This document shows, in pieces, positions 1 to 56,291 of a stretch of 56,291 nt of DNA; position 1 is the stretch's first letter, and every line of letters starts with the position of its first letter. This DNA is from a bacterium. Lineage in GTDB: Bacteria; DRYD01. The stretch covers positions 74,039-130,329 of the forward strand of contig JAUQQQ010000005.1 of NCBI GenBank assembly GCA_030549815.1, read 5' to 3'. The translations under genes were made by a program, and so were the position numbers. Under the pieces are notes generated by a model, which did not search any database, was not told where the DNA came from, and saw nothing but the letters and a program-made list of their open reading frames with translations.

Positions 1-536
1 TCACTAAGATCCTTCTTCCAAAAAGGTCCCCCCGAAGCCGTAAGAACAACCTCTTTTACATCTTCCTCCTTGGAATTACTTATTAACTGAAATATAGCGC
101 TGTGCTCACTATCGACAGGTATGATTTTATCGAGATACTTTCTTATTAAAGGACCTCCAACAACAACAGATTCTTTATTAGCCAAAGCAACAAATTTACC
201 GTTTTCTAATGCCTTCAAAGTTGGTTTCAAACCTACAAAGCCAATCATAGCACTGACAACTAAATCAACCTCATTATCTTTAACTAATTCAGTTATTCCA
301 TCCATACCCGATAAAACTTTTATGTTCAATTCTCTTTCTATTTTATCAGCAGTATTTACATCAAAAACAGCAACTTTCCTTGGTTTGAATTTCTTAATCT
401 GAGCAATAATAGTATTTGGATTTCTTCCGTAAGCTGCAATAGAATGAACTCTAAAAAATTCCTTATTTTCTTCAATAACTTCGAGTGTCTGAAAGCCTAT
501 TGAACCCGTAGAGCCCAAAATACAAACATTTTTCAT
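1..536 (-). CDS. dxr: 1-deoxy-D-xylulose 5-phosphate reductoisomerase (3' part cut off by window edge)
   Basis: DXR converts 1-deoxyxylulose 5-phosphate to 2-C-methylerythritol 4-phosphate, the first committed step of the MEP isoprenoid pathway, in the cytoplasm. The 178 visible residues start MKNVCILGSTGSIGFQTLEV, which carries the NADPH-binding GSTGSIG signature. Near residue 140 is PVDSEHSAIFQ, whose Asp and Glu match the metal-binding DxE of the family, followed by VVLTASGGPFW. The C-terminal half lies beyond base 1. The ATG at 536-534 is the only sensible start for this N-terminus. It lies 34 bases downstream of asd on the same strand, so the two are probably cotranscribed. Family assignment is firm; only the truncation by the window limits it. 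Confidence 0.95.
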   Translation of the reverse strand, partial: MKNVCILGSTGSIGFQTLEVIEENKEFFRVHSIAAYGRNPNTIIAQIKKFKPRKVAVFDVNTADKIERELNIKVLSGMDGITELVKDNEVDLVVSAMIGFVGLKPTLKALENGKFVALANKESVVVGGPLIRKYLDKIIPVDSEHSAIFQLISNSKEEDVKEVVLTASGGPFWKKDLS

Positions 537-570
537 ATTATCATTATTTTACAAATAATACAAAAATCCT

Positions 571-1533
571 CTACTTTATTGCTTTCGCTTTAATTTCAAC
601 TATTTTTTTAGCAATTAGAAAAGCGTTGTAAGCAGCACCACGAAGCAAATTATCCGAAACACTCCAGAATCCAAGTAAATTATTATCCAATTTTCTTATC
701 CGAGCAATATGTACCTCATTAGTATTAGAAACATTATAAGGCTGGGGAATAAGATTGTTATCAAACCACACTTTTAAACCTCCAAATCTAGAAAAATCAT
801 CAAATAATTTCAAAATGTCATCATATTTAAAATCTTTTTTCGTTCTTACAAAAACAGCTTGACTATGAGCTCTAATAACAGGAACTCTAACAGTAAAAGG
901 ATGAACCTTTATATTTGAATTCAAGATTTTATTCGTTTCCTCCATTATTTTCTTTTCTTCAGTGCAAACAACATTCTCAATGTTATCCTCGTAAAAACTA
1001 CCTATCACAGGAAAAAGATTATATGCTATCGGATAAGGCAAATTTTTATTTTCAAAATGATTATTCTTAATTTGATCTTTGAACTCTTCCAGAGCTTTCT
1101 TACCAGCACCAGAAACAGACTGATAAGTGCTTACAAAAACTTCTTCAATACCATAAACATCAAGTATCGGCTTCAAAGGAATAACAAGCTGAATAGTAGA
1201 ACAATTGGGATTCGCTATCAATCTTTTTTCCTTCCTTTCTTCCCAATTCTCAACCATATTAATTTCAGGAACAATTAAAGGTATATCAGGAAACATCCTA
1301 AAATAAGAACTGTTATCTATAACAGTCGTATAATCATAAATCTTAGGAGCTATAGTTCTACTTACATCATTATCAACACAAAGGAAAACAAAGTCTTTTG
1401 CTTTCAAAACATCATAATCTATTTCGTCTTGGGAACCAATACCCTCAACATTCCAATCCGTGTTATTTCTTATTAATTTCTCCAATTCCTTACCAACCAA
1501 CCCATTTATACCAACAATAACAACATTTAACAT
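571..1533 (-). CDS. asd: Aspartate-semialdehyde dehydrogenase
   Basis: Cytoplasmic NADP-dependent enzyme that reduces aspartyl phosphate to aspartate semialdehyde, the branch point to lysine/diaminopimelate, threonine and methionine. The 320-residue protein begins MLNVVIVGINGLVGKELEKL (dinucleotide-binding loop GxxGxVG). It contains the catalytic motif NPNCSTIQ with Cys near residue 111, and SVSGAGKKALEE, typical of Asd. A TTG at 1539 would add two residues, but it directly abuts the AGGGGG Shine-Dalgarno. The ATG at 1533 has a spacing of six, so I use it. A terminator separates asd from the peptidase gene upstream, so asd and dxr probably have a separate transcript or depend on readthrough. 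Confidence 0.95.
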   Translation of the reverse strand: MLNVVIVGINGLVGKELEKLIRNNTDWNVEGIGSQDEIDYDVLKAKDFVFLCVDNDVSRTIAPKIYDYTTVIDNSSYFRMFPDIPLIVPEINMVENWEERKEKRLIANPNCSTIQLVIPLKPILDVYGIEEVFVSTYQSVSGAGKKALEEFKDQIKNNHFENKNLPYPIAYNLFPVIGSFYEDNIENVVCTEEKKIMEETNKILNSNIKVHPFTVRVPVIRAHSQAVFVRTKKDFKYDDILKLFDDFSRFGGLKVWFDNNLIPQPYNVSNTNEVHIARIRKLDNNLLGFWSVSDNLLRGAAYNAFLIAKKIVEIKAKAIK

Positions 1534-1559
1534 AACCAACCCCCTATAAAAAATAATAG

Positions 1560-1582
1560 AGGTGGGAGGAAAACCCCCACCT
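1560..1582 (-). terminator. Rho-independent terminator after the clostripain-family gene
   Basis: On the minus strand the RNA forms a nine-pair stem (AGGUGGGGG with CCUCCCACCU, one G.U pair) closed by a UUUU loop. It is followed by CTATTATTTTTTATAG. It lies just after the stop codon of the gene ending at 1592 and directly before asd. The perfect outer seven pairs plus the T-rich tail make this a convincing intrinsic terminator. Confidence 0.85.
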
Positions 1583-1591
1583 TACTAAAAC

Positions 1592-3148
1592 CTAAGCCTT
1601 GTTTATTTTGCCTAACATTTCATCCCAAGATGTATCCTTAGCAAACTGAGTTTCTTTATAATCTGAACTTGGACCACCATATGAAGGTAATTCAATCGTT
1701 ACACCATTTGCTCCAGGGTATTTATCCACATGGAATTCTGCTAATACATATTGATCCAATGCATCCATCACAGCCTTAGCCTTATTCCTTACTTCTTCAC
1801 TTATCGATTTATCCTCAACTATCAACCTCATAAAATCTTTAAGATCCCTAAATGACCCATAGAATGATTGAGCTTTAGTTATTTTTTCTTTGATTTTCTT
1901 TGCATCCGTTGAATTTAGTTCAGCAAATAAATCTTGAAGTTTATTAGAAGTATTCAAAACAGTATAAGCAGATAAGAATTGCTTTAATTTTTGATCAAAC
2001 TCTTTCAATTGTTCCACTTGTTTTTCCAGCTCTGGATTATTCTTTGCTGAAACACCCAATATTCCACTAAGAACTTGCGTTAAATTATTGTAATTTTTTA
2101 ACACTTCCAATAATTTTTCATAATCTACATTTACTTGTTGATTTTTTAGATCCTGAAGATCTTTTGATAATTTTTGATATTGTTGTAATAATTCAGCAGC
2201 TTGGTTTTCATTAGCCTTAGAAATAACAGTTTGAGCAAACTCATTTATCTTTTGAGCTAAATCAGTAACTTTATCCAAATCAACCGCTGAAATTGTCTCG
2301 ATATCATGGCTATATTCCTTTGCTGCATTGACAATCAACTTTGCAAAATCCTCAGGACCAACTTTAATCTTTAATAAACTTGCTTGCTGAATATTCTTTA
2401 TTGCATCAGCCATAGCTTTGGAAAATAAGATAGTATAATTAAATCCTCCTCCACCTTCTAATTGTTCACTAGCTACCATATATTTTACTGCATTCTTCAA
2501 TTCATAACCAACTTCAGCCATTGCCATCAAACATGCATCAAATGCTAAAACATCTATCTTCTTACCTAAACTTTTGGCAACTTCTTCCAATGCTTCTCTT
2601 ATTTCTCCTATCTTCATAAACTTTCCACCAGCACTATCATCCTCAACAGCTCCTTCCCAACCAGCCCCATGATCTCCTATAAATATAGCAATGTTATCAG
2701 CAGGAAATCTGCTTATTATTTCCTTCAAAACACTTGCCATAAATTTTGGATCTGCCGTATTCACTTGACCCAAATTCTTTATTATAGGTGAGTTAATCTT
2801 TCCTGTATTATCATCTTTCTTCAAATAAAAAATCCTTGCTCCCTTGAAAGGAACACCATACTGCTTACCCAAATCTAACATTGAAACAACATGAGTATTC
2901 TCATCTGAACCCACTTTTTCTAATTCATCAGTATCTGAAAATATAAAGCTGGCCAAATTATTATCGCCGGCACCGTAATGGATAACCAGCCATTTTTTCT
3001 TCTTACCCTCTTCCTCTACTTTTTGCTCTTTATTATATATGTCATCAATTTCGTAAGTTTGCACATCCTCCGTTTTTTTATTAACTAAGGGATCCGCTGA
3101 AAATCCTATTAATGGATCATATACTACCTTATCTACTTTGTTTACCAT
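1592..3148 (-). CDS. Clostripain-family (C11) cysteine peptidase
   Basis: Peptidase family C11 (clan CD) cleaves after basic residues with a His-Cys dyad. Both catalytic motifs are visible: GDHGAGWEG with His160 and FDACLMAMAE with Cys206. The substrate-pocket region VASEQLEGGGGFNY follows. Length is 518 residues. The N-terminus (about residues 1-50) is charged and acidic with no signal peptide or membrane segment, unlike the secreted clostridial enzyme. Between about residues 300 and 430 there is a long polar, probably coiled-coil segment rich in Lys, Glu, Gln and Asn, which looks like an insertion in the C-terminal part of the family. The ATG at 3148 has an AAGGAG Shine-Dalgarno. The gene is monocistronic, with a terminator at 1560-1582. 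Substrate and cell location are unknown. Confidence 0.88.
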   Translation of the reverse strand: MVNKVDKVVYDPLIGFSADPLVNKKTEDVQTYEIDDIYNKEQKVEEEGKKKKWLVIHYGAGDNNLASFIFSDTDELEKVGSDENTHVVSMLDLGKQYGVPFKGARIFYLKKDDNTGKINSPIIKNLGQVNTADPKFMASVLKEIISRFPADNIAIFIGDHGAGWEGAVEDDSAGGKFMKIGEIREALEEVAKSLGKKIDVLAFDACLMAMAEVGYELKNAVKYMVASEQLEGGGGFNYTILFSKAMADAIKNIQQASLLKIKVGPEDFAKLIVNAAKEYSHDIETISAVDLDKVTDLAQKINEFAQTVISKANENQAAELLQQYQKLSKDLQDLKNQQVNVDYEKLLEVLKNYNNLTQVLSGILGVSAKNNPELEKQVEQLKEFDQKLKQFLSAYTVLNTSNKLQDLFAELNSTDAKKIKEKITKAQSFYGSFRDLKDFMRLIVEDKSISEEVRNKAKAVMDALDQYVLAEFHVDKYPGANGVTIELPSYGGPSSDYKETQFAKDTSWDEMLGKINKA

Positions 3149-3251
3149 ACCTTTTATCTCCTTTTCATTTTGATTGGCATTTTATTTTGTAAGTAAAAAT
3201 TCCAAAAATATAATTCATTTTTGTAAAAAAAATGTTAAAAAATATACTTAA

Positions 3252-4799
3252 CTAAAAGATAATTATACTCTTTGATCTTTCGAAAATTCTCGTTCTATCA
3301 AAAAAAACGAAAACTCTATTTCTATCACCATTAACTAAAAAGAAAACTGGTTTTTTTTTCGCTACAGAAAGCAAATTAGCACTTTTTAAATGTAAATAAA
3401 AGATCAAATTTTTCACATTTTCACTTACAAACCAGCTATCATTTGAAGAAACTACAATAAAATCATAATCTTTATCTCTTTCCTTTATCCCCAAATACTT
3501 AAAACTTTCAAAACAAACCAAAGGCTTAAATTTTAATTTTTCACTTATACTAAAAACCTTTTCTTCTTTCCCAGGAGTATAATCAAGATAGCGAAAAACA
3601 ACTATCCATTTTGAAAAAAAGGAAGCTAATGATTTAAAAAATTCCGGAGTTTTTTCCGTAAAAGGAACCAAGAAAATCTTATCGTAAATTTGATAACTGT
3701 TAACCCTTAAATTTAAAACATCTCCCATATTCACCAAAACAACACTATTAAATATTTGTTTCTTTTCATAATCAATAGATGTAGGATTAAAAAAAATAAA
3801 ACTTCTATACATAATTGAATAATTTTGATCACTTAATAAATTCTTGATATTTAAACTTAAATTATAAAGCGAACTACTGGAATTGGGGTTTTGAGGATTA
3901 AAGAGATATTTTTCATTTTTGCTAAAAGAGCCTTCCGGTAAAAAAAAGATAAATTTATAGTCTTCCTTATCTATACTATTAGCCAAAGCAATTGCAACCG
4001 CACATTTGTAATAAGCCATACTTTCATTTCTAATTCTATAATCAGGAGACATTGCGAAAGTATTCGTTGAAATAAAAAATGCTACCACCTTTTCATCATT
4101 CAATTTCCTTTCAAACTCATCAATCTTTAACTTACTTACGTTTAAATAATAAAATCTAAAAACAAAGTTAAAAAACAGTAGAATAAGGAAGAAAGAAAAA
4201 AATAAAAAAAATCTCTTGCGACTAAACAAATAGTAAAACACAAACACAGAAAACAAAGTAATAAAAGTAACTATAAAAGGACTAACACTAAAAACAGGAT
4301 ATAATAAATAATTTTTACTCTGAGTAAAATATAACTGCCAAAAACTTAAACCTAAATCATCCATCCTAAAAAATACATAATTCCATAAAACAAAATATAA
4401 AGAATAAAAAAAAGCAAAAACTAACTCCCTCTTACTTTCTCTGAATTTTTTAAAAAATAAAAATGGTAAAAAAACAAAAAATAGCAGCATAGCAAAAACC
4501 AATGTTGAAATCAATAATGCCAAAACCGTAAAAAAAATCCCTACATAATCAACTATAAAATATATCCAAAAAACAGAAAAAAACGATAAAATCAAAACAA
4601 AAATAATTAACCCCCTTAAACTTATATCCCTAATGTAATTTAAAAACAAAGCAGAAATAATAATAAAAATTAATCCCCAAAATTCTAAATCAAGATAGAA
4701 AGAAATAAAAAAAGAAATGAAAAATAAAAATAACCAACTTGCTGTTTTGTAAAGTAAACTTCGAACTAAATCAAATATTTTCTCTTTCGAGATGCCCAT
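3252..4799 (-). CDS. lnt: Apolipoprotein N-acyltransferase
   Basis: Inner-membrane enzyme that transfers the third acyl chain to the N-terminal cysteine of lipoproteins, a step typical of diderm bacteria. The first 220 residues hold about six to seven hydrophobic segments. The nitrilase-like domain follows and keeps the Lnt triad: Glu in FFLPEGSFS (about 289), Lys in YDKIFLVPFTE (about 374) and Cys in LVCFESFKY (about 429), plus SSNDSWF near the end. At 515 residues the length is normal. A TTG at 4802 is possible, but the ATG at 4799 is preferred. No good Shine-Dalgarno is seen. It lies 38 bases after gcvPB on the same strand. The sequence is very divergent in the membrane part, but the triad supports the call. 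Confidence 0.85.
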   Translation of the reverse strand: MGISKEKIFDLVRSLLYKTASWLFLFFISFFISFYLDLEFWGLIFIIISALFLNYIRDISLRGLIIFVLILSFFSVFWIYFIVDYVGIFFTVLALLISTLVFAMLLFFVFLPFLFFKKFRESKRELVFAFFYSLYFVLWNYVFFRMDDLGLSFWQLYFTQSKNYLLYPVFSVSPFIVTFITLFSVFVFYYLFSRKRFFLFFSFFLILLFFNFVFRFYYLNVSKLKIDEFERKLNDEKVVAFFISTNTFAMSPDYRIRNESMAYYKCAVAIALANSIDKEDYKFIFFLPEGSFSKNEKYLFNPQNPNSSSSLYNLSLNIKNLLSDQNYSIMYRSFIFFNPTSIDYEKKQIFNSVVLVNMGDVLNLRVNSYQIYDKIFLVPFTEKTPEFFKSLASFFSKWIVVFRYLDYTPGKEEKVFSISEKLKFKPLVCFESFKYLGIKERDKDYDFIVVSSNDSWFVSENVKNLIFYLHLKSANLLSVAKKKPVFFLVNGDRNRVFVFFDRTRIFERSKSIIIF

Positions 4800-4840
4800 C
4801 AAACGCTAAAAATTACCTCAAAAACTATATTTTTTAATTT

Positions 4841-6220
4841 CTATTTTTTCAAGCTTCTTTTAGTAGGTTTAATATCTCGTGAAGCCAGTGCATCATTAAC
4901 CCTTTTTACAAAAGTCGTATGTGGAGCTTCCTTCAAAATATTTGGATCACTATTCGCTTCATCAACTATTTTCTTTACAATATCAGCAAAATAGTCCAAA
5001 GTTTCCAAAGTCTCAGTTTCAGTAGGCTCTATCATCAATGCTTCCTCAACAATAAGAGGAAAATAAGTAGTAGGAGAATGAACATTGTAATCTAACATTC
5101 TTTTAGCTATATCCATCGCCCTTACACCTTTATCCTTGTAATTAGAAGCAGAAACAACAAATTCATGAGCACAAAACTTAGCATTAAAAGGATCAATAAA
5201 ATAATCGATTATTTTTTTCCTTAAATAATTAGCGTTCAAAACTGCAAATTCTGCAACTTTTGATATTTCTTTTCCATAAGACATTATGTAAGAAAGAGCT
5301 CTTACTAAGACACCAAAATTACCCCAAAAATCCCTGATCATTCCTATGGTATCGGGCAAGTTAAAATCAAACCAATACTTCCCTCCCTCCTCTCTTATTA
5401 TAGGTATCGGTAGAAACTTACTTAAGAACCCTCTTACTGCAATAGGGCCTGCTCCAGGCCCCCCCGAACCATGAGGTGTCGAAAAAGTCTTATGTAAATT
5501 CAAATGAACCATATCAAACCCCATATCCCCAGGTCTTAACTTACCTATTATCGCATTAAAATTAGCACCATCATAATAAGTCAAAACACCATACTCTCTA
5601 CACAACTCCGTTATCCTTTGAATATTTTTCTCATAAATACCAAGAGTATTAGGGTTAGTAATCATAAAAACCGCAACTTTTTCGCTAATCTTAGATTTAA
5701 GATCATCGATATCAATTTGTCCTTCATTATTGCTTTTTATAGTTAAAACCTTAAAACCAGCCATAGAAGCAGAAGCAGGATTAGTCCCATGAGCACTATC
5801 AGGAACCAAAACCAAATCCCTATTCTCGTTCCTTGTAGAAAAGTATTTTTTAGCTATCAATAATGCTGTGTATTCTCCATGTGCCCCCGCAGCTGGTAGT
5901 AAAGACACACTATCCAAACCAACCAAATAAGCAATCTTCTTTTCCAATTCTTTTAGGATTTCCAACAACGGCTGAATATCTTCTACATCTAAAAAAGGAT
6001 GAATATCGCTAAATTTAGAAGCTACAAAATCGTTGATCTTGGGATTATATTTCATCGTGCAAGACCCTAAAGGATAAAACCCAACATCCACCGCCCAATT
6101 TATCCTACTTAAATTCGTAAAATATCTAACAACCTCCAACTCAGATAAATTTGGTAAATCCAAATCCTCTCTTGCTAATCCACACGAATCTTCTTTACAA
6201 AAATCAATATAATTAGTCAT
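4841..6220 (-). CDS. gcvPB: Glycine dehydrogenase (decarboxylating) subunit 2
   Basis: PLP-dependent half of the two-subunit P protein of the glycine cleavage system, which decarboxylates glycine and passes the aminomethyl group to lipoyl-GcvH. The 459 residues contain DSAHGTNPASASMAG and the cofactor motif NLHKTFSTPHGSGGPGAGP with the Schiff-base Lys near 244. Other signatures are YPLGSCTMKYNPK and EPTETETLETLD. Length fits the beta subunit. The ATG overlaps the TGA of the upstream exported-protein gene (ATGA), so translation is coupled. The partner gcvPA and the other gcv genes are not in the window. Threonine dehydrogenase at 14201-15223 could supply glycine via 2-amino-3-ketobutyrate. Confidence 0.95.
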   Translation of the reverse strand: MTNYIDFCKEDSCGLAREDLDLPNLSELEVVRYFTNLSRINWAVDVGFYPLGSCTMKYNPKINDFVASKFSDIHPFLDVEDIQPLLEILKELEKKIAYLVGLDSVSLLPAAGAHGEYTALLIAKKYFSTRNENRDLVLVPDSAHGTNPASASMAGFKVLTIKSNNEGQIDIDDLKSKISEKVAVFMITNPNTLGIYEKNIQRITELCREYGVLTYYDGANFNAIIGKLRPGDMGFDMVHLNLHKTFSTPHGSGGPGAGPIAVRGFLSKFLPIPIIREEGGKYWFDFNLPDTIGMIRDFWGNFGVLVRALSYIMSYGKEISKVAEFAVLNANYLRKKIIDYFIDPFNAKFCAHEFVVSASNYKDKGVRAMDIAKRMLDYNVHSPTTYFPLIVEEALMIEPTETETLETLDYFADIVKKIVDEANSDPNILKEAPHTTFVKRVNDALASRDIKPTKRSLKK

Positions 6221-6714
6221 TTAGAATCACTCCTTATCGAATCAAAAATCTTTAAGAAATCGCTATAAACTTCGTCAAATTCCTTAGAAGGCCCCATACA
6301 ATAAACCCCAAGATACCCTCCTTGGCTTTCCAAAAAATATTTTACACTCCTATACTCTTGATCCAGGTTAATAAAAGTATAATCTAATACAAACAATCGT
6401 TTACCATTATAGTTCTTTTCTTCATTAACGAGTACCTTATATTTCTTTTCGTATAAATCATCCAAATCTTTCAATGTTTGCTTAATAAAATCATTAATAT
6501 TTACATTTTGCAAAAATTCAACATATATGCTCCTATTCTGATTTCTTGAATCAAGCAAAACAGTTGTCTGGTAAATATTATAAAGATCAACCCTAACATA
6601 GTAAGAAGGATAAGAAAGACTGAAATTATTTATCCTCAAGATCTGTTCAGCTAAAGAAAAATAGAATAAAAAAAGTAAAATCAAAATCCCAAAGAAAAAT
6701 TTTTTCATTTTCAT
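6217..6714 (-). CDS. Small exported protein of unknown function
   Basis: A 165-residue protein starting MKMKKFFFGILILLFLFYFS, a clear Sec signal peptide with a likely cleavage near SLAEQ, so it acts outside the cytoplasmic membrane. The mature part (about 140 residues) mixes beta-prone segments and a C-terminal helix (EVYSDFLKIFDSIR). Together with YNGKRLFVLDYTF and RSVKYFLESQGGYLGV, this resembles the PsbP/DcrB-like fold seen in many small periplasmic proteins, but that is a weak inference. The gene overlaps the aminotransferase upstream and gcvPB downstream by four bases each, so it is an embedded member of that operon. No catalytic motif is visible. Confidence 0.75.
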   Translation of the reverse strand: MKMKKFFFGILILLFLFYFSLAEQILRINNFSLSYPSYYVRVDLYNIYQTTVLLDSRNQNRSIYVEFLQNVNINDFIKQTLKDLDDLYEKKYKVLVNEEKNYNGKRLFVLDYTFINLDQEYRSVKYFLESQGGYLGVYCMGPSKEFDEVYSDFLKIFDSIRSDSK

Positions 6715-8039
6715 AAGAGAGTCCTCTCCGCTTCCCTAACAGCTTCTCTTATAATCTTAATTCCTTCATCTATCTGCTCTTTTGTAATAATATAAGATGC
6801 TGTTATCCTTATAACAGATTGGCCACAGGAAAGCAGTAGCAACCCCTTTTCATATGCCCTTCTAACAACGAAATCTCTTATTTCTTTCGCAGGTTCTTTC
6901 GTCTTTTTGTCCTTTACAAACTCTATACCAATAAGCATTCCTAAAACTCTAACATCCCCTATGGTTTTACTTTCTTCCATTAATTCACTTAATTTTTCCT
7001 TAAAATATTCTCCCATTTTTCTTACGTTCTCAAGCAAATTTTCTTTAACAATAATGTTATATGTTTCTATCATTGACCTACAGGATATAGGATTACCTCC
7101 AAAAGTATTAGAATGCATACCTTGTTCTTTGAAATCCAAGTTAGCATTAAACACTGTTGCTCCCATCGGTAATCCATTACCTATAGCCTTAGCTAAACTA
7201 ATTATATCAGGCTCAATTTCAAAATAAGAAGAAGCAAACATGTAACCACTTTTCCCAAAACCGGTTTGCACTTCATCCGCTATCATTAATATTCCATACT
7301 TGTCAAGGATTGATTTCAAGAATTTAAATGAATCTTTGGGAGGTATTACATATCCTCCCTCACCTTGAACAGGCTCAAAAATAAAAGCAGCAACATCTTC
7401 TGGAGGAACATTGTGCTGAAAGTATCTTTCAACCACCCTTATACAATATAAATCACAAGAAGGATAAGTCATATTATACCAGCATCTATAACAGTACGGG
7501 AAAGGAATAGAATAGGAATTGTTAAGGTAAGCAGAATAATGTTTTCTTTGAACTGCCTTACTTGCAGTTAAAGAAAGAGAACCTGCAGTCCTTCCATGAA
7601 AAGCACCAATAAAACCCAAAACTAAATTCCTTTTAGTAGATATCCTTGCTAATTTTAAAGCAGCTTCATTTGCTTCAGTGCCAGAATTACAGAAAAAAAC
7701 TTTCTTCTTCCATTTACCAGGAGTTATCTCAGTTAATAACTTAGCAGCTTCGTATTGAACATCATACACAAAATCAGGCCCATTAAAATAAACAAATTTA
7801 TTTAACTGCTCAATTACAGCCTTGTTCCATTGAGGATGATTATGTCCCAAAACAACAACCATCCCATTAGTCCAATCCATCAAAACATTACCATCTTTGT
7901 CTTTAAAGTATATTCCATTTGCTTCTACCGGTCCAGCTGGAGTATCCCAACATTTCGTAGAGGTAGCTAATAATTCCTTTTCCTTTTCTTTTAAATCGAT
8001 AACTTTTGGTCCTGGTATCTGGTTTATTTTTATAGTCAT
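6711..8039 (-). CDS. Class III PLP-dependent aminotransferase (4-aminobutyrate/ornithine-type)
   Basis: Fold-type I aminotransferase of 442 residues. Motifs are MDWTNGMVVVLGHNHP, FCNSGTEANEAALKLAR, GAFHGRTAGSLSLTASK, IFEPVQGEGGY, IADEVQTGFGKSGYMF and the PLP-lysine motif SLAKAIGNGLPMGA. A Cys-rich stretch PYCYRCWYNMTYPSCDLYC follows the GAFHGRT motif, as in archaeal-type GABA/ornithine aminotransferases and related amino-acid racemases, so the exact substrate is open. An open frame continues upstream, but those 19 codons are the tRNA-His gene. The real start is the ATG at 8039, only seven bases after the encoded tRNA CCA end and with no Shine-Dalgarno of its own. The 3' end overlaps the next gene by four bases. 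Confidence 0.9.
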   Translation of the reverse strand: MTIKINQIPGPKVIDLKEKEKELLATSTKCWDTPAGPVEANGIYFKDKDGNVLMDWTNGMVVVLGHNHPQWNKAVIEQLNKFVYFNGPDFVYDVQYEAAKLLTEITPGKWKKKVFFCNSGTEANEAALKLARISTKRNLVLGFIGAFHGRTAGSLSLTASKAVQRKHYSAYLNNSYSIPFPYCYRCWYNMTYPSCDLYCIRVVERYFQHNVPPEDVAAFIFEPVQGEGGYVIPPKDSFKFLKSILDKYGILMIADEVQTGFGKSGYMFASSYFEIEPDIISLAKAIGNGLPMGATVFNANLDFKEQGMHSNTFGGNPISCRSMIETYNIIVKENLLENVRKMGEYFKEKLSELMEESKTIGDVRVLGMLIGIEFVKDKKTKEPAKEIRDFVVRRAYEKGLLLLSCGQSVIRITASYIITKEQIDEGIKIIREAVREAERTLL

Positions 8040-8046
8040 ATTATTA

Positions 8047-8123
8047 TGGGGTGGGTGAGGGGATTTGAACCCCCGACCCGTGGATCCACAGTCCACTGCT
8101 CTAACCGCTGAGCTACACCCACC
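8047..8123 (-). tRNA. tRNA-His (GTG), CCA encoded
   Basis: The minus strand folds as a standard cloverleaf: acceptor GTGGGTG/CACCCAC, D arm with AGCTCAGCGGTTAGAGC, anticodon loop CTGTGGA giving anticodon GTG, and T arm GGGTTCAAATCCC. An extra 5' G (position -1, base 8123) faces C73, the histidine identity element. The 3' CCA is encoded at 8049-8047. The gene lies between ileS and the aminotransferase, with the aminotransferase start codon seven bases downstream. Confidence 0.97.
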
Positions 8124-8141
8124 ACTCTCTCCTTTAAAACA

Positions 8142-8170
8142 ATTCTACACAAACCCACAAAACCCTACAA
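8142..8170 (-). promoter_or_regulatory. Likely promoter of the tRNA-His transcript
   Basis: On the minus strand, TTGTAG (8170-8165) and TAGAAT (8147-8142) are separated by exactly 17 bases. This resembles a sigma-70 promoter, with a good -10 and a partial -35. Transcription would start near 8135, about 12 bases before the mature tRNA 5' end at 8123. It would feed the tRNA-His, aminotransferase, exported protein, gcvPB and lnt run. This is pattern matching only. Confidence 0.4.
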
Positions 8171-8214
8171 AGAACTTTCCTTAAAGGAAATCTTTCAATT
8201 CCCTCAACTTTTTC

Positions 8215-10971
8215 CTAAGCAAACATCCCTATCTTCTGCAAAACATCAAAACATCTCCCACAAACTTTTATATTGTAGTCCTTCAATTCGGGATAATAAT
8301 TCCAACATCTCTCACACTTATGATAATTGGATTTTTCAAATTCTACAAAAATATTATTGTTATCAATCACAACATAATCCAAGTCATTCTTTTGTTCATT
8401 AAAAACAAACACATCGGAAACTTTAAACAACTCCTTTATCAACTTCTTATTTTCTTCAAAAAATCGATAATTCTGATCCGTATAAATTTTCAATAAACTT
8501 TCATTAGTAGTCTTTATCAATCCACTGTTTTTATATTTTTCAAATATGGGTAATACTTCTTTGTAAAAATCCACTATTTTTTGGTAGAATTCAACATCGG
8601 TTATTTTATCTTTTTGGGGCCAACTTTGTAGATAGCAACTTACAGAAGAAACATTGTGTAAAGGAATATTTTTCCAAGCCTGCTCACATGTAAACGATAA
8701 AACAGGAAACAACATTATCAGTAAATCTTTCAAGATTTTAAGTATAACAAATTGAGCTGCTCTCCTTTCAAAAGAATCCTTATCAAAGGTATATAAAACA
8801 TCTTTCCTGACGTCCAAATAAATCGCACTTAATATATGAACGATATAATCATAAATCTCATATACATACCTATGAAATTCAAATTTTTCAATATATTCCT
8901 CCACCTTATCAATAAGTTGATAATGTTTAGATAAAATATATTTTTCAAGAACTGGTAAATCATTAAAATTAACCTTCCATTGATTAATATCAAAATCATG
9001 AATGTTTCCTAACATAAACCTGATAGTATTCCTTATTTTTTTATACATTTCAACCACGACGTTTAATGTATTTTTTGACATTTTTATATCATTAGTATAT
9101 TCGGAACTTGCAAAATATAGCCTCAATATATCTGCACCATATTCTTCAACAATCTCCATTGGATCTATGACATTACCCAAAGATTTATGCATAGCTCTTC
9201 CTTCCTGATCAAGAACCCAACCATGTGTAAGAACTTTATTGTAAGGAGGATAACCAAAAATACCAACACTGGTAATCAAAGAAACTTGGAACCATCCTCT
9301 GTATTGATCAGCACCCTCTAAATACAACTCACAAGGATGTCCCAAATTATTGTAAAGAACAGCAAAATGACTAACAGCAGATTCAAACCAAACATCAAAT
9401 ATATCCTTTTCTTTTTCAAATTCACTACCTCCACATTTGGGACAATGTAAGCTTTTATGAATAAAATATTTAACTTCTTTTTCCCACCATACATCACTAC
9501 CTTCCTTCTCAACTATTGAAGCGATGTTCTCGATTAAGTCAGGATCAACTATACTTTCTCCACAATTTTTACAGAATAAAACAGGGATAAAAACCCCCCA
9601 AACTCTTTGCCTTGATAAACACCAATCCGGGCGATTTTCAATCATCTTTTTCATTCTTTCCTCGCCCCAAGAAGGAAACCACTCAACTTTATTAACACTA
9701 TTAATTAAGCTTTCTTTCATTTTCTCAACATCTAAAAACCATTGATAAGTAGCCCTAAATATAACAGGATTGTGACATCTCCAACAATGGGGATAACTGT
9801 GCGTAATAAAACTCTTAAAGAGCAAATTACCATTCTTCTCTAATACTTCAATAATAACATCGTTAGCTTTATCTATATGTAATCCTTTCAAGAAATCAAT
9901 TTCCTCTGTGAATTTCCCTTCCTTATCAACAGGAGATAATATGGGCAAATCATACTTCTTACCAGTTAAATAATCTTCATAACCATGTCCGGGAGCAGTA
10001 TGAACCAAACCCGTTCCATTGTTTAAATCAACATAATCAGCAGGCACAAATATTGATAACCTATTTAAAAATGGATGCTTAGCAGTTAAATTTAAAAGTT
10101 CATCAGAAGTAAAATCAGCCAAAATAACAGAAGAATCTCGCAAAAACTTTAGCTGCTCCGCATTAAAGTAAGCCTCTTTAGCAACAATGTATTTTTTACC
10201 TTGGTATTCAATAATAACGTAAGAAGAATTAGGTTTATAAGCAATTGCAACATTTGCCGGAAGAGTCCATGGAGTTGTAGTCCAAATTAAAGCATACAAA
10301 TTATCCAAATCCTTGAATTTTGTAGATAATTCAAACGAAACAACAATAGAAGGAGATTTCTTTTCTTTATACTCTATTTCAGCGTCTGCTAAAGAGGTCT
10401 CACAATCATAACACCAATACACAGGTTTTAATTCTCGGTATATATACCCATTCTTTGCTAAACTACCAAAAGCTCTAATAATAGCAGCTTCATAAGAAGG
10501 ATTTAGAGTAAGATAAGGGTTTTCCCAATCAGCAAAAACTCCCAACCTCTTGAACTGTCCCTTCTGTATTTCAGAATAATATACCGCTATTTCTTTGGAT
10601 TTTTCTCTAATATAAACTTCAGAAACCTTCTTTCTATCAATGTTATAGGTACTTATAGCAGCTTTTTCATTAGGTAATCCATGAGTGTCCCAACCGGGGA
10701 TAAAGGGGCTATAAAATCCTTTCAAAGTCCAGTATTTTACAACAATATCCTTAAGTATCTTATTTAAAGCGTGTCCAAGGTGGATCTTACCATTAGAATA
10801 GGGAGGTCCGTCATGTAAAATCCTCGATTTATTCGCCTTATTCTTAGTTAAAGCTTTGTAATAAATTCTATTTTCATTCCAAAAATCAATAATATTGGGT
10901 TCTACGATAGGTAAATTTGCCTTCATCGGAAAATCAGTTTTTGGTAAATTTACGGTTTTAGATAAATCCAT
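8215..10971 (-). CDS. ileS: Isoleucyl-tRNA synthetase
   Basis: Class I aminoacyl-tRNA synthetase charging tRNA-Ile, 918 residues, normal for the bacterial type. It has the HIGH-type motif in PPYSNGKIHLGHALNK (about residue 64), the CP1 editing domain with WTTTPWTLPANVA, and the adenylate-loop motif as AMHKSLGNVIDP near residue 593. The second Lys is kept but the canonical KMSKS is altered to AMHKS. A C-terminal zinc finger CERCWNY...CGRC is present. The ATG at 10971 has a strong GGAGGGAG Shine-Dalgarno seven bases upstream. It lies 23 bases after gltX on the same strand, so these two synthetase genes are probably cotranscribed. Confidence 0.97.
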   Translation of the reverse strand: MDLSKTVNLPKTDFPMKANLPIVEPNIIDFWNENRIYYKALTKNKANKSRILHDGPPYSNGKIHLGHALNKILKDIVVKYWTLKGFYSPFIPGWDTHGLPNEKAAISTYNIDRKKVSEVYIREKSKEIAVYYSEIQKGQFKRLGVFADWENPYLTLNPSYEAAIIRAFGSLAKNGYIYRELKPVYWCYDCETSLADAEIEYKEKKSPSIVVSFELSTKFKDLDNLYALIWTTTPWTLPANVAIAYKPNSSYVIIEYQGKKYIVAKEAYFNAEQLKFLRDSSVILADFTSDELLNLTAKHPFLNRLSIFVPADYVDLNNGTGLVHTAPGHGYEDYLTGKKYDLPILSPVDKEGKFTEEIDFLKGLHIDKANDVIIEVLEKNGNLLFKSFITHSYPHCWRCHNPVIFRATYQWFLDVEKMKESLINSVNKVEWFPSWGEERMKKMIENRPDWCLSRQRVWGVFIPVLFCKNCGESIVDPDLIENIASIVEKEGSDVWWEKEVKYFIHKSLHCPKCGGSEFEKEKDIFDVWFESAVSHFAVLYNNLGHPCELYLEGADQYRGWFQVSLITSVGIFGYPPYNKVLTHGWVLDQEGRAMHKSLGNVIDPMEIVEEYGADILRLYFASSEYTNDIKMSKNTLNVVVEMYKKIRNTIRFMLGNIHDFDINQWKVNFNDLPVLEKYILSKHYQLIDKVEEYIEKFEFHRYVYEIYDYIVHILSAIYLDVRKDVLYTFDKDSFERRAAQFVILKILKDLLIMLFPVLSFTCEQAWKNIPLHNVSSVSCYLQSWPQKDKITDVEFYQKIVDFYKEVLPIFEKYKNSGLIKTTNESLLKIYTDQNYRFFEENKKLIKELFKVSDVFVFNEQKNDLDYVVIDNNNIFVEFEKSNYHKCERCWNYYPELKDYNIKVCGRCFDVLQKIGMFA

Positions 10972-10994
10972 AAGACCACTCCCTCCTAAATATT

Positions 10995-12407
10995 TTAAAC
11001 CTTAGCTTTATCAGCTGCATTTAAAAATCTATTTACACGCTTAATAACTTTCTCTTTTCCTAATAAATACAACAATTTTGGAAGCTCTATACCTTCTAAA
11101 CTATTAGACAGAGCAAATCTTAGAGGTTTATAAAGTTGAGGAGTTTTCAAATTATACTCTTTTTGAATACCTTTCAATCCTTCCTTTAATGACTCCAATG
11201 AAGAAAAATCTAAATTTTGTAAGGAATTAATGACTTTTCTTAAAACATCTGAAAAAGCAGCAATATCAACATTACCCAAATCATACTCGATCTCATCTTT
11301 ATCTAACATCTCTTGTATCTCAATAAATTCAGTTAATAGGTAAACCCTATGTTTTTCTAACTCTATGATTTTTTCATTTATTGGACCATACAAATCTTCA
11401 ACATATTTCTTTATCTTTTCTAATTCAAGAACGTTAGAAATATAGTAATGGTTAAACCATTTCATTTTTTCAAGATCATAAACGGCAGGGTGATCCAATA
11501 TGTGATCGAAATCAAACCTTTCAATAATTTCTTGGATAGAAAAAACCTCTCTATTTTCCTTAGGAGACCATCCTAAAAGAGCAACATAATTTACAACAGC
11601 CTCAGGGACAAACCCCATAACTTTTAATTCATTTACAGAAGTTGCTCCATGTCTCTTTGAAAGTTTCGTCCTATCAGGAGCAAGAATCATAGGAATATGA
11701 GCATATAAGGGATGTTGGTAACCCAAGGCTTGGAAAATCAAGATTTGACGAGGAGTATTATCCAAATGCTCATCCCCTCTTATAACATGAGTTATCTTCA
11801 TATGATAATCATCAACCACGCAAGCAAAATTATAAGTAGGAATTCCATTACTTTTAACAATAATAGGGTCGGAAATTAAAGAAGTATCAACTTTAATCTT
11901 GCCATGGATTAAATCTTCATACTCTAAAATTTGGTGGGGGATCAAAAATCTGAAAGAAGGTTTCCTTCCTTCAGTAATAAACTGCTGTTTTTGTTTTTCA
12001 GTTAAATTAAGACATCTCCTATCATATATAGGTGGTTTTTTCTCTTTTAATTGTAATTTTCTTTGTATTTCCAATTCCTCTTCTGTGCAATAACATTCAT
12101 AAGTCATTCCCTTTTCTATGAGTTTATTAAGTTCTTGCTTATACAATTCTAATCTTTCAGATTGTCTGTAAGGTCCAAAATTTCCGCCTTTATCAGGTCC
12201 TTCATCCCATTCTATTTTCAGCCATTTAAGATCATCCATAATATTCCCTTCATATTCTTGCTTTGATCGTTCCAAATCGGTATCCTCAATCCTCAATATA
12301 AAAACTCCATTGTTTTTCTTTGCAAATAAGAAATTGAAAAGTGCAGTTCTTGCTCCCCCTATATGTAAATATCCTGTAGGTGACGGAGCAAATCTTGTCC
12401 TTACCAT
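10995..12407 (-). CDS. gltX: Glutamyl-tRNA synthetase
   Basis: Class I synthetase of 470 residues beginning MVRTRFAPSPTGYLHIGGARTA (HIGH motif HIGG) with KLSKRHG as the KMSKS motif, plus RIEDTDLERS and the anticodon-binding alpha-helical C-terminus. The open frame extends 12 codons further upstream to 12443, into the preceding WYL gene. The conserved N-terminus and the AAAGGGG/GGAGG sequences just before it place the start at the ATG at 12407. With gatC elsewhere in the window, Gln-tRNA is probably made by amidation of Glu-tRNA-Gln, which would need a non-discriminating GluRS; that is inference. Confidence 0.95.
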   Translation of the reverse strand: MVRTRFAPSPTGYLHIGGARTALFNFLFAKKNNGVFILRIEDTDLERSKQEYEGNIMDDLKWLKIEWDEGPDKGGNFGPYRQSERLELYKQELNKLIEKGMTYECYCTEEELEIQRKLQLKEKKPPIYDRRCLNLTEKQKQQFITEGRKPSFRFLIPHQILEYEDLIHGKIKVDTSLISDPIIVKSNGIPTYNFACVVDDYHMKITHVIRGDEHLDNTPRQILIFQALGYQHPLYAHIPMILAPDRTKLSKRHGATSVNELKVMGFVPEAVVNYVALLGWSPKENREVFSIQEIIERFDFDHILDHPAVYDLEKMKWFNHYYISNVLELEKIKKYVEDLYGPINEKIIELEKHRVYLLTEFIEIQEMLDKDEIEYDLGNVDIAAFSDVLRKVINSLQNLDFSSLESLKEGLKGIQKEYNLKTPQLYKPLRFALSNSLEGIELPKLLYLLGKEKVIKRVNRFLNAADKAKV

Positions 12408-12426
12408 ACCTCCAAACACCCCTTTC

Positions 12427-13383
12427 TCAATTATAATCCTCAACCAATGACATTAAATAATCGATATACTTTTGTTTAACTATCTCAGGTTCTATTATCT
12501 TTATTAGCTTTCCAAAGGAAGACAACCACCTAAAAAGAATAGCTAAATTCGCAACTTCTAAATCCATTATAATCCTATCTTTATCTTTCGAAATCTTTTG
12601 TGAAGGATGCAAAAATCCTATCCCATACACTTTGAAATAATCGGTAATATCAAGTTTTATATTATATTTTTTTGAAGGGATTATATATTCTCTTATTTCG
12701 GGGATAGCATCCTCGACAGAAAATTCCATCCCTTCTTCCATAACCCTTCCCGTCAAAAATATCTCCCTTATATCATCCATATTAAACACATGATACTCAT
12801 TATCAGCAAAAGACACAAGATACCAATTATTTCTTAAAAAAACTAAATGTAATGGAAAAATATTTATCCTTTTAAAACCCCCCCCTAACCTATCCACAAC
12901 AGTTATCCTAACTTCACTTCTATTTTGTATAGCATTCTTTATTTTTATAAACAAACCATAATCCATCTCCTTAACATAAAATAAAGTTGCTTCATTAAAC
13001 ATGAAAAGCAAATCCACATCAAAATATTTATCAAAAGCATTGATATTTTTATCTCTACAAAACTTGATAAAACTACCTAATAACAACATTGCTAAATTCT
13101 TAAGTTTCTGGTTATCACTTTTAGAGAATATATAGAAAATATAAATTAAAACACTTGCCCAAAATTGATAATCCAAACTATATTTTTCTAAAACACTCTG
13201 AACAAGACTATAAGTCTTCTTTTTTTTATCAAACACGATATTAAAAGAATATTCTTTTTGAAGTAAATCTATTAACCTTTTAACTTTGTTAGTGGATATT
13301 TCTAAAATTTTTGATATTTCAGATACTTTTAATTCTCCTTTTTCATAAAGCAAAGCTAATATTTCTATTTCTTTGCCCATCAT
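12427..13383 (-). CDS. WYL-domain transcriptional regulator
   Basis: A 318-residue protein with an N-terminal winged-helix DNA-binding domain (about residues 1-65: ELKVSEISKILEISTNKVKR as the helix-turn-helix). Its central WYL domain has the signature RNNWYLVSFADNEYHVF and IREIFLTGR, followed by the C-terminal WCX-like extension. WYL proteins are ligand-sensing transcription regulators, often binding nucleic acid or nucleotides. The start ATG overlaps the cdaA stop codon (ATGA), so the two proteins are translationally coupled. A link between this regulator and c-di-AMP synthesis is suggestive but unproven. gltX follows 19 bases later. Confidence 0.88.
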   Translation of the reverse strand: MMGKEIEILALLYEKGELKVSEISKILEISTNKVKRLIDLLQKEYSFNIVFDKKKKTYSLVQSVLEKYSLDYQFWASVLIYIFYIFSKSDNQKLKNLAMLLLGSFIKFCRDKNINAFDKYFDVDLLFMFNEATLFYVKEMDYGLFIKIKNAIQNRSEVRITVVDRLGGGFKRINIFPLHLVFLRNNWYLVSFADNEYHVFNMDDIREIFLTGRVMEEGMEFSVEDAIPEIREYIIPSKKYNIKLDITDYFKVYGIGFLHPSQKISKDKDRIIMDLEVANLAILFRWLSSFGKLIKIIEPEIVKQKYIDYLMSLVEDYN

Positions 13384-14204
13384 GACGACAATTTTTCTAT
13401 TTTTTCAAATGGTACATTCATAAGGATTTCCCTTTTAATATTTTCATAAAGTTCCTCAGGTTTAAGGTTATAAAGCAATTTCCCATCCAAGCAGAAAGAG
13501 ACAGCTGAAGTTGTTTCAGAAACAACAATACTTATTGCATCAGTTGTTTGGGTTATACCGATTGCTGCTCTATGCCTGGCTCCTAACTTATAGCCCACTC
13601 CTTCAACATCTAAAACATCCGAAGTATTTATAGGTAGGAAACATTTTGCAGCAACAATTTTTCCATCCCTTATTATAACAGCCCCATCATGAAGCGGAGA
13701 ATGCTTATTGAATATACTCTCAAATATAGCACCATTAACATCTGAATTTATAGAATAACCGTTATTAATATAATAGTCCAATGAAATTTTTCGTTCAATA
13801 ACAATAAGAGCACCAATATTCTTACTTGACAAATCATAAACAGATTCTACCAACTCATCAATAAACTTTGCAGAAACAGCTAAATTTTCATTTATACCAA
13901 AGAGACGTTTGATTATGTTAGAATCATTAAGGTTCAATTGACTGGATTTTATGAAAAAAAACCTAAACTCAGGCTGATAAATAAAAGCCACAAAAAACGA
14001 AATAGCAAGGTTTAAAAATAAAAAAGATAAAAAAAGAAAAGGATAATTAAAAGATAAAATTAAAGCACCAAAAGTAAGAACTTTAAAAACAACAACCCTA
14101 AAAACTTTATTAATAACAGAAAATCTTAACAAAATTATATTCTCTAACATTAAAAAAAGAATTACCACTATTTTCAACACTTGCTCCCAATTATCCCAAA
14201 TCAT
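13380..14204 (-). CDS. cdaA: Diadenylate cyclase (CdaA type)
   Basis: Membrane-anchored enzyme making cyclic di-AMP from two ATP. The N-terminus (about residues 5-75) has three hydrophobic segments, as in CdaA/YbbP. The DAC domain (about 80-240) has both active-site motifs: LHDGAVII (DGA near 173-175) and GARHRAAIG (RHR near 210-212). Its 274 residues match the family. It lacks the usual neighbours cdaR (YbbR repeats) and glmM. Instead it overlaps tdh upstream and the WYL regulator downstream by four bases each. c-di-AMP normally controls potassium and osmolyte uptake and wall homeostasis. Confidence 0.95.
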   Translation of the reverse strand: MIWDNWEQVLKIVVILFLMLENIILLRFSVINKVFRVVVFKVLTFGALILSFNYPFLFLSFLFLNLAISFFVAFIYQPEFRFFFIKSSQLNLNDSNIIKRLFGINENLAVSAKFIDELVESVYDLSSKNIGALIVIERKISLDYYINNGYSINSDVNGAIFESIFNKHSPLHDGAVIIRDGKIVAAKCFLPINTSDVLDVEGVGYKLGARHRAAIGITQTTDAISIVVSETTSAVSFCLDGKLLYNLKPEELYENIKREILMNVPFEKIEKLSS

Positions 14205-15223
14205 ACCTTAATAATAACTTTCAACGCTTCCCTTCTAAAGAGTAATTCAAAAGCTTTTTCATAATCTTCAAAATCAAAAACATGAGTAATAAATCTTTTT
14301 AATTCTCCTTTTTTTATTGTATCAAGCATAAAAAACCAACTATCAAATAAAATTCTACCATTAACAGAAATAATATCGATTGACTTATGTATTATTTCAT
14401 TATAATCCAAATTGATAGAGGAGGGTAATATACCAAAAGCTACAAATTTAGCTCCAAAAGTTGCCAAAATTAAACCTAATTTTACAGTGTTTTCATTACC
14501 AGCCATTTCAAAGACAACGTCAAGCATCCTTCCTCCCGTTTCCTTTCTTACAAAATCAACTACATTTTCGCCATAATTTACAACAAATTGTTCAGAGTAG
14601 TTCAAACTTTTCGCTAAATTCATCCTATACTCACTTTTTCCTATCAAGAATATTTTCGAGGGGCCAAATTTTTGAGCAAAATAGAAAAGGAAAAGAGCTA
14701 TCGGACCATCACCCAAAATCCCAACATACTTCCCTCTTATATCAACTTTACTCAAAGCATGAAACGCATTACCCAAAGGCTCCAAAATAGAAGCCTCATC
14801 AAAATCTAAATCATTAGGCACAAGGATAAAAGAAGGAACAACAATGTACTTCCTAAATAACCCATCAACATCAATACCTAACAACTTTAAATTAGAGCAT
14901 ATGTGCATCTTGTTAGTTTTACATTGATAACATTCAAAACAAGGAATATGGCTTTCAAAAGTAACTCTTTGACCAACCTGAAATTTATCTTCCACTTTTT
15001 TACCAGCTTTTATAACTCTTCCCGTTCCTTCGTGCCCAATAACTCTTGGCAATTTTATTCTATTTTTCGCCCACTCATCCCAATCATACAAATGTAAATC
15101 TGTCCCACAAATGGAAACAGCATCGATTTGAACTAAAACAGAATAATCGTCGATTAAAGAAGGTTCCTCTATTTCAATAATACCTAACCCCCTTTTAGGT
15201 TCAAGCTTAGTAATAGCTTTCAC
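14201..15223 (-). CDS. tdh: L-threonine 3-dehydrogenase-like zinc alcohol dehydrogenase
   Basis: Medium-chain zinc dehydrogenase of 340 residues. The catalytic zinc region CGTDLHLYDWDEWAKNRIKL followed by GHEGTG is diagnostic of threonine dehydrogenases. Four structural-zinc cysteines lie in CFECYQCKTNKMHIC. The NAD-binding fold follows with GILGDGPIALFLF. The expected reaction is threonine to 2-amino-3-ketobutyrate, which yields glycine. The start is a GTG at 15223 with GGAG eight bases upstream. It overlaps cdaA by four bases. Sorbitol or butanediol dehydrogenase is the main alternative. Confidence 0.8.
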   Translation of the reverse strand: MKAITKLEPKRGLGIIEIEEPSLIDDYSVLVQIDAVSICGTDLHLYDWDEWAKNRIKLPRVIGHEGTGRVIKAGKKVEDKFQVGQRVTFESHIPCFECYQCKTNKMHICSNLKLLGIDVDGLFRKYIVVPSFILVPNDLDFDEASILEPLGNAFHALSKVDIRGKYVGILGDGPIALFLFYFAQKFGPSKIFLIGKSEYRMNLAKSLNYSEQFVVNYGENVVDFVRKETGGRMLDVVFEMAGNENTVKLGLILATFGAKFVAFGILPSSINLDYNEIIHKSIDIISVNGRILFDSWFFMLDTIKKGELKRFITHVFDFEDYEKAFELLFRREALKVIIKV

Positions 15224-15253
15224 TTTCTACACTCCAGCTAATTATACTACTTT

Positions 15254-15928
15254 TTATTTTTTTTCGAAAACAGAGTCATCTATTTTTATATTGATTTGAT
15301 AATCATAAAACTCTGAAACCAAATTTGCCCTTACCTTGGGAAAATCAAAATACACATCTTGCTTTACAGGTAAATAATAATCACCTATTTTAGAATATTT
15401 TTGTTCTATTAATATTTTTCCACCGTCTTTATAAAAGATTATAGACTTTGGTATAGTATAATTTTGAGTATCGACGAACATTATTACGTTTTTAACACTA
15501 CCTGATTTATAAGGCTCCATATAAAGCACATAAACTTCTCTGTTATTACTGAACTTTCTAATTCCCACCAACTTTGCTTTATATTTTTCTTTATAAGTTT
15601 TAGAAGCCATTCCAGGAACAGCAGTCTGTGTAAAAGAAAGTTTATACTTTTCCTGGACATTCTCAGGCAAATTATCTATCTTTAAAGCCAATTTATTTGG
15701 CTCTTTAAAATATACCGTTCCATTCAGACCAATATTCACCCCATAATCGATAATATTAGCATTCATTTTAACTTTACAAGTATAAGAAGATAAACCATAT
15801 ATACTTAAAGTCATTCTATCAATAATCTCTTCGGCAGGAATATTTTCAGATTTAACAATAAATAAGTTAAATAATAAACTAAATACACAAAAAAGGGCAC
15901 CTATCAAAAATGAAAAATTTTTATTCAT
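15254..15928 (-). CDS. LolA-like outer-membrane lipoprotein carrier / sorting protein
   Basis: A 224-residue exported protein with signal peptide MNKNFSFLIGALFCVFSLLF. The mature part begins with an amphipathic helix (EEIIDRMTLSIYGLSSYTCK) and continues with a run of beta strands: VYFKEPNKLALKI, VYVLYMEPY, IMFVDTQNYTIPKSIIFY and YLPVKQDVYFDF. This is the half-barrel pattern of LolA/LolB-like proteins that carry lipoproteins through the periplasm. It fits with lnt in the same genome. Its start overlaps the nuoC stop by eight bases and has an AAGGA Shine-Dalgarno inside nuoC. Sequence identity to LolA proper is not obvious, so the specific role is inferred. Confidence 0.65.
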   Translation of the reverse strand: MNKNFSFLIGALFCVFSLLFNLFIVKSENIPAEEIIDRMTLSIYGLSSYTCKVKMNANIIDYGVNIGLNGTVYFKEPNKLALKIDNLPENVQEKYKLSFTQTAVPGMASKTYKEKYKAKLVGIRKFSNNREVYVLYMEPYKSGSVKNVIMFVDTQNYTIPKSIIFYKDGGKILIEQKYSKIGDYYLPVKQDVYFDFPKVRANLVSEFYDYQINIKIDDSVFEKK

Positions 15929-16628
15929 CTTTTTTATCCTTCTTAATAGCGTCCTTTAATTCTTTAACTCTTTTAACAACATAATAGGCTTCTACAAACG
16001 GATGGGGAATAATTCTTTCATGGAAGAAATCCTTTCTCAACGGAAAACCTTCCCATTCATTAGGCATTAATATCCTTTCCAAAACATTCTTTCTATTTTT
16101 AAAGATAATACCAAAAAAGTCATAGGTTTCTCTTTCGTGCCAATCAGCAGTCCTGTATATATCCTCAATGCTATCTATTTCAGGTCTATCTCGATCCAAA
16201 ACAACAATTAGTCTCATCCTGTAGGTAAAATTAACATTTATTTTTAAATCTTTATCAACTTCAACTTCAACTGTCTCAACTGCTAAATCATCTGTTTTCA
16301 ATGGTATTCTTGTAAATTCATAAACCACATGAAAAACATTATGTAAATAATAATCGACAGCAGTGATAAAATTGAGATAATTGAAATTTAGTTCAAATTT
16401 TATAAATTCAATTACCTCTCTTAATTTTTCGGGATTTTTAAGTATAACGATAGGATAATTACGAGATAACCAATCGACAGTGCCAAAAGGAATATTAATA
16501 TAGTCTCCAAATTTTTCAGTGAATTTCTGAGCAATTTCTTTTTTAAATTTATCAAACAATTCTATCCTATTTTCTTGTAGTTTTGAAGAATAGCTTTGTT
16601 TATTTGGGACCTTATTCCATAAAAACAT
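15921..16628 (-). CDS. nuoC: NADH-quinone oxidoreductase subunit C (30 kDa subunit)
   Basis: Peripheral-arm subunit of complex I or a related membrane hydrogenase/oxidoreductase, 235 residues. The family signature is intact: ADWHERETYDFFGIIFKNRK followed by LERILMPNEWEGFPLRKDFF. The ATG at 16628 has an AGGAG Shine-Dalgarno eight bases upstream. No other nuo or hydrogenase gene is in the window. It lies between a PilZ protein (11-base gap) and the LolA-like gene (8-base overlap). The partner subunits must be encoded elsewhere, or the protein serves a different complex such as an Ech/Mbh-type hydrogenase. Confidence 0.93.
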   Translation of the reverse strand: MFLWNKVPNKQSYSSKLQENRIELFDKFKKEIAQKFTEKFGDYINIPFGTVDWLSRNYPIVILKNPEKLREVIEFIKFELNFNYLNFITAVDYYLHNVFHVVYEFTRIPLKTDDLAVETVEVEVDKDLKINVNFTYRMRLIVVLDRDRPEIDSIEDIYRTADWHERETYDFFGIIFKNRKNVLERILMPNEWEGFPLRKDFFHERIIPHPFVEAYYVVKRVKELKDAIKKDKKDE

Positions 16629-16639
16629 CTTTCAAACTC

Positions 16640-17065
16640 CTATTCTATCGTTTTATACCAATTGCTTTGAGTTTCAAGGATGTAAAGAATATACTTTTCT
16701 ATTTTTTGTTGTTGTTCAGGGTTAGAATAAATAAACTTTAATCCTGCTTCATATTTTTTATTCGGTTCAACTTCTTTGGTCCAAACGACCTCAGCAGACA
16801 ATTCAAAGGGTTTATTAGAAATTTCCAACTCTAAGCCTATTTTTATTATTTTACCCTTTGGCAAAGGTTTCGAGGTAGTTATTTTAACTCCTCCAATACT
16901 TATATCCCTCGTAATAGCTTTATACCCAGGTATATCAGGGGATATTATACCAATATCCCTACTTATTCTTACATATTGTCTTTGTACTGGTATCTCCTGT
17001 CCTGTCTGTATGTTTTGTTTTTTTTCTTCTTTTTTCTCTTCTTTTCTCTTTCCAAAAAACCACAT
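16640..17065 (-). CDS. PilZ-domain c-di-GMP-binding protein
   Basis: A 141-residue cytoplasmic protein. The first 30 residues are highly charged (KRKEEKKEEKK). A PilZ domain follows with the RxxxR motif in RQYVR and the (D/N)xSxxG motif as DISIGG, then strands IIKIGLELE and FELSAEVVW. These residues form the c-di-GMP site, so the protein is probably a binding effector. A GGDEF protein is encoded at 42841-44625. No Shine-Dalgarno is visible before the ATG at 17065. It lies 33 bases after acpP and 11 bases before nuoC on the same strand. Confidence 0.85.
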   Translation of the reverse strand: MWFFGKRKEEKKEEKKQNIQTGQEIPVQRQYVRISRDIGIISPDIPGYKAITRDISIGGVKITTSKPLPKGKIIKIGLELEISNKPFELSAEVVWTKEVEPNKKYEAGLKFIYSNPEQQQKIEKYILYILETQSNWYKTIE

Positions 17066-17098
17066 TTTGTTTACAAATAAAAATCAATTTTTTGGGAA

Positions 17099-17347
17099 CT
17101 AAACTTTGGTTAATTTATTTTCGATAAAGTCAACAGCATCTTTAACAGTGAGGATTTTTTGGCTTTCTTCATCACTAATTTCAATCCCAAACTCTTCTTC
17201 CATTTTCATTATTAATTCGACCAAATCCAATGAATCAGCACCAAAATCATCAACAAAGGAAGAATCCTCTTTTACTTCGTTTTCATGGACTTGCAATTTT
17301 TGAGACACTATTTTTACTATCTTTTGGTATATTTCTTCTCTTGTCAT
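17099..17347 (-). CDS. acpP: Acyl carrier protein
   Basis: An 82-residue acidic protein carrying acyl chains on a 4'-phosphopantetheine arm attached to Ser39 in the motif GADSLDLVELIMKMEEEF. Length and helix pattern are those of the fatty-acid ACP. The ATG has a GGAG Shine-Dalgarno about eight bases upstream. The leader (17367-17400) can form an H-type pseudoknot that also occurs before ppdK. No fab genes are adjacent; pdxT lies upstream and pilZ downstream. Confidence 0.95.
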   Translation of the reverse strand: MTREEIYQKIVKIVSQKLQVHENEVKEDSSFVDDFGADSLDLVELIMKMEEEFGIEISDEESQKILTVKDAVDFIENKLTKV

Positions 17348-17366
17348 ATTTCTTCTCCGTTTTAAA

Positions 17367-17400
17367 GCTGGAAATTTTTATTCCGCCTTCCAGCAGGCGG
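17367..17400 (-). promoter_or_regulatory. Candidate H-type pseudoknot RNA in the acpP leader (copy A)
   Basis: On the minus strand: stem 1 CCGCC (17400-17396) with GGCGG (17387-17383), loop 1 a single U, and stem 2 GCUGGAA (17394-17388) with UUCCAGC (17373-17367), seven perfect pairs. An A-rich loop AAUAAAAAU joins the 3' strand of stem 1 to the 3' strand of stem 2. The element begins four bases after the pdxT stop and ends 20 bases before the acpP start codon. A second copy with the same stem 1 and a different but still complementary stem 2 lies before ppdK at 52560. It matches no riboswitch class I recognise. Confidence 0.6.
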
Positions 17401-17404
17401 ATCT

Positions 17405-17980
17405 TTATTTTATCAAACTAAGAAAGTATTTATGAATTGTTGGATTAGCCGAAAGCTCTGGATGAAAAGTGGAGACTAATACATTATTTTCCTGGACCAA
17501 AACGGGAACCTCTTCAAAAGTTGCCAACTCTTTTACTTTTGGCCCAATGTTTGTTATTTCTGGTGCTCTTATAAAAACTGCTCTAATCATTGTTCCCAAT
17601 GAAGGTATGTTTATAACAGTGTCAAAACTTTCTCTTTGTCTTCCATAAGCATTTCTTTTTATTTCTATATCTATAAGTCCCAAAGGTTTTTGCCATTCTT
17701 TTCCATCCTGTATTTTTTTAGCCAACAATATAGCGCCTGCACAGGTTCCAAATATTGCCATCCCTCGTTTATTTGCCTCAACCAATGCTTGTCTGAATTC
17801 ATCATCCATTATCCTGTCAATCGTAGTGCTTTCTCCACCAGGGATTATTAATCCTTGGATATCCTCCAACTCATCGGGATACTTTATTATTTTTGGTTCC
17901 ACATTTAAAGCAGATAATATATGAATATGTTCTAAGAAATCCCCTTGCAATCCCAAAACTCCCACTTTTACTTTTGACAT
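17405..17980 (-). CDS. pdxT: Pyridoxal 5'-phosphate synthase glutaminase subunit
   Basis: PdxT hydrolyses glutamine and channels ammonia to PdxS for PLP synthesis. The 191 residues begin MSKVKVGVLGLQGDFLEH and contain IIPGGESTTIDR, the nucleophile Cys80 in FGTCAGAILLA and the catalytic His-Glu pair in FHPELSANPTIH. The open frame extends to 18028, but the AGGAGG Shine-Dalgarno nine bases before the ATG at 17980 and the family N-terminus fix the start there. pdxS is not in the window. The gene lies between accC and acpP on the same strand. Confidence 0.96.
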   Translation of the reverse strand: MSKVKVGVLGLQGDFLEHIHILSALNVEPKIIKYPDELEDIQGLIIPGGESTTIDRIMDDEFRQALVEANKRGMAIFGTCAGAILLAKKIQDGKEWQKPLGLIDIEIKRNAYGRQRESFDTVINIPSLGTMIRAVFIRAPEITNIGPKVKELATFEEVPVLVQENNVLVSTFHPELSANPTIHKYFLSLIK

Positions 17981-18054
17981 TTCATTTCGCCTCCTAATTC
18001 TATTATATAAATTCTTCTTCACCATCAATAATCCTCTTAAGTTCTTCCTTACAT

Positions 18055-19407
18055 TTAAACTGTTATTTCTTGCTTACTTTTTAATAATACCAATTCATCA
18101 ACACTTCTCGTATGATACTGATAATTCACATATTTTTCATCATTTAGTATATCATTCAAAAGTTGAATATTTGTATTAACACCTTCGATTATAACCTGAT
18201 TGAGATAAATTTTAGCTCTTTTAATAGCGTCTAATCTATCTTCTCCTTTAACTATCAATTTACAAATCATATTATCATAAAACTGAGTTACATTATATCC
18301 ATTATAAACGGCGGTATCTACTCTTACATCCCTAAAAGAAGGAAAATAAGTTTTTGTAATATTTCCAATAGAAGGAGCAAACCTATAAGAATCCTCTGCG
18401 TATATTCTTAATTCTATAGCATAACCTGAAAAAGAGGAAGGTATTAGAGAAGATAAATCTTCATTCATAGCAGATAAAACTTGCAATTTAACTATATCGG
18501 TATTGGTTACCATTTCAGTAGCAGGGTGTTCAACTTGAATACGAGTGTTCATTTCTATAAAGTAATGTTGTTGGCTTTGAGGGTCATATAGGAATTCTAT
18601 TGTGCCTGCATTGGTGTATTTTATTGAATTAGCTATCTTCAGAGCATCTTCCAAAATACTATTCCTAACTTTTTGGGGCAGTAAAGAAGTTGCTTCTTCT
18701 ATTATTTTTTGGTGCCTTCTTTGAGCTGTGCAATCTCTTTCAAAAAGATGATAAGCTCTATTTTTATCACCCATTATCTGGACCTCAATGTGTTTAGGAT
18801 TAGGTATAAGTTTTTCTACATAAACATCTGGGTTAGAGAAAAAGTTTTTTGCTTCATTGGATGCCTGCAATATTTTTTGTTCAACTTCAGAGATTTTTTC
18901 AACAACTCTCATTCCTCTGCCTCCTCCCCCTCCCGCAGCCTTGATGATAACAGGTAATCCATACCGATTAATAAAATCATAGACTTCCTTTACATTCTTA
19001 ACAACGTCAGTTGATGGAACTAAAGGAACCCCCAAACTCCTTGCTATTTCCTTCGCTTTAACTTTATCTCCCATATCCCTTATATTTTCAGGAGAGGGAC
19101 CTATGAATGTAATGTTATGAGATTTACAAATTTGAGCAAACTTGTAATTCTCAGAAAGGAAACCATAACCAGGGTGAATAGCGTCACACTTCATTACCAA
19201 AGCAGCAGAAATTATATGAGGAATGTTTAAATAAGTAGAGGATGCTTCATCTTGTCCTATACAAACCGCCTCATCTGCAAATTTTACATGCAAACTATCC
19301 TTATCAACAACAGAATAAACAGCAACAGCTTTTATTCCCATTTCTCTCAAAGTTCTGATAATTCTTAAAGCGATTTCTCCTCTATTTGCAACAAGAACCT
19401 TCTTCAT
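18055..19407 (-). CDS. accC: Biotin carboxylase subunit (acetyl-CoA or pyruvate carboxylase)
   Basis: ATP-grasp enzyme that carboxylates biotin on a carrier protein, 450 residues, standard for AccC or PycA. Visible motifs are KVLVANRGEIALRIIRT at the N-terminus, HPGYGFLSEN, the glycine-rich ATP loop KAAGGGGGRGMRVV, ERDCTAQRRHQKIIEEA and FIEMNTRIQVEHPATEM. The ATG has AGGAGG upstream. The biotin carrier and carboxyltransferase genes are not adjacent, so acetyl-CoA, pyruvate or another acyl-CoA substrate cannot be decided. It starts three bases after the opine-dehydrogenase-like gene, indicating cotranscription. Confidence 0.93.
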   Translation of the reverse strand: MKKVLVANRGEIALRIIRTLREMGIKAVAVYSVVDKDSLHVKFADEAVCIGQDEASSTYLNIPHIISAALVMKCDAIHPGYGFLSENYKFAQICKSHNITFIGPSPENIRDMGDKVKAKEIARSLGVPLVPSTDVVKNVKEVYDFINRYGLPVIIKAAGGGGGRGMRVVEKISEVEQKILQASNEAKNFFSNPDVYVEKLIPNPKHIEVQIMGDKNRAYHLFERDCTAQRRHQKIIEEATSLLPQKVRNSILEDALKIANSIKYTNAGTIEFLYDPQSQQHYFIEMNTRIQVEHPATEMVTNTDIVKLQVLSAMNEDLSSLIPSSFSGYAIELRIYAEDSYRFAPSIGNITKTYFPSFRDVRVDTAVYNGYNVTQFYDNMICKLIVKGEDRLDAIKRAKIYLNQVIIEGVNTNIQLLNDILNDEKYVNYQYHTRSVDELVLLKSKQEITV

Positions 19408-19410
19408 ACT

Positions 19411-20496
19411 TTACCTCCTATGAAAAAAATTATTTATCCCCATCTTTTCCAAAGTCCTTCCTTCCTTCTCTAAATCCAACAATAAAATCTCTGACATTAT
19501 ATTAACAATAGAAGGGATTACTTTTAAATCAATCCCGATTTTTTTAGAAATGAGAGTTAAAGGGTAAAGGGTATTTAAGACGTCTTCATAAAGCATCCTA
19601 TTATTTACACTGTTTGGCATTTTTGTATGCTTATAATTAGGAACATTCTTTATAGCAACCAGTAAATTATCCTTACTCGTTCCATAATAACGGTCAAGTA
19701 AAATTATAGGATCAACAATATGAGTATTAAAACGATTTGCAACTTCTTCGAATTCAAGGTAAACCTTTTCGATTAAACGAACAGTATTTTCAGTTATTCC
19801 GTCGATATAAAAAAGTAAATCTCTCTTACTATCTATGTTTGCCAAGTTAATAAGGCAGATGGTTGCGTGAGCCATTGCCCCAAAATCTGTCAACCCTCTT
19901 TGAATAAAGTTATCTGCAACATCCAATTGAATATCATCGAATATCATTTTAATTACTTTGTAAAGATGCAAATCGGAAGCAGATTTAAAAGCATCTTTAT
20001 TACTAATAAGTAGATTCCATTTCTTTATTCTCCTTATCCAAACAGTATCAACATCAATTTTCCTACATGCGAATAATGCATCAGTCTCAATCACATTTGT
20101 TTCGATACCAAACGATTTAAATACTTTATCAAAAACCAAAACACCGCCGAGTTTTCCTGAAAACAATACAAATATCTTTTGTTTCAAATCAATATTATTT
20201 TGGATAGAAAAAGATGCTATTTTTGAGGCAACTTCTTCATAGGCTGTAGTTAAAGTTGTAATAAATATTAAATCGCATTCAAGTATTTTTCGTATTTCAT
20301 TGGTAGGAATAAACTGGTATGTTCCTTCTATTTTCCCTGTAGAATGTATTGTTTTTATCCTCAGAGTTTGTTCGTTCGAAGTAAAAGGAGTAATATTGTT
20401 GAGTAAAATTTTTGATGAAAGGTAGGAATAAAGGGCAAAACCTTCATTACCTAATCCCCAAATACCTACCTTAAGATCTTCCTTTTTCATATCCAT
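19411..20496 (-). CDS. NAD(P)-dependent octopine/nopaline-dehydrogenase-family protein
   Basis: A 361-residue two-domain dehydrogenase. The N-terminal Rossmann fold starts KVGIWGLGNEGFALYSYL (GxGxxG-like). The helical C-terminal domain has the family segment RMLYEDVLNTLYPLTLISKKIGI, comparable to the conserved EDVPYGLVP region of opine dehydrogenases. Members reductively condense an amino acid with a 2-oxo acid, but distant homologues act on other substrates, so no specific reaction is claimed. The ATG at 20496 or the one two codons later may be used; neither has a clear Shine-Dalgarno. accC follows after three bases. Confidence 0.7.
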   Translation of the reverse strand: MDMKKEDLKVGIWGLGNEGFALYSYLSSKILLNNITPFTSNEQTLRIKTIHSTGKIEGTYQFIPTNEIRKILECDLIFITTLTTAYEEVASKIASFSIQNNIDLKQKIFVLFSGKLGGVLVFDKVFKSFGIETNVIETDALFACRKIDVDTVWIRRIKKWNLLISNKDAFKSASDLHLYKVIKMIFDDIQLDVADNFIQRGLTDFGAMAHATICLINLANIDSKRDLLFYIDGITENTVRLIEKVYLEFEEVANRFNTHIVDPIILLDRYYGTSKDNLLVAIKNVPNYKHTKMPNSVNNRMLYEDVLNTLYPLTLISKKIGIDLKVIPSIVNIMSEILLLDLEKEGRTLEKMGINNFFHRR

Positions 20497-20560
20497 TCAA
20501 TATATTTATTCTTCACAAAAACAAAGCAATCCTTTTAATTTTATTTTAACAAGACCTTGG

Positions 20561-20662
20561 TTAAGAAACCCAGCTTAAAGAAACATAGGTCTCCATATAA
20601 AAAAACAAAAAGTACAATAAAAAAGTGGGAAGAAAGAAGGACAGTAAGGAGATTTTTTTCAT
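20561..20662 (-). CDS. Possible hydrophobic microprotein
   Basis: A 33-codon frame starting MKKISLLSFFLPTFLLYFLF and ending in a short polar tail (ETYVSLSWVS). It lies in the 270-base gap between the flagellar rod gene and the opine-dehydrogenase-like gene. The basic start plus one hydrophobic helix is signal-anchor-like. No good Shine-Dalgarno is visible, and such frames arise easily in AT-rich DNA. I list it as a weak candidate only; nothing else is seen in this gap. Confidence 0.2.
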   Translation of the reverse strand: MKKISLLSFFLPTFLLYFLFFYMETYVSLSWVS

Positions 20663-20766
20663 TTGAAAAGTATCATTTCCGATTTTTGTTAATCCTGGTC
20701 ACTCTATTTCAATTTCTTACATTTTAAAGTACCTCAGCACTTGCGTAATTATTAGCAGCAGCACAC

Positions 20767-21531
20767 TTATCTCATTCTTGATACCTGTTCTATATGTTTT
20801 TTCATTTGTTCATCTTGAGATTGTAACACTTTTTGAGACATTTCAAAGCTTCTTAAAACATTTACCATATTAACCATTTCTTTTATCGGATTAACATTAG
20901 ATGTTTCAAGGAATCCTTGTAATACTCTTGTTTGAGCAGGTATTCTTTGTGTATCCCTTGATAATTTAAAATAATTTGCGCCTTCCTTAACCAATGCACC
21001 ATAATCTTGAAAATCTGTAATAAGCAATCTATCAACTACTTGGTTATTAACAAGAATAGTTCCATCTTCTTTTACTTCAAATTTATTTCCTTGTATTTTA
21101 ATTGGTCCTTTTTCCCCGAGTACCACAGCACCATCTTTGGTTTTCAAAATTCCGTCTTTATCAACCGTAAATGATCCATTCCTTGTATATCTGACACCAT
21201 TAGGAGTACTAACAGTGAAGAATCCATTTCCATCAAGAGCGAAATCAAACTCGATATCAGTTCTTGCTAAATTACCCTTAGCAAAACTTGTTTTTTGTTT
21301 TATGGCAAGGGTAGGATTATCTGTAACAACAACTTCTGCAGAGCTATCCATTCCTGTCAATTCTATTGCGTTCATATTTTTTTTCAACAAATCCCCAAAA
21401 TTACCGACAACAGTAACATCTTGTTTATAACCTGTAGTTGAGGCGTTAGCCAAATTATTCGTCATTATCTCTTGGACCTTAACCAAATAACTCATGCTTT
21501 CAACTGCTCTTTGCATTCCTTCATATAACAT
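20767..21531 (-). CDS. flgG: Flagellar basal-body rod protein, FlgF/FlgG family
   Basis: A 254-residue rod component of the flagellar axle. The N-terminal rod signature is MLYEGMQRAVESMSYLVKVQEIMTNNLANASTTGYKQD, and the body carries FALDGNGFFTVSTPNGVRYTRNGSFTVDKDG. The C-terminal helical segment NPIKEMVNMVNVLRSFEMSQ is the family's flg_bbr_C region. It could be FlgG (distal rod) or FlgF (proximal rod). The length is closer to FlgG, but no second paralogue lies beside it to compare. A strong AAGGAGG Shine-Dalgarno precedes the ATG. It stands apart from the fliHIJ cluster. Confidence 0.88.
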   Translation of the reverse strand: MLYEGMQRAVESMSYLVKVQEIMTNNLANASTTGYKQDVTVVGNFGDLLKKNMNAIELTGMDSSAEVVVTDNPTLAIKQKTSFAKGNLARTDIEFDFALDGNGFFTVSTPNGVRYTRNGSFTVDKDGILKTKDGAVVLGEKGPIKIQGNKFEVKEDGTILVNNQVVDRLLITDFQDYGALVKEGANYFKLSRDTQRIPAQTRVLQGFLETSNVNPIKEMVNMVNVLRSFEMSQKVLQSQDEQMKKHIEQVSRMR

Positions 21532-21566
21532 CTTCTACACCTCCTTGCTAATTTTATAGTCCAGGA

Positions 21567-21598
21567 TTGTTAAAAAATCGTAAAAAATTTTTTAACAA
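21567..21598. promoter_or_regulatory. 12-bp perfect inverted repeat upstream of the rod gene
   Basis: TTGTTAAAAAAT (21567-21578) and ATTTTTTAACAA (21587-21598) are perfect inverted repeats separated by eight bases. They lie 36-67 bases before the rod gene start and after the kinase stop codon. This could be an operator for a dimeric regulator or an AT-rich hairpin. There is no clear T-tail for an intrinsic terminator on the minus strand. The AT-rich composition lowers the significance. Confidence 0.35.
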
Positions 21599-21638
21599 AT
21601 ATTTAAAAAATAAAAAATATTAAAAAAATCTCGATCAC

Positions 21639-24600
21639 TTAAAAGGAGCCTTCAGCTAATTTTTTATAATAATACTGCAAAATAAAATCATTTGGATTAA
21701 TAACGATTAACTTTTGGATGTATTCTTTTGCCTTTTGATAATTAGAAAAGACATAATTAAAAAAGAAAGTTCTGAAAAGTATTCCCTCATTAAAAAATCC
21801 TTCTTGTATAGCCTTTTCATACAAAAATAAAGCATTATAATAATCCGCTTTGTTTTTTGAATATCTCTCTATAAACATTCCTTTTAAAACAAGTCCATAT
21901 AGTTCGTACCTCTCATAAAGGTCCCCCAAAGTATTGAACAAGCTATCCAAATTGGTAGGAAAAGTATTAGTAAGAAGGTATAATGTTAATAGTAACTCGA
22001 AATATCTTTTCTTTATTTCAATAATTTTTAACTCCTTAAAAAGTTTCATATTTTTTTCAAGTAGATCTACGGACTCTTTGTATTTACCTTTAATAAAATT
22101 AAGCAGTGCAGTAGATAAAATATTAATATAAGGCTCAGATTTACTAACCATTATCGAATTATTAAGATACTCGATGGAGTTAATTTCATAACCATTTATC
22201 CAATAGAAAAAGGCAATAGAGTAATAAAGATAGGGAATATATGCGGGATTTTTTATCTCAAACACCAGCTCCTTAAACTTATTTATAAGCTCACTTCTAT
22301 TACTGGTATTACCAAACATACCATACAAAGAATAAAGAAGGATATCAAAAGATTTCAAAGGTAGGCTAACATTAGAAGTAGCTTTTGAATAAGCCATCAA
22401 TATACTTTCATAAGCTTCCTGATAATTTTTCATAACCAGATAAGTCTGAGCAAGAATAACATAAGCCTCAATATCCATTGGATTATAATCAATTAAATTC
22501 TTCAATATTTCTATTAATTCATAAGTTCTGTTAATTTCTAAGTACAGATTAGATAAGATTTTGTAGTAATTATAGTTAGTTGGATCCAATTGAATAGCAG
22601 TCTTTATACTTTCAATAGCCTGGTCAAATTGCCTCATCCTAAAATATATATCTGAAATTTTTTCGTAAAATAAAGGATTATTAGAATCAATACTAACAAG
22701 CTCATACATCAAATTTAAAGCAATTTCATAATTTCCGATTTTTGAATAAAGATCTGCTAATTTGTATTTATACTCGACTTTTTCTCCAACTATTTGAACT
22801 ATTTTATTAAGCAAATTTATTGCGTCTAAGTATTGTTGTTCCTCTTCATAAAGGTTCAACAATTCCTCCATAAGCTCAATTTTGGATTCCTCAGGTATAT
22901 CATGATGTAAGCGCAAAATATTCTCTATTGCTAAAATTAGAGAAGTTGTATTATTTATAGCTTTTGAAGCAAGATACAGATCCTGATAAACACTTAAATC
23001 ATCTGGATTAATCGATATTAGCCTATAACAAACTTCTACAGCTTCTTTGTATTTTGAAGAGGATAAATAAAAAGATAGAGCTTCTTTGAGGATAGTTTCA
23101 TCATCAGTTGCTTCTAAAAGCGCAGAATAAATTTTTGCTAATTCCAAGCTTTTTCCCGCCATCTTATAAGATTTTATCAAAGGTCCCAAAACACTACCAT
23201 CATTATAAATCTTTAAATAACATTCTAAATTCTCTATAGCCAATTCATAATTTCCTATTTTGTAATAAGCCAAACCAAGGTATTTATAAGATTTTGCCAA
23301 TAAATGTTGATCATTTTCTACTGCTATTAAATTACTAAGTGAATCAATAACGATTTGAGGGTTGTAATTCAAAGCGGACCTACAAGCTAAAAGCAAATAA
23401 TACCTATTATTTGTCAACTCATAAGCTTTGTAAAAACTAACATAACTATTAACGTAATCCTTCATTAAGTAAAGAATGTCTCCCTCTATGTCCAAGATTT
23501 TCTCATTCTCTCCATAATCTTTCTTATACAAATTTATATAATAAAGAGCCTGCTTAAATTCATTGAGTTTATAGTACGATTTAGCTAATACATAAATCAC
23601 GTTTTTACTTTTATAATAAGGCAAAATGAGCTCTAATATCTTTACTGTTTCCTCGTAATTTTTGTTTTCATATTCCTTCTGTGCTTTAGAAAGTAAGACC
23701 TCTATATCTCTTGCAGAAAGAGTAGAAGCCTTTTCTTCTTTTTCTTGCTTTATCTCCAACTTATCACCCGTTTCATATTTCTTTTCCAATACTATTTCAG
23801 GCAAATTTTTTTTGTAAGAAGAAATCTCAGAGAGTATATCCCCAATCGTCTTCTGAACCATTTCACTTATGGCAGTTTTTACTTCATTCTTCTTCTCCTC
23901 TACATCATTAGAATAATCCTGCATCTGATTACCATAGAGGAATAATTCCAAATCTTTTTTTATTTCTGAAACTTTGGAATATCTTTTATTTTTATCCTTT
24001 TGAAGGCATTTCATTATTATTTTTTCTAAATTTGGAGGTATATTCGGGTTATATTTAGAAGGTGGCGTAGGTGGTTCATTTAAAATCTTATATATCATTC
24101 CCGCAGGATTCAAATCTATTATCGGTAAATTAGATGTTAATAATTCATAAAGAATAACCCCTAAAGCATATATATCAGTTCTATGATCAACATCAACACC
24201 TTTAGCTTGTTCAGGAGATAAATACCCCAAAGTTCCCATCAACATCCCAGGATTAGTTATACTATGACTACTTGCAGCAAAAGCTAACCCAAAATCAGTT
24301 ATCTTAACGATATTGTCCTTTGTTATCATTATATTTTCCGGTTTCAAATCTCTATGAACAATATGTTTAGAATGAGCGTATTCAACACCATCCAAAATCT
24401 GTAAAAACAGGTCCAAAGATAAATCAAAATCTTTGTTTAAACCTTTCTCTATAAAATTTCTCAGAGACATCCCGTCGATGTATTCCATTATCAAGTAGTA
24501 CTCGTTATTTAGGACAATCAAATCGTATATTTTAACGATATTTATGTGATCCAGAGATGCAGTAATTCTTGCTTCTCTTAAAAATCTTTGCAAGAATTCT

Positions 24601-24743
24601 TGTTTTTTGGTCAATTCTGAGGAAAGGATTTTAACAGCGACTTTTCTATCTAAAATGGTGTCGTGAGCAAGAAGGACTTGCCCCATTCCACCTTGCCCCA
24701 ACTTCCTTAAAACTCTATACCTCGAAGCTAAAATATTCTCCAT
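21639..24743 (-). CDS. Serine/threonine protein kinase with TPR array
   Basis: A 1034-residue protein. Residues about 8-268 are a Hanks-type kinase with Gly loop LGQGGMGQVLLAHD, VAVKIL lysine, catalytic loop HRDLKPENIMI, DFG and the APE-region equivalent GTLGYLSPEQAKG, all intact. Residues about 345-1030 are a long array of tetratricopeptide-like helix pairs (for example YYKLNEFKQALYYINLY and YFRMRQFDQAIESIKTAIQL). No transmembrane segment separates the two parts, so it appears cytoplasmic, unlike PknB. TPRs usually bind partner proteins or targets. No phosphatase or FHA gene is nearby. The start has no evident Shine-Dalgarno. Confidence 0.93.
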   Translation of the reverse strand: MENILASRYRVLRKLGQGGMGQVLLAHDTILDRKVAVKILSSELTKKQEFLQRFLREARITASLDHINIVKIYDLIVLNNEYYLIMEYIDGMSLRNFIEKGLNKDFDLSLDLFLQILDGVEYAHSKHIVHRDLKPENIMITKDNIVKITDFGLAFAASSHSITNPGMLMGTLGYLSPEQAKGVDVDHRTDIYALGVILYELLTSNLPIIDLNPAGMIYKILNEPPTPPSKYNPNIPPNLEKIIMKCLQKDKNKRYSKVSEIKKDLELFLYGNQMQDYSNDVEEKKNEVKTAISEMVQKTIGDILSEISSYKKNLPEIVLEKKYETGDKLEIKQEKEEKASTLSARDIEVLLSKAQKEYENKNYEETVKILELILPYYKSKNVIYVLAKSYYKLNEFKQALYYINLYKKDYGENEKILDIEGDILYLMKDYVNSYVSFYKAYELTNNRYYLLLACRSALNYNPQIVIDSLSNLIAVENDQHLLAKSYKYLGLAYYKIGNYELAIENLECYLKIYNDGSVLGPLIKSYKMAGKSLELAKIYSALLEATDDETILKEALSFYLSSSKYKEAVEVCYRLISINPDDLSVYQDLYLASKAINNTTSLILAIENILRLHHDIPEESKIELMEELLNLYEEEQQYLDAINLLNKIVQIVGEKVEYKYKLADLYSKIGNYEIALNLMYELVSIDSNNPLFYEKISDIYFRMRQFDQAIESIKTAIQLDPTNYNYYKILSNLYLEINRTYELIEILKNLIDYNPMDIEAYVILAQTYLVMKNYQEAYESILMAYSKATSNVSLPLKSFDILLYSLYGMFGNTSNRSELINKFKELVFEIKNPAYIPYLYYSIAFFYWINGYEINSIEYLNNSIMVSKSEPYINILSTALLNFIKGKYKESVDLLEKNMKLFKELKIIEIKKRYFELLLTLYLLTNTFPTNLDSLFNTLGDLYERYELYGLVLKGMFIERYSKNKADYYNALFLYEKAIQEGFFNEGILFRTFFFNYVFSNYQKAKEYIQKLIVINPNDFILQYYYKKLAEGSF

Positions 24744-24991
24744 ACTACAAACAAAACAATAAACTACTTCTATAAAAAAATTCTAAAAATATACCTACAA
24801 AACCTTCAATATTAACCACTCTACCTTAGTAGAGATTCTTGCTTCAAAAAAACAGTAATTCCATTATATTTTCTTTTCAAAACCAACCCCCTAAGATACT
24901 TCATACCTCTGACAAACCTTGAAAGCGAAACACCTAAATATATATTTGCTTGATGTTTCTCCTATATTTTACTGAACCTTTTTTTAAGGTT

Positions 24992-26296
24992 TTAACTTTT
25001 TAACCTTTGAATAATCTCTATTACAGACTCTTTGAGCATATTTAAACTATTTTTGTTAATAACAAAGAAAAGAGCAAAAAAGGAAAGAATCAAATAAACA
25101 TAAGCCACTTCCATTCTAATTGAAGGATTAAGAAGTTGAGCAAAGAAAGGAACAGATATAAGGACAGCTTTAAGGATTGTAAATTTAAAATCAAGTAAGA
25201 TAACGAGTGCAAAAAAACTTTGCACAGCAGTTAGAAAAATTTCATGTATCTGTAATTCATCCAAAACCATAGGACCACCAGAATGGCCATGATAAACAAG
25301 AGATAGATAATAAACCAAAGGAATAAATCCAACCAACAATGTCCATTGATTTATCTTTGATGAAACGACAGTAGTAAATGAATCAGTAGCTAATAGTTTC
25401 CAAGCAAATATAACAACGACAATTATCTCTGGAGATTCAGAAGCAATAGGAGCAACCCACTGAACCATCAAGAATTTTGCTAACTGTGGGTCAAACCCAA
25501 AATTCTCCGCTATCTTTGCCCCTATTATCAACAAACTTTCACCAAAAGGTTCAGCAGAAGCTAAAAAAGTAATACCAGCAAAAACAAACATAACAGTTAA
25601 CAACAATTTCTTTTTAAATTCAGGTAAAGTGGATATGTAAAGAGGAGGACCTTCCAATTCCGGCTCCTTCTTCCCCATCTTCGTTGCCAAAAATATATAC
25701 ACACCAAATATCAAAAACAAAATAAGAGTATCAATCAATTCTAACTTACCTTTAAATGGAATTATAAAACAGTAAATCGTGGATAACAATAAAAAAGAAA
25801 TTTCCAATATATTACTTTTTTCCATTTGAATATAATTAGGTAATTCGTTTTGTTTTTTTTCTCTTATTCTTGCAAACAAATAAACCAAGAGTATTAGTGG
25901 CCAGACTATACCTATAAGCATTCTATTTGCACCTGTCATATTACTTACAGCGTAATGAGTGTATTCAGGGTTATTACCTGCCACCCAAGTAAAATAAATA
26001 TCAACAACATACTCAGGTATAACATTAATAATAGCAATAAGAGCAAGGACGAGATTAGGAGGTAAATATTCCTGGCTACTTTCAGCAGCCCAACTAACTA
26101 AAAAAGCACCCGCTATTATAGAAATTCCAGTTAGTAAAGCAGAAAAAACAGCATAATGTTCATAATCCCACTTAAAAAAACCTAACAACATCGACAACTT
26201 TATTACTATCCAAGGCAAAGGAATTAAAAACATTAAAATAATCCAATATAAGTACTTTTTTGTATCACTTTGAATTTCTAAACTGTGTTCTTTCAT
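24992..26296 (-). CDS. CaCA-superfamily cation exchanger (Na+/Ca2+ antiporter-like)
   Basis: A 434-residue integral membrane protein with roughly ten to twelve hydrophobic helices. Two related acidic motifs mark the inverted alpha repeats of the calcium/cation antiporter superfamily: ALIAIINVIPEYVVDIYFTW followed by NMTGANRML, and WVAPIASESPEIIVVVIFAW followed by SSKINQWTLLVG. The Pro-Glu in each repeat is the usual ion-binding position. A hydrophilic loop with KKEPELEG lies between the halves. The ATG has a GGGGTG Shine-Dalgarno. The transported ion is not certain. It stands alone between the kinase gene and a lipoprotein gene; the 248-base gap downstream contains only weak short hairpins. 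Confidence 0.8.
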   Translation of the reverse strand: MKEHSLEIQSDTKKYLYWIILMFLIPLPWIVIKLSMLLGFFKWDYEHYAVFSALLTGISIIAGAFLVSWAAESSQEYLPPNLVLALIAIINVIPEYVVDIYFTWVAGNNPEYTHYAVSNMTGANRMLIGIVWPLILLVYLFARIREKKQNELPNYIQMEKSNILEISFLLLSTIYCFIIPFKGKLELIDTLILFLIFGVYIFLATKMGKKEPELEGPPLYISTLPEFKKKLLLTVMFVFAGITFLASAEPFGESLLIIGAKIAENFGFDPQLAKFLMVQWVAPIASESPEIIVVVIFAWKLLATDSFTTVVSSKINQWTLLVGFIPLVYYLSLVYHGHSGGPMVLDELQIHEIFLTAVQSFFALVILLDFKFTILKAVLISVPFFAQLLNPSIRMEVAYVYLILSFFALFFVINKNSLNMLKESVIEIIQRLKS

Positions 26297-26450
26297 TTAT
26301 TATCACCCCACAACAACCAAATTTCAATTTTTTTATTCTTTAATGTTTAATTATATTATTCTTTATTGAATATAACAAAACCTTTATAATTTTAACAAGA
26401 TATAGATAAAAAGTCTAATTCTTGCAAGAAGACAGTAATTTAAGAAAAAT

Positions 26451-27227
26451 TTAGAAAATTCTGTATATATATTCTATCTTATCTATTTTTAAACCATTTT
26501 TTTTATCGTCAGGAAATCCTGGGGGAAGATTACTTTCAACAATAGAATCATTAGGATTCGAAAGAGGGTATACAGTGTTAGGAGTAATGTTATTGAGGTC
26601 AATCAAAATAGCAGATGAAGGATTATCAAAATAATGAACAGGATTTTGACCAAAATCATCTGCTATCTGCAAATATTCGTAATCCCTTAAAAAAACCAAT
26701 ATTATAAATTTGAAAAGAGTTTTATTACCAATTATCTGGTCAGGTATTTGTATGTTGTACCTTAATTCATTACTACCAACTACTTGAGATAAATTATCAT
26801 TAATAAGTGTAGACCATTCATCAGAAGTTGATGTATTTTGAGAAGGTGGCCTTATGCGATTTATCCTCTTAAAAGAATTTTCGAAGTAAAAGATATGATC
26901 AACTAAATCCAAATTGTTAGAAAGCAAATTATTATCAAACCTAAAAAACAAAGCATTATAGAAGTAGTAGGTATAATTTTGGTTGTTATATTGATAGTTA
27001 ATCGTTGGAGTTATTGGAGCTTTGAAAAAAACAGATATAGACAAGAGTTTGTTAGATGTTGGGGATGGAGTTAAAGATGGAACTCCAGTAGCACAGGAAT
27101 TTAGGACAACAATGATAATGATAAGGATGAAAAGAATTATGGGGGAGGTGGGGAGGGAAGGGAATTTAACCCTTCCCTCTTCATACGCTTTATGATTTAC
27201 TAAAAAACTCAGTTTTTCCCAATCCAC
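26451..27227 (-). CDS. Putative lipoprotein of unknown function with unusual start region
   Basis: The protein has a hydrophobic stretch IILFILIIIIVVLNSCATG ending in a lipobox (LNSC), then a Thr/Ser/Pro-rich linker and a beta-rich domain of about 200 residues without recognisable motifs. The odd point is the start. The only in-frame start is a GTG at 27227, which puts about 28 residues before the hydrophobic core, far more than a normal signal n-region. That extension contains a perfect 10-bp hairpin (27153-27179). A frameshift, a non-standard start near the hairpin, or translational control are all possible. It lies 35 bases after fliJ on the same strand. Function unknown. Confidence 0.55.
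   Translation of the reverse strand: MDWEKLSFLVNHKAYEEGRVKFPSLPTSPIILFILIIIIVVLNSCATGVPSLTPSPTSNKLLSISVFFKAPITPTINYQYNNQNYTYYFYNALFFRFDNNLLSNNLDLVDHIFYFENSFKRINRIRPPSQNTSTSDEWSTLINDNLSQVVGSNELRYNIQIPDQIIGNKTLFKFIILVFLRDYEYLQIADDFGQNPVHYFDNPSSAILIDLNNITPNTVYPLSNPNDSIVESNLPPGFPDDKKNGLKIDKIEYIYRIF
27153..27179 (-). promoter_or_regulatory. Perfect 10-bp GC-rich hairpin in the lipoprotein N-terminal region
   Basis: GAGGGAAGGG (27153-27162) and CCCTTCCCTC (27170-27179) pair perfectly around a seven-base AT loop, in otherwise AT-rich DNA. It lies about 85 bases after the fliJ stop and just before the signal-peptide codons of the lipoprotein. It could end the fliHIJ transcript, although there is no T-run after it on the minus strand. 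It could also hide a ribosome-binding site. Confidence 0.5.
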
Positions 27228-27262
27228 TTATACTTATTCTATAAATTTTCACAAAAACCTTC

Positions 27263-27721
27263 TTACTCTTGTTTTTTATTTCGTGAAAACCTTATAGTTG
27301 AAAGTTCATCCAGAAACTTTGTTTCCTGTAATTTTTGTTCTTGTAAATATTTTTGATACTCTTTTTCTTTAAGTTTTTCAAAACTTTTTCTTTCATTCAT
27401 TTTTTCCTGCAGTTTTTGTTTTTCTATTTCCACTTGCAACTTTGCTTGTTCAACAACAACTTTTTGAAGTTCTATATCATTTTTAAGTTTATCTAAGTAT
27501 TTGTTAAAATTAAGAAAGTAATCGGGTTGTGCAACTTGGGTTAATTTAAGTTTATACTCCTCTTTTTTGTATTCTAAAGTTTTGATTAGATTTTCCAATT
27601 TTTGTTCTTCTTCCATTAATTTTTTTTGGGCGCGAGCAAAAACTCTCTTTTGTTCTTCTTCCTCTTCAATTTTCATTTGAAGGACCTTTTCTAATTTAAA
27701 TTTAAACGGTTTAGAATACAT
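27263..27721 (-). CDS. fliJ: Flagellar export protein FliJ-like coiled coil
   Basis: A 152-residue protein that is almost entirely charged alpha helix: KLEKVLQMKIEEEEEQKRVF at the N-terminus and repeated KLQEKMNERKSFEKLKEKEY later. This is the antiparallel coiled coil typical of FliJ, the stalk of the flagellar export ATPase and a chaperone-escort factor. Sequence alone would be weak, but the ATG overlaps the fliI stop codon (TAATG), which makes the identity convincing. It is the last flagellar gene of this cluster. Confidence 0.82.
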   Translation of the reverse strand: MYSKPFKFKLEKVLQMKIEEEEEQKRVFARAQKKLMEEEQKLENLIKTLEYKKEEYKLKLTQVAQPDYFLNFNKYLDKLKNDIELQKVVVEQAKLQVEIEKQKLQEKMNERKSFEKLKEKEYQKYLQEQKLQETKFLDELSTIRFSRNKKQE

Positions 27722-29073
27722 TATTTATTCAACCTCTTAACAACTTTTTCTTCATAATCACTAACAATTTCGATCATTCTTTTAATAGTATTTTGTAAAT
27801 TATCAGGCTCAAAAACTCCTTGTTTCAGGAATGAATTTACTTCATCTATTTTTTCAATTGCGTAATCTATTCTTGGGTCAGTTCCTTTTTTATACATTCC
27901 AAGCGTTATTATATCTTCATTTTTTTTGTAAGTGCTAAGTATTTCCCTAATTATTCCTGCTGCTTTCTGATGCTCACTACTTGTGATCTCTACAAACAAT
28001 CTACTAACAGATTGAAGGACATCTATTGCAGGGTAATGGTTCATATGTGCCAATTGTCTTGACAAAACTATATGCCCATCAAGAATACCCCTTGTAGTAT
28101 CTGCTATAGGTTCATTCATATCATCCCCTTCAACCAATACGGTATAAATAGCAGTAATACTACCCGTTGGTGAAGTTCCAGGTCTTTCCATAAGCTTAGG
28201 TAAGAGTGCAAAAACAGAAGGTGTATAACCTTTGGTAGAAGGTGGTTCACCTATAGCCAATCCTATTTCCCGTTGTGCCATAGCAAACCTTGTAACTGAG
28301 TCCATCATAAGGATAACATCCTTACCTTTGTCTCTAAAATACTCTGCTATAGCTGTAGCTACGTAGGCAGCTTTTAACCTTACAAGAGCAGGAGTATCAG
28401 AAGTTGCAACAACAACAACTGATCTTCTCAAACCTTCTTCTCCAAGGTCTCTTTCAATAAAATCTCTCAATTCTCTTCCTCTTTCTCCAACTAAACACAA
28501 AACAGTTAAATCAGCTTCTGTAAAACGTGTAATCATAGATAGAGTAGTACTTTTACCCACTCCTGATCCTGCAAATATTCCTACCCTTTGTCCTTTACCT
28601 AAAGTAAGTAAAGAATCTATAGCTCTAACACCAATAGATAATGGAGTATGTATTCTTGGTCGTAAAAATGGGTTCGGTGGATCATTGTATATGGGATATA
28701 GTTCTTCGTATTCCAATGGTCCTTTACCATCGATAGGGTTTCCTAATCCATCAAGTATCCTTCCCAATATTTTAGGGCCAACTTTAACCATCAATTGTTT
28801 TCCAGTGGCTCTAACTTCATTGCCAGGGGAAACACCGATTGTTGATCCTATAGGCATTAACAAAACCCTATCTTCTTTAAATCCCACGACTTCTGCTACA
28901 ATAGGTTCAGAATATTCGTTTGGATAGATATGACATATTTCTCCGACCTGACAAGGTGGCCCGTCGCTTTCTATAACTAAACCAATAACCTGCCTAACTT
29001 TTCCGTAAAACTTCACTAAATCCTTGGATGAAACATTTTTTACTAAATTTTTGTATTTATCAAGTTCAAGCAT
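27721..29073 (-). CDS. fliI: Flagellum-specific ATPase
   Basis: Cytoplasmic hexameric ATPase of the flagellar type III export apparatus, 450 residues. It has Walker A GIFAGSGVGKSTTLSMI near residue 171 and Walker B DVILMMDSVTRFAMAQREI. The FliI/SctN signature GEPPSTKGYTPSVFALLPKL and RPGTSPTGSITAIYTVLVEGDDMNEPIAD follow. The N-terminal beta-barrel domain is present. It overlaps fliH and fliJ by one base each (TAATG junctions), showing tight coupling of the three export genes. Confidence 0.97.
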   Translation of the reverse strand: MLELDKYKNLVKNVSSKDLVKFYGKVRQVIGLVIESDGPPCQVGEICHIYPNEYSEPIVAEVVGFKEDRVLLMPIGSTIGVSPGNEVRATGKQLMVKVGPKILGRILDGLGNPIDGKGPLEYEELYPIYNDPPNPFLRPRIHTPLSIGVRAIDSLLTLGKGQRVGIFAGSGVGKSTTLSMITRFTEADLTVLCLVGERGRELRDFIERDLGEEGLRRSVVVVATSDTPALVRLKAAYVATAIAEYFRDKGKDVILMMDSVTRFAMAQREIGLAIGEPPSTKGYTPSVFALLPKLMERPGTSPTGSITAIYTVLVEGDDMNEPIADTTRGILDGHIVLSRQLAHMNHYPAIDVLQSVSRLFVEITSSEHQKAAGIIREILSTYKKNEDIITLGMYKKGTDPRIDYAIEKIDEVNSFLKQGVFEPDNLQNTIKRMIEIVSDYEEKVVKRLNK

Positions 29074-30017
29074 TATTTACTCCTTAAAATGATTTCTTTC
29101 AAGACCTCTAATTTTGTAGATATTCGTGAATCTATTTTACCGAAATTAGTTTCAATAATACAACCACCTTTTTCTATTCTTTCATCGGGAGCAATGTTCA
29201 AATTTTCTACATCTTCCAACAAATACTTTAATTTCTCTTTAGAATTTTTGACATCCTCCAATTCTTGTGGATTTACCCAAATAGTTATAGACTTACTTCT
29301 TTCGACTTTTGCAAGCAAGTCAGCCAAATATGAGGTAACCACGCTTTGTTCTTCTTGTATTTTCTTATTTATAATTTTTTCAGCTATTTGAAAAGCTAAT
29401 TCAACAATTTCTTTTTCAAACTCTTTTATCAGTTCTTGTCTAATGTTTATTATATTGTTTATTTCTTGCTCTAGTTGTAGCATTTTTTGTTGGTAAATGT
29501 TATTAACTTGTTTCTGTGCTTCTTGATATCCTTTTTGAAATCCCTCATTAACAGCTTGCTCGAGTATTTCTTTTGCTTTGTTTTGTGCTTGATTCATCGC
29601 TTCTTGGATAATTTTTTCAGCTTGTCTATGTGCTTCTTCAATTATAATTTTCTTTTGTTTTTCTATTTCTTCTATTTTTTGCTTCTGTTCATTAATTTTT
29701 TGTTCTAACTCTTCATTTAGTTTTTGATATTTCTTTTTTTCTTCTTCTAATTCGAACTCGATCGATGATTTAGAAACCAGATTAACGTCCTTAATTTCTT
29801 CGATTACTTGGTTAATAGGTAAAGCAACTTCTTCTTTTTTAATTATTTTTTTAGATATTTTTTCATTACTAATATCAAGACTAATCAACTCTTTTCCTAA
29901 AAAATCTTGTTTAATTATGTTTCCCAGGATCTTTGAATTTGTTTTTTGATTTGGAATATTTGTGTTTTCAGGTTGATTTTGTTCACGTACATTTTTTTTT
30001 ATTATTCCCATACCCAT
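29073..30017 (-). CDS. fliH: Flagellar assembly protein FliH-like
   Basis: A 314-residue protein with a disordered N-terminus (about 1-90), a long Glu/Lys/Gln coiled coil (about 90-190) and a globular C-terminal domain (IRQELIKEFEKEIVELAFQI ... ISTKLEVLKEIILRSK). This is the layout of FliH/SctL, which links FliI to the export gate. The C-terminal IIETNFGKIDSRISTKLE is characteristic. It directly precedes fliI with a one-base overlap. Two ATGs (30017 and 30011) are possible starts. fliF and fliG, common upstream neighbours, are absent. Confidence 0.85.
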   Translation of the reverse strand: MGMGIIKKNVREQNQPENTNIPNQKTNSKILGNIIKQDFLGKELISLDISNEKISKKIIKKEEVALPINQVIEEIKDVNLVSKSSIEFELEEEKKKYQKLNEELEQKINEQKQKIEEIEKQKKIIIEEAHRQAEKIIQEAMNQAQNKAKEILEQAVNEGFQKGYQEAQKQVNNIYQQKMLQLEQEINNIINIRQELIKEFEKEIVELAFQIAEKIINKKIQEEQSVVTSYLADLLAKVERSKSITIWVNPQELEDVKNSKEKLKYLLEDVENLNIAPDERIEKGGCIIETNFGKIDSRISTKLEVLKEIILRSK

Positions 30018-30095
30018 TTAATTATTTATATTAAGTTAGGTGAAATCCCTCCTCTCTAAGATCTCTCTTCGATGAAATTTTACTACAAAAAAAAT

Positions 30096-30116
30096 AAGGG
30101 GGCTCCAAGCCCCCTT
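30096..30116 (-). terminator. Strong rho-independent terminator after the 100-aa gene
   Basis: The minus-strand RNA forms a nine-pair stem, AAGGGGGCU with AGCCCCCUU, with a three-base loop. It is immediately followed by ATTTTTTTTGTAG. It lies 26 bases after the stop codon of the gene at 30143-30445 and before fliH. It insulates the flagellar genes from that transcript. Confidence 0.92.
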
Positions 30117-30142
30117 CGAATTGTGCAATCCCTCGTGTTTTA

Positions 30143-30445
30143 TTAACCGCCACCACCTGCTAATGCTTTAGTCCATTGATTTGCTATTTGAGATTGAGTT
30201 TTAAATGCATCCATTCTTGTTTCTTCGTGCATTTTCCTAATTGCTCTGTTTGTATCTAGGACCATCTTTTGCATTTCTTGCTGGTGCTTCTTTTCCGCCA
30301 ATGTTTCAGATAAAATTAAATTTTCCAACTCTCTTCTGTTTTCGTTGTCTATTGCCCATGCCCTGTATTGATTCATTATTGGTTCCCATTGTTGCTGTCT
30401 TTGGTATGGTAGCCAAGAACCATCATTAAACAATCCTGGTATCAT
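30143..30445 (-). CDS. Small cytoplasmic protein of unknown function
   Basis: A 100-residue protein with no signal peptide or membrane segment. The N-terminus is aromatic (IPGLFNDGSWLPYQRQQQWE). Residues about 35-90 are a long charged helix (NRRELENLILSETLAEKKHQ), and the end is AGGGG. I do not recognise the family. A strong AAGGAGG Shine-Dalgarno, its own terminator and a divergent promoter region suggest a monocistronic, well-expressed gene. The neighbouring fliH operon may point to a motility role, but that is conjecture. Confidence 0.7.
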   Translation of the reverse strand: MIPGLFNDGSWLPYQRQQQWEPIMNQYRAWAIDNENRRELENLILSETLAEKKHQQEMQKMVLDTNRAIRKMHEETRMDAFKTQSQIANQWTKALAGGGG

Positions 30446-30554
30446 CTCTTCTACACCTCCTTACTCTATTACCTTCATTCTTATTTATATACAAAAAACA
30501 AAAAAATGAAAATCCTTTTCAGACTTTTTAACATTTTTTTTACATTTTTTATAT

Positions 30555-30584
30555 TTGCCAAATTGCAAAGGTAAAGGCTATAAA
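30555..30584 (+). promoter_or_regulatory. Likely promoter for the plus-strand gene at 30607
   Basis: TTGCCA (30555-30560) and TATAAA (30579-30584) are separated by 18 bases, a sigma-70-like layout. The expected start of transcription is near 30591, about 16 bases before the ATG, which has only AAAGG directly upstream. It lies in the divergent region between the 100-aa gene and this gene. Confidence 0.45.
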
Positions 30585-30606
30585 TTATTGAAATAAATTA
30601 AAAGGT

Positions 30607-31728
30607 ATGCATCTTGATGTTATCATTACAGGTAATACCTTCGGTGCCTTCTCAACTCTTTTCCTTTTTAATAAAAACTTTGAAATAACAATAGGACATG
30701 TAATCCCCGAAATTAGTATAATAAAAGACATAAAAATGATTGTAGGCTATAATACTTATAAAAACCTTTCCATACCTTTCAAAAATATTCCAGATCCTTC
30801 ATATAACGAAATCAATCTAATTCTTATAAACCAAGAAAAATTAATAAAAAGTGAAAAAAGATTTCTCTTTTCTACAACTTTGGATAAATTAAGAAAATTT
30901 CTATATAATCCAAACTCCAAAAAAATAAAAACTTTTCAATCTTCTATCAAAGAACTATTTTTTAATAATGATAAAATATTTTTAAAACTTTCCAACAACA
31001 AAATATTATCATGCTATTACTTAATAGTTGCTGATGATTTTTGGGGTAATACCTGGAGTTTCCTAAATTTCAAACCAACACATACAGGCGGATGGATTAT
31101 GAAAATCCCAACAACCTTCGTTTTTTCTTCAGAACCTTTTATAGCCTTAGGATACTCGCAAAAAGGTGTTATATTAAGCGACTCACAAAACATTATCTTT
31201 GCCAAACACATACAAAAAGAATACACAATCGAAGATCTTATACACAACTTTCTACTTTGCAATAAAATAGTAAAAAAAATCGTTATAAAAGAATGGAATA
31301 AATATGTCCTCCCATTTTCAACTAAAGAATACACTTTTCCACAAGAAATCATAAATAAAAGAATTTTCTTTGTAACAGAGTACTTAGGTCTAATGAATTG
31401 TTTCCTACCAGAATACACTTACTTAACTTCTTTTTTATCTCAAGAATTAGCATCAAACTTAGACACAAAAATTAAAACTCTCCAAGATTTCATCCCAACA
31501 ATTAACCAAGCCATAGAATACAATAAAATATTCATGAAAATAAATAATTTCATCAATAGCTTTCCTTTGATATTTTTCAAAAACGACGAAAAAGATAAGA
31601 TCCTAATTGACTGGCTATTAGGAAACATAAATCCAACGATTATGGATAAAAATTTCAGAGAGATTTTTGAAAACTACGACAGGAATTTCGAAGTCATTCT
31701 ATCCGATCAAGCTATGAATTCAGAGTAA
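30607..31728 (+). CDS. Uncharacterised protein, distantly FAD-dependent-oxidoreductase-like
   Basis: A 373-residue protein. The start LDVIITGNTFGAFSTLFLF resembles the beta-alpha-beta dinucleotide fold of FAD oxidoreductases but has lost the GxGxxG glycines. Near residue 138, YYLIVADDFWGNTWSFL resembles the second FAD motif (hxhhADGxxSxxR) of geranylgeranyl-reductase-like proteins, again degenerate. No membrane segments are seen. It could be a highly diverged or non-FAD member of that family, or unrelated. It is the only plus-strand gene in a 40-kb minus-strand stretch, and its 3' end overlaps the convergent mrdA by nine bases. Confidence 0.6.
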   Translation: MHLDVIITGNTFGAFSTLFLFNKNFEITIGHVIPEISIIKDIKMIVGYNTYKNLSIPFKNIPDPSYNEINLILINQEKLIKSEKRFLFSTTLDKLRKFLYNPNSKKIKTFQSSIKELFFNNDKIFLKLSNNKILSCYYLIVADDFWGNTWSFLNFKPTHTGGWIMKIPTTFVFSSEPFIALGYSQKGVILSDSQNIIFAKHIQKEYTIEDLIHNFLLCNKIVKKIVIKEWNKYVLPFSTKEYTFPQEIINKRIFFVTEYLGLMNCFLPEYTYLTSFLSQELASNLDTKIKTLQDFIPTINQAIEYNKIFMKINNFINSFPLIFFKNDEKDKILIDWLLGNINPTIMDKNFREIFENYDRNFEVILSDQAMNSE

Positions 31729-33474
31729 TGATTTTTCCATATAACTAATAATTTCAGCAGCCAAGGTGGCAGCATATTGCCCCCCATAACCTCCTGACGC
31801 CTCTAAACTTACCACAATAACATATTCTGGTTTATCAACACCAAAATATCCAACAAACCACGTATTATTCAATCCTTTAGGATTGTTAGAATTTACAGGT
31901 ACTTCAGCAGTTCCAGTTTTCCCAGCTACCCTATACTTCCTAACAATAGATTTTATTACAGCAGCAGTTCCCATATTTATAGCTTCTTCCATTCCTTTCC
32001 TAACCAAAAGCAAATTTTTTTCCTTTACAGGTATTTTCTGTAATTTTGGTTTTCGTTCTTTATTAATAAAAGGTGTTGGACGAAAACCGGTTGCTACAGA
32101 AGCAACAACAACAGCCATTTGCAAAGGAGTAACCAATCCCAAACCCTGCCCAATAGCAATATTTACATCATCACCCTTGGTCCATTCCTCCCTCATATAT
32201 CTTTCTTTCCATGCATGGGAAGGGATCAAACCTGAAGATTCAAATGGCAAATCTATACCTGTCGGTTTATTTAGTCCCAAAATTTCTGCATACTTTTTTA
32301 TTTTTTCAATTCCAAGTTTGTAACCCAAAAAGTAATAAAAAACATCGCAAGAAACAGCAAGTGCATGTATTACATCCAAAGATCCATGACCATATTTATT
32401 AAAACAATAAAACGGATGAGAACCAACAAAAAATACACCAGGACAATAAATGTGAGTATTCTCATTTATTATACCTTCTTCCAAAGCAGCGACAGAAGTT
32501 ATAATCTTAAAAGTTGAAGCAGCAGGATACTCCCCTCTTAAAGCCCTGTTATAAAGATAAGAAAAATCAGGAAATTTCTTCATAACCTCATTCCTATCAG
32601 GTTTAAAGTATATACCATTTGTTGTTGAATAAACATAAAACGAAGGATAAGAAACAAGGGTTATAATCTCACCATTAACTTTCATTAAAATAACAGATCC
32701 GCCAACAGGTTGACCATTCTTTAAACTCAGATTATCACACAAATCTTTTAATTTTTTGTAAGAAAATAATGTTATCTTTTTATCGATCGTTGTATTTACA
32801 TCTTTTCCTCTTTCGGGAGGGATTTGTTGAAGTATTTTTACAGGTTGCCCCAGTGGGTCTATTAAATACTTTTCTTTACCCAACTTCCCTCTCAATTCCT
32901 TATCATAGACCAATTCTAATCCATCTTTACCAACAGAAGAATAATAAAAAAGGTCTTTATTTTTCTCTACATCTTCTTTATATGGAATATTGACAAATCC
33001 AAGTGTAAAAGCAAAAGCAGGCCCTGAATACTGCCTCTTATAATCTACAACAACATCAACACCATAAACATACATTAAATTTTCCATTACTAAACAGATA
33101 TCAGAAAAATTCGGATTACTTCTAATAACGATTTGTTCTGAATAACTCTCATTAATTAGATCATCAAAATCGTTTATTTTGAACCTTGATTGGATAAAAT
33201 TTTTAACAAATTTTTGCTGATCATTAGTTAATAAGTTATACTTAGATTTATGTAAAACTATCCTTGTTTCTTCCGTATTAAAAGATAAAACCTCTCCATT
33301 TCTATCAAGGATGTTCCCCCTTTCAGGAGATGTATAAACTTCAAAAGTTGTATAATATTCAAGTTTTCTTCTAAAAATATCATAACTAAATATGTTAATT
33401 TTAATCAAATTATACATGTTCCAAGAAAAAGCGAGAAAGACAATAAATAACAAAACAAGAAACCTATGACCCAT
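31720..33474 (-). CDS. mrdA: Penicillin-binding protein 2 (elongation transpeptidase)
   Basis: Membrane-anchored D,D-transpeptidase that cross-links peptidoglycan during cell elongation, 584 residues. One N-terminal helix (RFLVLLFIVFLAFSWNMYNL), then the dimerisation domain with SPERGNILDRNGEVL. The transpeptidase motifs are SxxK in YPAASTFKIIT (near 322), SxD in AVSCDVFYYFLG (near 379) and KTGTAEV (near 519). WFVGYFGVDKPEYV is also typical. It overlaps the flippase-like gene by 11 bases. The usual partner rodA is not adjacent, although a membrane flippase-like gene is. The 3' end overlaps a convergent gene. Confidence 0.95.
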   Translation of the reverse strand: MGHRFLVLLFIVFLAFSWNMYNLIKINIFSYDIFRRKLEYYTTFEVYTSPERGNILDRNGEVLSFNTEETRIVLHKSKYNLLTNDQQKFVKNFIQSRFKINDFDDLINESYSEQIVIRSNPNFSDICLVMENLMYVYGVDVVVDYKRQYSGPAFAFTLGFVNIPYKEDVEKNKDLFYYSSVGKDGLELVYDKELRGKLGKEKYLIDPLGQPVKILQQIPPERGKDVNTTIDKKITLFSYKKLKDLCDNLSLKNGQPVGGSVILMKVNGEIITLVSYPSFYVYSTTNGIYFKPDRNEVMKKFPDFSYLYNRALRGEYPAASTFKIITSVAALEEGIINENTHIYCPGVFFVGSHPFYCFNKYGHGSLDVIHALAVSCDVFYYFLGYKLGIEKIKKYAEILGLNKPTGIDLPFESSGLIPSHAWKERYMREEWTKGDDVNIAIGQGLGLVTPLQMAVVVASVATGFRPTPFINKERKPKLQKIPVKEKNLLLVRKGMEEAINMGTAAVIKSIVRKYRVAGKTGTAEVPVNSNNPKGLNNTWFVGYFGVDKPEYVIVVSLEASGGYGGQYAATLAAEIISYMEKSLL

Positions 33475-34366
33475 TATTATTTTTCGAAAAGAATATTTTA
33501 TAAATAAAGAAAGCTAACAAACCAATAATAGCAGAAATTAGTTGTAATATATAATACATTAAATCGAGTAAAAAAGCAGATTTGAGGTTATTTTCTCCTA
33601 ATATAAAACTCATTCCTATCGTTCTTCCTCCAAGACCCCCAAAAATAGAAATCAAAGCACTAAAACTACCCACGATAAAAGCTAAAAACCAATCAGGAAA
33701 TTTAACATTAACACCTAATACATACACCAAAAAAAGGTAAAGAGATAAAGAATCAATAATATGTGAAAAAAAAGACAAAATAATGCCACCAATGACAATT
33801 CTATAAACAAGATCTTTCCAAAAATAAAAAAGAAGCAAAAAAAGAGCAAAAATAAATAAAAGTAAAAAAATATAATTCTTCAATAAAAAAATAACAAACA
33901 TACTAACTGCAGCAACAGAACCAATAATCCTATCCATATAAGGACTCAAAAAAATTAATAATCTATTTCTTATATCTTCTTTCCTTATCCCCTCTTCCCT
34001 TAATACCAAAAATCCACTTTTCAATCCGTCTGTTATAAACATACTTAAGCCAACAGAATTAAGTATCAAAGATAAAGAATTTAAATTAAGAAGATAAAAA
34101 AAACTTAATCTACTAGAAAAAAAAAGATTTATAACCATCCTCCACCTATAAACCTTTATAACCAAAGTAATAAATGATAATACAACAGTAAAAAAAAATA
34201 AAATGTAATTTTTAACAATAAGGGAATAAATATCTTCAAACCCAAAGGCAGTTTTTCTATAGATAAAAAAAATAACAACAATTGAAAAAACTAAATAAAG
34301 AAAGAATAATAAATACTTTATAATGACTCTTTGATTCTTTTTTAATCCTTGATTTTGATTCATCAC
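33464..34366 (-). CDS. Lysylphosphatidylglycerol synthase-TM/UPF0104-type membrane protein (flippase-like)
   Basis: A 300-residue protein with about seven to eight hydrophobic helices. The motif FGGLGGRTIGMSFILG near residue 245 matches the conserved GGlGxxE-like segment of the UPF0104/LPG-synthase transmembrane family, found in proteins proposed to flip lipids or lipid-linked sugars. It overlaps mrdA by 11 bases and the 80-aa gene by four, so it is translationally coupled to wall synthesis. A role in envelope lipid or precursor transport is plausible, but not shown by sequence. Confidence 0.7.
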   Translation of the reverse strand: MMNQNQGLKKNQRVIIKYLLFFLYLVFSIVVIFFIYRKTAFGFEDIYSLIVKNYILFFFTVVLSFITLVIKVYRWRMVINLFFSSRLSFFYLLNLNSLSLILNSVGLSMFITDGLKSGFLVLREEGIRKEDIRNRLLIFLSPYMDRIIGSVAAVSMFVIFLLKNYIFLLLFIFALFLLLFYFWKDLVYRIVIGGIILSFFSHIIDSLSLYLFLVYVLGVNVKFPDWFLAFIVGSFSALISIFGGLGGRTIGMSFILGENNLKSAFLLDLMYYILQLISAIIGLLAFFIYKIFFSKNNNGS

Positions 34367-34605
34367 GCTATTTCTTCGGGAGGAAAAACTAAACTAATCA
34401 TATTTTTATTAACCACCATGAAATTAACCCTGTCTATTTCTAAAGAAGTATCTTTATCATAGATAACACATTCAGTAAGAGGAATAAATTGAATGTTTTT
34501 ATTAAGTTCATCAACTATTCTTGCTCCTGGGATAAGATACATATATCCTTCTATTCTGTAATTTTCTGAGAAAATAACTACTCTTCGTGCCTCCTTTTTT
34601 ACCAT
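34363..34605 (-). CDS. Small conserved-type protein of unknown function (DUF6812-like)
   Basis: An 80-residue soluble protein: RRVVIFSENYRIEGYMYLIP followed by GARIVDELNKNIQFIPLTEC, YDKDTSLEIDRVNF and MVVNKNMISLVFPPEE. The pattern (edit of a lipid- or sugar-like ligand is not implied) resembles small proteins from memory grouped as DUF6812, with the order RIEG, RxxDxLN, FIPLT, VNKxxI. I cannot confirm that without a profile search. A strong Shine-Dalgarno (AAGGAGG) lies before the ATG. It sits between mutS (11-base gap) and the flippase-like gene (4-base overlap). Confidence 0.7.
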   Translation of the reverse strand: MVKKEARRVVIFSENYRIEGYMYLIPGARIVDELNKNIQFIPLTECVIYDKDTSLEIDRVNFMVVNKNMISLVFPPEEIA

Positions 34606-34616
34606 CTTTTTCCTCC

Positions 34617-37025
34617 TTAGTATAGTTTAGTTTGAACTTTTTTAATACCGGTTAATTTCTCGAAATTATCTAAAACCTGTTGAGCAATACTAATAACTTC
34701 TCCTTTAACTCCCGCTATTTTAGCAACAAATAAGCCATAGCTTTTTTCTGCAGCTCCTTTAATAACTTTATACGTAAATTCAACATTATCATCATTCTCA
34801 ATAACCTGAACATGATAATTTGAAATACAATCTATAATTTTCTCAAGATTAGAAAGTTGGTGGAAATGAGTGGCAAGTATGGATCTACATTTTGTTTTGG
34901 TTGCTAAATATTGACATATAGCCCAAGCTATAGCCATACCATCATAAGTACTCGTTCCTCTGCCAACCTCATCCATAATAACCAAACTTTTTTCTGTAGA
35001 ATTATCAAGTATGTAAGCAGTTTCTAACATTTCAACCATAAAAGTACTTCTATTCTTTATTATCTCATCACTCGATCCTATTCTTGTGAAGATACCATCT
35101 ACAATGCCGATCGTAGCCTCAGAGCAAGGGATAAAACTACCAACATGAGAGAGTAAAACATTCAGAGCGACCGTTTTTAAAAACGTTGATTTTCCACCCA
35201 TATTTGGACCTGTTAGAATGATGAAAAATTTATCTTGATTCATAAAAATATCATTGGGGACAAATTTATCAAAAAATTTCTCATAAATGGGATGCCTTGC
35301 TTCCTTTAAAATTAACTCCTTTTTGTCAGTCATCTCAGGCCGATTATAATTATTAATAACAGCACAATAAGATAAAGAAAGAAAAATATCTATCATAGAA
35401 ATACTCTCTACCAAATCCATTATAAAAAGGCGATACTGGTTAACTAAACTAATAATGTTTCTAATGATTTCTTCCTGTAGATCTTGGACGTTACTTACAG
35501 CTTCAGCTAATTTAGATTCAAATTCCTTTAATTCGGGCGTTATAAACCTTTCAGCATTAACCAAAGTTTGCTTTCTTTCAAAATACGAAGGAACTAAATT
35601 TAAATTAGCTTTGCTTACTTCTACATAATAACCAAATACCTGGTTAAAAGATACTTTCAGAGATTTAATTCCTGTTTTTTCTCTTAATTCCCTTTCATAA
35701 TCTTTAAGCCATTGGACGTTGTTTTTTAACAAGAAAATATACTCATCCATCTTTTTATCAAATCCTATCTTTATAATCAGTTCAACATGCTCATACTCAT
35801 TTATATCATCATCAATAGAATTAATAATATATCCTTCTAAATGAGATATTTTTTCCTTTATATCCCTGATATTACCAACTATTTTTGCTAGTAACTTTGG
35901 AAAATCTTCAATTTTATTCAATTCATTGAAAAAGCTATTAAATGTAATAAAAAACTTTTTCAAAGTTAGAAGATCCTTGAGAGAATATTTATATAAGGAA
36001 AACCTTGAAAGAATTCGTTGTATATCGGGTATATGTTTTATTTTCTCTCTTAAAGAAATAATGTATTCAGTGTTTTGGACAAAAAAGGAAACAGCATCCA
36101 ACCTTTCATTGATTTCTTCAAGATTTTTAAGTGGTTGAGTTATAAAAATCCTAAATTTTCTTGCCCCAAAAGATGTGGATGTATAATCTATAGTATCAAC
36201 CAAAGAATTAGAAACACCGATTATTTCCAAATTCCTTAAAGTGGATGAATCTAACAACATAACAGAAGAAGAAAAATTTCTAAACCTAAACTTCATTGAA
36301 CTATTCGAATTCAATAACAAGTTCTTTTCGAGATAATTAATTAATAAAGAAAAAACATTAATAAAATCTCCTCTTTCCAAAAGGAAAAAAGAATTATCAT
36401 CAATTAGATAATTTTTAAGTTCATCAATAGGATATTTTTTATCCTCTAAAACAACGTATTTAAAATCAGAAAATAAATTCATTAAATTTTTTTCTACTCT
36501 TGAAGAAAATACTATCTCAGATGGTTTAAAATAGTTAATAACATTAAAAACATCTTTACGATTAGCTAAAGATACGTATCCATCCAACACGCTAATATCG
36601 ACAGCCAAAACTTGGAACATCGAATTTTTAAAATCTACGATAACCAAGAAGTTAAATGTTTTTTCATTTAAGAATCCGTAATTAGTAATAGTTCCGGGAG
36701 TTATTATTTCTACGATATCTCTTTTAACAAGATTTCCTTGTGCTTTAGAAGCATCTTCTAACTGCTCAGCAATAGCAACTTTATAACCTGCATTCAATAA
36801 ATTTTTTATATAATTATCGACAGAGTGGAAAGGTACACCCGCCATAGGAATAGTCTTACCATCAGGCAACGTCCTCTTAGTCAATACAACAGAATTTATT
36901 TCAGAAAATATCCTTGCATCTTCAAAATAAGTTTCATAAAAATCACCAACTCTAAAAAGTAGTATTGCATCTTTTGATTTTTCTTTAAGTTGAAGATATT
37001 GTTTAAAGAGAGGAGTTATGTTCAT
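34617..37025 (-). CDS. mutS: DNA mismatch repair protein MutS
   Basis: Mismatch-recognising ATPase, 802 residues. The N-terminus has the mismatch-wedge motif in RVGDFYETYFEDA (Phe-x-Glu). The lever and clamp domains follow. The ATPase has Walker A LTGPNMGGKSTFLKTVAL near 606, then STFMVEMLETAYIL, and Walker B LVIMDEVGRGTSTYDGMAIAW with TKCRSILATHFHQL. The C-terminal dimerisation helices are present, so it is the MutS1 type, not MutS2. It overlaps the M23 peptidase gene by four bases. mutL is not in the window. Confidence 0.97.
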   Translation of the reverse strand: MNITPLFKQYLQLKEKSKDAILLFRVGDFYETYFEDARIFSEINSVVLTKRTLPDGKTIPMAGVPFHSVDNYIKNLLNAGYKVAIAEQLEDASKAQGNLVKRDIVEIITPGTITNYGFLNEKTFNFLVIVDFKNSMFQVLAVDISVLDGYVSLANRKDVFNVINYFKPSEIVFSSRVEKNLMNLFSDFKYVVLEDKKYPIDELKNYLIDDNSFFLLERGDFINVFSLLINYLEKNLLLNSNSSMKFRFRNFSSSVMLLDSSTLRNLEIIGVSNSLVDTIDYTSTSFGARKFRIFITQPLKNLEEINERLDAVSFFVQNTEYIISLREKIKHIPDIQRILSRFSLYKYSLKDLLTLKKFFITFNSFFNELNKIEDFPKLLAKIVGNIRDIKEKISHLEGYIINSIDDDINEYEHVELIIKIGFDKKMDEYIFLLKNNVQWLKDYERELREKTGIKSLKVSFNQVFGYYVEVSKANLNLVPSYFERKQTLVNAERFITPELKEFESKLAEAVSNVQDLQEEIIRNIISLVNQYRLFIMDLVESISMIDIFLSLSYCAVINNYNRPEMTDKKELILKEARHPIYEKFFDKFVPNDIFMNQDKFFIILTGPNMGGKSTFLKTVALNVLLSHVGSFIPCSEATIGIVDGIFTRIGSSDEIIKNRSTFMVEMLETAYILDNSTEKSLVIMDEVGRGTSTYDGMAIAWAICQYLATKTKCRSILATHFHQLSNLEKIIDCISNYHVQVIENDDNVEFTYKVIKGAAEKSYGLFVAKIAGVKGEVISIAQQVLDNFEKLTGIKKVQTKLY

Positions 37026-38143
37026 AGGTAATTGAGAGGATTAACAGGTCTACCGTTTATCTGGACTTCAAAATGGAGGTGTGGCCCTGTTGAGTTTCCA
37101 GTAGATCCTACGCGAGCAATAATTTGCCCCTTATAAACAGTTTGCCCCTTGTAAACATTCAGAACAGAGCAGTGAGCATAAAGTGTTGATATTCCACTAC
37201 CATGGTCTATAATTACAGTATTACCATATCCATAATACCATCCCGCATAAATAACAACTCCATCAGCTGCAGCATAAACAGGAGCACCATAAGAAGCACC
37301 AATATCAACACCAGAGTGAAATCTTGTGGTCCCAAAAATAGGATGAACACGATAACCAAAATATGACGTTAAAACATAGGAGTTTGTAGGCCATAGAAAC
37401 TTCCCACCCCTATAAATTTTATTCCTATTTATATTACTAACAATATACCTTTGTAATTCTTCGTATTTTTCTTTTTGTATACTTTCATAATATTCTATAT
37501 CTTGTTTTGTTTTATCTATCTCTTCTTGGTACTTTCTTAATAATTCCTGTCTTCTCTCCAAAATGGAATTATAATATTTTTTTTCTTCTTTTAACTTTTT
37601 CTCAATATCCTGTAATTTTCCACTAACCTCCAAGAGTTTCCTATTTTTTTCTATTAATTCTTTATTTTTCTCATTTAATTCATTAATCAACATAATATCC
37701 TGCTTTATTGATTCTCTTAAAAAATAAGAACAATCAATAAAAACATCCGGATTTTTAGCATTAAATAAAACAACAAATAAATCAACATTATACTTTAAGA
37801 AGGAAATAACTTTATTTTCAAGTAAAGTATTTAAACTAAAAATTTTTAACTTAATTGTCTCAACCTGATTTGACAAATTTTCTAATTCTTTTTGCAATTT
37901 TTGTTTTTCCTTCTTAGTAACAAGAATTTTATACTCTATTTCAGTTATTTCTTGCCAAGTTTGATTTAGTTGTCTTTCTATTTCTTTTTTGGTTAAATTC
38001 TGGTAATAAAGTTTTGTCTTTTTCTCTTTTATTCTTTGTTTTATATAAAATATTTGCTGTTTCAATTCATCAACTTTAGAAGAAAATGAAAAATTAAGAA
38101 CAAGGAAAAAAAACAATAAAAAAACAAAAAAAATTCTAACCAT
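37022..38143 (-). CDS. EnvC-like M23 metallopeptidase (murein hydrolase or activator)
   Basis: A 373-residue exported protein: signal peptide MVRIFFVFLLFFFLVLNFSF, a long coiled coil (about 25-240), then an M23/LytM domain. The zinc ligands are present: RFHSGVDIG (His and Asp) and GPHLHFEVQ (HxH), so it may be catalytically active, unlike E. coli EnvC. The open frame begins at 38152, but the ATG at 38143 has GAGG nine bases upstream and gives a normal signal peptide. It overlaps ftsX, which in many bacteria recruits exactly this kind of coiled-coil hydrolase regulator. Confidence 0.88.
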   Translation of the reverse strand: MVRIFFVFLLFFFLVLNFSFSSKVDELKQQIFYIKQRIKEKKTKLYYQNLTKKEIERQLNQTWQEITEIEYKILVTKKEKQKLQKELENLSNQVETIKLKIFSLNTLLENKVISFLKYNVDLFVVLFNAKNPDVFIDCSYFLRESIKQDIMLINELNEKNKELIEKNRKLLEVSGKLQDIEKKLKEEKKYYNSILERRQELLRKYQEEIDKTKQDIEYYESIQKEKYEELQRYIVSNINRNKIYRGGKFLWPTNSYVLTSYFGYRVHPIFGTTRFHSGVDIGASYGAPVYAAADGVVIYAGWYYGYGNTVIIDHGSGISTLYAHCSVLNVYKGQTVYKGQIIARVGSTGNSTGPHLHFEVQINGRPVNPLNYL

Positions 38144-38144
38144 A

Positions 38145-39029
38145 TTACTCATCCTCTGCTAATTTTTTCAGATATTTTTCAATAGTGCTATAGACAAAAA
38201 GAAAAGAAATAATAATAGATGTAAAAATCAGCATATTTCTAACAAATATCAGATAATCAATTGGTAATAAATTAAAGAAAACAAAATTATTAAACCTCTC
38301 CATAAGGTACCCATATCCAATTCTTATAAAGTAATGAGATATAAAAGAAGATAAAATAAGGACGATAAATATTTCTGCAAAAAGCGGAGCTTTGATAAAC
38401 CATCCAGAAGCTCCCACCAAATTCATTATCTTTATCTCATTCTTTCTTGATAATATCGACATTTTAACAGTGTTGTTAATTATAAGAATAACACCCAATG
38501 CTAAAATCACGATAACCACAAACAATATTTTCTTTATTAAATCAAAAACAGAGCTAATTTTTTCGGCATATTCCTGCCAATAGACAACATCTCTAACTAT
38601 CTTTTCTTTCTTTATTTCTTCAGAGACAGTCTTAACAAACTCCGGTTTTTTTACCTTCACATAAACCACACTATTTATAGGTAAATCAGAATAGGTTATA
38701 TTTAATTCATCTTTTATTCTTTTTTTCATCTCCTCTTTAGAAATCAAAGTAGCACTGAGAATGTCTTCATTTTTATCTAAATTATACATAAAATCTGCTA
38801 TTTGTTTTGGTTGGACATCAGATTTTAAATACACATGAATTGTTATCTGAGATAATATTTTATTTTTAAAATTTTCCATATTGTAATAAACAAGCAATAT
38901 TAGTTGCAACACAAAAAAAGAGAAAGAGATTACGGTAATAGCAGCAAAAAACATTCCCCAGTTTTTACTAATATTACCGTAAACTTCTTTTACAAATGAG
39001 ACAAATACGGTTTCAAGGTATTTGAGCAT
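38145..39029 (-). CDS. ftsX: Cell-division protein FtsX
   Basis: Permease-like partner of the FtsE ATPase, 294 residues. One N-terminal helix, then an extracytoplasmic domain (TIHVYLKSDVQPKQIADFMY ... VKKPEFVKTVSEEI), then three helices with the FtsX motif IKIMNLVGASGWFIKAPLFAE. It transmits ATP hydrolysis across the membrane to murein hydrolases such as the EnvC-like protein encoded next. ftsE is not adjacent. The ATG directly abuts the rpsL stop codon, so it may depend on translation of rpsL. Confidence 0.92.
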   Translation of the reverse strand: MLKYLETVFVSFVKEVYGNISKNWGMFFAAITVISFSFFVLQLILLVYYNMENFKNKILSQITIHVYLKSDVQPKQIADFMYNLDKNEDILSATLISKEEMKKRIKDELNITYSDLPINSVVYVKVKKPEFVKTVSEEIKKEKIVRDVVYWQEYAEKISSVFDLIKKILFVVIVILALGVILIINNTVKMSILSRKNEIKIMNLVGASGWFIKAPLFAEIFIVLILSSFISHYFIRIGYGYLMERFNNFVFFNLLPIDYLIFVRNMLIFTSIIISFLFVYSTIEKYLKKLAEDE

Positions 39030-39455
39030 CTATTTTTTCTTATTAGGATTCCTTGCACCGTATTTAGACCTGCTTTGTCTTCTTTTTTCTACTCCTGCTG
39101 CATCCAATTTTCCTCTTACAACCTTATATCTTATACCTGGTAAATCCTTGACCCTTCCTCCTCTTATTAGGACAACAGAGTGTTCCTGCAAATTATGTCC
39201 TTCACCAGGAATGTAAGCGGTAACCTCCATGCCGTTACTCAATCTAACCTTTGTAACTTTTCTAAGAGCTGAGTTCGGTTTCTTAGGGGTTATCGTTTTA
39301 ACCTGGATACAAACTCCCCTTTTTTGAGGAGATCCTTTAGGGTCCCAGTATACTCTTCCTTCCAAAGAGTTATAATAATAATGTAAAGCTGGCACCTTAG
39401 ATTTCTTTTTAACTACGCTTCTTCCTTTTCTTATCAATTGATTTATTGTAGGCAC
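39030..39455 (-). CDS. rpsL: Ribosomal protein S12 with an internal insertion
   Basis: Small-subunit protein at the decoding centre, 141 residues. Conserved parts are [67 protein letters not shown] and the basic C-terminus. Between KVPAL and PQKRGVC there is about 17 extra residues ([18 protein letters not shown]) compared with typical S12. The start is GTG, with AGGAGG located in the last codons of pyrH. It is not next to rpsG, fusA or tuf as in a str operon; it sits between pyrH and ftsX. Confidence 0.96.
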
Positions 39456-39460
39456 TTAGC

Positions 39461-40168
39461 TCAACCTCCTTTTGATATTATTGTTCCTACTTCTTCTCCC
39501 GATATTATTCTCGTTATATTACCATAGTCCTTAATACTAAAAACTATGATTGGTATATTATGTTCCATTGATAAAGAAATAGCAGTTCCATCCATAAATC
39601 CCAAATTTTTATCCAAAACCTCTTTGTAATCAAGTTTAGAATATTTAGATGCTTTAGGGTCAATCAAAGGATCACTACTATAAACGCCATCTACCTTGGT
39701 AGCTTTCAATATTATCTGGCATTCCAACTCTATTGCTTTTAAAACAGCAGCAGTATCAGTTGAGAAAAATGGATTACCCGTGCCCCCAGCAATTATAACA
39801 ACCCTTCCTTTCTCGAGATGCCTCAAAGCTCTTCTTCTTATAAAAGGCTCAGCAACAGACCTTATTTCCAAAGCAGTCATAACTCTAGTTTGAACACCTA
39901 TATTTTCAAGAACTTCTTGAAAAGCGAGAGCATTGATAACAGTAGCTAACATTCCCATGTAATCAGCGGTTGCCCTATTTATACCTGCCAATTCTCTGCC
40001 CCTAACAAAATTGCCACCACCAACAACAATAGTAAATTGAACACCCTGTAAATAAACACTCTTAATTTCTTGAGCATATTTATTAAGTATATCAAAATCC
40101 AATCCTCTTCTTTTTTCTCCACCGAACATTTCACCACTTAGTTTAAGTAAAACCCTCGTATATTTCAT
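39461..40168 (-). CDS. pyrH: Uridylate kinase
   Basis: Hexameric UMP kinase of the amino-acid-kinase fold making UDP for pyrimidine nucleotide synthesis, 235 residues. Motifs are VLLKLSGEMFGG, VVGGGNFVRGRELAGINRATADYMGMLAT, IIAGGTGNPFFSTDTAAVLKA and ATKVDGVYSSDP. The ATG has AGGAAAA upstream, formed from the tsf stop region. The tsf-pyrH order is common in bacteria. Its C-terminal codons encode the rpsL Shine-Dalgarno. Confidence 0.97.
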   Translation of the reverse strand: MKYTRVLLKLSGEMFGGEKRRGLDFDILNKYAQEIKSVYLQGVQFTIVVGGGNFVRGRELAGINRATADYMGMLATVINALAFQEVLENIGVQTRVMTALEIRSVAEPFIRRRALRHLEKGRVVIIAGGTGNPFFSTDTAAVLKAIELECQIILKATKVDGVYSSDPLIDPKASKYSKLDYKEVLDKNLGFMDGTAISLSMEHNIPIIVFSIKDYGNITRIISGEEVGTIISKGG

Positions 40169-40172
40169 AAAA

Positions 40173-41042
40173 CTATTTTCCTATTTCAAATCTTGCAAAA
40201 TCTTTAACAACAATTTTTCCACCAATCTTAGATTCCATAAATTTGATATAATCTTTGAATTTTGGTAATTTCATTGAATCATCAAAAAATGGTTGTTCAA
40301 GTAGGACACTTTCTTCAAAAATCTTTAATACTTTCCCTTCTGCTATTTTTTGAGCTATATGTTCAGGTTTTCCTTCACTTTTAGCTTGTTCAAAAGCCAT
40401 CCTCTTCTGCTCTTCAATCTCCTCGTTTGGAATAGAAGACAAATCAAGATAAACAGGTTTCATAGAAGCTATTTGAAAAACCACCTTATTACCTAACTCT
40501 TTTTTAATTTCTTCATCTAATTCTTTTTCACTATCAATTAAAACCAAAACTCCAACTCTATTATTAAAATGCAGGTAATCAAAAATTATCTCAGATTCTT
40601 TTTGAGCTTTTAAAACTTTTACTCTACTTAATCTTATATTTTCACCAAAAACAGAAATATTCTCATTTATAAAAGTTCTTAGATCTTTGGAATCTTTGTA
40701 TTCTAAATTTAATGCTTCATCGATAGTAGAAAAATCTTTATCAAATAAAAATTCAGTAATATTCTTTGCTAATTCTACGAATTTTTCGTTCCTACCGACA
40801 AAATCTGTTTCACACCCAAGTTCGATCATTATTGCTTTTTTCCCATTATTTTTTATTGATATTACTCCTTCTTTAGTTAACCTATCTAATTTTTTTGCAG
40901 CCTTAGCTGCACCCTTTGCTAAAAGTATTTTTCTTGCTTTATCGATATCTCCCTGTGATTCGATAAGTGCATTTTTACAATCACTAATTCCTGCACCAGT
41001 CTCCTCTCTTAACTGCTTTATTAAATCCATGGACACTGACAT
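40173..41042 (-). CDS. tsf: Translation elongation factor Ts
   Basis: Nucleotide-exchange factor for EF-Tu, 289 residues. The N-terminal UBA-like domain has the signature LIKQLREETGAGISDCKNAL, followed by GDIDKARKILLAKGAAKAAK. The dimer core has IELGCETDFVGRNEKFVELA. rpsB (S2), the usual upstream neighbour, is absent; yebC lies upstream instead with a 16-base gap. AAAGGAGG provides a strong Shine-Dalgarno. Confidence 0.97.
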   Translation of the reverse strand: MSVSMDLIKQLREETGAGISDCKNALIESQGDIDKARKILLAKGAAKAAKKLDRLTKEGVISIKNNGKKAIMIELGCETDFVGRNEKFVELAKNITEFLFDKDFSTIDEALNLEYKDSKDLRTFINENISVFGENIRLSRVKVLKAQKESEIIFDYLHFNNRVGVLVLIDSEKELDEEIKKELGNKVVFQIASMKPVYLDLSSIPNEEIEEQKRMAFEQAKSEGKPEHIAQKIAEGKVLKIFEESVLLEQPFFDDSMKLPKFKDYIKFMESKIGGKIVVKDFARFEIGK

Positions 41043-41058
41043 AACAACTCCTCCTTTT

Positions 41059-41820
41059 TTACTTTAATAATTCTAGTGTTTTTTCAAGTATTTGTGGAGG
41101 GATAAAAAAGTTAAGGTGTGCTTTTTGAACATCATCATGGTCCTCCAAAGCTTCCGCAAACTTTAATATAGTTACAGCTTTATCAACATCATCTATAACC
41201 ACAGTATTCTCAGGAACAAAAGTTAGATCGCTGCTTACATAACTCATTTTCATTTCATCCAATTTATCTTTAACCTCTTCGTAATTCTCAGGACTAACTA
41301 TCAATTCAACCTCGTTATCACTAATTTTTATATCTTCGACATATTCTAAGAAATTTTCCAGGATTTTGTTTTCGATTTCTTTTACATCTCCATTAAATAA
41401 AAAAACTCCTTTCTTTTTAAATATCCAAGATACGCTTCCACTTTCCCCAAGATTACCATTATACTTTTGGAATAATCGTCGTATTTCAGAAGCTGTTCTA
41501 TTTCTATTATCAGTTATTATTTCAAGTAGGACAGCCACACCAAAAGGACCATAACCTTCGTAGATTATTTCGTGTAACTCTTCTCCTTCTAATTTCCCCT
41601 GTGCTTTAAGAAGTATTTTTTCAATGTTCTCAGATGGAAAACCTGCAGACTTAGCCTTTTTAATTGCAAACCTTAATTTAGCATTAGTTTCAGGGTCTGC
41701 TCCTCCTTGTTTAGCAGCAATCATTATTTCTCTACTTAATTTACTAAACAACTTCCCTCTAATTTTATCCATTCTTTCTTTCCTATGTTTGATATTATGC
41801 CATTTAGAATGTCCAGCCAT
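41059..41820 (-). CDS. yebC: YebC/PmpR-family translation and transcription regulator
   Basis: A 253-residue member of the YebC family, known as transcription regulators and, for some members, as factors relieving ribosome stalling on proline stretches. The N-terminus AGHSKWHNIKHRKERMDKIRG and the sequence GGADPETNAKLRFAIKKAKS are diagnostic. So are IYEGYGPFGVAVLLEIITDNRNRT and GSVSWIFKKKG. GGGGGG precedes the ATG. It heads a run of ten minus-strand genes with gaps of 16 bases or less or with overlaps, down to mrdA. Its position before tsf and rpsL fits a translation role. Confidence 0.95.
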   Translation of the reverse strand: MAGHSKWHNIKHRKERMDKIRGKLFSKLSREIMIAAKQGGADPETNAKLRFAIKKAKSAGFPSENIEKILLKAQGKLEGEELHEIIYEGYGPFGVAVLLEIITDNRNRTASEIRRLFQKYNGNLGESGSVSWIFKKKGVFLFNGDVKEIENKILENFLEYVEDIKISDNEVELIVSPENYEEVKDKLDEMKMSYVSSDLTFVPENTVVIDDVDKAVTILKFAEALEDHDDVQKAHLNFFIPPQILEKTLELLK

Positions 41821-41896
41821 ATTTACCCCCCTTACTTTTCATATTCTCCACAAAAATCCTTAAACCTCCCTTAGACAGGGAAAAACAAAAAAAATG

Positions 41897-41902
41897 TATA
41901 AA
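41897..41902 (+). promoter_or_regulatory. Possible -10 element giving a nearly leaderless pseudopilin mRNA
   Basis: TATAAA at 41897 is preceded by TAGACA about 19 bases upstream. A start about seven bases after the -10 box falls near 41909, leaving only four to five bases before the ATG at 41914. No Shine-Dalgarno is visible there. The prediction is therefore a leaderless or nearly leaderless mRNA. Confidence 0.35.
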
Positions 41903-41913
41903 ATTAAAATAGG

Positions 41914-42408
41914 ATGAAAAAAGGATTAACAATAGTAGAAGTTGCTATATCCTTTACAGTTGCTTTAACTTTACTCCTGTCTTTATACGCAATAGTTTAT
42001 TGGGGAACAAGAGTTAGTAACATTAATAAATACTACATCGATGCTAACAACATCCTAATATTTTTGGTCAATGAAATTCAAAATAGACCTTACCCTTACA
42101 TTGTATTTGACCCTTCAACAAATTCTTTTAAATACAAACAAGATGCTAAAGAAATTCTATTAGGTAAGCTAAAATTATACAACTACAAAATAAATGGAAA
42201 AGAAGATTTCGATATAGAATTACATGAAATAAGACAAGACCCAACAATTAATACACTTGTCATAATTGAAATATCTTTACTGTGGAAATATCAGAACAAA
42301 AATCAAAAGACAAATATAACTTGCATTACATCAACTTTTGAAATAAGAGATCTAATAAATTCGAGTGATCCGATAATACCCTTACCCCCAAATTCTGACA
42401 TAAACTAA
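41914..42408 (+). CDS. Type IV pilin-like (pseudopilin) protein
   Basis: A 164-residue protein with a class III prepilin signal: MKKG followed by LTIVEVAISFTVALTLLLSL. Cleavage is expected after Gly4, Glu sits at the +5 position, and a single hydrophobic helix follows. The rest is a small polar globular domain without Cys. It is probably a minor pilin or type II secretion pseudopilin. No pilB/C/D genes are nearby. It is monocistronic, divergent from yebC and convergent with the GGDEF gene. Confidence 0.8.
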   Translation: MKKGLTIVEVAISFTVALTLLLSLYAIVYWGTRVSNINKYYIDANNILIFLVNEIQNRPYPYIVFDPSTNSFKYKQDAKEILLGKLKLYNYKINGKEDFDIELHEIRQDPTINTLVIIEISLLWKYQNKNQKTNITCITSTFEIRDLINSSDPIIPLPPNSDIN

Positions 42409-42471
42409 AATTTTTCCTCCATACCATCAGGAAACAAACGCTTTGTTTTTGCTGTATTAAATACATCTTGC

Positions 42472-42600
42472 GTGACCTTTTCTACTCGTCAAAACGAGGA
42501 GCTTCCAAGCTGTAGCTCACAGAGAGGTCAGATCGCAGTGTAGCAGCTATCTTTTAGCGTGAATTCGGGCCAGTCCAGCCCTACCACCGTTTCTATCCCT
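42472..42600 (-). ncRNA. Omega-RNA-like right end of an IS200/IS605-type element (relic)
   Basis: Minus-strand sequence after a TnpB-like tail contains GTGAGCTACAGCTTGGAAGC and then a stem CTCGT/ACGAG (42485-42498) flanked by GAAGCTC and GAGTAG. The order GGAAGCTC-hairpin-GAGTAG is the familiar 3' end of tnpB-associated guide (omega) RNAs and IS605 right ends. Further pairing is visible between TGACC and GGTCA, and between TGCG and CGCA. No complete tnpA or tnpB lies beside it, so this is read as the remnant of a decayed insertion. The identity rests on remembered pattern, not on a search. Confidence 0.5.
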
Positions 42601-42636
42601 AAAACCGCTCTTGAAAACCAACCTTTATGTCATAAG
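42528..42636 (-). pseudogene. Fragment resembling the C-terminal tail of a TnpB protein
   Basis: A short open stretch on the minus strand ends AVLGIETVVGLDWPEFTLKD followed by SCYTAI and a stop at 42530. The PEFTxxD-type tail just before an omega-RNA-like end is what remains at the C-terminus of many IS605/IS607 TnpB proteins (commonly PEVTPVE). Upstream to 42840 all frames are broken. One frame reads LKRINNRRKGVINKIIAF, which might be another TnpB piece. RuvC and zinc-finger motifs are missing, so any gene is dead. This covers the 432-base gap between the pseudopilin and GGDEF genes. Confidence 0.4.
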
Positions 42637-42840
42637 CTAATACTATCTTAATGGAATACCACCATACTATATAGCTTCAAAAAGCGATAATCTTATTGAT
42701 GACGCCCTTTCTTCTGTTATTAATCCTCTTCAATCTTAATACCGTTATACTATCATCCCTTCTTCTCTCCCTGCTTCCTACCTCAAAATTTCCTACTTCA
42801 TTTATAGATAACTCGTATAGAGAATTAGTGCAACTACATC

Positions 42841-44625
42841 CTATGCCACGTAAACTCTATTTCTTCCTTCCTTCTTTGCTCTATACAATAATTCATCTGC
42901 TTTCTTTATCAATTCATCTTTAGAGGAAGCATCAAGAGGGAAACAAGCAACACCTATAGAAGCAGCAACTTGTATATCCCCACGCCTCAGAGAATAATAA
43001 GCCTTTCTTATTTCCTCAGCTAACACAGCTGCATTCTCTTTATAAAAATTTGGTAATATAACAGCAAACTCATCTCCACCGTATCTACAAACATACCCCT
43101 TATCACCAACAATAGACAATATAATTTTTGCTATATTTTTCAATAACTCATCACCCATAGGATGTCCAAAAGTATCATTATATTGCTTAAATTTATCCGT
43201 ATCTATCATTAATAAACAAACCGGATAACCGTAGAGTTTAGCATTCTCTACTTCTTTAGATAGTAGCTCTTGAAAATGCCTGTGATTATACAATCCTGTT
43301 AAACCATCCTTTATCGACATATCACGAGTTTTTGAATATTCCTTATAAAGAATGTAAAGTATAGCAAATTTGTCACATAATAATTCCACAAAGTTAACAT
43401 CCTGTTCATTAAAGCTACGAGTATTCACACTGGAAAGATAAACAACACCAATAAGCTTGTTCCCAATTTTTATTGGAGTACAAATAAAACTTCTATCATC
43501 TTTATATAAAGATAAAGCACTAAAAACAGTGCCACCAAAATATGAAACAGTTTTCAAACTATTTACAACAATCTCAATCGCAGTGTTTTTTAAATAAAAT
43601 TCAGCTCTACCTATCCCCCTATGAAAAACCGCCTTCATAGATTCAATTATATTATCTTCTTTCTCAGGAATAAAAATAACAAACCTTGAAAAATTCAATG
43701 ATTTAGATAAGATAGAATAAAATGAATGATAAAGATCTTCATAATCAGGGTTTTCATCAAGCTTTGAGTAAAACTCCCCAAGATACCTCAACCAATTATC
43801 CAATTTATCAGAATTTTCCTTCAATTCTAACAATTTTCTTTTTAAAGAAGAAACTTCGTAAGTATTTATTATATTTTCGATAAAATTCCTAAAATATTCC
43901 TTTACAGAGTCAAAAATAAGAGAATTATAAACCCACCTCAAAGTAAAAACTACAAATGAATAAATAATAAACACAATAATCAATAAAATTCTCAGCAAAA
44001 CTTCATTAGAAGCTAAAAAATTGGAAAATAAAAATATACAAGATAAACAAACTAAAATATAATACTCATTAAACATGTATTTAAAAGGAAAAATTTTTTT
44101 ATCCTCCTTAATCGTTAAGAAAGATTTTTCAAATACTTCTGTTTTAATATCAGGCTCCATCTTTTTTTGCTTCTCAACTTCATCTAAATAATGAATAATA
44201 TTATTTTTTAAATTTTCGTCAAAAATACCGCTTATAGAACCTGTAAATAAGATCAAATAGAAATAAGCAAAAATGATATAAAAAACTATAAAACCTAACA
44301 AATTTTTAGCAAACAGGACAACAAAAATAAATGCAAAAGCAAAAGAAAATAATGTAAATAAAGATTTTGAAACCAAATTATACATTTTTAATTTCAAAGA
44401 AGCATCAAAATTTATAGAAAATTCCTTCAAAATAAAAGTTATAACAGCTAATAAAGATAAAATAAGGATAAGCAACCAATCGTTTATACCCTTATAAACG
44501 ATATAGATGGGTATAAAAGAGGAAAAAATTGGGATAGCGTCAACCCACTGTCTATAATAAATGACAATAAATTCTAGTAAAACAGAAGCAATAACTATCG
44601 TCAATAAATATACATCAAACATCAT
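42841..44625 (-). CDS. Membrane-bound diguanylate cyclase (GAF-GGDEF)
   Basis: A 594-residue protein. About seven hydrophobic helices occupy residues 1-235, a coiled coil about 245-275, a GAF-like sensor about 280-420 (FSRFVIFIPEKED ... CTPIKIGNKLIGVVYLSS), and a GGDEF domain about 430-594 with an intact CRYGGDEFAVILP and GLYNHRHFQELL. It should make c-di-GMP. The inhibitory RxxD site upstream of GGDEF reads IVGD, with the Arg missing, so product inhibition is probably weak. The PilZ protein encoded at 16640 is a possible target. It overlaps the LDEY-repeat gene by one base and ends a six-gene run. Confidence 0.93.
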   Translation of the reverse strand: MMFDVYLLTIVIASVLLEFIVIYYRQWVDAIPIFSSFIPIYIVYKGINDWLLILILSLLAVITFILKEFSINFDASLKLKMYNLVSKSLFTLFSFAFAFIFVVLFAKNLLGFIVFYIIFAYFYLILFTGSISGIFDENLKNNIIHYLDEVEKQKKMEPDIKTEVFEKSFLTIKEDKKIFPFKYMFNEYYILVCLSCIFLFSNFLASNEVLLRILLIIVFIIYSFVVFTLRWVYNSLIFDSVKEYFRNFIENIINTYEVSSLKRKLLELKENSDKLDNWLRYLGEFYSKLDENPDYEDLYHSFYSILSKSLNFSRFVIFIPEKEDNIIESMKAVFHRGIGRAEFYLKNTAIEIVVNSLKTVSYFGGTVFSALSLYKDDRSFICTPIKIGNKLIGVVYLSSVNTRSFNEQDVNFVELLCDKFAILYILYKEYSKTRDMSIKDGLTGLYNHRHFQELLSKEVENAKLYGYPVCLLMIDTDKFKQYNDTFGHPMGDELLKNIAKIILSIVGDKGYVCRYGGDEFAVILPNFYKENAAVLAEEIRKAYYSLRRGDIQVAASIGVACFPLDASSKDELIKKADELLYRAKKEGRNRVYVA

Positions 44626-45575
44626 TATTTAAATTCATTATTTGATCTATATTCATCTAATCTATATTCATCTAATGTATATTCATCTAATGTATATTCA
44701 TCTAATCCATATTCATTTAATCTATAATAAACAGGATAAAACGATGCACCAATACTTTGTGTAATAAAATCACGAATAAATACATTTCTCTCAAATATCT
44801 TCACTTCATTGTAAGGTTTATAAATATTGCCAGAAGTATATATAAATTGCCCACAATCAGAATTAAAATAATAAATAGGAATTGAAGGTCCACCACGAGC
44901 AGAAAAGAATATTTGATTAACTTTCCTATTTACAACAAAATGATAAAAAACTTTATAACTACCTTTTAGTAACATATTTGTTTCAATTCCATCCAACGGT
45001 ATATCCCCAACAACCATGTAATTCATGTCACTTGGTAAAAAAGTAATTATCCTACCCACCCCAAATATTCCCTTAACATGCTTTTTATCAGTAGGTAAAA
45101 CATATCGATAATCTACATTACCTACCCATGATTCAAAATCCAATCTACCATTAGAAAAAACCCAAAAATACCCAGAAACCAAATTTTTAGATTTAAAATC
45201 AACTTCAAACAAATGTTCACCATTAATAAAAAACTTAGTAGGTTTGAAATCTTTAAATATTTTTTTGCCAACATCATTACCAACTTTAAAATAGTTGTTT
45301 TCAGAAGAAGAAAAAACAAAATCGATAAAAGCTTCAGCGTTACCATTAAATTTTATATAAATTTTTTTGTCCTCACCAGTATCATTTAAATGATAAAAGT
45401 ATATTAAACTAGGAGTAAAAGGAGAAACAGTACCACTTATTAAATAACCATTACTTTTTACATACTCCGGAGAATTAGAAAAAAACATCAAAACAGGCTC
45501 AAACGAATAAACTTTTTTAAAATTCAAAAACAATAAAACAAAAATTAATTTCCAAACTATAAATCTAAACCTCAT
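44625..45575 (-). CDS. Exported protein with C-terminal LDEY repeats
   Basis: A 316-residue protein with a signal peptide (FIVWKLIFVLLFLNFKKVYS). The mature part is about 260 residues of beta-rich sequence without recognisable motifs (ARGGPSIPIYYFNSDCGQFI near the end). The C-terminus holds a tandem pentapeptide array LNEYG-LDEYT-LDEYT-LDEYR-LDEYR encoded by 15-bp DNA repeats, followed by SNNEFK. A surface or periplasmic location is likely. It lies four bases after holB and overlaps the GGDEF gene start by one base (TAATG). Function unknown. Confidence 0.72.
   Translation of the reverse strand: MRFRFIVWKLIFVLLFLNFKKVYSFEPVLMFFSNSPEYVKSNGYLISGTVSPFTPSLIYFYHLNDTGEDKKIYIKFNGNAEAFIDFVFSSSENNYFKVGNDVGKKIFKDFKPTKFFINGEHLFEVDFKSKNLVSGYFWVFSNGRLDFESWVGNVDYRYVLPTDKKHVKGIFGVGRIITFLPSDMNYMVVGDIPLDGIETNMLLKGSYKVFYHFVVNRKVNQIFFSARGGPSIPIYYFNSDCGQFIYTSGNIYKPYNEVKIFERNVFIRDFITQSIGASFYPVYYRLNEYGLDEYTLDEYTLDEYRLDEYRSNNEFK
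44643..44727. repeat. 15-bp tandem repeat, about five units
   Basis: Plus-strand units of the type CTAATCTATATTCAT repeat about five times with one to three changes each, keeping the reading frame of the minus-strand gene. On the minus strand each unit encodes L-D-E-Y-(T/R). Being a multiple of three, copy-number change would lengthen or shorten the protein tail without a frameshift. Confidence 0.9.
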
Positions 45576-45579
45576 TTAA

Positions 45580-46545
45580 TTACCTCGATTTACTCAAACT
45601 TATTAATTGATAAACCTGGTAAATAAAAGTAAAATACAAGATTTTTTTATTAATTTTTTTAAATAAATTTGCATTGTTTATCTTCGATACTTGGTCAAAA
45701 GTGTTATCCAATATTTTCTGAATATCAAAACTATAGTATTTACTGTAATAACTACTTATTAATTTATCTTTTGAGATTATTTTACTAAAAACCAGATTTT
45801 TTTCGAGCATTTTAATTATTTCCACATCTTTAAGCAATAGGATTTTGTTAATTATAAAAATATCCTTAACAAAAGATTTTATAAATTTAAGAAGGAATTT
45901 AAAAGATATAAATGAACCAAAATTTTTCAACCAATAATCCTCATCAAACAGTAAATTTTCATTCCCATCAACAACAAAACTAATTAATTTAGAGAAATTT
46001 TCTTTAGGTTTTCTTTCTTTTTGGTTCCACATGTTTTCAATAAAGAATAAAATCAAGTCCCAATTACCGTTGGTAAGAAAGAATAAAAATTCTGCCCAAT
46101 TAAGAGGAAAATGATAATTTTTTATTAAGTATTCTATCAACTTACTCTTATCTGGATTAACAAAAATTCTTATTGACCGAGATAATATAGTTGGGATAAC
46201 ATTTGTATCACTTTTTAAAAGAAAGAAAAAGCAATTACTCGGTGGTTCCTCTAACGTTTTTAACATTGCATTCATAGAATAAATATTAACATTATCTAAA
46301 TCGACAACAACAAACCTCAAAACATTTGATTTTAATTTAACAAAATTCAACATGTATCTTACTTTTTCTATTGGGATAGTATCGTTATCAATTAACATAA
46401 TTTTCTCAAATTGTAGTAATTCTTTCATTTTGTCGATTAACATTAATTTGATTTGTTTAGAATCTCCAAAGAGGATAAATGTTCCATTATCTTTCTTTTC
46501 TAAGAAATTTTTGATGTTAGAAATTATATTTTCATCAATTATCAT
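45580..46545 (-). CDS. holB: DNA polymerase III delta-prime-like clamp-loader subunit
   Basis: A 321-residue AAA+-type protein. The segment VRYMLNFVKLKSNVLRFVVV followed by DLDNVNIYSMNAMLKTLEEP and SNCFFFLLKS, then IPTILSRSIRIF, matches the delta-prime/HolB core: the NALLKTLEEPP motif and the sensor SRS/SRC region. The Walker A region (ILFGDSKQIKLML) lacks the GKT, as expected for a non-hydrolysing delta-prime. It would load the sliding clamp at replication. It overlaps the membrane-protein gene upstream by four bases. tmk, a common neighbour, is absent. Confidence 0.85.
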   Translation of the reverse strand: MIIDENIISNIKNFLEKKDNGTFILFGDSKQIKLMLIDKMKELLQFEKIMLIDNDTIPIEKVRYMLNFVKLKSNVLRFVVVDLDNVNIYSMNAMLKTLEEPPSNCFFFLLKSDTNVIPTILSRSIRIFVNPDKSKLIEYLIKNYHFPLNWAEFLFFLTNGNWDLILFFIENMWNQKERKPKENFSKLISFVVDGNENLLFDEDYWLKNFGSFISFKFLLKFIKSFVKDIFIINKILLLKDVEIIKMLEKNLVFSKIISKDKLISSYYSKYYSFDIQKILDNTFDQVSKINNANLFKKINKKILYFTFIYQVYQLISLSKSR

Positions 46546-47405
46546 CTCTTCTTTCCATACTTTAATCTATCGTATATAAAGACAATATTAGCTATTATAA
46601 TAAAGATTATAATGAGAGCGTGTATAAGAGATTGGGTCAACATGTATTTAACTGCTTCACTCACCTGGTCAGGTTCAGGATTAGATTCCAATATTTCGTA
46701 ATCTGCTGCACCTTTCAATCCTCCAAATAAACCAATTAATTGCTTACTTAGTATGTAGGGATACATTTCAGCAGCCATAACAGCAGTACATCCTCCTGAA
46801 ACATTAACCCCATACCTACTTTTCAAGATTCTAATGTAATACTGCAATGTATCACCAGCAGCTATACAGAAAACTAAATTCAGATCATGAGCAGTTTTGA
46901 TATTCTTAAGAAAAGGAGCAGGACTTTTATTTAGTAAGGGTATAGCATCTTTCAAATCAACTCCCATTTTTTCAATAGCCACTGCAGCACCTACAACATA
47001 TCCACCTATAACATAATCAACATCTTCCTGCTTATTGTATTGTGAAGCAACTTGTCTTGTTTTAGTAGCTACAATTTGAGCACCATCAGGCCACAACGAT
47101 ATAGCAATAACCTTGAAATTTTTTCTAAAAGATTGTTTTAGAAAATTTTCTAATATTGGATCAGCTTCGACTCTCGTAGAAGGCCCATAATCGCCAGAAA
47201 CAAGAACAACACTATTTGGAGGCAAAGATTCTATAAAATCATATGCTTGCTTCGATGCAGGAGTTATACTCTTTCTGAGCATCTCCAAATTTATTTTTTT
47301 TATCCAGTAAACATCAGAAAAAATCGCACCAATAGTTAAAAATATAGCCACTGTCAAAAATATAGTCCTTCTCGTTATCTTTTTAAACAATTCTATTATA
47401 ATCAT
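46542..47405 (-). CDS. Uncharacterised membrane protein with Rossmann-like loop domain (module gene 3)
   Basis: A 287-residue protein with one helix near each end (about 13-33 and 258-280) and a soluble domain of about 220 residues between. This domain has conserved-looking stretches SVVLVSGDYGPSTRVEADPI, AISLWPDGAQIVATKTRQVA, YVIGGYVVGAAVAIEKMGVD and GVNVSGGCTAVMAAEMYPYI. The alternating strands and glycine turns suggest a nucleotide- or ligand-binding alpha/beta fold, but no known catalytic motif is recognisable. It overlaps its partner at 47402 and holB by four bases each. It belongs to a three-gene coupled membrane module; function unknown. Confidence 0.7.
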   Translation of the reverse strand: MIIIELFKKITRRTIFLTVAIFLTIGAIFSDVYWIKKINLEMLRKSITPASKQAYDFIESLPPNSVVLVSGDYGPSTRVEADPILENFLKQSFRKNFKVIAISLWPDGAQIVATKTRQVASQYNKQEDVDYVIGGYVVGAAVAIEKMGVDLKDAIPLLNKSPAPFLKNIKTAHDLNLVFCIAAGDTLQYYIRILKSRYGVNVSGGCTAVMAAEMYPYILSKQLIGLFGGLKGAADYEILESNPEPDQVSEAVKYMLTQSLIHALIIIFIIIANIVFIYDRLKYGKKR

Positions 47406-48127
47406 TCGCTTTTACCTATATGAGACTTTTCTATTCCAAAGAGTAATTTTAATGATATAATAATAGTCCCTATTCCCACGGCTATAAGGATAGCCCTTTG
47501 AGCAGCAGCATTTATAACAGCAGTTATATATTCAGAAACCACTGATATTTTTAAACCAATCAATCCAAATAAGTAATCACCAATTGGTACTCTTCCAAGT
47601 ATAACTATAGAAGCAGCAAGAAGAAGTAACGTTGCTTCCATATTCCTTGCTCTAAATGCTCTATAGCTCGCAGAAGCTATAAAGAAAGCAAGTAATGAAA
47701 ACATAGCAGCACTCAAAGGATTATATATCGAGTAAAAAATTACATTGGTAAATACGTTATTATCAACTTTCTGAAATTCAAAATTTATTAATGGAATAAC
47801 AGATGATTTATCTAAGACCAATTTAAATTCACTCGTATAGTTTGGATCTACTTTGTAGACCATTCCTATTATGATAGTAATTATAAGTGAAAGAATAAGG
47901 ACGATATTAGCAATTCTGTCATCAATATGTGTAATAGGTTCAACAGTTTTTCGTAAGCTAATAATCAACAAATTCAGTATTCCCAAAATTATAGCGAAAG
48001 AAGATATAACGATAACCCATTTTCTAATAATTTCTGTTATTTGTCCAGTAACTTCTGGCAAAAAGTAGTTGAATATTATAACTAATCCAGTTATGGCAGT
48101 TATAAATAAAGGTAATTCTCTTTTCAT
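47402..48127 (-). CDS. Uncharacterised polytopic membrane protein (module gene 2)
   Basis: A 241-residue integral membrane protein with about six to seven hydrophobic helices (for example LFITAITGLVIIFNYF and ILIAVGIGTIIISLKLLFGI). A polar extracytoplasmic loop near residues 95-125 (VDPNYTSEFKLVLDKSSVIP) is present. Between helices is a short basic motif, SYRAFRARNMEATLLLLAAS. I recognise no transporter or enzyme motif. It overlaps the genes on both sides by four bases, indicating stoichiometric synthesis with them. Function unknown. Confidence 0.7.
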   Translation of the reverse strand: MKRELPLFITAITGLVIIFNYFLPEVTGQITEIIRKWVIVISSFAIILGILNLLIISLRKTVEPITHIDDRIANIVLILSLIITIIIGMVYKVDPNYTSEFKLVLDKSSVIPLINFEFQKVDNNVFTNVIFYSIYNPLSAAMFSLLAFFIASASYRAFRARNMEATLLLLAASIVILGRVPIGDYLFGLIGLKISVVSEYITAVINAAAQRAILIAVGIGTIIISLKLLFGIEKSHIGKSE

Positions 48128-49005
48128 TTTATCAACAACCCCTGGAATATTTTGTGTAATAAATTAATAAATGGTATGTTTGCAATATTAGGGTAAATTG
48201 AGTAGATGGTATTGATCGTTGCTCCGATAGCTACAGAAACCATAACAAGGGCTTTAGTTATATCTTGGTTTTTTAAAGTTATTTTATCAAGTATATCTTT
48301 AGAAAGGTAAGCGGAGGCTGCAAAAAGTTCCTCTCCTATTAATACATAGTCACAAGCTGCGATAAAAAATGGAAGCTGGGTAATCATTGCAGTTCCAGCT
48401 ATCTGTATTGCTCCCGCAGAGAATCCAGTTTCAGCTAAAATTAAAGATTCTGCATAGAAAGCTCCAATCAGGAATATAGCTCCTGGTTTTTCTCTTGATA
48501 TTATACCATCAACACCTGCAGCATAACCAAATTGATCATCGGTTAAGTAAAATACCATATCATTTCGGTATAAGTCGCTTCTACCTGCCCTTAAATAAGA
48601 TTCTTTAACTACTTCTTGAGCAACAGTCATGACAACAGATCTGCTAACTGGCATAATAAAATCGGTTTCATACTCTGCACATTTGTAAGAAACATAACTT
48701 AATATAGAAAGAGAAGCCAACGTTTGGATATTATCTATATCCATAATCCCAGGTATATAAAGAATAGGTTTACCCATCTCTGTAGATCTACCAATAGCCT
48801 CATCTATTGAATTAAGAGCAGGTATTTTTCTGATGTAAATGTTATCAATCTTTCTGTTTTTTGCTAAGTATAAATAATAGAAAAATGATACAGAAATAAA
48901 AAGCAAGAAGAACAAAGAATAAGCCAAAAGTGGATTTTCGATATAAGGAGCACTTACTTTATACCAAAAATATCCCCATTCCATACTTATAAAAATCTTC
49001 AACAT
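48124..49005 (-). CDS. DUF6754-like membrane protein (module gene 1)
   Basis: A 293-residue protein with an N-terminal helix (NPLLAYSLFFLLFISVSFFYYLYL). A conserved-looking soluble core follows: SIDEAIGRSTEMGKPILYIP, GIMDIDNIQTLASLSILSYV, MTVAQEVVKESYLRAGRSDL, FYLTDDQFGYAAGVDGII and FLIGAFYAESLILAETGFSA. Hydrophobic C-terminal segments complete it. From memory this core resembles the family named DUF6754; a profile search would settle it. It heads the coupled module with the genes at 47402 and 46542. No experimental role is known to me. Confidence 0.7.
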   Translation of the reverse strand: MLKIFISMEWGYFWYKVSAPYIENPLLAYSLFFLLFISVSFFYYLYLAKNRKIDNIYIRKIPALNSIDEAIGRSTEMGKPILYIPGIMDIDNIQTLASLSILSYVSYKCAEYETDFIMPVSRSVVMTVAQEVVKESYLRAGRSDLYRNDMVFYLTDDQFGYAAGVDGIISREKPGAIFLIGAFYAESLILAETGFSAGAIQIAGTAMITQLPFFIAACDYVLIGEELFAASAYLSKDILDKITLKNQDITKALVMVSVAIGATINTIYSIYPNIANIPFINLLHKIFQGLLIK

Positions 49006-49122
49006 CCAAAAAAATTTTCCTCCTATAAACCAATTTTATCAAAATAATAACAAGAAAAGGTATATTAAAGTTTATATAGAAATTATGTATTGAACCATAC
49101 CAATGTGGAGGTGTTAGAAAAA

Positions 49123-49998
49123 ATGCGTTTTATTTTATTTTTGTTATTAATCTTTTGCATTTCTTTATCTCAAAATCTACAAAAAGCAGATCTTCTTTTT
49201 AATGGTGATAAATTTAACGCATACATAATAAACAACGTTTCTTACTTAGAAAAAGAGGATTTTTCTTACATAATAGGTTCTCCTGTTCAATGGGATCCTA
49301 AAGAAAAAGTCGTAATAGTAGATAATTTAAGGATATACGCAAAAGTTATTATATACCAAGGGAAGTTGTTGTTGGGAATAAAAGAAATTCTTTCACCCTT
49401 GGGATACCAAATTAAGTGGGATCAAACAACGAGGGTAATAACAATCATACCACCTTCACAAAAAAATACAAATAAACAAGCAAAAATAAAAATAGAAAAT
49501 CAACAAGAACAAGAAAATGATAACAATTATAATAATAAAGATAATAAAAATAAAAAGTATGAAATACCGGTGATAGATGAAAACAAAAATAAAAAAGAAG
49601 ACGATAGTTCTTTGAGAGGACAAGGTTTACAAGTAGTTTTTATCCCCCGTTCAGCTTTCAATGAAGAATATAAAGTTACCGTAAGTGACTTAAAAGAAAG
49701 CAAAGTTTATAAAGGTATGTATAATGCTCAAAGTGGATATAAATTCGTGATAATAAGTGTTTCACAACAAAATCTATCCAACAAGGTTCAATTATATACA
49801 GGTAAATTCGTTCTATTTGATAACAAAAACATAAGGTACGAATACGTAGAAGGATTAAGTAGTTATGTTTTACAAATATTGATGCCAATGGGTATAAATT
49901 TTGGGACTCTGGTTTTTGAAATTCCAGAAACTTCCATTCCATCAAAATTAATGTTGGAAACCTATGGTTCAACACCAATAATTATAAATCTTTTATAG
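49123..49998 (+). CDS. Exported protein with copper-amine-oxidase-N-like domain
   Basis: A 291-residue secreted protein. The ATG at 49123 has GGAGGT ten bases upstream and starts a signal peptide MRFILFLLLIFCISLS; the frame open to a TTG at 49090 is not used. Residues about 20-105 resemble a Cu_amine_oxidN1 domain, a small wall or substrate-binding module seen in anaerobes: INNVSYLEKEDFSYIIGSPV, QWDPKEKVVIV, LGIKEILSPLGYQIKWDQTT and RVITI. A Lys/Asn/Glu-rich linker of about 50 residues follows, then a beta-sandwich C-terminal domain (VVFIPRSAFNEEYKVTVSDL ... LVFEIPETSIPSKLML), DUF4352-like. It is followed 39 bases later by tRNA-Leu. Confidence 0.7.
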   Translation: MRFILFLLLIFCISLSQNLQKADLLFNGDKFNAYIINNVSYLEKEDFSYIIGSPVQWDPKEKVVIVDNLRIYAKVIIYQGKLLLGIKEILSPLGYQIKWDQTTRVITIIPPSQKNTNKQAKIKIENQQEQENDNNYNNKDNKNKKYEIPVIDENKNKKEDDSSLRGQGLQVVFIPRSAFNEEYKVTVSDLKESKVYKGMYNAQSGYKFVIISVSQQNLSNKVQLYTGKFVLFDNKNIRYEYVEGLSSYVLQILMPMGINFGTLVFEIPETSIPSKLMLETYGSTPIIINLL

Positions 49999-50037
49999 AA
50001 GGAAAATTGATAAATTTGTAGAAATAGATAAAAGTTA

Positions 50038-50124
50038 GCCGGGGTGGCGGAATAGGTAGACGCAGGGGACTTAAAATCCCCCGGAGGTAAAACCTCCGTG
50101 CCGGTTCGAGTCCGGCCCCCGGCA
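50038..50124 (+). tRNA. tRNA-Leu (TAA), CCA not encoded
   Basis: Class II cloverleaf: acceptor GCCGGGG/CCCCGGC with discriminator A (50124), D arm GGCGGAATAGGTAGACGC, anticodon stem GGGGA/TCCCC with loop CTTAAAA (anticodon TAA), long variable arm CGGAGGTAAAACCTCCG and T arm CCGGTTCGAGTCCGG. The CCA tail is not in the DNA, unlike tRNA-His in this window. The gatC start codon lies only 14 bases downstream. Confidence 0.97.
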
Positions 50125-50138
50125 TTTAAAAACTACCA

Positions 50139-50414
50139 ATGAATATAGACTACTTGTGTCAATTGGCACACATCGAATTAAATGAAGAAGAAAAAAAAAT
50201 TATTGAGAAAGATATACAAAAAATAATTACCTTTTTTGATAAAATACAAGAATTAAATTTACGAGAAGAAGAGTACTACTATCCCCAGCATTTAGGTGAT
50301 ACTAAGTATCAAAGTAAAGAAAAACAACAAATCAATTTCCACGATTTTATTGAAAAGAATTCAGTAAGAGAGCAAAATTACTTTAAAATACCACCAATTT
50401 TGAAAGGAGGTTAA
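50139..50414 (+). CDS. gatC: Asp/Glu-tRNA(Asn/Gln) amidotransferase subunit C
   Basis: Small 91-residue belt subunit of GatCAB, which converts Glu-tRNA-Gln (and often Asp-tRNA-Asn) to the amide form. The N-terminus DYLCQLAHIELNEEEKKIIE and the C-terminus EQNYFKIPPIL match the family (typically LAxIxLxxxE ... YFkVPxil). gatA and gatB are not adjacent. The start lies 14 bases after tRNA-Leu with no Shine-Dalgarno, so tRNA processing would leave a leaderless or near-leaderless message. rpsO follows after two bases. Confidence 0.88.
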   Translation: MNIDYLCQLAHIELNEEEKKIIEKDIQKIITFFDKIQELNLREEEYYYPQHLGDTKYQSKEKQQINFHDFIEKNSVREQNYFKIPPILKGG

Positions 50415-50416
50415 AA

Positions 50417-50671
50417 ATGTTAAAGAAAGAAGAAAAAGAACAAATAATAAAATTAGCCCAAATGCATGAAAAAGATACCGGCTCTTCTGGAGTCCAATTC
50501 CTACTATTAACAGCCAAAATAAACAGTCTGGAAGATCATGTAAAAAAACATAAAAAAGACAAACAGACACAAAGAACACTCTTAAAATTATACGCCAAAA
50601 GAAGAAAATTAAGAAAATATCTCATAGAAAATTATCCTGAAATATACACTAAAATTAGAGAATTATTGTAA
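50417..50671 (+). CDS. rpsO: Ribosomal protein S15
   Basis: Small-subunit protein binding 16S rRNA helices 20-22, 84 residues, slightly shorter than the usual 88-89. The family features are DTGSSGVQFLLLTAKINSLE, then DHVKKHKKDKQTQRTLLKLY and AKRRKLRKYL. AAAGGAGG in the end of gatC is its Shine-Dalgarno. pnp, the usual neighbour, is absent. It lies between gatC and the zinc-ribbon protein. Confidence 0.95.
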   Translation: MLKKEEKEQIIKLAQMHEKDTGSSGVQFLLLTAKINSLEDHVKKHKKDKQTQRTLLKLYAKRRKLRKYLIENYPEIYTKIRELL

Positions 50672-50690
50672 TTTCATTGAAGGGGGTAAA

Positions 50691-52496
50691 ATGTTTGTAG
50701 AAAAGACAATTGATTCAATACTATATAACTTTAATAATTTAAGAATACTACTAGGGAACAATATAGTGTTTTTAAAACTTAATCTACAACCAATAATTAA
50801 CAAAGAACCATTACCTGATGATACCATCGTAATTGATTTACTAAATTTATATTTGAACAATTATTCAAAAAATAAAGAAAACGATCATTTTCTAATAAAT
50901 TCTTTTGAAGGATTTTGTAAAGATAATCCAAGTATAGATTTATTAAATTTAGAACAAGTACAAGAATATTATCAATTGGTAATATCCCTAATGTTTATTC
51001 TCAACGATTTACTAAATAATTTAGTTAGAGAAAAATTAGATAAATTTAAAACGATAGATTTTCTTGTCTTATCAAAAGCTGATAATGAATATAAACACTT
51101 AAAGCAAAAATTAACAGAAGAAATAAAAGAATATTTAGAAACTTTCATAAAAATAAGAGGAGAATACATAAGTGAAGATATAAAAAACAATTCATTAGAA
51201 ATCATTAATTACCTAAAAAATGGTAATTTTTCAAATAACATAAAAGAGACAGATGAATTATTTTTTGACATTATTACAAGAATACAAGATTATGAATACT
51301 ACATAATATGTAAAGATAGGGTATTTACAGTGGTTCCTTCATCCTATATTTGGTTTGAATTTATAATCCATGTTTATTATTTTCTTGAAAATCAAATATC
51401 TTTCAGTTCTTTAGAATTATTGTATGAAAAGCGAGTTATACCATCATTTAAATTTGCAAAAGATTGGTATAAAACCCTATACAATTCCGTAATATGTAAG
51501 GAAGAATATAAACAAACATTATACGATAATATAATTCAAAAAATAGATGAGATTGAAAATTATGTGTCCTTTGTTTTTAATAAATTGAAATCCAAAGAAA
51601 TAGTGGAAATAGATGAACAATCATTCTCACAAAAGTTATACTTCATTTATCAACAAACCGAAGAATTACAAAAATTATCAATAAAAATCGATAACAGTAA
51701 GTTAAAAGGAACAGGAATATTTGAAAATATTTACTCAATAATTTCAGATGTATATTCAGAAAAAGAACCTCTACTAATACTATATGAAATATACAATTCA
51801 ATCAGTTCTACTATAAATTACTTGGAGGAGTATGAACCTGATTTTCTAACACCATTAGATAGAAAAGTTTTAGAAAATAAAGATAAGTTTGAAAACCTAC
51901 TAAATATGATTTTAAAATACTTACAAGAAAATGATAAAGATTTACTAATAGATATCCTCAATTACTTTGAAGCAGAAATAGAACCATTAATTCTTGAAAT
52001 AAAATCGGATTATTCTAAATTAGAAAAAATATTAGAGCCACAAAAGATAATGTGCTTGAACTGTGGATATAAAAATGAACCTTACAATGATTACTGTATA
52101 AAATGCGGAAAAAAACTTATAAAACCTCAAACAGAAACAGAAAGTACAATAAAAAATATTTTCTCAAAAATGAAAAAAACAGATAATCTTGATGAAATAT
52201 CATCTTATTCTATACTCCTGATGAATATACTAAATAACTCATTATCAACTTTAGAAAATATTAGAAATTTATTAGAAGGAATACAAAATGAACAATCGTT
52301 GCAAATCTTAGACAAAATTAATATCATAATCGAAGATATCCTTATAATTAGAGAAAAAGTTTCTTTTATACTTAATAATGAGATAACCTTTGAAACATTT
52401 GATGATATAATAAAAGAAGTAGAGCAAATAGTAGATGAGTTAGATAAAAAGTTGGAAGAAATATACTCAAGTGTTAGGTCATTACAAAATACATAA
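50691..52496 (+). CDS. Large helical protein with a single zinc ribbon, unknown function
   Basis: A 601-residue, mostly helical cytoplasmic protein without signal peptide or membrane segments. Near residues 454-471 it has one zinc ribbon CLNCGYKNEPYNDYCIKC (CxxC-x12-CxxC). Flanking regions are long amphipathic helices rich in Leu, Ile, Asn, Glu and Lys (EYKHLKQKLTEEIKEYLETF; LDEISSYSILLMNILNNSLS). I do not recognise the family. A GAAGGGGG Shine-Dalgarno precedes the ATG. Its position 19 bases after rpsO suggests cotranscription with gatC and rpsO, but no ribosomal link is evident from sequence. Confidence 0.75.
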   Translation: MFVEKTIDSILYNFNNLRILLGNNIVFLKLNLQPIINKEPLPDDTIVIDLLNLYLNNYSKNKENDHFLINSFEGFCKDNPSIDLLNLEQVQEYYQLVISLMFILNDLLNNLVREKLDKFKTIDFLVLSKADNEYKHLKQKLTEEIKEYLETFIKIRGEYISEDIKNNSLEIINYLKNGNFSNNIKETDELFFDIITRIQDYEYYIICKDRVFTVVPSSYIWFEFIIHVYYFLENQISFSSLELLYEKRVIPSFKFAKDWYKTLYNSVICKEEYKQTLYDNIIQKIDEIENYVSFVFNKLKSKEIVEIDEQSFSQKLYFIYQQTEELQKLSIKIDNSKLKGTGIFENIYSIISDVYSEKEPLLILYEIYNSISSTINYLEEYEPDFLTPLDRKVLENKDKFENLLNMILKYLQENDKDLLIDILNYFEAEIEPLILEIKSDYSKLEKILEPQKIMCLNCGYKNEPYNDYCIKCGKKLIKPQTETESTIKNIFSKMKKTDNLDEISSYSILLMNILNNSLSTLENIRNLLEGIQNEQSLQILDKINIIIEDILIIREKVSFILNNEITFETFDDIIKEVEQIVDELDKKLEEIYSSVRSLQNT

Positions 52497-52559
52497 AAAG
52501 CAAATTTTTGTCTTATTCAATATATACTATATTAAATTTTTCAGAAATGAATATAAAGA

Positions 52560-52598
52560 CCGCCTGTCAGGGGAAAGGCGGAATATAAATACCCTGGC
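52560..52598 (+). promoter_or_regulatory. Candidate H-type pseudoknot RNA in the ppdK leader (copy B)
   Basis: Stem 1 CCGCC (52560-52564) with GGCGG (52577-52581). Loop 1 is a single U. Stem 2 is GUCAGGG (52566-52572) with CCCUGGC (52592-52598), seven pairs with one U.G. The joining loops are GAAA and the A-rich AAUAUAAAUA. The architecture equals copy A before acpP (17367-17400): identical stem 1, one-base loop 1, seven-pair stem 2 of different sequence and an A-rich 9-10-base loop 3. It ends 37 bases before the ppdK start codon. The compensating differences in stem 2 are the main support. Confidence 0.6.
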
Positions 52599-52635
52599 CC
52601 AAAATCGATAAAGGTTTTGGAAAGTAATAATAATC

Positions 52636-55290
52636 ATGAAATGGATATACTTCTTTGATGAAGGTAATGCTAATATGAGATTATTACTTGGTGGTAAAGG
52701 TGCAAATTTAGCAGAAATGACAAATTTAGGATTACCAGTTCCACCAGGTTTCACCATAACTACTGAAGTATGCAAAATGTATTTAGAGAATAAAGAAAAA
52801 ACAATGACAGAATTAATGCCTAAAGTAGAAGAAGCAGTAAAAGAATTAGAAAAAAGGATTGGAAGAAAATTCAATGACAAACAAAATATGCCTTTACTTG
52901 TTTCGGTTAGATCTGGCGCACCAGCATCAATGCCAGGAATGATGGATACCATCCTCAATGTAGGATTAACAAAAGAATTAATACCAGTTCTATCAAAATA
53001 TACCAATAGAAGATTTGCACTCGACTCATACAGAAGACTATTACAAATGTTCGGCAAAACAGTTCTACTTATCCCAACATTAGAAGAAATCTTAGATGAA
53101 TACAAAAAACACCACAATAAAAAATTAGATATAGAATTAACAGAAGAAGATTTGGAAAAAGTCATAGAATTATTAGAAGAAGAGTATAAAAAACATGGCA
53201 AAAATTTGCCTCAAGATCCTATAGAACAACTAAGAATGTCAATAGAAACTGTTTTTAATTCCTGGAATAATGAAAGAGCAAAAGAATACAGAAGGATATA
53301 TAATATTCCTGAAAATTGGGGAACTGCAGTAAATGTCCAAGCAATGGTATTCGGTAATTTAAATGATAAATCAGCCACAGGTGTAGCCTTTACTAGAAAC
53401 CCTTCAACTGGAGAAAAAGTACTGTATGGCGAATATTTGGTTAATGCACAAGGAGAAGACGTAGTAGCAGGTATAAGAACGCCCTCACCAATAAGTGAAA
53501 TGAAAGAAAAGTGGCCTGATACTTATGAACAACTCCTAAAAATCTCAGAAAAACTTGAAAAACACTACAAAGATATGCAAGATATGGAATTCACCGTAGA
53601 AGATGGAAAACTATATATGTTACAAACAAGGAATGGCAAAAGAACAGCACAAGCAGCAGTTAAAATCGCAGTCGATCTACACAAAGAAGGAATCATTACA
53701 AAAGAAGAAGCTGTGTTGAGAGTATCTACAGATGAAGTAGAAAAATTATTACATCCTCAAGTAGATCCAAAATCAAATATTAAACCTTTAACAAAAGGAT
53801 TAAACGCTTCACCAGGAGCTGCTATAGGAAAAGTAGTATTCGATTCAAAATTGGCAGCAGAATTAGGAGATAAAGGGGAAAAAGTTATTCTGGTAAGGCC
53901 TGAAACTAATCCCGATGATATAGCAGGTTTAGCAAGATCACAAGGAGTATTAACAGCACGAGGAGGAATGACAAGCCATGCAGCAGTAGTAGCAAGGGGA
54001 ATGGGTAAACCCGCTGTAGTAGGCGCCGAGGAAATAATTATTAACCTGAAAGAAAAGTTCTTTGAAGTAGGAAATGTAAAAGTTAAAGAAATGGATATTA
54101 TTAGTATTGACGGATCAACAGGATACGTTTATTTAGGAGAGGTTAAATTAATACCACCAACATTATCAAATGAGTTCTTCGAACTTTTAAGAATGGCAGA
54201 TGAAGTAGCAGAAATAGGAGTAAAAGCAAACGCAGATACACCAGAAGACGCAAGAAGAGCTTACGAATACGGAGCAAAAGGAATAGGATTATGTAGAACT
54301 GAGCACATGTTTATGGCAGAAGACAGACTACCTATCATGCAAGAAATGATAATCGCTGAAACAAAAGAAGAAAGACAAAAAGCACTTGATAAACTACTAC
54401 AAATGCAAAGAGATGATTTTTATAACATATTCAAGGAAATGAAAGGATATCCCGTGGTTATTAGATTACTTGATCCACCCTTACATGAATTCTTACCAAA
54501 AGAAGAAATATTAAACAAAAAAATAGAAGAAGCAAAAAAAGAAGGTAAAAATGAAGAAGTAGAAAAATACAAAAAAATGTTAGAAAAAGCAGAAATTTTA
54601 AAAGAAGCTAATCCAATGCTTGGTTTCAGAGGATGTAGATTAGGAATAGTTTATCCCGAAATAAATGAAATGCAAGTAAGAGCAATATTTGAAGCAGCTG
54701 TTAAATTACATAAAGAAGGAGAAAAAGTCAATCCTCACATTATGGTTCCATTGGTAGGATTAGAAAAAGAAATAGAAGTAGTTAAACAAAAGTTGGAAGA
54801 AGTGGCACAAAAAGTATTAAAAGAAAATAACGTTCAAATAGAATATAAATTTGGGACTATGATAGAAGTTCCAAGGGCATGTGTAATAGCAGATAAAATA
54901 GCAAAGCATGTGGAATTCTTCTCATTCGGAACAAACGATTTAACTCAGATGACGTTTGGATATAGTAGAGATGATGCCGAAGCAAAGTTCATACCTTACT
55001 ACTTAGAAAACAATATTTTAGAATTTAATCCATTTCAGCATTTAGATACAGAAGGTGTTGGAGAATTGATGAAAATGGCAATCGAAAAAGGTAGAAAAGT
55101 GAAAGCAAATCTGGAAGTAGGTATTTGCGGAGAACACGGAGGAGATCCCAAGTCTATACATTTTGCATACACAATAGGAGTAGATTATGTAAGTTGCTCC
55201 CCATTTAGAGTCCCCGTAGCAAGATTAGCAGCAGCTCAAGCAACAATAAAACATTCCAAAAAAGAAGTAAAATTAGCAGAAACAAGATAA
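52636..55290 (+). CDS. ppdK: Pyruvate, phosphate dikinase
   Basis: Cytoplasmic enzyme interconverting pyruvate, ATP and phosphate with phosphoenolpyruvate, AMP and pyrophosphate. It is used in anaerobes for PPi-linked glycolysis or gluconeogenesis. Of 884 residues, the ATP-grasp domain begins LGGKGANLAEMTNLGLPVPP. The phosphohistidine domain has LTARGGMTSHAAVVARGMGK with the catalytic His near 450. The TIM-barrel domain has GIGLCRTEHMF and the catalytic Cys in ICGEHGGDPKS near 831. There is only a weak Shine-Dalgarno (GGAAAG at -12), and the leader carries a candidate pseudoknot (52560-52598). Confidence 0.98.
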   Translation: MKWIYFFDEGNANMRLLLGGKGANLAEMTNLGLPVPPGFTITTEVCKMYLENKEKTMTELMPKVEEAVKELEKRIGRKFNDKQNMPLLVSVRSGAPASMPGMMDTILNVGLTKELIPVLSKYTNRRFALDSYRRLLQMFGKTVLLIPTLEEILDEYKKHHNKKLDIELTEEDLEKVIELLEEEYKKHGKNLPQDPIEQLRMSIETVFNSWNNERAKEYRRIYNIPENWGTAVNVQAMVFGNLNDKSATGVAFTRNPSTGEKVLYGEYLVNAQGEDVVAGIRTPSPISEMKEKWPDTYEQLLKISEKLEKHYKDMQDMEFTVEDGKLYMLQTRNGKRTAQAAVKIAVDLHKEGIITKEEAVLRVSTDEVEKLLHPQVDPKSNIKPLTKGLNASPGAAIGKVVFDSKLAAELGDKGEKVILVRPETNPDDIAGLARSQGVLTARGGMTSHAAVVARGMGKPAVVGAEEIIINLKEKFFEVGNVKVKEMDIISIDGSTGYVYLGEVKLIPPTLSNEFFELLRMADEVAEIGVKANADTPEDARRAYEYGAKGIGLCRTEHMFMAEDRLPIMQEMIIAETKEERQKALDKLLQMQRDDFYNIFKEMKGYPVVIRLLDPPLHEFLPKEEILNKKIEEAKKEGKNEEVEKYKKMLEKAEILKEANPMLGFRGCRLGIVYPEINEMQVRAIFEAAVKLHKEGEKVNPHIMVPLVGLEKEIEVVKQKLEEVAQKVLKENNVQIEYKFGTMIEVPRACVIADKIAKHVEFFSFGTNDLTQMTFGYSRDDAEAKFIPYYLENNILEFNPFQHLDTEGVGELMKMAIEKGRKVKANLEVGICGEHGGDPKSIHFAYTIGVDYVSCSPFRVPVARLAAAQATIKHSKKEVKLAETR

Positions 55291-55407
55291 AAAACAAGAC
55301 TAAAAAATTACACTTATAGTTAATTATACATATATTTTCATTTTTTCATTCTTTGTCCTTTAATATTTCCTTATTTTAGTAAAAAATAAATCACTAATTT
55401 TGCAGGA

Positions 55408-55426
55408 TTTTTTTTTTTTTTTTTTT
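55408..55426 (+). repeat. 19-base poly-T tract upstream of a lipoprotein gene
   Basis: A run of 19 consecutive T lies 44 bases before the lipoprotein start codon. TTGCAG precedes it (55400-55405) and AT-rich -10-like sequences (AATAAAT, TATTTT) follow. Such homopolymers change length by slippage. Since the tract may lie in the promoter spacer, it could switch expression. The same sequence ATTTTAGTAAAAA occurs on both sides of the tract (near 55376 and 55435). Confidence 0.85.
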
Positions 55427-55469
55427 GAATAAATATTTTAGTAAAAAGTATAAAAGGAGGTGAGTATGG

Positions 55470-56291
55470 ATGAAAAATATCAAAATACTAACCCTAATTA
55501 TTACTACCTTTATCCTCAGTTCTATCGGCATCTTCCTAACAAGTTGTAATAATAACGGAATAAGTTTTCAATCTTTCTTTAGTCAATCTTCTGGTGGAAA
55601 TAACCAACCATCCAACCCTTATTGGGCAAGATTAATTGATACTAACAACGCTACCGATTGGTATAATGGAGCAATATTTGATGGTAATAATTACTACATC
55701 GCTGGATTGCAACAAGATTCAACAATAAAATTAGCATTAATAAGCTTAAATCTTGATGGTAACCTAAATTTAGCTAAATACTGGACTGTTAATGGATATA
55801 CTAACGTTGGCTTAATTGATATTTTTATTTTTGACAATGATAATCTATTAGTTAGTGGCTGGCTTGATAACAACGGGTTCGTAGGAAATTATAACAAAAA
55901 TACAAATACCTTAGTAATAAAAAAAGTTTTTAATATACCTAGTTTATTTTCAATTTGTGATAATAATTTTATTTATTTAGCCTCTGAGGATAATAATAAT
56001 AATTCAGATGGTATAGGTGGGTACGTATTAAAATTAAATAAAAATGATTTTTCAATCGTATCAACTAAGCAAGTAGTTCAAAGTGGTAATTTCGATTTTG
56101 GTTTTGAAAATATAACACTACAAGCAAAAATTAATCCTGATTATATAGCGTTGCATGATTACAGAACCAATAGAGTAGTAGTTTTAAATTCATCCGATTT
56201 AAGCCTGGTTAAAGCGTATGATACTAGTATCTTTCAAAATCCCCTAATAGATGAAAATGGAAATTTATACTTATTTGATAACGTAAATAAT
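55470..56291 (+). CDS. Lipoprotein with beta-propeller-like repeats (3' end cut off)
   Basis: The first 274 residues of a gene running off the window. The start MKNIKILTLIITTFILSSIG leads to a lipobox LTSC and then an Asn/Ser/Gly-rich linker, so it is lipid-anchored. The body repeats a pattern of about 40-50 residues (FDGNNYYIAGLQQDSTIKLA; FDNDNLLVSGWLDNNGF; ISLNLDGNLNLAKYW), as in beta-propeller or delta-60/SBBP-type surface proteins. AAAGGAGG lies nine bases before the ATG at 55470; another ATG at 55466 is out of frame. A poly-T tract lies upstream. The ligand is unknown. Confidence 0.85.
   Translation, partial: MKNIKILTLIITTFILSSIGIFLTSCNNNGISFQSFFSQSSGGNNQPSNPYWARLIDTNNATDWYNGAIFDGNNYYIAGLQQDSTIKLALISLNLDGNLNLAKYWTVNGYTNVGLIDIFIFDNDNLLVSGWLDNNGFVGNYNKNTNTLVIKKVFNIPSLFSICDNNFIYLASEDNNNNSDGIGGYVLKLNKNDFSIVSTKQVVQSGNFDFGFENITLQAKINPDYIALHDYRTNRVVVLNSSDLSLVKAYDTSIFQNPLIDENGNLYLFDNVNN

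Follow-up and report, generated by a model that had tools for sequence, protein, structure and literature searches.

A lineage-specific family of H-type leader pseudoknots in Calescibacteriaceae, nearly constant in stem 1 and loop 3

Some riboswitches, such as preQ1-I and SAM-II, are small H-type pseudoknots whose loop 3 is A-rich and which lie near the ribosome-binding site; preQ1-I is further marked by a short conserved stem 2 and a conserved, C-containing loop 1. The pseudoknot of phage T2 gene 32 has a stem 1 of 5 bp, a loop 1 of 1 nt and a stem 2 of 7 bp. At the T4 gene 32 operator, repressor binding is nucleated by a pseudoknot that lies 5' of a ribosome-binding site rich in A and U (PMC535899). 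Binding of 30S and S1 to tisB requires an RNA pseudoknot (PMC7708055), and the 30S platform is the docking site of the one in rpsO (PMC3858243). STAXI RNAs carry UUCG loops and are found near DNA-handling genes (PMC2864571). Most leader pseudoknots described so far belong to a single gene or answer to a single ligand, whereas here we find one module before dozens of unrelated core genes.

The window, by which we mean the whole 56,291-nt stretch of DNA analysed, contains H-type pseudoknots at both sites where the initial annotation had placed a pair, before acpP (17400-17367, minus strand) and before ppdK (52560-52598, plus strand). The acpP copy reads CCGCC-U-GCUGGAA-GGCGG-AAUAAAAAU-UUCCAGC, with a loop 2 of 0 nt, and the ppdK copy reads CCGCC-U-GUCAGGG-GAAA-GGCGG-AAUAUAAAUA-CCCUGGC; stems and loops are as annotated, save that the 4-nt loop 2 (GAAA) of the ppdK copy had been left out. 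The features are as follows.

17396..17400, minus strand, acpP element, stem 1 5' strand CCGCC
17395, minus strand, acpP element, loop 1, single U
17388..17394, minus strand, acpP element, stem 2 5' strand GCUGGAA
17383..17387, minus strand, acpP element, stem 1 3' strand GGCGG
17374..17382, minus strand, acpP element, loop 3 AAUAAAAAU (family consensus WAUANAARU)
17367..17373, minus strand, acpP element, stem 2 3' strand UUCCAGC
17099..17347, minus strand, acpP (acyl carrier protein) gene
52560..52564, plus strand, ppdK element, stem 1 5' strand CCGCC
52565, plus strand, ppdK element, loop 1 U
52566..52572, plus strand, ppdK element, stem 2 5' strand GUCAGGG
52573-52576, plus strand, ppdK element, loop 2 GAAA
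52577..52581, plus strand, ppdK element, stem 1 3' strand GGCGG
52582..52591, plus strand, ppdK element, loop 3 AAUAUAAAUA
52592..52598, plus strand, ppdK element, stem 2 3' strand CCCUGGC
52599..52620, plus strand, accessory hairpin CCAAAA...UUUUGG between the ppdK pseudoknot and the ATG, read by eye
52636..55290, plus strand, ppdK (pyruvate, phosphate dikinase) gene

The stop codon of the upstream pdxT/SNO gene ends at 17405, 4 nt short of the acpP element, and a Shine-Dalgarno sequence (GGAG) lies between the element and the acpP ATG; none is present in the 15 nt preceding the ppdK ATG. The pattern CCGCCTN{5,20}GGCGGAATA matches twice in the window and not at all in 100 dinucleotide shuffles, and the acpP and ppdK copies are the only ones in the window. 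One relaxed-scan match, at 42993 on the minus strand, is inside a coding sequence and appears to be a chance hit. Short AU-rich hairpins of unrelated sequence also lie between pseudoknot and ATG in six other leaders (L099, L101, L102, L107, L118 and L137); these hairpins and the one at 52599-52620 end some 12-21 nt before the start codon.

We find that these two copies belong to a much larger family. The genome that carries the window was searched both by pattern and by model: CCGCCTN{5,20}GGCGGAAT matches seven times (reversed control, 0), and a first covariance model, built from 15 copies with only stem 1 modelled as paired, gives 28 matches (E up to 1). With the same model, three genomes of the same genus have 11, 25 and 30 matches, two from a second Calescibacteriaceae genus have 36 and 21, and one from another family of the same order has none. 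A second model, run over 290 genomes, returns the same six genomes plus one of another phylum (G147), which has a lone copy; a search of 147 relatives of the latter yields one more match, weak and apparently due to chance, and by model search the element is nearly absent from about 430 other genomes. Lone matches in the genomes G291, G138 and G096 are without a good stem 2 and are apparently due to chance. From these searches we conclude that the element is lineage-specific to Calescibacteriaceae (Candidatus Calescibacterium, a hot-spring candidate phylum), where it precedes about 20-35 mostly housekeeping genes per genome in most genomes examined. Analysis proceeded on a collection of 135 non-identical copies. 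The suggestion that the shared leader might be undescribed holds against Rfam, in which no family reaches its gathering threshold at the element in a search that covered 20 loci and the phage contig described below as well as the window; Rfam 15 matches fall only elsewhere in the searched sequences (tRNA, rRNA, 6S and TPP). A search of the Calescibacterium/Calescamantes literature for an RNA motif or riboswitch found nothing.

The collection allows the crossing helix to be judged independently of the model that found it. Stem 2, which was not modelled, forms at least six contiguous pairs in 84% of copies, compared with 23% (31% at most) when copies exchange 3' halves, and its mean score is 16.7 over all copies versus 10.0 (sd 0.24) for swapped halves. 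The 119 copies that were not used for training give 16.8 and 10.2 (sd 0.26), and the excess also holds for 62 copies with distinct stem 2 sequences. Compensatory change is found both in stem 1 and in the crossing stem 2, which places the element in the H-type RNA pseudoknot class. Stem 1 is 5 bp long, and its variants (CCGCC/GGCGG, CCGCU/AGCGG and CCGCU/GGCGG) are joined by compensated forms (CUGCC/GGCAG, CCGCG/CGCGG and GCACC/GGUGC, along with CCGCU/AGCGG versus CCGCC/GGCGG). Stem 2 is usually 6-9 bp and free in sequence; loop 1, by a best-helix criterion, is mostly 0-3 nt and often one U; loop 2 ranges from 0 to 32 nt among copies; and loop 3, mostly 8-11 nt, spans stem 1 with the near-invariant sequence WAUANAARU, in which A2 is present in all 135 copies, U3 in 131, A4 in 133, and A6 and A7 in 134/135 each. 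The rpsD leaders keep the element in all six genomes with a stem 2 that is altered yet paired, and the orthologous leaders of frr, mdh, rpmE, acpP, nitroreductase and HIT do the same with a changed stem 2 sequence, as when GUCAUA/UAUGAC in one HIT leader is GCAGACC/GGUCUGC in another. Selection on structure, argued at the outset from two copies, is thus borne out by pairing far above chance and by compensatory changes in further leader copies, retrieved with the covariance model from the same genome and its relatives. We conclude that this is a real, conserved family of leader pseudoknots in which stem 1 and loop 3 are nearly fixed.

Copies from the second genus carry long loop 2 inserts that pair with sequence just 5' of stem 1 to form a helix, P0 (for example UUUAGCGUUCUU/AAGAACGCUAAA and AGGUUAGCCU/AGGCUAACCU). 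A swap test on P0 is positive but weaker, with the observed value reached in 9 of 2000 shuffles. P0 and the two stems may constitute three mutually crossing helices (ABCABC), or P0 may act as an alternative hairpin or switch (L149, L162, L146, L170 and L185). Predicted stem sums at 75-80 C have medians of -6.2 and -4.7 kcal/mol before loop penalties, a marginal stability that makes temperature sensing conceivable.

The placement of the copies is strikingly uniform: 132 of the 135 lie on the sense strand with the end of stem 1 20-73 nt before an ATG. From the end of stem 2 to the AUG there are at least 8 nt in all but one copy, and 8-20 nt in most; in a second distance group, of about 26-50 nt, an extra hairpin often intervenes. 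About 40 copies begin no more than 10 nt 3' of an upstream stop codon and so lie inside operons and are not promoters. A promoter is also rejected on the variation of loop 2 from 0 to 32 nt, which leaves no fixed -35/-10-type spacing to the TATAAA-like loop 3, and an intrinsic terminator on the lack of a U-run after stem 1 or 2 in bacterial copies; both are further rejected because stem 2 covariation needs the two halves in one RNA. In the window's own genome, the genes that follow are ppdK, HIT, enoyl-CoA hydratase, two acetate-CoA ligase-like genes, a glutamine-amidotransferase-like gene, class I aldolase, frr, tig, prs, acpP, nitroreductase, mdh, a GH57 branching enzyme, rplL, rpmE, a nuoE-like gene, 5'-nucleotidase, rpsD, HMG-CoA lyase, an ACT-domain gene, jag, ispH, a kbl-like gene, ssb, rplE and two unknowns. 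Relatives add gap, recA, rpsB, rpsO, rplQ, rpmF, rpoZ, secD, fabD and others, as read by eye from N-termini without a family-library search. An operator of the T4 gene 32 type is bound by a cooperative single-strand-binding protein that represses its own gene; the ssb gene does carry the element (L123, L201 and L203), as do dozens of others.

One genome of the family, G004, holds 16 near-identical cassettes of about 100 nt before unrelated genes; most of the cassettes have P0, a pseudoknot with a GCAGACY stem 2 and a GUGUAUA hairpin.

G004 cassette loci: L137, L139, L150-L152, L157, L170, L171, L173, L185, L189, L197, L208, L209, L217, L093

These cassettes are a recently spreading leader subfamily. 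The lone element in G147 is complete (L241:1501-1552), lies before an argG-like gene and has the same P0 as the G004 cassette; it was probably transferred.

A few rare phage contigs also have the element. One viral contig (L282; IMGVR_UViG_3300045912_000129) carries 9 stringent copies, or about 12 with the model, in 12.5 kb (L282:1948-11433) and none in a reversed-sequence control. Stem 1 takes the forms CCTCG/CGAGG, CCGCG/CGCGG, CCACG/CGTGG and others, with the same loop 3 variants, and the copies often precede ORFs as tandem pairs. In several of them the 3' strand of stem 2 is GGAGG, which resembles a Shine-Dalgarno sequence. One orthologous copy is common to two other contigs (L297 and L299), and the element regions of L282 and L297 have no DNA match in annotated phages. 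Viral and non-Calescibacterium contigs that match stem 1 and loop 3 alone mostly are without stem 2, and were used as a negative set. Three Oscillospiraceae loci (L235, L236 and L239) show CCGCCTGAG..GGCGGAATATAAATA followed by a conserved region containing GGACTGGCT; as family members these CCGCC..GGCGGAATATAAATA sequences were rejected for having no stem 2, Rfam gives no match at the sites, and they are possibly another unknown RNA.

We then consider the translational context. The 16S 3' end carries the usual anti-Shine-Dalgarno, and in the window's own genome a Shine-Dalgarno of at least 4 matching bases precedes 57% of element genes versus 57% of background genes in the window, so that simple replacement of the Shine-Dalgarno by the knot is unsupported there. 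Over all copies the rate is 42%, and for the closest elements 28%, to be read against a background rate drawn from the own genome only. No multi-domain ribosomal protein bS1 was detected in any of the element-carrying genomes (G000-G005), which are incomplete MAGs; all six encode a protein with one S1 domain and the size of PNPase (about 690-706 aa), and some give weak matches, mostly of about 570-580 aa. A four-S1-domain protein is present in G006, from the sister family of the same order that is without the element (loci L256-L271 for G000-G006). The non-detection of bS1 tracks the element; with one phylogenetic contrast and incomplete MAGs, this could be a coincidence.

We give about an even chance to the element being a cis-acting general leader signal at translation initiation, in which the knot docks on the 30S subunit or on a factor that substitutes for bS1. 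Three things suggest action at initiation: where the copies lie relative to the AUG, their sites inside operons and the wide range of targets. A general expression signal fits better than a fatty-acid and PEP/pyruvate riboswitch because the targets are diverse and include phage genes. On docking as a standby pseudoknot, it is the position and the non-detection of bS1 that bear. The knot would come last among the structures of the 5' leader or intercistronic spacer and would be recognised in its folded form through stem 1 and loop 3, acting in cis. Its 3' edge lies 8-20 nt before the AUG in most copies, at the expected site of the Shine-Dalgarno helix and the 30S platform, and docking on the 30S subunit, or on a factor that replaces the apparently missing bS1, would promote or tune initiation on those messages needed in large amounts. 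The net effect could be activation or regulated repression; structure 8-12 nt from the AUG could equally block 30S binding. We regard as rather unlikely the bolder proposal of a general IRES-like ribosome-recruiting signal, in which a family that has lost bS1 would dock a modular knot whose loop 3 is fixed on the 30S subunit for its housekeeping genes, a device that some phages would use too.

The conservation of stem 1 and loop 3 far beyond the needs of folding, with stem 2 left free, is also typical of a recognition site, and the geometry is like that of the T4 gene 32 operator; a global RNA-binding protein might thus bind stem 1 and loop 3 in trans and, like T4 gp32, repress or stabilise a housekeeping regulon. 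We consider this operator unlikely but a serious contender, given that no candidate protein was found, that the regulon would be very broad and that a phage carries the elements in tandem. The protein-binding half of the original proposal, a small riboswitch or protein-binding leader, survives to that extent, whereas a metabolic riboswitch is unlikely; a riboswitch linking fatty-acid and PEP/pyruvate genes in particular is disfavoured because the targets span ribosomal proteins, central metabolism, ssb, tig and frr, and phage genes too. One that senses a global metabolite or alarmone, such as a nucleotide second messenger, and sets the translation of growth genes would be compatible with the high copy number per genome, would suit growth control of ribosomal protein and central metabolism genes, and has precedents among small A-rich pseudoknots in preQ1-I and SAM-II. 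We hold it to be quite improbable, as no Rfam riboswitch matches, the free variation of stem 2 in length and sequence and of loop 2 (0-32 nt) leaves little room for a conserved pocket, and phage genes are among the targets.

Sites directly 3' of stop codons within operons, many target genes that are expected to be highly expressed and a thermophilic setting would all suit a knot that shields transcripts, full-length or processed, at their 5' end and so raises the expression of internal operon genes. Simple protection, however, needs neither a tight distance to the AUG, with its floor near 8 nt, nor a strict loop 3 sequence, and such a stability element is improbable. A dispersed REP- or MITE-like repeat without leader function is hardly credible: the 16 near-identical G004 cassettes of about 100 nt with their GCAGACY stem 2, and the lone G147 copy before argG in another phylum with the same P0 stem, indicate that copies can spread, but almost all copies (132/135) are on the sense strand just before an ATG, and most have only stem 1 and loop 3 in common, pair despite divergence and are kept at orthologous genes. 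The annotation had named copies at random positions, like a dispersed hairpin repeat, as a contrary outcome; copies were instead found on the sense strand ahead of start codons, unlike the random position and orientation of REP or MITE elements, and the G004 cassette subfamily does spread. Our preference is first for a leader that would dock on the ribosome or a factor, then for a regulatory-protein operator, next for an mRNA stabiliser and last for a riboswitch.

The family appears to be an undescribed RNA class whose genome-wide use is unusual, although its structural kind, the H-type pseudoknot, is already known; it is a module in which stem 1 and loop 3 are fixed and stem 2 is interchangeable. 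Should it recruit ribosomes, bacteria would have an initiation signal that goes beyond Shine-Dalgarno and bS1; should it bind a protein, a candidate phylum would have a large post-transcriptional regulon. With 135 copies in hand, the docking and protein-binding readings can each be tested directly in vitro.

Each of the closest described systems shares part of this design. STAXI resembles it in being made of repeated pseudoknots, as in the tandem pairs of the viral contig L282; the UUCG loops are STAXI's, and the Rfam search of L282 does not report it. In contrast to preQ1-I and SAM-II, the element is without an Rfam match and has a longer, sequence-free stem 2, a one-base loop 1 and many unrelated targets; identity with preQ1-I was rejected on the missing Rfam match, a stem 2 of mostly 6-9 bp of free sequence and a first loop base that is mostly U. 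The tisB standby and rpsO of E. coli also have a leader pseudoknot, one that binds 30S (and S1) and controls initiation (PMC7708055, PMC3858243), but these are single genes, the tisB standby lies about 100 nt upstream, and both involve bS1, which is undetected in the element genomes. T4/T2 gene 32 shares an H-type leader pseudoknot upstream of an A/U-rich ribosome-binding region; there, one phage gene is served through the repressor gp32 with another loop 3, whereas here dozens of unrelated genes share the WAUANAARU loop 3.
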